Source: a virus
Virus record (IMG/VR): IMGVR_UViG_3300006128_000071
Span: 1 to 22,368 of that record
Length of the DNA: 22,368 bases
Reading direction: 5' to 3' (one strand)
Part shown: one piece after another, positions 1 through 22,368 of the stretch
How the letters are laid out: every line of letters begins with the position of its first letter
Position numbering within the stretch: the first letter of the stretch is position 1
Made by a program: the position numbers and the translations under genes
Notes under the pieces: generated by a model
What the model saw: only the letters and a program-made list of their open reading frames with translations
The model's database searches: none
Told to the model about the DNA's origin: nothing

Positions 1-35
1 CCAAAGACATTTTTAGGATTTTCAATATATGTCAT
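1..35 (-). CDS. Partial CDS, unknown protein (N-terminus only)
   Basis: Only the first 11 codons are in the window; the gene runs off the left edge. The reading MTYIENPKNVF begins at an ATG whose upstream sequence AAGAGGGAAACAAACATG matches the leader of the genes starting at 2219 (minus) and 2463 (plus). A full copy of the repeated promoter/operator lies at 54-90. The conserved leader and the correctly placed ATG are the evidence for a gene. The product cannot be identified from so few residues. Confidence 0.6.
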   Translation of the reverse strand, partial: MTYIENPKNVF

Positions 36-53
36 GTTTGTTTCCCTCTTGAT

Positions 54-90
54 GATATAACCATTATATCAAACAGGCAATTAATGGAAA
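54..90 (-). promoter_or_regulatory. Early-type promoter with operator-like inverted repeat, copy A
   Basis: Read on the minus strand, the -35 box is TTTCCA (90-85), the spacer is 16 bases beginning TTAATT, and the -10 box is TATAAT (68-63). The 17-base inverted repeat GATATAATGGTTATATC (70-54) covers the -10 box and the probable start point. It would drive the gene at 35. The same arrangement recurs at 1657-1693, 2238-2274 and 2408-2444. Confidence 0.75.
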
Positions 91-118
91 TAGCCAAAAC
101 GCATTTTTTTTAAAAAAA

Positions 119-334
119 TTAGTGGGATCTGATCCATGCACCCATCAAATAAATGACAAGCAACATACCATTGACAATGGTTAAATTCAAATCTTTTACT
201 CGAATAGCCCAAATAAAATAAAGAGCTGATCCAATATTGAGACACATAATATTATAAGGATCCAATCGGCATGTAGTACAAACGGCACCTGATAATACAA
301 ATATCAAGGCCGTCCATTTTAAAAAACTATTCAT
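119..334 (-). CDS. Small integral membrane protein (71 aa)
   Basis: The protein consists of about three short hydrophobic segments: residues ~5-22 (WTALIFVLSGAV), ~32-46 (CLNIGSALYFIWAI) and ~53-69 (TIVNGMLLVIYLMGA). A polar stretch, RVKDLN, separates the last two. The layout resembles small phage and bacterial inner-membrane proteins with an 'NIGS..W.I...NL.IVN..LL.IY' pattern, but that likeness is from memory and gives no function. I chose the ATG at 334 over a TTG at 349 because it follows the preceding gene's stop by two bases after a slight overlap, as is usual in this cluster. Role unknown; acting at the host inner membrane is likely. Confidence 0.65.
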   Translation of the reverse strand: MNSFLKWTALIFVLSGAVCTTCRLDPYNIMCLNIGSALYFIWAIRVKDLNLTIVNGMLLVIYLMGAWIRSH

Positions 335-521
335 TATGAATAACTTCAATTGTGTTTTCTAAATTAAATACATAACCACATGCTTGTAGAAACTTCTTAA
401 ATCGTTCTAGCATATCATCAACTGTAAAATCTTCTTCACTAAATTCATGATGCACCCTTTCATTATGCATCAAACCTGAAGACGAATCATATTCATTCAT
501 ATGAAATTCAAAAGTTCGCAT
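327..521 (-). CDS. Conserved-looking hypothetical protein (64 aa)
   Basis: A small acidic protein. Its N-terminal part looks like a strand pair (RTFEFHMNEYDSSSG), followed by VHHEFSEEDF and an amphipathic helix with ERFKKFLQACGYVF. I recall similar small proteins in T4-like phage genomes, with a pattern of strand, 'HHEF', then a helix ending 'FL..CG'. None that I know has a function. The start ATG shares one base with the stop codon of the metallophosphoesterase gene (TAATG), so the two are probably translationally coupled, with GGAAA upstream as a ribosome binding site. Confidence 0.7.
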   Translation of the reverse strand: MRTFEFHMNEYDSSSGLMHNERVHHEFSEEDFTVDDMLERFKKFLQACGYVFNLENTIEVIHNE

Positions 522-1084
522 TAATCATTTCCTTCTTCAAAAGTTTTAAAGCCTATAGTTCCACCTTCTGCTTCTATACGAGCAAGAACGTCTTCATATA
601 AAATAGGAGCAAAATCAGTTTGCTCTACACATACACAATGATATCTAACATCTATAATTCCATCCTTTATAACACGATTAGAATGAGTATGGCCATGAAT
701 ATTAGTACCAAATCGTCTTAGATGTTGTTCATGAATTGGAATATGTGATAGAATCATTCCATTCATAACATGATATGCCTTAATATCATTAAAGTGTTGA
801 ACATAATCATGAAGCTTAAAAATATCATGATTACCTTTGATCAACACCTTTTCGCCATTAAGACGTGTCATAATATGAAGAGAACGGCGATTGATCACCA
901 CATCTCCTAAATGATATACCTTATCATTTGGTTTAACTTTTGCATTCCACAGCTTAACCATAGCTTCATCCATCTCATCTGAATTATCCCACGGACGAAG
1001 TTTGGTTACACCATCAGATCGCATGAATTTGCAAACATTAGCATGCCCAAAATGAGTATCTGATGTTAAAAATACAGAAGGCAT
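521..1084 (-). CDS. Calcineurin-like metallophosphoesterase (187 aa)
   Basis: This is a compact single-domain metallophosphoesterase. The metal-binding motifs occur in order: SDTHFGH (D9, H11), HLGDV (G60-D61), KGNHD (N85, H86), LSHIP (H114) and IHGHTH (H132, H134). Enzymes of this fold bind two divalent metals and hydrolyse phosphomono- or phosphodiesters. The DTHFGH start and short length match a group common in phages whose substrate is not established, so neither a cyclic-nucleotide nor a nucleic-acid substrate can be claimed. The ATG has a good AAGGA ribosome binding site and lies two bases after the upstream gene's stop. It is cytoplasmic, with no signal peptide. All expected ligands are present, so it is probably active. 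Confidence 0.93.
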   Translation of the reverse strand: MPSVFLTSDTHFGHANVCKFMRSDGVTKLRPWDNSDEMDEAMVKLWNAKVKPNDKVYHLGDVVINRRSLHIMTRLNGEKVLIKGNHDIFKLHDYVQHFNDIKAYHVMNGMILSHIPIHEQHLRRFGTNIHGHTHSNRVIKDGIIDVRYHCVCVEQTDFAPILYEDVLARIEAEGGTIGFKTFEEGND

Positions 1085-1086
1085 AA

Positions 1087-1299
1087 TTAATCCTTAAGCT
1101 CAAATCGATTCTTTAACTTATTAATACGACTCATATACTCTGAAATATCAACATGATCATCAGTTGCATATGGTAGAACTTCTTCTAACATAGAAATCAG
1201 TTCTGCAAAAGCCTTTTTATATTCATCTTCACCAGGTAAAGTTTTACCATGATCTTTTGGAGTTCTCATCATGGCAATTAATTCTAATGTACTGGTCAC
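1087..1299 (-). CDS. Hypothetical helical protein with GTG start (70 aa)
   Basis: A small, charged, probably all-helical protein with no recognised motif. One helix runs through DEYKKAFAELISMLEEVLP and another through SEYMSRINKLKNRFELK. The start is a GTG overlapping the upstream stop codon as GTGA, with AGGAAA six bases upstream. This supports the GTG rather than the later ATG-ATG at residues 10-11. Four-base overlaps of this kind indicate coupled translation with the gene ending at 1296. Function unknown. Confidence 0.65.
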   Translation of the reverse strand: MTSTLELIAMMRTPKDHGKTLPGEDEYKKAFAELISMLEEVLPYATDDHVDISEYMSRINKLKNRFELKD

Positions 1300-1637
1300 G
1301 AGTTTTTCCTAGGATTATGATAATAAACAGAAAAATGCGTTGCATCATCAATTAGGCAATCTTGTTGAGCCATAGAAATACGCCGAATATAAGTTTGACC
1401 ATGCGCACCTTTCATAGTATTAAAGGTGCGCGCACCTTTCATAGTACGACCTACAGATTGCATCCGTGGTCCTCTGTAACGAAATCTAACTCCAATGCCT
1501 GCCTTCTTATATGTGGCAAGAAAGAGCTCTCGATGCTCCATCGGCACCCAGTATGCGATAGCAAAATGCCCTTCAGGCACTGGATAAAGATCAGAGAAAC
1601 TATCCGCAATATCTTTATACAACTTTTGATTTGTCAT
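1296..1637 (-). CDS. Hypothetical protein with an internal TMKGA duplication (113 aa)
   Basis: A soluble protein beginning MTNQKLYKDIADSF and ending in a beta-like HFSVYYHNPRKNS. The middle is basic (VRFRYRGPRMQSVGR) and includes two copies of TMKGA encoded by a 17-base direct repeat (1403-1446). The open frame extends upstream to 1772, but that extension runs through a promoter/operator copy. The ATG at 1637 sits directly after the AAGAGGAAAAAACATC leader and is the convincing start. I recall short phage proteins with a similar basic 'RYRGPR' region and FxVY-type C-terminus, without known function. It is the first gene of a promoter-led set including the genes at 1087, 521, 327 and 119. Confidence 0.7.
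   Translation of the reverse strand: MTNQKLYKDIADSFSDLYPVPEGHFAIAYWVPMEHRELFLATYKKAGIGVRFRYRGPRMQSVGRTMKGARTFNTMKGAHGQTYIRRISMAQQDCLIDDATHFSVYYHNPRKNS
1403..1446. repeat. 17-base direct repeat with an 18-base palindrome at its junction
   Basis: GCGCACCTTTCATAGTA occurs at 1403-1419 and again at 1430-1446. Between and overlapping them is the perfect palindrome AAAGGTGCG/CGCACCTTT (1422-1439). The repeat lies in frame inside the gene 1296-1637 and produces the duplicated TMKGA peptide. It looks like a recent local duplication. Confidence 0.85.
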
Positions 1638-1656
1638 GATGTTTTTTCCTCTTGAT

Positions 1657-1693
1657 GATATAACCATTATATCAAACAGGCAATTAATGTAAA
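1657..1693 (-). promoter_or_regulatory. Early-type promoter with operator-like inverted repeat, copy B
   Basis: On the minus strand the -35 box is TTTACA (1693-1688), the spacer is 16 bases beginning TTAATT, and the -10 box is TATAAT (1671-1666). The GATATAATGGTTATATC repeat lies at 1673-1657. The -35 region overlaps the last codons and stop (TAA) of the upstream gene 1684-2004. It drives the gene starting at 1637 through a slightly different leader (AAGAGGAAAAAACATC). Confidence 0.75.
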
Positions 1694-2004
1694 CTCTCAA
1701 TATCGATATATACGTCTTTTTTATAGATATTTTTATCGAAGCCATCAATAATGAAACCAGGCGAGCACCCACAAGGACATCCAGCCTTTTGACTCCATTT
1801 ATAGCTAATATTATTAAGATCTATGCCAATAGAACTAAGGCCTTGTCGAAGAATATCGCGATATACATTAAGCGGTCGAGATCGTCGATTTATAAATTGA
1901 TCTAAAACACTTTCATTTTTTGGAAAAATATACACACGAGACTTTACCTTATATCCATTTTTGGAATAACCTTCATTATCACGTAATGTAATGTCAAGTT
2001 TCAT
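1684..2004 (-). CDS. Conserved-type phage hypothetical with CPCGCSPGF motif (106 aa)
   Basis: The C-terminal half holds YKWSQKAGCPCGCSPGFIIDG, with three cysteines in CxCxC spacing that could bind a metal. I recall this 'SxKAGCxCGCSPGF' signature from many phage proteins of unknown function, often ending in a strand-forming DVYIDI segment as here. The N-terminal half (KLDITLRDNEGYSKNGYKVKSRVYIF) looks like beta strands. The ATG at 2004 lies two bases after the stop of the preceding gene, which favours it over the TTG-type start at 2019. The 3' end carries the -35 region of the next promoter. Cytoplasmic; function unknown. Confidence 0.75.
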   Translation of the reverse strand: MKLDITLRDNEGYSKNGYKVKSRVYIFPKNESVLDQFINRRSRPLNVYRDILRQGLSSIGIDLNNISYKWSQKAGCPCGCSPGFIIDGFDKNIYKKDVYIDIESLH

Positions 2005-2006
2005 GA

Positions 2007-2219
2007 TTAAAAATTCCAATTAATACGAGGAGTTACAAGATTATAATATTCTTCTTCAGTGTCAAAAGCTATATATTCTTCACTCATATAATCCATATAT
2101 TCTTTATATTCCATCAATTCTTCAGTAGACATTTCTTCTCTTGACCACATTTCAGAACCATCTTCAAAATTATAAGTGAATCCACCATAATTTTCTAGAA
2201 TCTTTTGAAAAGTCATCAT
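2007..2219 (-). CDS. Small acidic hypothetical protein (70 aa)
   Basis: A strongly acidic small protein with dense Glu, Tyr and Met (for example EELMEYKEYMDYMSEEYIAFDTEEEYYN) and no recognised domain. Acidic early phage proteins of this size often bind and inhibit host proteins or mimic DNA, but nothing here identifies a target. It is the first gene of the leftward unit under promoter copy C and uses the conserved AAGAGGGAAACAAAC leader. Two adjacent ATG codons (2219 and 2216) could both serve; the first is given. Confidence 0.7.
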   Translation of the reverse strand: MMTFQKILENYGGFTYNFEDGSEMWSREEMSTEELMEYKEYMDYMSEEYIAFDTEEEYYNLVTPRINWNF

Positions 2220-2237
2220 GTTTGTTTCCCTCTTGAT

Positions 2238-2274
2238 GATATAACCATTATATCAAACAGGCAATTAATGGAAA
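2238..2274 (-). promoter_or_regulatory. Early-type promoter with operator-like inverted repeat, copy C
   Basis: On the minus strand the -35 box is TTTCCA (2274-2269), the spacer is 16 bases beginning TTAATT, and the -10 box is TATAAT (2252-2247). GATATAATGGTTATATC is at 2254-2238. It drives the leftward gene at 2219. It is nearly identical to copy A, including the upstream A/T tract, and faces copy D across the divergent region. Confidence 0.75.
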
Positions 2275-2319
2275 TAGCCAAAACACATTTTTTTAAAAAT
2301 AATTTTTTGGCTTAGTTGG

Positions 2320-2347
2320 TTGACATTAATTATTTTATAAGGTACAG
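2320..2347 (+). promoter_or_regulatory. Isolated TTGACATTAATT -35 element without a good -10 box
   Basis: GGTTGACATTAATT at 2318-2331 is identical to the -35 region of the promoters at 2660 and 3597. At the standard 16-base spacing the -10 position (2342-2347) reads GTACAG, inside the 34-base palindrome, which is a poor match to TATAAT. It may be a weak, regulated or decayed promoter pointing towards the gene at 2463. Confidence 0.35.
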
Positions 2348-2367
2348 GCGCGCCTGTACCTTATAAA
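2334..2367. repeat. 34-base perfect palindrome in the divergent intergenic region
   Basis: The left arm TTTATAAGGTACAGGCG (2334-2350) is the exact reverse complement of the right arm (2351-2367), with no spacer; the centre is GGCGCGCC. It lies close to the midpoint between the divergent promoter copies C and D. It contains the only GC-rich bases of an otherwise A/T-rich intergenic region (2220-2462). No long T run directly follows it, so it does not look like an ordinary terminator. Confidence 0.9.
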
Positions 2368-2407
2368 TTGGGGCTTAAATTTTTTTAAAAAAAATGCATC
2401 TGGCCTA

Positions 2408-2444
2408 TTTTCATTAATTGCTAATTGGATATAATGGTTATATC
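2408..2444 (+). promoter_or_regulatory. Early-type promoter with operator-like inverted repeat, copy D (rightward)
   Basis: The -35 box is TTTTCA (2408-2413), the spacer is 16 bases beginning TTAATT, and the -10 box is TATAAT (2430-2435). GATATAATGGTTATATC is at 2428-2444. The leader that follows (AAGAGGGAAACAAACATG) is identical to those of the leftward genes at 35 and 2219. It drives the rightward gene at 2463. Confidence 0.75.
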
Positions 2445-2462
2445 ATCAAGAGGGAAACAAAC

Positions 2463-2663
2463 ATGATGACCGAAAATTCTAGTTATACCGACAAATTGGT
2501 TGACCTTATCAAAAATAATGAAGGCGATAATTGGTCTATTTACGCTGTAGGTTATTTGCAAGAAATGCTTAATTGGTTTGAAATGATTGATCCTAAAGTT
2601 TCAGAAAATGTTAAAATGCATTTGGAAGCGAAGCTTCTTAAAATCCTTGAAAATGGCGGTTGA
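2463..2663 (+). CDS. Hypothetical protein, first gene of the rightward early unit (66 aa)
   Basis: A small soluble protein beginning MMTENSSYTDKLVDLIK, predicted helical throughout, with an aromatic patch (YLQEMLNWFEMID) and a C-terminal helix (KMHLEAKLLKILENGG). The ATG pair at 2463/2466 directly follows the conserved AAGAGGG leader. An open frame reaches 2418 but would include the promoter, so I rejected the longer form. Its stop codon TGA forms part of the TTGACA -35 box of the next promoter. I do not recognise the family. A role in early takeover is possible from context only. Confidence 0.7.
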   Translation: MMTENSSYTDKLVDLIKNNEGDNWSIYAVGYLQEMLNWFEMIDPKVSENVKMHLEAKLLKILENGG

Positions 2664-2696
2664 CATTAATTAGCCATATGATATGATGAGTATATC
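2660..2696 (+). promoter_or_regulatory. Promoter for the AAA+ ATPase gene, copy E
   Basis: A strong sigma70-like match: TTGACA (2660-2665), a 16-base spacer beginning TTAATT, and TATGAT (2682-2687). GATATGATGAGTATATC (2680-2696) keeps the outer five bases of each arm and the 17-base length of the operator in copies A-D but differs in the centre. The -35 box overlaps the stop codon of the gene 2463-2663. Confidence 0.8.
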
Positions 2697-2732
2697 AGAA
2701 ACAATATATACCAGCAAAACAGAGGATTGAAA

Positions 2733-3575
2733 ATGCCTAGAGGCGTATATGATCGTAGCTCTACTAAAGCTCGTATGCAGCAAATGACATATATCGAACC
2801 AGTTTCTCATGAGACTGATGAAGAAATTGATGCTCGTATTTCAGAAAGCTTTGAGATTTTGTCTGATCTGACTGAAGCATCTCTTACTGGTGATGTACGG
2901 GCTATTGTAGTATCTGGCCCTGCAGGTGTTGGTAAATCACACACTGTAGAAGAAAAGCTGGCTCAATGGGATCCTAATGGCATTAATCATACCATTATCA
3001 AGGGTTATGTTCGAGCTACTGGTCTTTACAAGCTTCTTTATCAGCATTCTGAAGCTGGCAAGGTTCTAGTGTTTGATGATGCTGATACTGTTTTTTTTGA
3101 TGACACATCTCTAAATATGCTTAAGGCTGTGTGCGATAGTAATAAGAAGCGTACAGTTTCTTATATGACTGAAGGTGCATTGTATGATGAAGAATCTTCA
3201 GTTAAGCTTCCTAAGCAATTTGATTTCAATGGCACTATTATTTTCATCACCAATCTAGATTTTGATTCTATGATTGATAGGGGTCATAAGTTGGCGCCTC
3301 ATTTGCAAGCAATGCTTTCTCGTGCACACTATATCGATCTTAAGATGAAGACTAAGCGTGATTATATGATTCGTATTCGTCAAGTTCTTAAAAATGGTCT
3401 TCTTGCCGAACAAGGCCTTGATGCTATTGCTCAACAAGAAGTTGTTGCCTTTATTGATAAGAACCAAAATAGTATGCGTGAGTTGTCTCTTCGTATGGCT
3501 CTAAAGGTTGCCGCAATTCGTAAGTCTTCTCCTCAAAAATGGGAAAAGATGTCGCGCGTCACATGTTGTCGCTAA
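2733..3575 (+). CDS. AAA+ family ATPase (280 aa)
   Basis: A single AAA+ module. Walker A is GPAGVGKS (residues 62-69), Walker B is VLVFDDAD (111-118), sensor 1 lies in IIFITN (169-174), a candidate arginine finger is R197 in AMLSRAHYIDL, and a helical lid with SMRELSLRMALKVA (247-260) could supply sensor 2. The catalytic residues are intact, so ATP hydrolysis is expected. The partner is unknown; AAA+ proteins of this length in T4-like phages are mostly unassigned. It starts MPRGVYDRS; the ATG at 2733, seven bases after AGAGGA, is preferred to the TTG at 2727. It has its own strong promoter (copy E) and no signal or membrane segment. It is not a T4 clamp loader or gp41 helicase as far as I can see. 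Confidence 0.88.
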   Translation: MPRGVYDRSSTKARMQQMTYIEPVSHETDEEIDARISESFEILSDLTEASLTGDVRAIVVSGPAGVGKSHTVEEKLAQWDPNGINHTIIKGYVRATGLYKLLYQHSEAGKVLVFDDADTVFFDDTSLNMLKAVCDSNKKRTVSYMTEGALYDEESSVKLPKQFDFNGTIIFITNLDFDSMIDRGHKLAPHLQAMLSRAHYIDLKMKTKRDYMIRIRQVLKNGLLAEQGLDAIAQQEVVAFIDKNQNSMRELSLRMALKVAAIRKSSPQKWEKMSRVTCCR

Positions 3576-3596
3576 AAGCTAAAATAAAAAATTTGG

Positions 3597-3624
3597 TTGA
3601 CATTAATTCCAAATTTGTTATTAT
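3597..3624 (+). promoter_or_regulatory. Early-type promoter, copy F (no operator repeat)
   Basis: TTGACA (3597-3602), a 16-base spacer beginning TTAATT, and TATTAT (3619-3624). It shares the -35 block GGTTGACATTAATT with 2660, but the GATATA...TATATC inverted repeat is absent. It would transcribe the small ORF at 3663 and the genes 3734-4726. Confidence 0.75.
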
Positions 3625-3662
3625 GAATTATGGAAATAATTTAAGACCAAGATGTCATTCCT

Positions 3663-3737
3663 ATGCTCATTAATGAGCTTCGGCGTGCACGCATCAAATA
3701 TTACTATCCTCCTCTTTTAAATAAGGAATCTGAATGA
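3663..3737 (+). CDS. Possible very small protein, or the remnant of a longer one (24 aa)
   Basis: A short frame whose stop overlaps the next gene's ATG as ATGA, with ELRRARIKYYYPPLL in the middle, which reads like real protein rather than noise. The same frame extends upstream to an ATG at 3630 but is broken by a TAA at 3642-3644 after MEII. So either translation starts at 3663, or this is a nonsense-disrupted gene. The ribosome binding site upstream of 3663 is weak. The ATG at 3630 would lie at or almost at the start of the transcript from promoter F. Function unknown. Confidence 0.45.
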   Translation: MLINELRRARIKYYYPPLLNKESE

Positions 3738-4075
3738 CATTCGTTTTGACAGAAGTTAAAGCAAAGTCCATTATTGATCTTCTTTGTAATTATGATAGTA
3801 GTCTATTTTATGATGAGAAGCTTCCTCTTCATAAGCTAAATATTATTATTGAAGATATGTATCCGGAAGCTGGATATTGTATTCCTGATGAAGATTCTGA
3901 TGAATATGAGATGGGATTAATTTCTGATACAGGTACATACAAGGCTGCTGTCAATCTTATTGCTCATGAACTAGTGCATCTTGTTCAAATGCATAAGAAT
4001 CAAGAGGTTGGACATAATACACCTATTTGGTATTTTTATATAAATAAAGCTAAACAACAAGATATTATTATCTAA
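3734..4075 (+). CDS. SprT-like HExxH zinc-binding protein (113 aa)
   Basis: The C-terminal half contains HELVH (residues 78-82), the two-histidine zinc site and catalytic glutamate of many metalloproteases. About 11 residues later comes GHNTPIWYFYINKA, which resembles the 'GHG..F.....' segment that supplies a third ligand in SprT-like and related proteins. The protein is short and lacks the C-terminal zinc ribbon of full SprT, so it is a minimal domain. It could be a protease or a zinc-binding accessory protein; the substrate is unknown. It starts with a strong AAGGA site and overlaps the preceding small ORF by four bases. No signal peptide is seen, so it is probably cytoplasmic. Confidence 0.75.
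   Translation: MTFVLTEVKAKSIIDLLCNYDSSLFYDEKLPLHKLNIIIEDMYPEAGYCIPDEDSDEYEMGLISDTGTYKAAVNLIAHELVHLVQMHKNQEVGHNTPIWYFYINKAKQQDIII
4039..4046 (+). promoter_or_regulatory. Candidate T4-type late promoter for the secreted-protein gene
   Basis: TATAAATA occurs on the plus strand 39 bases before the ATG at 4085, within the spacing range seen for the late promoters of the capsid genes here. It lies inside the 3' end of the upstream coding region (YFYINKA), so codon composition alone could have produced it. Confidence 0.4.
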
Positions 4076-4084
4076 GGAATTGTA

Positions 4085-4387
4085 ATGAAGATTTTTGCTG
4101 GTATTATTGCTGCATTCACTTTTATGGCTACACCTGCCATGGCTGATTGCAATTGTCAACATCGACATCACACTAATAATGTCGTGCCATTTGTTGTAGG
4201 AGCTGTAATTGGTTCTGTTGTAACTCATGAATATCATGAATATCGTGAGTATCATGAGTATCATGAATATCAACATTACTATGAACCACCTCGTGTAGTA
4301 TATGTAGAACCTCCTCAACCAGTATGTTGGGTAGAAACTAGATATGACTATTATAACAGGCCATATTCAGTAGAAATTTGTAAGTAA
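4085..4387 (+). CDS. Secreted/periplasmic protein with HEY tandem repeats (100 aa)
   Basis: A clear Sec signal peptide (MKIFAGIIAAFTFMATPAMA) with cleavage expected after A20. The mature part has C22 and C24, a histidine cluster (HRHH, 26-29), a Gly/Val-rich hydrophobic stretch (VVPFVVGAVIGSVV, 33-46) and five HEY/REY triplets (48-62). A proline/tyrosine-rich region (EPPRVVYVEPPQPV) and two more cysteines, C81 and C99, follow. The hydrophobic stretch could be a membrane hairpin or glycine-zipper segment, making this an envelope-associated protein. The His/Glu/Tyr repeats could bind metal, but that is speculation. The AAGGA ribosome binding site is good. It resembles host-type small surface proteins with a signal and a 'PPRVVYVEPP' tail, so acquisition from a host is possible. 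Confidence 0.75.
   Translation: MKIFAGIIAAFTFMATPAMADCNCQHRHHTNNVVPFVVGAVIGSVVTHEYHEYREYHEYHEYQHYYEPPRVVYVEPPQPVCWVETRYDYYNRPYSVEICK
4226..4270 (+). repeat. Five 9-base tandem units encoding HEY/REY
   Basis: Units are CATGAATAT (4226-4234, 4235-4243), CGTGAGTAT (4244-4252), CATGAGTAT (4253-4261) and CATGAATAT (4262-4270). They are in frame and differ at one to three positions. Confidence 0.9.
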
Positions 4388-4392
4388 TATTA

Positions 4393-4469
4393 TCCACTCG
4401 ACCGAGCATGGTGAACGGGTCTGACTGTTAATCAGAAATTGCTGGGATCGTTACCCAGGGGTGGAGCCA
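4393..4469 (+). tRNA. tRNA-Asn, anticodon GUU, with encoded CCA
   Basis: The acceptor stem TCCACTC (4393-4399) pairs with GGGTGGA (4459-4465) with one G-T pair. A three-pair D stem CCG/CGG encloses a loop with GG. The anticodon stem TCTGA/TCAGA encloses loop CTGTTAA, giving GTT at 4427-4429. The T stem is CTGGG/CCCAG, followed by discriminator G and CCA (4467-4469). The T-loop reads ATCGTTA rather than the usual TTCGAAT, losing the standard T54 and A58. It sits between two small secreted-protein genes. Asparagine is abundant in the virion proteins of this phage, so it may support late translation. Confidence 0.9.
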
Positions 4470-4486
4470 ATCCATTGGAAAATGTA

Positions 4487-4726
4487 ATGAAAAAGCTAAT
4501 TATTATTTGTTCATGTTTGTTTTTGATCTCATGCAATAAGATGGATCAAAAGTATTATTTGATTAAACGATGTTTAGGTACTGAAGATCTTTATCGTAAG
4601 ATTGATGGAAAGTTATACACTGGATTTTTTCCAAATGATCCACATGTAGGATATGCAGAAGAGATTGCACCTAATGCAAAAATTGATGATGTGTGTTCAC
4701 CTTTAACAATGAATCCACTAAAATAA
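4487..4726 (+). CDS. Small lipoprotein (79 aa)
   Basis: The N-terminus MKKLIIICSCLFLISC is a lipoprotein signal: two lysines, a hydrophobic core and a lipobox (LISC) with the modified cysteine at residue 16. The mature part is about 64 residues with two more cysteines and no recognised domain. The lipobox would place it in the inner or outer membrane. Phage lipoproteins of this size include superinfection-exclusion proteins and the outer spanin Rz1, but it lacks the proline-rich makeup of Rz1. The ATG at 4487 is chosen because the longer frame from 4439 starts inside the tRNA. Its last nine bases overlap the end of the convergent gene 4718-5104. Confidence 0.7.
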   Translation: MKKLIIICSCLFLISCNKMDQKYYLIKRCLGTEDLYRKIDGKLYTGFFPNDPHVGYAEEIAPNAKIDDVCSPLTMNPLK

Positions 4727-5104
4727 TAAATGCAAGATTTTTACAAATAATATAACTATAATCATTCCACCAAATAGAAATATAGCTGCACGAGTTTCTT
4801 TGACTCGTGCAGCTTTTGTTTTATATACACTCTTTATTTTTTTTATTTTAGTTGGCTTAAATGTTTTAGATGGTTTTATAATTGATGATAATTTAATTGT
4901 TTTAGTTTTTTTAGAAATATATCCAGTACTTAATTTTTGTGTAGTTTTAACTCGTCTAAATCCTAGCCCTTGAGTAAAAGATATTCTGCTAGAACTTCCA
5001 GTGCGTGAACTAACTGTAGTACTATCACCTTTATTATTATCATGATCCGTTTGATAATAATTAGTTGAACCGCTTTTTCCAGTTTTTCTAGTACGATATG
5101 CCAT
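4718..5104 (-). CDS. Basic, Ser/Thr-rich protein with C-terminal membrane anchor (128 aa)
   Basis: Residues 1-105 are hydrophilic and strongly basic, first Ser/Thr/Asn-rich (TTVSSRTGSSSRIS) and then lysine-rich (KPSKTFKPTKIKKIKSVYK). Residues ~107-127 form one hydrophobic helix (IFLFGGMIIVILFVKIL) at the very end. This predicts a tail-anchored inner-membrane protein with a cytoplasmic basic domain. No family is recognised. It follows the papain-like protease gene by 17 bases and probably shares its transcript, so a late role near the membrane is plausible. There is no clear Shine-Dalgarno directly before the ATG. Part of the coding region doubles as a terminator for the opposing strand. Confidence 0.65.
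   Translation of the reverse strand: MAYRTRKTGKSGSTNYYQTDHDNNKGDSTTVSSRTGSSSRISFTQGLGFRRVKTTQKLSTGYISKKTKTIKLSSIIKPSKTFKPTKIKKIKSVYKTKAARVKETRAAIFLFGGMIIVILFVKILHLLF
4784..4820 (+). terminator. Rho-independent terminator of the rightward unit, inside a minus-strand gene
   Basis: The 11-base perfect stem AGCTGCACGAG/CTCGTGCAGCT (4784-4794, 4804-4814) has a nine-base loop and is followed on the plus strand by TTTTGTTTT. No T run follows it on the minus strand, so it acts on rightward transcripts. It lies within the coding region of gene 4718-5104, where it encodes AARVKETRAA. Confidence 0.85.
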
Positions 5105-5121
5105 AACTATTACAAAAAATA

Positions 5122-5883
5122 TTATCCTCTAATTGTCCATGCATCGGTACCAAGAGAATTATTTTCTAGATATTCTGCTGGAATCCAAAAATGGCCATGA
5201 TCGCCCCAATCTTTACCCCAGCTATTTCTAACTTCATAATATCTTTTATTGGTTCCTCTAAAATTTTCATCATAACCTATAACAGCAACTGCATGACCAC
5301 CTAAACATCTTTCACGATCACCTGGCATAGGAACTACGCCGGTTTTAGATACTTCTTCAGATTCAAAAGATTCAAAAATTTGAATACCAATCATAAATGG
5401 ATAACCATCTGCCAAACATTGCCGATAGTCATTTGGATCACCATCATCAAGACTAAAATATTGTGTGATCTTATTTAACGCACCTTCTTGTAATTCAATA
5501 GGTGGAGGTTCTATTGTAAATTTAGAAATATCATATGGCCAATGTTCTTCTAGACCAATTCCTTTTGTATTAAGAATTTTAATGGCATCTCTAAGATAGG
5601 CACCACTATCTTCATTGATGGTGCCTTCTAATTCTCTTTCCCAATAATAGAGAGCTAAACGAGAGAATGGACCACCTCCATGTTCATATGTAAAGATACC
5701 TAAAGCAGCGTGTGCAGAACATGCTCCTAAAGATCCTTGATCATATGGTAGTTCTTTAAACTTATCTCTTAGACTAACTTTCTCTGGAAAGACTGGAGAA
5801 TCGTCAATTGATCTAACAGCTTTAAATCTAATATCTGAAGGATCTAATTTATCCTTTAGATAACCATATACTCGTCTTGTCAT
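5122..5883 (-). CDS. Papain-family (C1A) cysteine protease (253 aa)
   Basis: The papain catalytic set is complete. Oxyanion-hole Q49 and nucleophile C55 are in DQGSLGACSAHA, H197 is in CLGGHAVAVIGYD, and N220 is in YEVRNSWGKDWGDHGHFWIP. The N-terminus (YGYLKDKLDPSDIRF...VSLRDKF) is the short lead-in typical of bacterial and viral C1A peptidases, with no long inhibitory propeptide and no signal peptide. The substrate is unknown. Its place 16 bases downstream of a virion protein gene, with a strong AAGGAG site, suggests late expression. It might process virion proteins, be packaged, or act on host proteins. T4 itself has no such enzyme; its prohead protease gp21 is separate and also present here. 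Strong call for family, weak for role. Confidence 0.93.
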   Translation of the reverse strand: MTRRVYGYLKDKLDPSDIRFKAVRSIDDSPVFPEKVSLRDKFKELPYDQGSLGACSAHAALGIFTYEHGGGPFSRLALYYWERELEGTINEDSGAYLRDAIKILNTKGIGLEEHWPYDISKFTIEPPPIELQEGALNKITQYFSLDDGDPNDYRQCLADGYPFMIGIQIFESFESEEVSKTGVVPMPGDRERCLGGHAVAVIGYDENFRGTNKRYYEVRNSWGKDWGDHGHFWIPAEYLENNSLGTDAWTIRG

Positions 5884-5898
5884 AGTTACTCCTTATGA

Positions 5899-8142
5899 TT
5901 AGGACATTGCTTCCTGACCGATGATATGCACACCTACGTTAGCACCATTGGTTCCTGTTGTTGTAACAGCAACAGTTAGTACGTCAGTCAAGTTACCTGC
6001 TACTGTATTGTATAGTGGGAAGAAGTATGATAGATCAAGTTCCTGTAGACCAGAACCACCTGCAGGAGATGTTAGAGCAAACACAACTTCACCCCCAGTT
6101 AGTGCAGTCGCTGAAACATCACGCATAGCAAATGAATAGTTAGAACCTAATCCAACGTAACTAATTGGAGCTGTATTTGTAGTTGTTAATCCTGTTGCTT
6201 GTTGTACTAACCCAGCAATTGTTTGAGTATATGTTAGATTTGCTAAAGTATTCCAAGAAGGACCTGTTAACAAAATAGGATTTTTTGTGGTACTTGTGAT
6301 CAATTCAATAATACAAGGAGCATCAGCAGAAATATACATTTTCTTTGGTAGTAGCTGCCCACGGTTAATCAATCCAATTTGGTATTGGGTACCTGCCATT
6401 GAAAGAGTATTTGCAATAGGTAAACCTGTTACAATATCACCAAAAGAAATTACTGTTGAATTACTTGCAGTGATACGAGCTGTAATACCTGTATTTGACC
6501 CTGCAGGTGCTTGGCTATAGTTATTACCTTGACCTGGGAAATAAATGTGACGGCCAACAAGTGTATTTTGTGTATATGTGTTTACAGTAGCACCTGTTGC
6601 AGTCGCAGTTGGTGTTGCATTGATAATATATGCAGTTGAATTTACATAAGTTACTGCTGCAGTTGATGGTATACCTGTAGTAGCAGAATTTACATATTGA
6701 CCCACAAATACATTAGCAGTTGATCCTGAAGTTACTGTAATAACATTGCTAGTAGGTGAAAAGTTTGCAGTTAATGATGATGCTAACACACCATCATATG
6801 TTGTGTTAGCAGCTACTAAAGTAATTTGAGAATTTGTACTAGCGGCTGAAGTATTATTCCATGAAGAATTTCCGCTCATTTCAATAACACCCATTTCACG
6901 AGATGCAATTGAAAGTACAGGATATCTTGTAGCTGCACCACCACTACCAACTTGTCTACGCTGAGCTGCTGGGTTCATTCCATATGAGTATGTGAATCCA
7001 CGCTGATCATCCTGACCACCTTCAACAACCACAGACACACCCCAGTGGTACATATCATTTTGAGTAGATGTTGCAGTTATGTTTCTTTGTTCATAACGTA
7101 CTGGAAGGTTGCCTGTTCTGGCCCAGGGTGATACTTGTGTGGGATATGCAATTATACCAGTAGCAGGATTACTAGAATTCACAGGTCCTTTGTTTGAAAA
7201 GCCTACGTAGTTTAGAACAATTAATTCTCCATTTAGAACAACGCCCCAACGGCACATACCTGCACCATACCAAGTGTATTCTTGCCAGATCATTTGAATA
7301 CGAGTCCAATCAAGCCCAGCAATTGAAGCCTGATCTCCGTTCCATGCAGGAAGAGGAATACGATAATCTGTAGGAGTTCCGCTATTTGTTCCATGGTTTT
7401 GAACACTTGCAGCATTAACATCAGAACGAATGACAGTATACATTCCAAAAGGATTTGCTTGTGTAGTAAATGTATAGGTAGTTCCTACAGAAGTTGTTGT
7501 AGTAGGTGAACTAATTCCGATTGCTGAACTATTAATAATATTTTGAATAACAGTAGTATTTGGAATTGCAATAGGATAGTTAGGATCTTTTCCTGAAATA
7601 CTTGGAGCAATGTTTGGACCTGTAATAGGCATACCCATATACATTGTAGCTGTACTAGAAAGGTTTGTGATGATATTTAAGCCAGCAGTTGAGCTTCCAG
7701 TAAATGTAGAAGTTGTTGTTGTAAAAACAGGATCACCTTGCTCTATGAACATACCGTTACCATCATCAAAGAATCCTACACGTTGACGCTGGCCAGTTTG
7801 TGCTGTACCAAAGTTCAATGCAGTAGACATGAACATTGTCTTGCCAGGCTGATAACGATGATATGGACGTGTTTGACGAAGTGTAACATCGCCAGCAGCA
7901 GTACCTAAGCGCATACGAACACCACCAGATCCAGGCATTTGATCTATTCTAGAATTACCTGATGGGCTGACAATGAAGTTTTCCCAGCGCATTGGCTGTG
8001 TACCATATTCAAAGTCAGCTTCGTAAATGTTTTGATGTCTGGAAGTTCTGATACGACCTAGATTGTCAGTCGATCCAAATATTGCGCCACCTGCATATGC
8101 AACTGGAGTAATCACGGTATTATTAGCTGGCTTCTTAAACAT
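5899..8142 (-). CDS. Large virion/fibre-like structural protein (747 aa)
   Basis: Residues ~85-140 (YHRYQPGKTMFMSTALNF, then RQRVGFFDDGNGMFIEQ), ~262-350 (AWNGD...DWTRIQMIWQEY, GVVLNGELIVL, TGNLPVRYEQ) and the C-terminus (LQELDLSYFFPLYN...LTVAVTTTG...GQEAM) match, from memory, a domain set common in phage virion proteins of uncertain role. Two Ser/Thr/Asn-rich beta modules (~140-226 and ~458-525) interrupt it. They resemble an insert in this phage's tail sheath. No glycine-rich adhesin or coiled-coil trimer is visible. It has its own late promoter (8183-8190) and a good AGGAG site, and follows the capsid gene's terminator. A head fibre, decoration or tail-fibre component are all possible. Confidence 0.75.
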   Translation of the reverse strand: MFKKPANNTVITPVAYAGGAIFGSTDNLGRIRTSRHQNIYEADFEYGTQPMRWENFIVSPSGNSRIDQMPGSGGVRMRLGTAAGDVTLRQTRPYHRYQPGKTMFMSTALNFGTAQTGQRQRVGFFDDGNGMFIEQGDPVFTTTTSTFTGSSTAGLNIITNLSSTATMYMGMPITGPNIAPSISGKDPNYPIAIPNTTVIQNIINSSAIGISSPTTTTSVGTTYTFTTQANPFGMYTVIRSDVNAASVQNHGTNSGTPTDYRIPLPAWNGDQASIAGLDWTRIQMIWQEYTWYGAGMCRWGVVLNGELIVLNYVGFSNKGPVNSSNPATGIIAYPTQVSPWARTGNLPVRYEQRNITATSTQNDMYHWGVSVVVEGGQDDQRGFTYSYGMNPAAQRRQVGSGGAATRYPVLSIASREMGVIEMSGNSSWNNTSAASTNSQITLVAANTTYDGVLASSLTANFSPTSNVITVTSGSTANVFVGQYVNSATTGIPSTAAVTYVNSTAYIINATPTATATGATVNTYTQNTLVGRHIYFPGQGNNYSQAPAGSNTGITARITASNSTVISFGDIVTGLPIANTLSMAGTQYQIGLINRGQLLPKKMYISADAPCIIELITSTTKNPILLTGPSWNTLANLTYTQTIAGLVQQATGLTTTNTAPISYVGLGSNYSFAMRDVSATALTGGEVVFALTSPAGGSGLQELDLSYFFPLYNTVAGNLTDVLTVAVTTTGTNGANVGVHIIGQEAMS

Positions 8143-8182
8143 AAATTTTTCTCCTGAATATCATAGCGATATGATTATACTG

Positions 8183-8190
8183 TATTTATA
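8183..8190 (-). promoter_or_regulatory. T4-type late promoter for the 747-residue virion protein
   Basis: TATAAATACAG on the minus strand, 40 bases upstream of the ATG at 8142 and just after the gp23 terminator. Confidence 0.85.
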
Positions 8191-8197
8191 ATTCAAC

Positions 8198-8228
8198 AAA
8201 AAGGGGGAGACCCCTTCAGATCTCCCCC
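8198..8228 (-). terminator. Rho-independent terminator after the major capsid gene
   Basis: On the minus strand, GGGGGAGA pairs with TCTCCCCC across a ten-base loop and is followed by TTTTT. It lies 35 bases past the gp23 stop and separates capsid transcription from the next late unit. Confidence 0.9.
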
Positions 8229-8262
8229 CAAGTCTTGTCAGTTAACCTGATCTTCTAATTGA

Positions 8263-9612
8263 TTAGATGATATTTGCAACGGTAAATCGACGATAGAAGA
8301 CATTGCTATTTTGTGTGATTGCACCAAGTGAAGTGCTAGCAGCAGTGCTGACAGCACCGTTAGAGAATGGATTGGCTACCATACCATAACGTGTCTTGAA
8401 GCCAATCTTTGGCTGGAAAGTATCTTGACCAACTGCACGAACCATTTGTAGAGGAACATATGGGCAATAGAAGATACCAGCATCAAAAGCTGAAGAACCC
8501 TTATAACCAACAACGCAATAGTTGCCGCCAGCATAAGGATCTACATATACTCTCATACGACCGTTAAGAACGCCGGCAAAGGTGTTGCCAGTGTCATCAA
8601 CTTGTAGGTTGTTTGAGTTTAGAGCAGGAGCATAATCTAGAACACCAGCCATCTGAAGAGCAGAAGCAACATCAGAAGAACAGATGATTAGATTACCTTT
8701 ACCACGGCGAGTAGCCTTGGCAATGGCGTTGGCTTCACGCTCAATTTGGAACATTAGACCTTTGAACTTCTCAACTGACCAACGGCCGTTTGAGTCAACA
8801 TCTAGATCGAATACACCAGGATTGGTTGTATCAGTAGCACCAGATGCAGATGAAAGAACAATTGTACGAACAACTTCACGATTGATTTCAGCAAGAATTT
8901 CTGCTGAAAGAATTGTTGAGAGTTCTGTCTCTGCATCTAGACCATGGATTGCCTTTAGGTCTTGAGCTAGTTCGATTGAATATTCTGCTTTTAGAGCACG
9001 TGTCTTAGCAGTAACAGTAACCTTATCGATTGAGAAGGCCATCTGAGCAAAATCTACTGAAGTTGTGGAACCGTAAGCTTCCATGTTGGCAGTTGAACCG
9101 CCGCCACCAAAGTTATAAGTTGATGAGTTACCAGAAACTACAGTTGTATTTGAACCGCCGAGATACATACCGCCAACGTTGTTAGCAGCATCACCTAATG
9201 CAGTTGTACCACCGGTGTTACCTGAGAAGCCAGTGTTAGGTTCATAATAGAATGCATCTGTACCTGACTGGTTAGCATACTGAGGACGTAGAGCAAAGAT
9301 TAGTCCAGTAGGACCAGTCATTGGCTGAACACCGCAGATATCATAAGCAATTAGATTAGGCATTGCACGACGAACTAGTGAAATAAGAACTGGATCGTAG
9401 TTTAATGAACCACCAGAAACGTTAGTAGGTGCAGCACCAGTAGTTTCTAATAGTGACTGGGGTGAATAGGCACCAGCTTCACGAAGAGCTGATTCGGTAT
9501 TTTCTAGAAGTTGGGCGACAACTGAACGCTTATGAGCATCACCGATCTTTGGTAGATCAGGATGTTCAAGCACTGGGCCCCACTTCTGGGTAATTTCTTC
9601 GTTGAGTAGCAT
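8263..9612 (-). CDS. 23: Major capsid protein (449 aa)
   Basis: Homolog of T4 gp23, the HK97-fold protein forming the head lattice, somewhat shorter than T4's 521 residues. Typical gp23 features are seen: an N-terminal helical segment (HKRSVVAQLLENTESALREAG), a likely gp21 cleavage site after SLLE (E56, L-x-E type) leaving TTGAAPTNVSGG, then the RRAMPNLIAYDICGVQPMTGPTGLIFAL block. Later come MAFSIDKVTVTAKTRALKAEYSIELAQDLKAIHGLDAE and a C-terminal YVPLQMVRAVGQDTFQPKIGFKTRYGMVANPF. Codon use is richer in C-ending codons than the accessory genes, as expected for a very highly expressed gene. It has a strong GGGAGAAAG site and its own late promoter (9646-9653). Confidence 0.97.
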   Translation of the reverse strand: MLLNEEITQKWGPVLEHPDLPKIGDAHKRSVVAQLLENTESALREAGAYSPQSLLETTGAAPTNVSGGSLNYDPVLISLVRRAMPNLIAYDICGVQPMTGPTGLIFALRPQYANQSGTDAFYYEPNTGFSGNTGGTTALGDAANNVGGMYLGGSNTTVVSGNSSTYNFGGGGSTANMEAYGSTTSVDFAQMAFSIDKVTVTAKTRALKAEYSIELAQDLKAIHGLDAETELSTILSAEILAEINREVVRTIVLSSASGATDTTNPGVFDLDVDSNGRWSVEKFKGLMFQIEREANAIAKATRRGKGNLIICSSDVASALQMAGVLDYAPALNSNNLQVDDTGNTFAGVLNGRMRVYVDPYAGGNYCVVGYKGSSAFDAGIFYCPYVPLQMVRAVGQDTFQPKIGFKTRYGMVANPFSNGAVSTAASTSLGAITQNSNVFYRRFTVANII

Positions 9613-9645
9613 ATCTTTCTCCCTGTTTTTCTATTGGGTTATAGT

Positions 9646-9653
9646 TATTTATA
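9646..9653 (-). promoter_or_regulatory. T4-type late promoter for the major capsid gene
   Basis: TATAAATAACT on the minus strand, 33 bases upstream of the gp23 ATG and just after the gp22 coding region. Confidence 0.88.
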
Positions 9654-9656
9654 AAA

Positions 9657-10922
9657 TTACTTTTTTGAAGTCTTTGAAATTGCTTCTACATAGGCTGACA
9701 TTGGTCCAGTAACTTCTTGGACGTCTTGTTCATCAGAATCATAATCTGTGGCTTCAGTTAGGACAGCCGTTTTTTCCTTCTTTCCAGCGGAAGTAGGGAA
9801 GTAGGTTTCCTTAATTATGCCTAGCTTTTTAGTGAATTCTGTTGCGTCTGAGTATTCAATACCTTCGACAAGTGAACGGAGCTTTTCTTGTTGAGTAAGT
9901 GGAAGTGATTCTACTTCTTCAGCAAAAATTCTATCTACTTCTAAAGAATCTACATAATCCTTAAGATCAAGATTCTCATTGATTGACTCATTGAGTTTGC
10001 TTTCTAGTTCTGCAACATGTTGTGATAGTTCAGCAACTAGATCAACCTTGTCATCAGGAATTTCTACATAGTTTTCCATGAATAGATTCTTAAGTCCATG
10101 CATGAAGTCTTCCATTACTTCAGTCTTAAGACCTGTTTCAATTGCAATTTCGTTATTCTCAAGCCACTGTTCTACTGCATAAGAAAGATACTTATCAACA
10201 TTTTCGGTTAACTGTAAAACTTTTTCTTCTAAAGCTTCTACTAAATTGTTTTCATATTCTTCTTCGATACGTGCAACTTCTGAATAAAGACGAGCATTTA
10301 CTGCTGCTTCAAAAATTGTACGAGCTTTTTCACGAGTTTCTTCTGAAAGTTCTTCACCACCAAAGATAACATCCATATCTTCAGCATGAACACTTGTTGG
10401 TGAATATCGTGTTTGAGCTAGTGTTTGGCCATTTGTATCATCTTTAGCTGTACCGCCAATACGACGAGTAGCTAAAGCTTTATTTTTATCATGATGTGGA
10501 CCTTTATCGGTTAGACCTTTAAAGATATTAGCAAGTTCTTGATGGCCTAAACCACTAAGATGGCCCATAATTTGATTAATTGCTTCAGCTTTTGTAAAAA
10601 ACTCAGGCATTTTTTCTTGACCGTTGCCATTCTTATCAGCTGAACGACCTTTATGGCCGTCTCTATCTTCTGGATCAGGAACTGCACTGATACCATCTGA
10701 TGCTTTAAATTCTTCTTTCATTGGTGCTTCCTTCTTTAGTTTGGCAAGATATCTCTTCCCATGAGCTACTGCACCAGCATGTGGTTTACCTTCATTTGCA
10801 TCTAATACTTCATCATAAATGTGTTCATGTGCTTCTTCAGCTGACATGCCTTCTTTATGAGCATGAAGTGCTGCTTTTACAGCAATTTCACGGAGGTCTT
10901 TATCTTGGATCATCTCTGACAT
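9657..10922 (-). CDS. 22: Prohead core scaffolding protein with extra N-terminal region (421 aa)
   Basis: Residues ~185-385 match the T4 gp22 scaffold pattern: IFGGEELSEETREKARTIFEAAVNAR, then a long helical region with YLSYAVEQWLENNEIAIETGLKTEVMEDFMHGLKNLFMENYVEIP and a coiled coil (LVAELSQHVAELESKLNESINENLDLK). The protein forms the internal core of the prohead and is normally degraded by gp21 before packaging. It is much longer than T4 gp22 (269 aa). The extra N-terminal ~180 residues hold a helical HKEGMSAEEAHEHIYDEVL segment, a charged linker and TKAEAINQIMGHLSGLGHQELANIF. Position between gp21 and gp23 confirms it. Own late promoter at 10947-10954. Confidence 0.9.
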   Translation of the reverse strand: MSEMIQDKDLREIAVKAALHAHKEGMSAEEAHEHIYDEVLDANEGKPHAGAVAHGKRYLAKLKKEAPMKEEFKASDGISAVPDPEDRDGHKGRSADKNGNGQEKMPEFFTKAEAINQIMGHLSGLGHQELANIFKGLTDKGPHHDKNKALATRRIGGTAKDDTNGQTLAQTRYSPTSVHAEDMDVIFGGEELSEETREKARTIFEAAVNARLYSEVARIEEEYENNLVEALEEKVLQLTENVDKYLSYAVEQWLENNEIAIETGLKTEVMEDFMHGLKNLFMENYVEIPDDKVDLVAELSQHVAELESKLNESINENLDLKDYVDSLEVDRIFAEEVESLPLTQQEKLRSLVEGIEYSDATEFTKKLGIIKETYFPTSAGKKEKTAVLTEATDYDSDEQDVQEVTGPMSAYVEAISKTSKK

Positions 10923-10946
10923 GGTTTTCTCCTTTGGGAATAATAG

Positions 10947-10954
10947 TATTTATA
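10947..10954 (-). promoter_or_regulatory. T4-type late promoter for the scaffold gene
   Basis: TATAAATACTATT on the minus strand, which matches the extended T4 late consensus as I know it. It is 24 bases upstream of the gp22 ATG and directly after the gp21 stop. Confidence 0.9.
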
Positions 10955-10956
10955 AA

Positions 10957-11625
10957 TTATCGAATTACAAGTGAATCTAAGAAATTTTCGAATAGTCGAA
11001 GTTGATTTTCACTAATTTGTGATAAAGACATTTTCTTAATTTCTTTTTTTGTTTCTTCTAAACATTCTGAAGCTTTCCATGTTCCAGAAGCAATGTCATA
11101 AAGGTATTCAACATTTTCCATAACTCCACGAACAAAAGCTTTATGAGCAGAAGGATCTGCTACGATATCTGCTGCAGTTGCCAACATGAAATCATCTTGT
11201 ACTTGCATATATCCACTCTTTTCTTTAAGAGTGCCCATTCCACGAGAAGAAACACCGAGATTAGCACCTTCATCTAATAGATTCATAGCAATATTGCCCA
11301 TAGGAGTATCAGTAAGCTTTGCACGACCAATGAAATCTGAACCTTCTTGAGTTAATGATTTAATCATATGTGATACGCGATCTAAATTAATAGAAGGTCC
11401 TGCAGGATGACCAAGTTCACCATATGCTCTATTTGTTTCAATAAGTTCTTTAGTATATCTTGCAACTTCTTTAGCTAAAATCTTTGACTCATAGACACGC
11501 CCATTTTTATTAGGTTGATCACCCATAAGAAAAATGCCTTCGATATAATAATTCTTTTTACCGTCTTCCTTAGCTTCTTTAATAAGAGAAAGCTTGGTGT
11601 CCAATATTTCGCAAATAAGCTTCAT
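10957..11625 (-). CDS. 21: Prohead core protein and maturation protease (222 aa)
   Basis: Homolog of T4 gp21 (212 aa), a serine protease of the herpesvirus-assemblin-like fold that cleaves scaffold and capsid proteins during head maturation. Visible signatures are GIFLMGDQPNKNGRVY, AYGELGHP with the candidate catalytic H73, LGVSSRGMG with the candidate nucleophile S126 or S127, and ATAADIVADPSAHKAFV with a conserved aspartate. The C-terminal ~45 residues are charged, with a last amphipathic helix (LRLFENFLDSLVIR) that may be an autocleaved tail. The ATG directly abuts the upstream stop (TAAATG). Substrate sites of L-x-E type are present in gp23 and near the end of gp22 (VLTE). Confidence 0.95.
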   Translation of the reverse strand: MKLICEILDTKLSLIKEAKEDGKKNYYIEGIFLMGDQPNKNGRVYESKILAKEVARYTKELIETNRAYGELGHPAGPSINLDRVSHMIKSLTQEGSDFIGRAKLTDTPMGNIAMNLLDEGANLGVSSRGMGTLKEKSGYMQVQDDFMLATAADIVADPSAHKAFVRGVMENVEYLYDIASGTWKASECLEETKKEIKKMSLSQISENQLRLFENFLDSLVIR

Positions 11626-12630
11626 TTACTTTCCCTTCTTCGTAATAGATAAAGCTTTTTTAGCAAGATGCTTAGCACTGGTTTCTTCTTTAGCTAAAGC
11701 CTGATCGCCATTGCCTTTAAATGCTGATGGCTTTTGAGTATCAGTATTATTTTTATTAGAAGATCCATCATCTTTTTGTTGATTATCTTCATCTTCATCT
11801 TTTGAATTAGAAATGTGATCGCTTACTGACGTAATAAAATTCTTTGCCAAATCTAGTTTTTCTAATATCCAGCTAGGCAATTTCATATCATCTTGAATAT
11901 TTTCATAAAGTTCAGCAGCAGTAGTGGCAATAGTTTCTAATTGATCTTTAGCATTAGTAACTGATTGATCAGGTTCACTATCTGTTTGATCATTTTCACT
12001 ATCACTTGGTGAATCATTGCTAGCTTTTCCAGTATCACCTGACCAACCAGGAGAATCTGATGTTGCAGGTGCAGGTGCCATTGGCTCACCTAATTCTGAT
12101 AGATATGCTTCTTTGGCCAATACTTGTGCTGGAATTTTTGTATGATGCTTTTTTTGTTGAGGCTGAGAAGTTTCATCGCCTTCTACTTCAGAAGTTTCAT
12201 GAGTTTCATCATGACCTTCTATAGCACCTTTTTTCTGTGCATTAATTGGCTCAACTTTTACTTTTTTTATTGCTTGAGCAATATACTTTTCAACGATCTT
12301 TTTCTTTACTTTAGCTTTAATAGAAGTATGTTCACCTTCTTGTGATTGACCTTCATCATAAGCTACTTCATCTTGACCTAGATCGTAATCAGCTCTACGA
12401 GTTGTGTCATCCTTGGTTTTACTTCCACCAAAGATGTTTTCATTTTCTTCTGGAGAATTGTTTGGTTGATCTATTCTTAATGCTGGGTGTTTGGCACTAA
12501 ACTTCTTTAGTCCAGCTCTACCTTCAGGACCAACAACATATTTTGAAATATCAGTATTGACGAGCTTGCGCGCAAGATCTTTTGGCTGATTAGGAATAGC
12601 CATTTTTGATTTATTGTCTTGTGTAGGCAT
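11626..12630 (-). CDS. Hydrophilic, mostly disordered prohead-region protein (334 aa)
   Basis: Located where T4 has the small core protein gp68 (141 aa), but longer and with no clear similarity to it. It is dominated by Asp, Glu, Gln, Ser, Asn and Lys, with a basic helix (SIKAKVKKKIVEKYIAQAIKKVKVEP, ~103-128) between acidic stretches. A single helix-rich island at 249-275 (KLPSWILEKLDLAKNFI) resembles a 'LPxWxxxKlxxAxxyI' motif I recall from phage assembly proteins. LxE sites such as LGE (180-182) could be gp21 targets. Composition and position suggest an internal core or scaffold component removed or processed at maturation; that is inference. The ATG at 12630 follows GAGG and the upstream stop by one base. 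The longer reading to 12663 overlaps the previous gene and is rejected. Confidence 0.75.
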   Translation of the reverse strand: MPTQDNKSKMAIPNQPKDLARKLVNTDISKYVVGPEGRAGLKKFSAKHPALRIDQPNNSPEENENIFGGSKTKDDTTRRADYDLGQDEVAYDEGQSQEGEHTSIKAKVKKKIVEKYIAQAIKKVKVEPINAQKKGAIEGHDETHETSEVEGDETSQPQQKKHHTKIPAQVLAKEAYLSELGEPMAPAPATSDSPGWSGDTGKASNDSPSDSENDQTDSEPDQSVTNAKDQLETIATTAAELYENIQDDMKLPSWILEKLDLAKNFITSVSDHISNSKDEDEDNQQKDDGSSNKNNTDTQKPSAFKGNGDQALAKEETSAKHLAKKALSITKKGK

Positions 12631-12631
12631 A

Positions 12632-12793
12632 TTATTCCTCTGAATTAAAGAAACTCTTAGCAACTTCGATTTTCTTAGAAGCTAAAATCTCTGCGACTTT
12701 TTCTTTCATCATATCTTCAACAGCATCTTGAATCTTGAGAGCATTACCATCAATAGCAAAATTGATAATATCTGAAGCGGTATAATCTGACAT
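12632..12793 (-). CDS. Small prohead core protein, gp67-like by position (53 aa)
   Basis: A 53-residue frame starting MSDYTASDIINFAIDGNA and ending with a helix (KIEVAKSFFNSEE). It lies directly downstream of the portal gene, where T4 and its relatives carry the small core protein gene 67. The region DAVEDMMKEKVAEILASKK is strongly helical. It has GGAG seven bases upstream and a late promoter at 12816-12823. The stop precedes the next ATG by a single base, so translation is probably coupled. Gene assignment rests mainly on position and on a remembered similarity to small 'core' proteins of T4-like phages; it is shorter than T4 gp67 (80 aa). Confidence 0.7.
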   Translation of the reverse strand: MSDYTASDIINFAIDGNALKIQDAVEDMMKEKVAEILASKKIEVAKSFFNSEE

Positions 12794-12815
12794 AACATTC
12801 TCCATTTTTATATTA

Positions 12816-12823
12816 TATTTATA
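12816..12823 (-). promoter_or_regulatory. T4-type late promoter upstream of the gp67-like gene
   Basis: TATAAATATAA on the minus strand, 22 bases upstream of the ATG at 12793 and just after the portal stop. It can serve the gp67-like, 334-residue and gp21 genes. Confidence 0.82.
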
Positions 12824-12831
12824 TTTTATAA

Positions 12832-15195
12832 TTATTGACTTAATTGCGGTTCTTGAGGAGCCTGTCCACTCTGTTGAGGAGCTTCTTCTTGATCACCTGC
12901 ATTAGAATCATCAGTCATAGATTGTTGTGGTAAGAATTTCTGTTGAATTTCAGATTGTTTAGCTTGACGCTTAACATCTATAACCATTTCTTCATCAATT
13001 TGTTTTTCAATTTTATTAATGTCTTCATCAGTCATTTGAAGAATATTTTTTCTTACCCATTCTTCGGAATAATATTTGCCGACATATGGATCTAACATAG
13101 CAAGAGTATTAATTCTATTTGTAAGAATTTCTGATTCTTTTAATTCAGCAAAATAATTGTCAACCTGAAAATTGAAATGAATATTATTTTTAATATCATC
13201 CCATTCTGATTCGGCAATAACACCAGTTAAAACGAGTTGTTTTTCTAAAGCTTTATAAAATATTTCAGAAAATTTTGTTCTTAAACGTATAATAAACTTT
13301 TGAAATTTTAATTCATCTCTAGTAATTTCTGAAGATCTACCAAGACTAAATCCAGAATCAGAAATCATACGAGATACTGGAACATTAAGTGATTGATATA
13401 ATTTTTTTTCAAAATATTCAACGTCAGCTAATTCACCTAGATTTTGTCCTGATGGTAAAGTGGTAACCTGTGTACCTCCACCATCTGCACGTCTAGGAAA
13501 CCAATAATCTTCAAGCATAGTGTTTTTAGTATATACACCAGCATCTAGAAGATACGTGTGATGACTATGATATGTTTCTTCTTGGTCGATGGTTAATGCA
13601 GCTACTGTCATCTTTTCATCTAAAAACTCAACAGATACTACTTTATGATTATGGAGTTGTTCAGCACGATATCCTCTGGATCCTGAACTTCCCTTTATGT
13701 GTGTTCTATTAAGATTTAAATTACGACAATAGGCACTAAGATTTTCAATTATTTCTGAATTACCATCAGGAGTGATAACTTTCCAAGTTTTACATTGAAT
13801 AGTTAATTTAGGATCATCTTTTGTATCAAAGGAGAAAATAGATTCTTCTTTAAGTCCTTGTTGTTCTTTCCAAGAGGCAATTTCTTTATGTGTAAATTCC
13901 CAAGTTTTGGTATCATTCTTATAAATTTGTTCATATTTTCTACCATTTGGAATTATAGATTTATGACGACGATATCCTGGAATTAGAGATTCTCCAATAG
14001 CCAAATCTTTGGCTTCAATAAATCCTTTATTCCAAACTGGAAATTTATGATCTGGAGTACAAATAACACTTTTACCATTATCAAAAGTAACACGAACAAC
14101 ATCACTATTCTTTTTAGTAATTCCTGCCCATGAAATTGGCCCTGGATAAAACTTTCCTGTTTTAGGATCACAAGAATATACCCAATTCAATTTACCTTCA
14201 TTATATTCAGAAATAATTTCTTCTATTGTTAGTGTTCTACCATCCAATAGAGGAATTTTAGTATCAAGGGCATAACACATAAACTTACGATCATCTCGAA
14301 TATTGCCGGTAGTAGCATCATAAATCAAGCGATTTTTATGTTTAACCATAACTTCGCGAACATATTGTTCGGCTTTCATTTTCGGAAGATTGCCTACATC
14401 AATACTAAAAATACGACGTTCTGGTGCACGACTAATGCGATAGATTACAGTGGCATCTTCTAGAATACGAAGTTGATTTAAAGGTTTAATAGCTTTATGC
14501 AAATAACCTAAAACAATTTTATTGTCTTTATCTACTACACCAGAAGTAACATGAAGGATTGAATCTTTAGAAATTTGTAATCCTTGATTATCCATGCCAG
14601 AAGCTGAAGCCCCTTTAAAGCCTCTTTCATTATACATATAAAATTCACTATCGCTTACATTGACATATACTTGATCTTTACGCATACGTTTTACTGCACG
14701 GATTTTTCTAATTTTTCGAGGATCAATATATCGAAGTTCTTTAATTCCTTCACGAGGATTATTGACGTCAATCATAACATGATAATATACTCTACCATCT
14801 ATATACCAACGTTTAAAAATTTCATATCCATAATTGTTAAAATCTAAAAGATTTGAAATTTTATCCCATTCTTCAGAAATTCTTTCTTTAATATTATCTG
14901 CAAAATCTAAATCATCGAGATCAATTTCTACAATTTTTTTCTTATCTTCTTTAACAATTGCTTCAGACACGATGTCATTAACAGCCAATTCTACTTCTGG
15001 CTGAATTGCCATTTCTCTATATTTTGCTACAATTTCAGCTTCTGTTCTAGCAGAACCTTCTAAATCTAAATAGGTACCATATGTACCACCTGCAGAAACA
15101 ACTAGAGCCCCATCATCCGTCTCTCTAGGAGTGAATGATGGGATATCTAGTTGTTCAGCTTCACGACGGATTTCAAATCCAAACAATTTTACCAT
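12832..15195 (-). CDS. 20: Portal vertex protein interrupted by an in-frame intein (787 aa precursor)
   Basis: Homolog of T4 gp20, the dodecameric portal through which DNA enters the head and which initiates head assembly. Flanking residues 1-306 and 559-787 join to a 535-residue portal, close to T4's 524. Typical stretches are VELAVNDIVSEAI, LLDFNNYGYEIFKRWYIDG, YIDPRKIRKI, ILEDATVIYRISRAPERRIFSIDVGNLPK, RDDRKFM followed after the intein by TMLEDYWFPRR, LPSGQNLGELADVEYFEKKLYQSLNVPVSRM and the C-terminal QQ/PQ-rich tail. The intein must be spliced out for function, because it breaks a highly conserved portal segment. The AGGAAAAT site precedes ATG 15195. A weak late-promoter variant lies at 15226-15233. 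Confidence 0.95.
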   Translation of the reverse strand: MVKLFGFEIRREAEQLDIPSFTPRETDDGALVVSAGGTYGTYLDLEGSARTEAEIVAKYREMAIQPEVELAVNDIVSEAIVKEDKKKIVEIDLDDLDFADNIKERISEEWDKISNLLDFNNYGYEIFKRWYIDGRVYYHVMIDVNNPREGIKELRYIDPRKIRKIRAVKRMRKDQVYVNVSDSEFYMYNERGFKGASASGMDNQGLQISKDSILHVTSGVVDKDNKIVLGYLHKAIKPLNQLRILEDATVIYRISRAPERRIFSIDVGNLPKMKAEQYVREVMVKHKNRLIYDATTGNIRDDRKFMCYALDTKIPLLDGRTLTIEEIISEYNEGKLNWVYSCDPKTGKFYPGPISWAGITKKNSDVVRVTFDNGKSVICTPDHKFPVWNKGFIEAKDLAIGESLIPGYRRHKSIIPNGRKYEQIYKNDTKTWEFTHKEIASWKEQQGLKEESIFSFDTKDDPKLTIQCKTWKVITPDGNSEIIENLSAYCRNLNLNRTHIKGSSGSRGYRAEQLHNHKVVSVEFLDEKMTVAALTIDQEETYHSHHTYLLDAGVYTKNTMLEDYWFPRRADGGGTQVTTLPSGQNLGELADVEYFEKKLYQSLNVPVSRMISDSGFSLGRSSEITRDELKFQKFIIRLRTKFSEIFYKALEKQLVLTGVIAESEWDDIKNNIHFNFQVDNYFAELKESEILTNRINTLAMLDPYVGKYYSEEWVRKNILQMTDEDINKIEKQIDEEMVIDVKRQAKQSEIQQKFLPQQSMTDDSNAGDQEEAPQQSGQAPQEPQLSQ
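13522..14277 (-). mobile_element. Portal intein (252 aa) with a remnant homing-endonuclease insert
   Basis: Precursor residues 307-558. It begins with Cys in CYALDTKIPLLDGRTL (block A), has CTPDHKFPVWN (block B, T379, H382), and ends HTYLLDAGVYTKN before Thr. The last residue is Asn but the penultimate residue is Lys, not the usual His. The middle carries KYEQIYKNDTKTWEFTHKEI (420-438), like the lead-in of HNH homing inserts in phage inteins, but no HH...N...H core follows. It also carries TWKVITPDGNSEIIENLSAY (470-489) with RTHIKG, like a NUMOD-type DNA-binding repeat. Homing activity is therefore probably lost while splicing is kept. Confidence 0.92.
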
Positions 15196-15225
15196 AATAT
15201 TTTCCTAGTCTACTTACGCATAATA

Positions 15226-15233
15226 TATTTATT
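15226..15233 (-). promoter_or_regulatory. Weak variant of a T4-type late promoter before the portal gene
   Basis: AATAAATA on the minus strand, one base off TATAAATA, 30 bases upstream of the portal ATG and between the tail tube and portal genes. The spacing fits but the match is imperfect. Confidence 0.5.
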
Positions 15234-15241
15234 GATGGTAA

Positions 15242-15793
15242 TTAGGCTCCACCAGCATTACCGGTAGTACCACCACTTACATCCCAATAATCATACATAA
15301 ATGTTACGCGAAATTCTTCAATACGATCTGTAGCATCCCAATCTAGTTCAATATTGGAAACATCGCCAGGATAGATACCATGGAAGGTATATTGACGAAT
15401 AACATTTCCAGTTTTACCATATTGTGTTACTACTGCATCAGACTTATAAAGAAGAGGTGAAGCTCCACCAAAGTTGCGGAGGTTACCTTCAAATGAATTG
15501 ATGGCATTTGACCATTGTTCCATAGCATTACGAATTAGAAAGTCTTCATCGTTAATAACTGTTACTGTCCAATCAGCAAACGTTCTATCTCCTGCAAGAT
15601 TGATCTTACGACCAAAATAAGGAATTGTAATATTTCCTAATTTTGATTCTGGAATAGATGCTGTACGTACCATGAATGGAACTTTAATATTAGCAACACC
15701 ATTTGCTGGGTTGTTAAACTGTACGCTGAAGAGGGATTGTCTAGCTCCCCCTCCAACTAGTTGCGACTTCATATCATTAATATTGAAAGCCAT
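15242..15793 (-). CDS. 19: Tail tube protein (183 aa)
   Basis: Homolog of T4 gp19 (163 aa), whose hexameric rings stack into the inner tube of the contractile tail. The start (MAFNINDMKSQLVGGGARQSLFSVQF), the PFMVRTASIPESKLGNITIPYFGRKINLAGDRTFADWTVTVINDEDF block, AMEQWSNAINSFEGN and the C-terminal VSNIELDWDATDRIEEFRVTFMYDYW are typical of tube proteins. It lies 29 bases downstream of the sheath gene as in T4, with a GGAGAA ribosome binding site. A glycine-rich C-terminal tail (SGGTTGNAGGA) is extra. Probably transcribed with gp18. Confidence 0.95.
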   Translation of the reverse strand: MAFNINDMKSQLVGGGARQSLFSVQFNNPANGVANIKVPFMVRTASIPESKLGNITIPYFGRKINLAGDRTFADWTVTVINDEDFLIRNAMEQWSNAINSFEGNLRNFGGASPLLYKSDAVVTQYGKTGNVIRQYTFHGIYPGDVSNIELDWDATDRIEEFRVTFMYDYWDVSGGTTGNAGGA

Positions 15794-15822
15794 GTTTATT
15801 CTCCTATTTCTCTATGTTGTTT

Positions 15823-18138
15823 TTAAAATTTACCTACGATTTCGGAGAAATCAACACCAGTTCTTACAGCAACGAAATTAAGCTGAATGTAATTGATAGA
15901 ACGTGCAGGCTTAATATAGATATCGCCTACAAACTGATTAGAATCAATTACTTGACCAGTATTATTTGTCGTATCGCAAACAACTTTAAAGTCTGTAATG
16001 CCTCTACGTCCTTGAACATCTTTCAAGAATGGAGTAACTAGAGAAACGAATTGGGCGCGAGTAAAAGCGTCGTTGAATTCGAATAGAGTATATTGAGCAG
16101 CTGCTGCAATAGCTTTTTCGAGAACGATAAAGAGCCTACGAACGTTAATTCTGTCGAAAGCGGATGGCTTTGTTTGAAGAGTTCTATCTCCAAATAGTAC
16201 AGTACCTTGACCAGGGAATGTTACTACAGGATTGATACCCACTGGATAAATTGCGTCACGATATGTCTTTTGTGGATTCCATGCTAGCTTAACAATATTC
16301 TTGATAAAGCCACGATTAAATCCTGCAGGTGACCACCAAGGATCTTTTGTTGTATCTGTATATACACAAAGACCGGCGACATCACCATTTAATGGAACAT
16401 ATCTGTATACGTCATTATACTTATCATATTGATACTTGTATCCAGAATCAAGAACACCATAAGATGAGCTAGTTAAACCATTTCGGAAATTGATTACTGA
16501 TGAATACTCATTTCCTACGTTATTAACAACTGTTGATCTATTAGGTGAAACGAATACTACACAATCCATTCTTGTTTGAGCAATATTTTGAATTAGATAA
16601 TTGCCAAGAAGAGTAGTATTAACATCATCTGATTTGCCAGTCATCATAAGAGAGATTGGAGCAGTTTCAGTAGATTTGAATAGATCATAAGCACTAGTAA
16701 TAGAACCAATTACTGGAGTGTTTTCACTAAATCCATCTGCACCACCAACAAATGAGATTGTTTGAGGAACAACATCTGTTTGGCTAGAAATATTTACAGC
16801 AGTATTTGAATATGCTGATCCAGTACGATGATTTGTCCACCAAATATATTGTGAATTTTGGTTAAGAACATTTGGATAATAGATGCTTGATCCGGTAGGT
16901 GATTTTGCATCTGAAGCACGTGATAGATTGGCAAATACTTCTAGAATTTGACCAGGAACACCTGTAAACTTGCCTAAAGTATCAGCAACCACTAGATGAA
17001 TTTCATCAACAGCTGCAGTATTGCCAAAGCTTGAATTGTAGCTAGATGAACCAGGAGCTGCAGTTACTGAACTATAATATTGCCATAAGCGACCAACATT
17101 TGTAGTTGCAGGAGTCCATAGAGTTGATAATGAATATGGACTGACAAATGATAGTGTTAATGTTTCTTGAGCAAAATGAAGATTAGCTGAGCTAGTTGCA
17201 ACTGCAGATGTATTAATAACAACTGCACTAGAATTTACAATTTGAGTAACTGTAGCTAGATTGTTTACTAGACCGGCAACGTTGGCTGTAACTTGCATAC
17301 CAACACTTAAAGTTGCTGTACTAGATAGACCGGTAATAGTAGTATTACTATTTAAAGTACCAGTCAATGCGGCAAATACTGGAGCAGAACCTTTATTAGA
17401 AATCTGAAGATTTTGTATGCCAATTGATGAATTACCAACAGTAATAAAATCACCATTGGTTAGAGCTGACCAGGCAACATATGATGAAAGATTTGCTGCG
17501 GCAGTAGCTGCAGCAATAACCGTATTACCATCATTGAATGAAATTGTGCCGGTATTTGAATTAATATTAAATGATGTATTTGAAACATTAACTAGATTTG
17601 ATGAATAACCAGCGGCAGTATCTACGAGAGAAATGGTTAAGCTATTTCCAAGAGCACCAGGATATTTTGCAATAAATTCAAAACCTGATTGAGTGGCAAA
17701 TGAACCATTATTTGCTTTGTTATAATAATCGTCAGAATTAATTACGTTAAAGGCTGCAGAAACGTTAGCACCCCAATAGGTATTTCCAGCAACGTTAGCA
17801 GCAATTACTCCACTTGTATCAGCAATAGCAGTAAATGCTCCATTACCATAGTTAGTATCTGAACCAGTGCCTGCAGTTGTATTGGCTGCACGGCTTACAT
17901 ATAGAGCATTTCCATATGATAGGAAGTTTTTTGCTGTAAACCAAGTTTCAGCATTTAAGTTAGTTGGTTTACCGAAGCGCTTCCATAGAGTATCTTCTGA
18001 ATCAACTAAAACTAGTTGGCCAATTGGACCCCATCTAAAAACACCACCGATAGCTCCTGCTGTAGTAGAAACTGCAGGAACGATAGTCGTTAAATCGACT
18101 TCGCTTACGTTAATCCCTGGGCTGACTTGAAATGCCAT
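15823..18138 (-). CDS. 18: Contractile tail sheath protein (771 aa)
   Basis: Homolog of T4 gp18 (659 aa). The N-terminus (VSPGINVSEVDLTTIVPAVSTTAGAIGGVFRWGPIGQ) and C-terminal core (GQGTVLFGDRTLQTKPSAFDRINVRRLFIVLEKAI, then GITDFKVVCDTTNNT...FVGDIYIKPARSINYIQLNFVAVRTGVDF) are classic sheath sequences, forming the handshake arms and inner domain. The central part is variable in the family and outward-facing in T4. Here it is enlarged and Ser/Thr/Asn/Ala-rich, and includes a beta module at ~258-326 (TGTLNSNTTITGLSSTATLS...IVNSSAVVINTSAVAT) that resembles modules in the 747-residue virion protein. It has a strong AGGGAG site and a late promoter at 18187-18194. Confidence 0.96.
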   Translation of the reverse strand: MAFQVSPGINVSEVDLTTIVPAVSTTAGAIGGVFRWGPIGQLVLVDSEDTLWKRFGKPTNLNAETWFTAKNFLSYGNALYVSRAANTTAGTGSDTNYGNGAFTAIADTSGVIAANVAGNTYWGANVSAAFNVINSDDYYNKANNGSFATQSGFEFIAKYPGALGNSLTISLVDTAAGYSSNLVNVSNTSFNINSNTGTISFNDGNTVIAAATAAANLSSYVAWSALTNGDFITVGNSSIGIQNLQISNKGSAPVFAALTGTLNSNTTITGLSSTATLSVGMQVTANVAGLVNNLATVTQIVNSSAVVINTSAVATSSANLHFAQETLTLSFVSPYSLSTLWTPATTNVGRLWQYYSSVTAAPGSSSYNSSFGNTAAVDEIHLVVADTLGKFTGVPGQILEVFANLSRASDAKSPTGSSIYYPNVLNQNSQYIWWTNHRTGSAYSNTAVNISSQTDVVPQTISFVGGADGFSENTPVIGSITSAYDLFKSTETAPISLMMTGKSDDVNTTLLGNYLIQNIAQTRMDCVVFVSPNRSTVVNNVGNEYSSVINFRNGLTSSSYGVLDSGYKYQYDKYNDVYRYVPLNGDVAGLCVYTDTTKDPWWSPAGFNRGFIKNIVKLAWNPQKTYRDAIYPVGINPVVTFPGQGTVLFGDRTLQTKPSAFDRINVRRLFIVLEKAIAAAAQYTLFEFNDAFTRAQFVSLVTPFLKDVQGRRGITDFKVVCDTTNNTGQVIDSNQFVGDIYIKPARSINYIQLNFVAVRTGVDFSEIVGKF

Positions 18139-18186
18139 AGTGTTCTCCCTTATCCCAAAAAAATAGATTGAATATGCTATTCCTAT

Positions 18187-18194
18187 TATTTATA
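18187..18194 (-). promoter_or_regulatory. T4-type late promoter for the tail sheath gene
   Basis: TATAAATAATA on the minus strand, 48 bases upstream of the gp18 ATG and after the large terminase stop. The 74-base gap holds nothing else. Confidence 0.85.
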
Positions 18195-18212
18195 AAAGTC
18201 AAGAAATACAAA

Positions 18213-20360
18213 TTAATTTAGCCAATTAGAAGAATCTTCGAAATCAATATCTTCTGGATCTCTCCAAATATCATCTATAAATCCAAAAGGACTAACATTC
18301 TCATCGACTAATCTTTTATTATATTCAAGCACTTCAAGTCGAGCATCATTATTTGATAATAATTTAAAATATTCTTGATGAACTAACCATGAAAATAATA
18401 CACAACACATGACCAAATCATCATGTTCACCATCCTCAGCTGCATATTTTGCGTTATGCTCTACAAATCGATTCATTTCATATAATAGATCATAATCATT
18501 AATTATAAGTTTATCATTTTCAACTAAGCTTTTAAAGTTAGCGCATCCAATTCTTTTGACAGATGTAGTAGTGCGTACTCCAATAGTATATCTAAATCCT
18601 CCCATAGTACCACCTACTTTTTGTCCATTTCTACCTTTGACTTTTGTAGAAAGCACATGTTCATATTCAAGATCATGTTGAAGAATGTCTGCTACTTGGC
18701 CTCCAATATCATTGGTTTCTACTAAGACATATGCATTATTATAGTGTTTTGCAAGATTGTAGATAATGGTTGGATATACTAAAGGAGATATTTCATTATT
18801 TCTATATTTAGCAACTATTTTATATGGAATTTCTGTAATATCAAATACTATAAAAGCAGAATAGTCTATTCCAGCACCACGAGAAGTATCTACAGATATT
18901 AGATATACATGATCTTTTTTTACTTCTTCATACATATCTACATCACCAGAAGTTACTATTGGTTCTATATAGACAAGTTGAGACAATTTAGAAGCATCAA
19001 TAAGAGTATTTGAACTACCTAAAAATTCACAATTATATTCCTGATTAAATTGCCTTTCACTCGTATTAGAAATAGTTTCTTCTTGCCAAGCTTTATCTCT
19101 TCCTGGTATCATTGACCAATGCACTTCACATCTGACATACCTATTCTTACCATTTTCAGAATCTTTCCAAAGTTTATAAAAATAATTCATACCTTTTGGA
19201 GTAGAAGTGATAATAGTTTTTGTAGTTTTACCAGATGAGATTGTAGGATAAACAGAAGTAAAGAATGATTCTGCTAAATTGTTTGGTACGAATGCAAACT
19301 CATCGAGATACACAATATTATATGTTTGTCCACGTGCAGATGATCCGGTGGTTGCAGTAGCAATGGCTTTTGAACCATTTTCAAGTTCAATATCTCCTTC
19401 ATTCCATCGAACTACACCTTGTTGCAACCAATTTGGCAAATACTCAAACATCATTTTAATTCTACTGAGAATTTCTCTAGCTTGTTTATCTTTATTTGCT
19501 AGAATGGCAACTGAAAATGTATCATTGAATATAATTTTATGCAGCAAATATGCTGCTACAGTCGTCGTATTATGTGATAGAATTCCATTGGTATAAAATC
19601 TATGATCTTCTGAACAAACAGTAATATCATACATATTTGATACTCTATTTGTTTCTGTTATTGATATAACTTCTTCTTTACCAGATTCTGTTAAAATATA
19701 ATCACCAGGAACTAAATCTTTACAAAAAACTTCAGATCCATCTTCTCTAAAAAGAATATGAGTATCTGCACACGTTAAACTGTGAGAAGTTGTTACTAAT
19801 TCCCATTCAATATATTCTATAGTTTTGTAAATAGTTGAAGCTGGTTTCCAGCCAGTATCAGTCCATATATCTATATCTTTTAGATCAATAGAATCAATGA
19901 ATTTGCGTTCTACTTGATCAGAAAGTCTAGGCAAATCTGAACTATTTGTTTTTGAAATATGTGCGATGTTAGATCTTTCATTTTCAACTGACAGATTTGA
20001 CACTACATTAGATTTGGATCGCTCATATAACTCTTCTATTCTTACACTATAAGTCTCTTTTGATTTTTTATCAAATACTTTAACAATAGTATTCATATGA
20101 AAACACTTGCCGACTTGGCGTGGCATCTTACAAATTACGAATCGATTATTTTCAAAAGTATTGATCATATTCTCTTGGAATTCCCAAAGATCAAAATTAA
20201 CAAGTCCTTTATCGACATGAACAATTTTGCAATATTTTTTAACAAAATAAATTTGATCGTTTAAGCACTTTTGATATTCTCGGGTCTGTTCAAGAGTCCA
20301 AGATATAGGCACATTTACGTTTTTAAGATTAATATTATTTAAATAATATGGAGATGGCAT
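18213..20360 (-). CDS. 17: Large terminase subunit with an intein inside Walker A (715 aa precursor)
   Basis: Homolog of T4 gp17, the ATP-driven DNA packaging motor and headful nuclease. The spliced product would be 536 residues. The ATPase domain has MPRQVGK (79-85) joined by splicing to TTTVAAYLL, Walker B IVYLDE (349-354) and the coupling motif STPKG (386-390). The nuclease domain shows SVDTSRG (D491), LVETND (E548) and EHDDLV (D647/D648), the expected acidic triad. The intein separates the Walker A lysine from the following threonines, so the motor cannot bind ATP until splicing occurs. The ATG shares one base with the gp16 stop (TAATG), as expected for coupled gp16-gp17 translation. No late promoter of its own is seen. 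Confidence 0.96.
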   Translation of the reverse strand: MPSPYYLNNINLKNVNVPISWTLEQTREYQKCLNDQIYFVKKYCKIVHVDKGLVNFDLWEFQENMINTFENNRFVICKMPRQVGKCFHMNTIVKVFDKKSKETYSVRIEELYERSKSNVVSNLSVENERSNIAHISKTNSSDLPRLSDQVERKFIDSIDLKDIDIWTDTGWKPASTIYKTIEYIEWELVTTSHSLTCADTHILFREDGSEVFCKDLVPGDYILTESGKEEVISITETNRVSNMYDITVCSEDHRFYTNGILSHNTTTVAAYLLHKIIFNDTFSVAILANKDKQAREILSRIKMMFEYLPNWLQQGVVRWNEGDIELENGSKAIATATTGSSARGQTYNIVYLDEFAFVPNNLAESFFTSVYPTISSGKTTKTIITSTPKGMNYFYKLWKDSENGKNRYVRCEVHWSMIPGRDKAWQEETISNTSERQFNQEYNCEFLGSSNTLIDASKLSQLVYIEPIVTSGDVDMYEEVKKDHVYLISVDTSRGAGIDYSAFIVFDITEIPYKIVAKYRNNEISPLVYPTIIYNLAKHYNNAYVLVETNDIGGQVADILQHDLEYEHVLSTKVKGRNGQKVGGTMGGFRYTIGVRTTTSVKRIGCANFKSLVENDKLIINDYDLLYEMNRFVEHNAKYAAEDGEHDDLVMCCVLFSWLVHQEYFKLLSNNDARLEVLEYNKRLVDENVSPFGFIDDIWRDPEDIDFEDSSNWLN
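19569..20105 (-). mobile_element. Terminase mini-intein (179 aa), no endonuclease
   Basis: Precursor residues 86-264. It begins CFHMNTIVKVFD (block A-like), has a block B-like HSLTCADTHILF (H201), and ends with NMYDITVCSEDHRFYTNGILSHN (blocks F and G), with the canonical His-Asn before Thr. Residues ~115-155 form a polar, low-conservation linker (ERSKSNVVSNLSVENERSN) where an endonuclease would sit. No LAGLIDADG, HNH or GIY-YIG motif is visible. It is therefore a splicing-only mini-intein, unable to home by itself. Confidence 0.93.
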
Positions 20361-20764
20361 TATTCGCCTTTAAGAAGCTTAAGCATTTCTGAAGTACTGC
20401 CAACAAAAAGATTGTTATTGACAGTATTTGGTCCTTCTTTCTTAATATCTTTATTAATATCTTTAACTTGTTTACTAAGATTTAAGAGCTTTTGATTAGC
20501 TTCTACTAAATTGTTTATGAGTGTTCCAACAACTTCATATGCTCTTGGATGTTGAGCCTGTTTAGCAAAATCAATCATATCATTTAAAGCAGCCTGGCCT
20601 TGTTCTATAATATCATACAAGTTTTTTCTGGCAAATTCATAATCATTCTCAACTTTATCATCAGTAGTTTCAATAAAAACTGGTCTAACTGAATTTAAAG
20701 TTTCATCTTTTACAGTATAAGGCACTCCTAAGATGTTGCCAAGATTATTGTTATTAGCTATCAT
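20360..20764 (-). CDS. 16: Small terminase subunit (134 aa)
   Basis: Matches T4 gp16 (164 aa) in layout. A central helical oligomerisation region (ENDYEFARKNLYDIIEQGQAALNDMIDFAKQAQHPRAYEVVGTLINNLVEANQKLLNLSKQVKDI) is followed by NTVNNNLFVGSTSEMLKLLKGE, the counterpart of T4's NATVFMGSPTELMDEI segment. The subunit forms rings that regulate gp17 and help recognise DNA for packaging. It is shorter at both ends than T4 gp16. The ribosome binding site (AGG) is weak. The gene begins 11 bases after gp15 and overlaps gp17 by one base, so it is likely read through from upstream. Confidence 0.92.
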   Translation of the reverse strand: MIANNNNLGNILGVPYTVKDETLNSVRPVFIETTDDKVENDYEFARKNLYDIIEQGQAALNDMIDFAKQAQHPRAYEVVGTLINNLVEANQKLLNLSKQVKDINKDIKKEGPNTVNNNLFVGSTSEMLKLLKGE

Positions 20765-20775
20765 AATAAAACCTA

Positions 20776-21600
20776 TTAAATATTACCGAAAAAGTCTATA
20801 ATATATCCATAATTAGAGTTGGCTGAAATTTCAGAAACTGGAATAGATACTGAAGCATTACTTGTTGGATTTCCATTTGCATCTAATCCTGGAACAATAG
20901 TTAGATACTGTGATATTACACTGTTTCCAACACCATCTGCTGCAGTATTAGTTGTAGGCACATAGAAATTAGTAATAACTTCTTTAATTGCTCCTTGATT
21001 ATTTATAGGACCAAAAATATAACCCTTTAAAACAAAATCTAATTCCCATACAATAGCATATCTTTCGTTAAATCCAGCAGCATATGTATCTTGATAATTG
21101 ACTGATTTTAATACTATAGGAATATCCATAACAATATCCATATCTGGAATCAATTTAATGGATGTAGTCCATTCAGGTTTAAAAAATGGAAGAATTTGTT
21201 CTACTATTCGACAAGCATCATCAGCATTTCTAGTTAAAATAGAAAGTGTAATATTAAAATTATATGGTACAGGATTATATTGAGTATTAAGAACATTGCC
21301 ATTTGAAGTAGTAATTTTATTTTTACCAATGGTATTAAGTTTTCTAGTATTATCGTATTCTACACTTTTTATTTCAAAAGACATTCTTGGAAGTACTTGA
21401 TTGACTTCTCTTAATAAATCTGGATTTTCTTGAAGTCTTACTAAAAATCTATCTTTAGGGCCATAAGACAATGGAACTTGTAAAGTTTGCACAACATTCC
21501 CATTTGTATCTACTCGTTCAAGAATGATATCATTGAACAAAGATCCAAATAGTGTTATATATTTTCTTACTGATCCAAAATAAAACTTCCAACCAAACAT
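20776..21600 (-). CDS. 15: Tail terminator / proximal sheath stabiliser (274 aa)
   Basis: Very close in length to T4 gp15 (272 aa), which caps the tail tube and sheath and binds the neck. Shared features are the start MFGWKFYFGSVRKYITLFGSLFNDI, SYGPKDRFLVRL, VLPRMSFEI, NTQYNPVPYNFNITLSILTRNADDACRIVEQILPFFKPEW and a C-terminal YAIVWELDFVLKGYIFGP. T4 has matching residues such as YASKEHFMMKL and QYNPSPIKMIYELSIFTRYEDDMFQIVEQILPYF. The ATG overlaps the gp14 stop by one base (TAATG), with GGAGAA upstream. Confidence 0.95.
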   Translation of the reverse strand: MFGWKFYFGSVRKYITLFGSLFNDIILERVDTNGNVVQTLQVPLSYGPKDRFLVRLQENPDLLREVNQVLPRMSFEIKSVEYDNTRKLNTIGKNKITTSNGNVLNTQYNPVPYNFNITLSILTRNADDACRIVEQILPFFKPEWTTSIKLIPDMDIVMDIPIVLKSVNYQDTYAAGFNERYAIVWELDFVLKGYIFGPINNQGAIKEVITNFYVPTTNTAADGVGNSVISQYLTIVPGLDANGNPTSNASVSIPVSEISANSNYGYIIDFFGNI

Positions 21601-22331
21601 TAATATTCTCCATCTTCAGAAAATGGATTAGTTATTGAAAAATCAATAAATGTATTTGCAAGAGTTTCAAATTCTACATTCTGATTAATTGGATCGATAT
21701 TATCTAAAGTATCATTTTCTTGAACTAGATCATAACCATCTTGAGTAATAAAATGATCTCCGGTTTCAAGTAGATAATAGAAATTATCATCAGCAGTAGA
21801 ATAATTATGTTGAACAGCATCAATTGCTGGTATACCTGTATTAAATACTTCACTATTATAATTGAATTTCTCTAATTGCAATTCATAATATTGTAATGAA
21901 CCATTTTGATAAAAAGATGCTTCATGTTCTACAAATTTAATTTCAAATAAACCATTAGAGAATGGAAAATATACAAGATCACCTTCTCTAGCTCTAACCA
22001 ATCCGTATATAGATCCAATATCTTCAGCAAATCTTCTACGACTTACTGATAATACTAATTTGTCTGCAATACTTAAACCAAACTTGGTAAGAAGATCACC
22101 TTCACCTTGAAAGCCTTCATATGTATTAATATACATTTCCATAGGAATGGCTGTGGTAAATGATGAAGTTGGTGCTTCATCAAATAATTTATCAATATTA
22201 CTAGAATTAGTATTACGAATAACATAATAACAATCTACACCAAAAATCTTAATCATCTCATCAGCAAGATTTTGCCAGAGACGCTGCTCATTTTGATATG
22301 TGTTATTTTTAAAGAAAAACGAAGTTGGCAT
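21600..22331 (-). CDS. 14: Neck protein (243 aa)
   Basis: Homolog of T4 gp14 (256 aa), which with gp13 completes the head and joins it to the tail. Shared signals include an early 'NEQRLWQNLADEMIKIFGVDCYYVIRN' region (T4: LVAESIQMRGVECYYVPRE), MEMYINTYEGFQGEGDLLTKFGLSIADKLVLSVSRRRF and AREGDLVYFPFSNGLFEIKFVEHEASFYQNGS (T4: [30 protein letters not shown]). The C-terminus ends FIDFSITNPFSEDGEY, recalling T4's DPFANKF. Preceded by AAGGA and a late promoter at 22355-22362. Gene 13 would be expected just beyond the right edge. Confidence 0.95.
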   Translation of the reverse strand: MPTSFFFKNNTYQNEQRLWQNLADEMIKIFGVDCYYVIRNTNSSNIDKLFDEAPTSSFTTAIPMEMYINTYEGFQGEGDLLTKFGLSIADKLVLSVSRRRFAEDIGSIYGLVRAREGDLVYFPFSNGLFEIKFVEHEASFYQNGSLQYYELQLEKFNYNSEVFNTGIPAIDAVQHNYSTADDNFYYLLETGDHFITQDGYDLVQENDTLDNIDPINQNVEFETLANTFIDFSITNPFSEDGEY

Positions 22332-22354
22332 AATAGATCCTTTGTTATCTGATC

Positions 22355-22362
22355 TATTTATA
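22355..22362 (-). promoter_or_regulatory. T4-type late promoter for the gp14-gp17 unit
   Basis: TATAAATAGAT on the minus strand, 23 bases upstream of the gp14 ATG. No other late promoter lies between here and gp18 in a credible position, so it probably feeds gp14, gp15, gp16 and gp17. Confidence 0.85.
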
Positions 22363-22368
22363 CAATAT

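Follow-up and report, generated by a model that had tools for sequence, protein, structure and literature searches.

A palindromic 17-mer repeated in a T4-type phage genome fragment is probably the core of a duplicated early promoter

Does a perfect inverted repeat that recurs over the -10 boxes of several phage promoters mark the operator of a dimeric regulator, or is it built from the parts of the promoters themselves? This question was raised by the 17-mer GATATAATGGTTATATC, present in four exact copies in a complete IMG/VR virus record of 22,368 bases, which was analyzed as a whole (hereafter, the window). The window is a fragment of the genome of a T4-superfamily phage; its major capsid protein was closest to those of T4-superfamily phages, namely Stenotrophomonas phage DLP6 (68% identity), Caulobacter Cr30, Sinorhizobium phiM12 and phiN3, Pelagibacter Mosig and Methylophilales Melnitz. 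Furthermore, the ORF downstream of promoter P2660 (Table 1) encodes an AAA ATPase homologous to NrdC.10 of the T4 type.

The exact copies were found at 54-70, 1657-1673 and 2238-2254 on the minus strand and at 2428-2444 on the plus strand, with the coordinates and strands that the initial annotation of this DNA had given. Each is a perfect 7-3-7 inverted repeat (GATATAA-TGG-TTATATC) and contains a TATAAT -10 box. The annotation was also right about a degenerate site at 2680-2696 (GATATGATGAGTATATC), where the outer five bases of each arm are kept, and about the promoter at 3597, where the site is missing and there is no TATC half. The -35 hexamers (TTTCCA, TTTACA, TTTTCA or TTGACA, of the TTGAC/TTTAC type) all lay 16 bp from the -10 box, and a TGn extended -10 element (TGA) was present in P54, P1657, P2238 and P2660; in P2428 a G at -15 leaves GATA in place with the triplet GGA, and hence no full TGn. 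An A-rich, putatively UP-like stretch resembling TTTTTTTAAAAAAAA preceded the -35 hexamer in three of the four copies, and a leader and an ATG followed directly 3' of the promoters, in the correct orientation for early-type ORFs.

Table 1. Promoters, cassette copies and associated features of the window.
Feature	Position	Strand	Details
P54	53..90	-	-35 TTTCCA 90-85; TGA TATAAT, -10 at 68-63; GG discriminator; TATCA 57-53
P54, likely +1	A at 56	-	inferred from spacing
P54, target gene		-	extends past window edge
P1657	1656..1693	-	-35 TTTACA 1693-1688; -10 at 1671-1666; TATCA 1660-1656
P1657, target	1637-1299	-	113-aa ORF
P2238	2237..2274	-	-35 TTTCCA 2274-2269; -10 at 2252-2247; TATCA 2241-2237
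P2238, targets	2219-2007 and 2004-1684	-	ORFs
P2238, orthologue	L314:13997	-	in relative G004
P2428	2408..2445	+	-35 TTTTCA 2408-2413; -10 at 2430-2435; TATCA 2441-2445; divergent to P2238
P2428, target	2463-2663	+	66-aa ORF
P2660	2660..2697	+	-35 TTGACA; TGA TATGAT 2682-2687; TATCA 2693-2697
P2660, target	2733-3575	+	NrdC.10-like AAA ATPase
P3597	3597..3629	+	-35 TTGACA; TATTAT 3619-3624; no TATCA
P3597, adjoining ORF	3734-4075		downstream of P3597
Orphan TTGACATTAAT without -10	2320..2330	+	88 nt 5' of P2428; counterpart in relative G004
Full-length cassette copy	32..120	-	A-tract region, -35, -10, leader, ribosome-binding site
Full-length cassette copy	2212..2305	-	left arm of divergent pair
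Full-length cassette copy	2377..2470	+	right arm of divergent pair
Short cassette copy	1644..1693	-	core promoter and leader; upstream A-tract region not shared

When the window was scanned with up to three mismatches allowed, 10 matches to the 17-mer were obtained, against 0.19 expected from dinucleotide shuffles. This copy number is far above chance, and its cause is the duplication of a cassette. Positions 19-120 and 2203-2304 were 91% identical over 102 nt, and 2212-2305 and 2377-2470 formed an inverted pair of 94 nt with 87% complementarity. The alignment of the four copies revealed a near-continuous common block with CATTAATTGC at one end, ATCAAGAGG at the other and the 17-mer between them; the similarity stopped at the start codon ATG. 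That the identity of the copies reaches well past the 17 bases on both sides had been overlooked before. The three comparable downstream genes and the ATPase were mutually unrelated by BLASTP. Because each copy belongs to a longer repeat, the identity of the 17-mer among them is no evidence of selection on the 17-mer itself. Additionally, a perfect palindrome without a T run was observed at 2334-2367.

Over the stretch bounded by the AAA ATPase and C1-peptidase genes, the related phage G004 (contig L314) has the gene order of the window, with the divergent promoter pair included. P2238 and P2428 were 89% identical to each other, as were their G004 counterparts (13997 and 14151), whereas the orthologous promoters of window and G004 shared only 69% and 67% identity. 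Higher identity within a phage than between orthologues is the pattern left by duplication or homogenisation within the phage, and homogenisation would probably explain the likeness of the promoters of one phage. The TATCA promoters of G004 carried GATATAATGG followed by ATATATCA, ATCTATCA, TCATATCA or TATCATCA, so that the left side was fixed and the inner right side variable. The occurrence of copies 5' of unrelated genes, the inverted pair and the concerted pattern would also suit PeSLs, the repeated promoter-terminator cassettes which are cited in PMC4503421 as mediators of gene shuffling among T4-type phages; the repeats would then be mobile recombination modules first and promoters second. 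Nevertheless, the cassettes of the window, which resemble PeSLs in being repeated before unrelated genes, differ from them in having no adjoining intrinsic-terminator-like hairpin; the only terminator-like sites in the window were found at 607-625 and 4784-4814, and this origin is extremely improbable.

According to the initial annotation, a dimeric repressor or switch protein would bind the 17-mer and shut off the early genes by covering the -10 box and the start site. Its description of the copies as the -10 regions of a family of promoters 5' of early-type genes held, and the dimeric operator did not. In its favor are the perfect dyad in four promoters, the retention of the outer GATA-N9-TATC at P2660 and in most of the TATCA promoters of the relatives, and the existence of another promoter in the same phage without the dyad. 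However, one of the findings that the annotation itself had named as refuting the operator, the confinement of the 17-mer to recently duplicated DNA, was largely borne out. Across IMG/VR the exact 17-mer occurred in 23 stretches, and outside the window the promoter cassette accompanied it only in L020/L027; the other stretches were mostly coding-like DNA, and the exact 17-mers outside the cassette sit in other contexts. Moreover, when the small DNA-binding protein that the annotation had suggested looking for was sought with Pfam and PHROGs among ten early ORFs of the window, a 22-kb fragment outside which such a gene may lie, no regulator was recognized.

The arms do not covary: over 14 distinct sites of the window geometry, a small sample of low power, 86 complementary pairs were counted, compared with 85.6 when the right arms were shuffled among the left arms (p 0.51). 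The conserved element was asymmetric, TGn-TATAAT-GG-N3-TATCA. In the promoters of the clade, tabulated together with those of contigs G006, G008 and G011, which are more distant relatives, TATCA without GATA was found in 5 and GATA without TATCA in 13. The spacing of the half-sites was not fixed among these promoters, since TATCA lay 5, 2 or 4 nt from the -10 box with GATA unchanged; in the relative G010 it was often 2 nt, and not 5 nt, past the -10 box, that is, off the usual initiator position. The mean symmetry in the clade was 65% for the window-type geometry and at most 43% for any slid version, a difference due mostly to the fixed GATA and the fixed TATCA.

The same asymmetry was observed beyond the clade. 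The Acinetobacter phage Acj9 (HM004124) was found through a blastn match so weak (E 0.08) that it is no evidence alone, and the case is carried by independent promoter scans. These detected 22 promoters with a -35 hexamer, a TATAAT-like hexamer, N5 and TATCA, in only 8 of which the -13:+2 pair was kept, a loss that follows from the G which most of them carry directly before TATAAT. A set of 147 further promoters was picked from IMG/VR by the pattern TT[TG]AC-N17/18-TATAATGGNNNTATCA, with the left triplet free. Acj9 is among its sources, as are other phage records of T4 size that hold many copies, and some of its members are chance matches. GA at -14/-13 was present in only 24 of these promoters, and 71 had TG at -15/-14, whatever base came third. 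All the promoter sets were defined by patterns, with some false matches, and the promoters of one phage are not independent; nevertheless, the absence of the left arm in Acj9 itself cannot be explained by chance matches. Hence, instead of symmetric conservation of both half-sites, the right half persisted without the left in the relatives, in Acj9 and in the IMG/VR promoters. A rigid palindromic operator is unlikely, and repression by a dimeric protein at these sites seems quite improbable.

The inner arm bases also bear on a DNA hairpin promoter of the kind used by the virion polymerase of phage N4. The window copies could fold into such a hairpin, with a 7-bp stem and a 3-base loop, but the inner arm bases vary in the relatives and the -35 and -10 elements are complete. 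With the stem not conserved, and relatives without a stem, this candidate was rejected as scarcely credible.

The right arm was then compared with 133 promoters of phages outside the clade, picked only by their -35, TTAAT and -10. At 6, 7 and 8 nt past the hexamer these controls had T in 67%, A in 62% and T in 57% (background T 27%, A 41%), and TAT was present at that exact offset in 46 of the 133, while no other offset had more than 13. At the usual spacing these offsets correspond to -1, +1 and +2, that is, to the initiator. The first three bases of TATCA are generic and would fit an initiator T(-1)A(+1)T(+2). The complete TATCA at the 5-nt offset, by contrast, was rare among the 133 controls, with just 2 cases, and C(+3) and A(+4) hardly varied among the TATCA promoters of Acj9 and of the window clade. 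We know of no requirement for these two bases by RNA polymerase alone. They are a feature added in this group, and we suggest start-site selection or promoter escape as the simplest cause. The conserved element that the initial annotation had noted past the -10 box is real, in that TATCA occurs in some promoters of the phage and is absent from others, but a role as half of a dimeric operator was not supported.

Could TATCA itself, with the left arm irrelevant, be an asymmetric site or start-region signal for a phage or host factor controlling when, or how strongly, a subclass of early promoters is used? This would agree with its presence in about 40 promoters of the clade and 22 of Acj9 and its rarity in the controls, with the two main offsets in G010, and with TATCA-plus and TATCA-minus promoters such as P3597 standing side by side in one phage. 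Nevertheless, its conservation within a phage can be explained by the descent and duplication of the cassette, its identical placement in Acj9 and the window is compatible with RNA polymerase reading a consensus of the start region, and no candidate factor was found; the proposal is rather unlikely. In a more specific version, one factor would recognize GG-N3-TATCA, as an asymmetric start-region element, in T4-like phages as distant from each other as the window clade and those of the Acj9 type, and the early promoters that carry it would form a subclass with a timing of its own; this seems just as doubtful.

The reading that we prefer, with a probability of roughly three in four, takes the 17-mer as the core of a strong early promoter of the T4 type, presumably served by a host sigma70-type RNA polymerase, which has been multiplied as a cassette before unrelated early ORFs. 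The promoter and its leader would have been copied, and probably homogenised by recombination, 5' of several such ORFs. The left arm consists of the GA of the extended -10 element (TGn with n=A) and the first part of TATAAT, and the last bases of the -10 box form the center together with the GG discriminator. The right arm joins the discriminator end to the presumed start region, TATCA; here T(-1)A(+1)T(+2) would serve as a general initiator, and C(+3)A(+4) would be a consensus specific to the phage family. Polymerase, start site and early timing are predicted here from sequence. Against this reading stand the near fixation of C(+3) and A(+4), the higher symmetry of the window-type geometry in the clade and the TATCA of G010 at 2 nt from the -10 box. 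The symmetry of the 17-mer, which is not conserved in the relatives, is largely a by-product of the way the promoter is built, and the finding is mostly ordinary. The window provides a case in which a convincing palindromic 'operator' would have arisen from ordinary promoter parts and cassette duplication, and the search for a right half without its left half is a test to which palindromic-operator claims can be put. The conserved C and A past the presumed start represent one testable extra promoter element.

Among known phages, the window promoter pattern was absent from DLP6, Cr30, phiN3, phiM12, Mosig and Melnitz, the isolates closest by capsid, and TATCA was absent from the consensus promoters of the four of them that were scanned in detail. 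The early promoters of Acj9 share TATAAT-GG-N3-TATCA with the window, with the same 5-nt spacing, and one of them also has TATCATCAAGAGGAAA from the leader; in contrast, their -35 hexamer is GTTTAC and the -10 box is mostly preceded by G and not A, hence the lack of a dyad. The early promoters of T4 itself are made up of UP, -35, TGn and -10 elements and additional consensus regions (PMC2988021). The window promoters resemble them in the order of the elements, the near-consensus hexamers, an A-rich, putatively UP-like upstream stretch and the additional consensus positions, as well as in the many copies per genome placed 5' of small early-type ORFs, whereas the -35 region is TTGACATTAAT or TTTNCATTAAT in the window and GTTTAC in T4, and T4 has almost no TATCA. 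How T4 turns its early promoters off has been described as an unsolved question (PMC2988021), which lends interest to a start-region element that only some early promoters carry. Finally, in each of five T4-like phages, RB69, RB49, RB43, 44RR and Aeh1, the early consensus takes a form of its own (PMC1524935). As in the window, the core is kept and conserved positions specific to each phage are added near the start site, although the positions added are others, such as C at -3 to -1. Phage-specific early promoter consensuses would now extend to an uncultured T4-like group.

Between the divergent promoters of the window, a perfect 17+17 palindrome (TTTATAAGGTACAGGCG/CGCCTGTACCTTATAAA, 2334-2367) was found, which was not accompanied by a T run. 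Furthermore, both the window and G004, the contig of its relative (L314), contained orphan copies of TTGACATTAAT that lacked a good -10 box and lay 63-88 nt 5' of real promoters. An A/T-tract palindrome usually separated the orphan from its downstream promoter in both phages.

In the structural region of the window, the T4 late promoter motif TATAAATA was located approximately 10-50 nt 5' of ORF starts. The excess of this motif was modest (8 in total vs. 3.9 by chance), but 6 copies lay immediately 5' of gene starts.

Coordinates of promoter-associated elements
Feature	Source	Position	Strand	ORF start
CAGG...CCTG dyad	phiM12	L355:2290
CAGG...CCTG dyad	phiM12	L361:16991
CAGG...CCTG dyad	phiM12	L358:4790
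CAGG...CCTG dyad	DLP6	L338:593
Orphan TTGACATTAAT	window	2320-2330
Orphan TTGACATTAAT	relative	L314:14088	+
Orphan TTGACATTAAT	relative	L314:14063	-
Orphan TTGACATTAAT	relative	L314:13413	-
Orphan TTGACATTAAT	relative	L314:12087	-
Orphan TTGACATTAAT	relative	L314:9969	-
Orphan TTGACATTAAT	relative	L314:9149	-
TATAAATA	window	8183-8190	-	8142
TATAAATA	window	9646-9653	-	9612
TATAAATA	window	10947-10954	-	10922
TATAAATA	window	12816-12823	-	12805
TATAAATA	window	18187-18194	-	18138
TATAAATA	window	22355-22362	-	22331

The gp20-like portal protein (12832-15195, minus strand) contained an intein, matched by Pfam Intein_splicing. The terminase large subunit (18213-20360, minus strand) also carried an insert, on the N-terminal side of the ATPase domain, which, judged by its terminal residues and without Pfam confirmation, looks like a second intein. 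Additionally, a papain-family C1 peptidase gene was present in this T4-like phage setting (5122-5883, minus strand), 83% identical in the relative G004, and within an ORF GCGCACCTTTCATAGTA (17 nt) occurred twice at a spacing of 27 nt (1403-1446).

Other dyads were observed at promoters of T4-superfamily isolates. In phiM12 and DLP6, CAGG...CCTG dyads lay immediately 3' of TATAAT. Methylophilales phage Melnitz (L364-L370) had a recurring promoter of the form GCCTTGACATTTGTT-N5-AACATG-TATACT, followed in some copies by ATA-AGTATA, which generated another dyad covering the -10 box; this may be the same by-product of promoter structure, or something specific.
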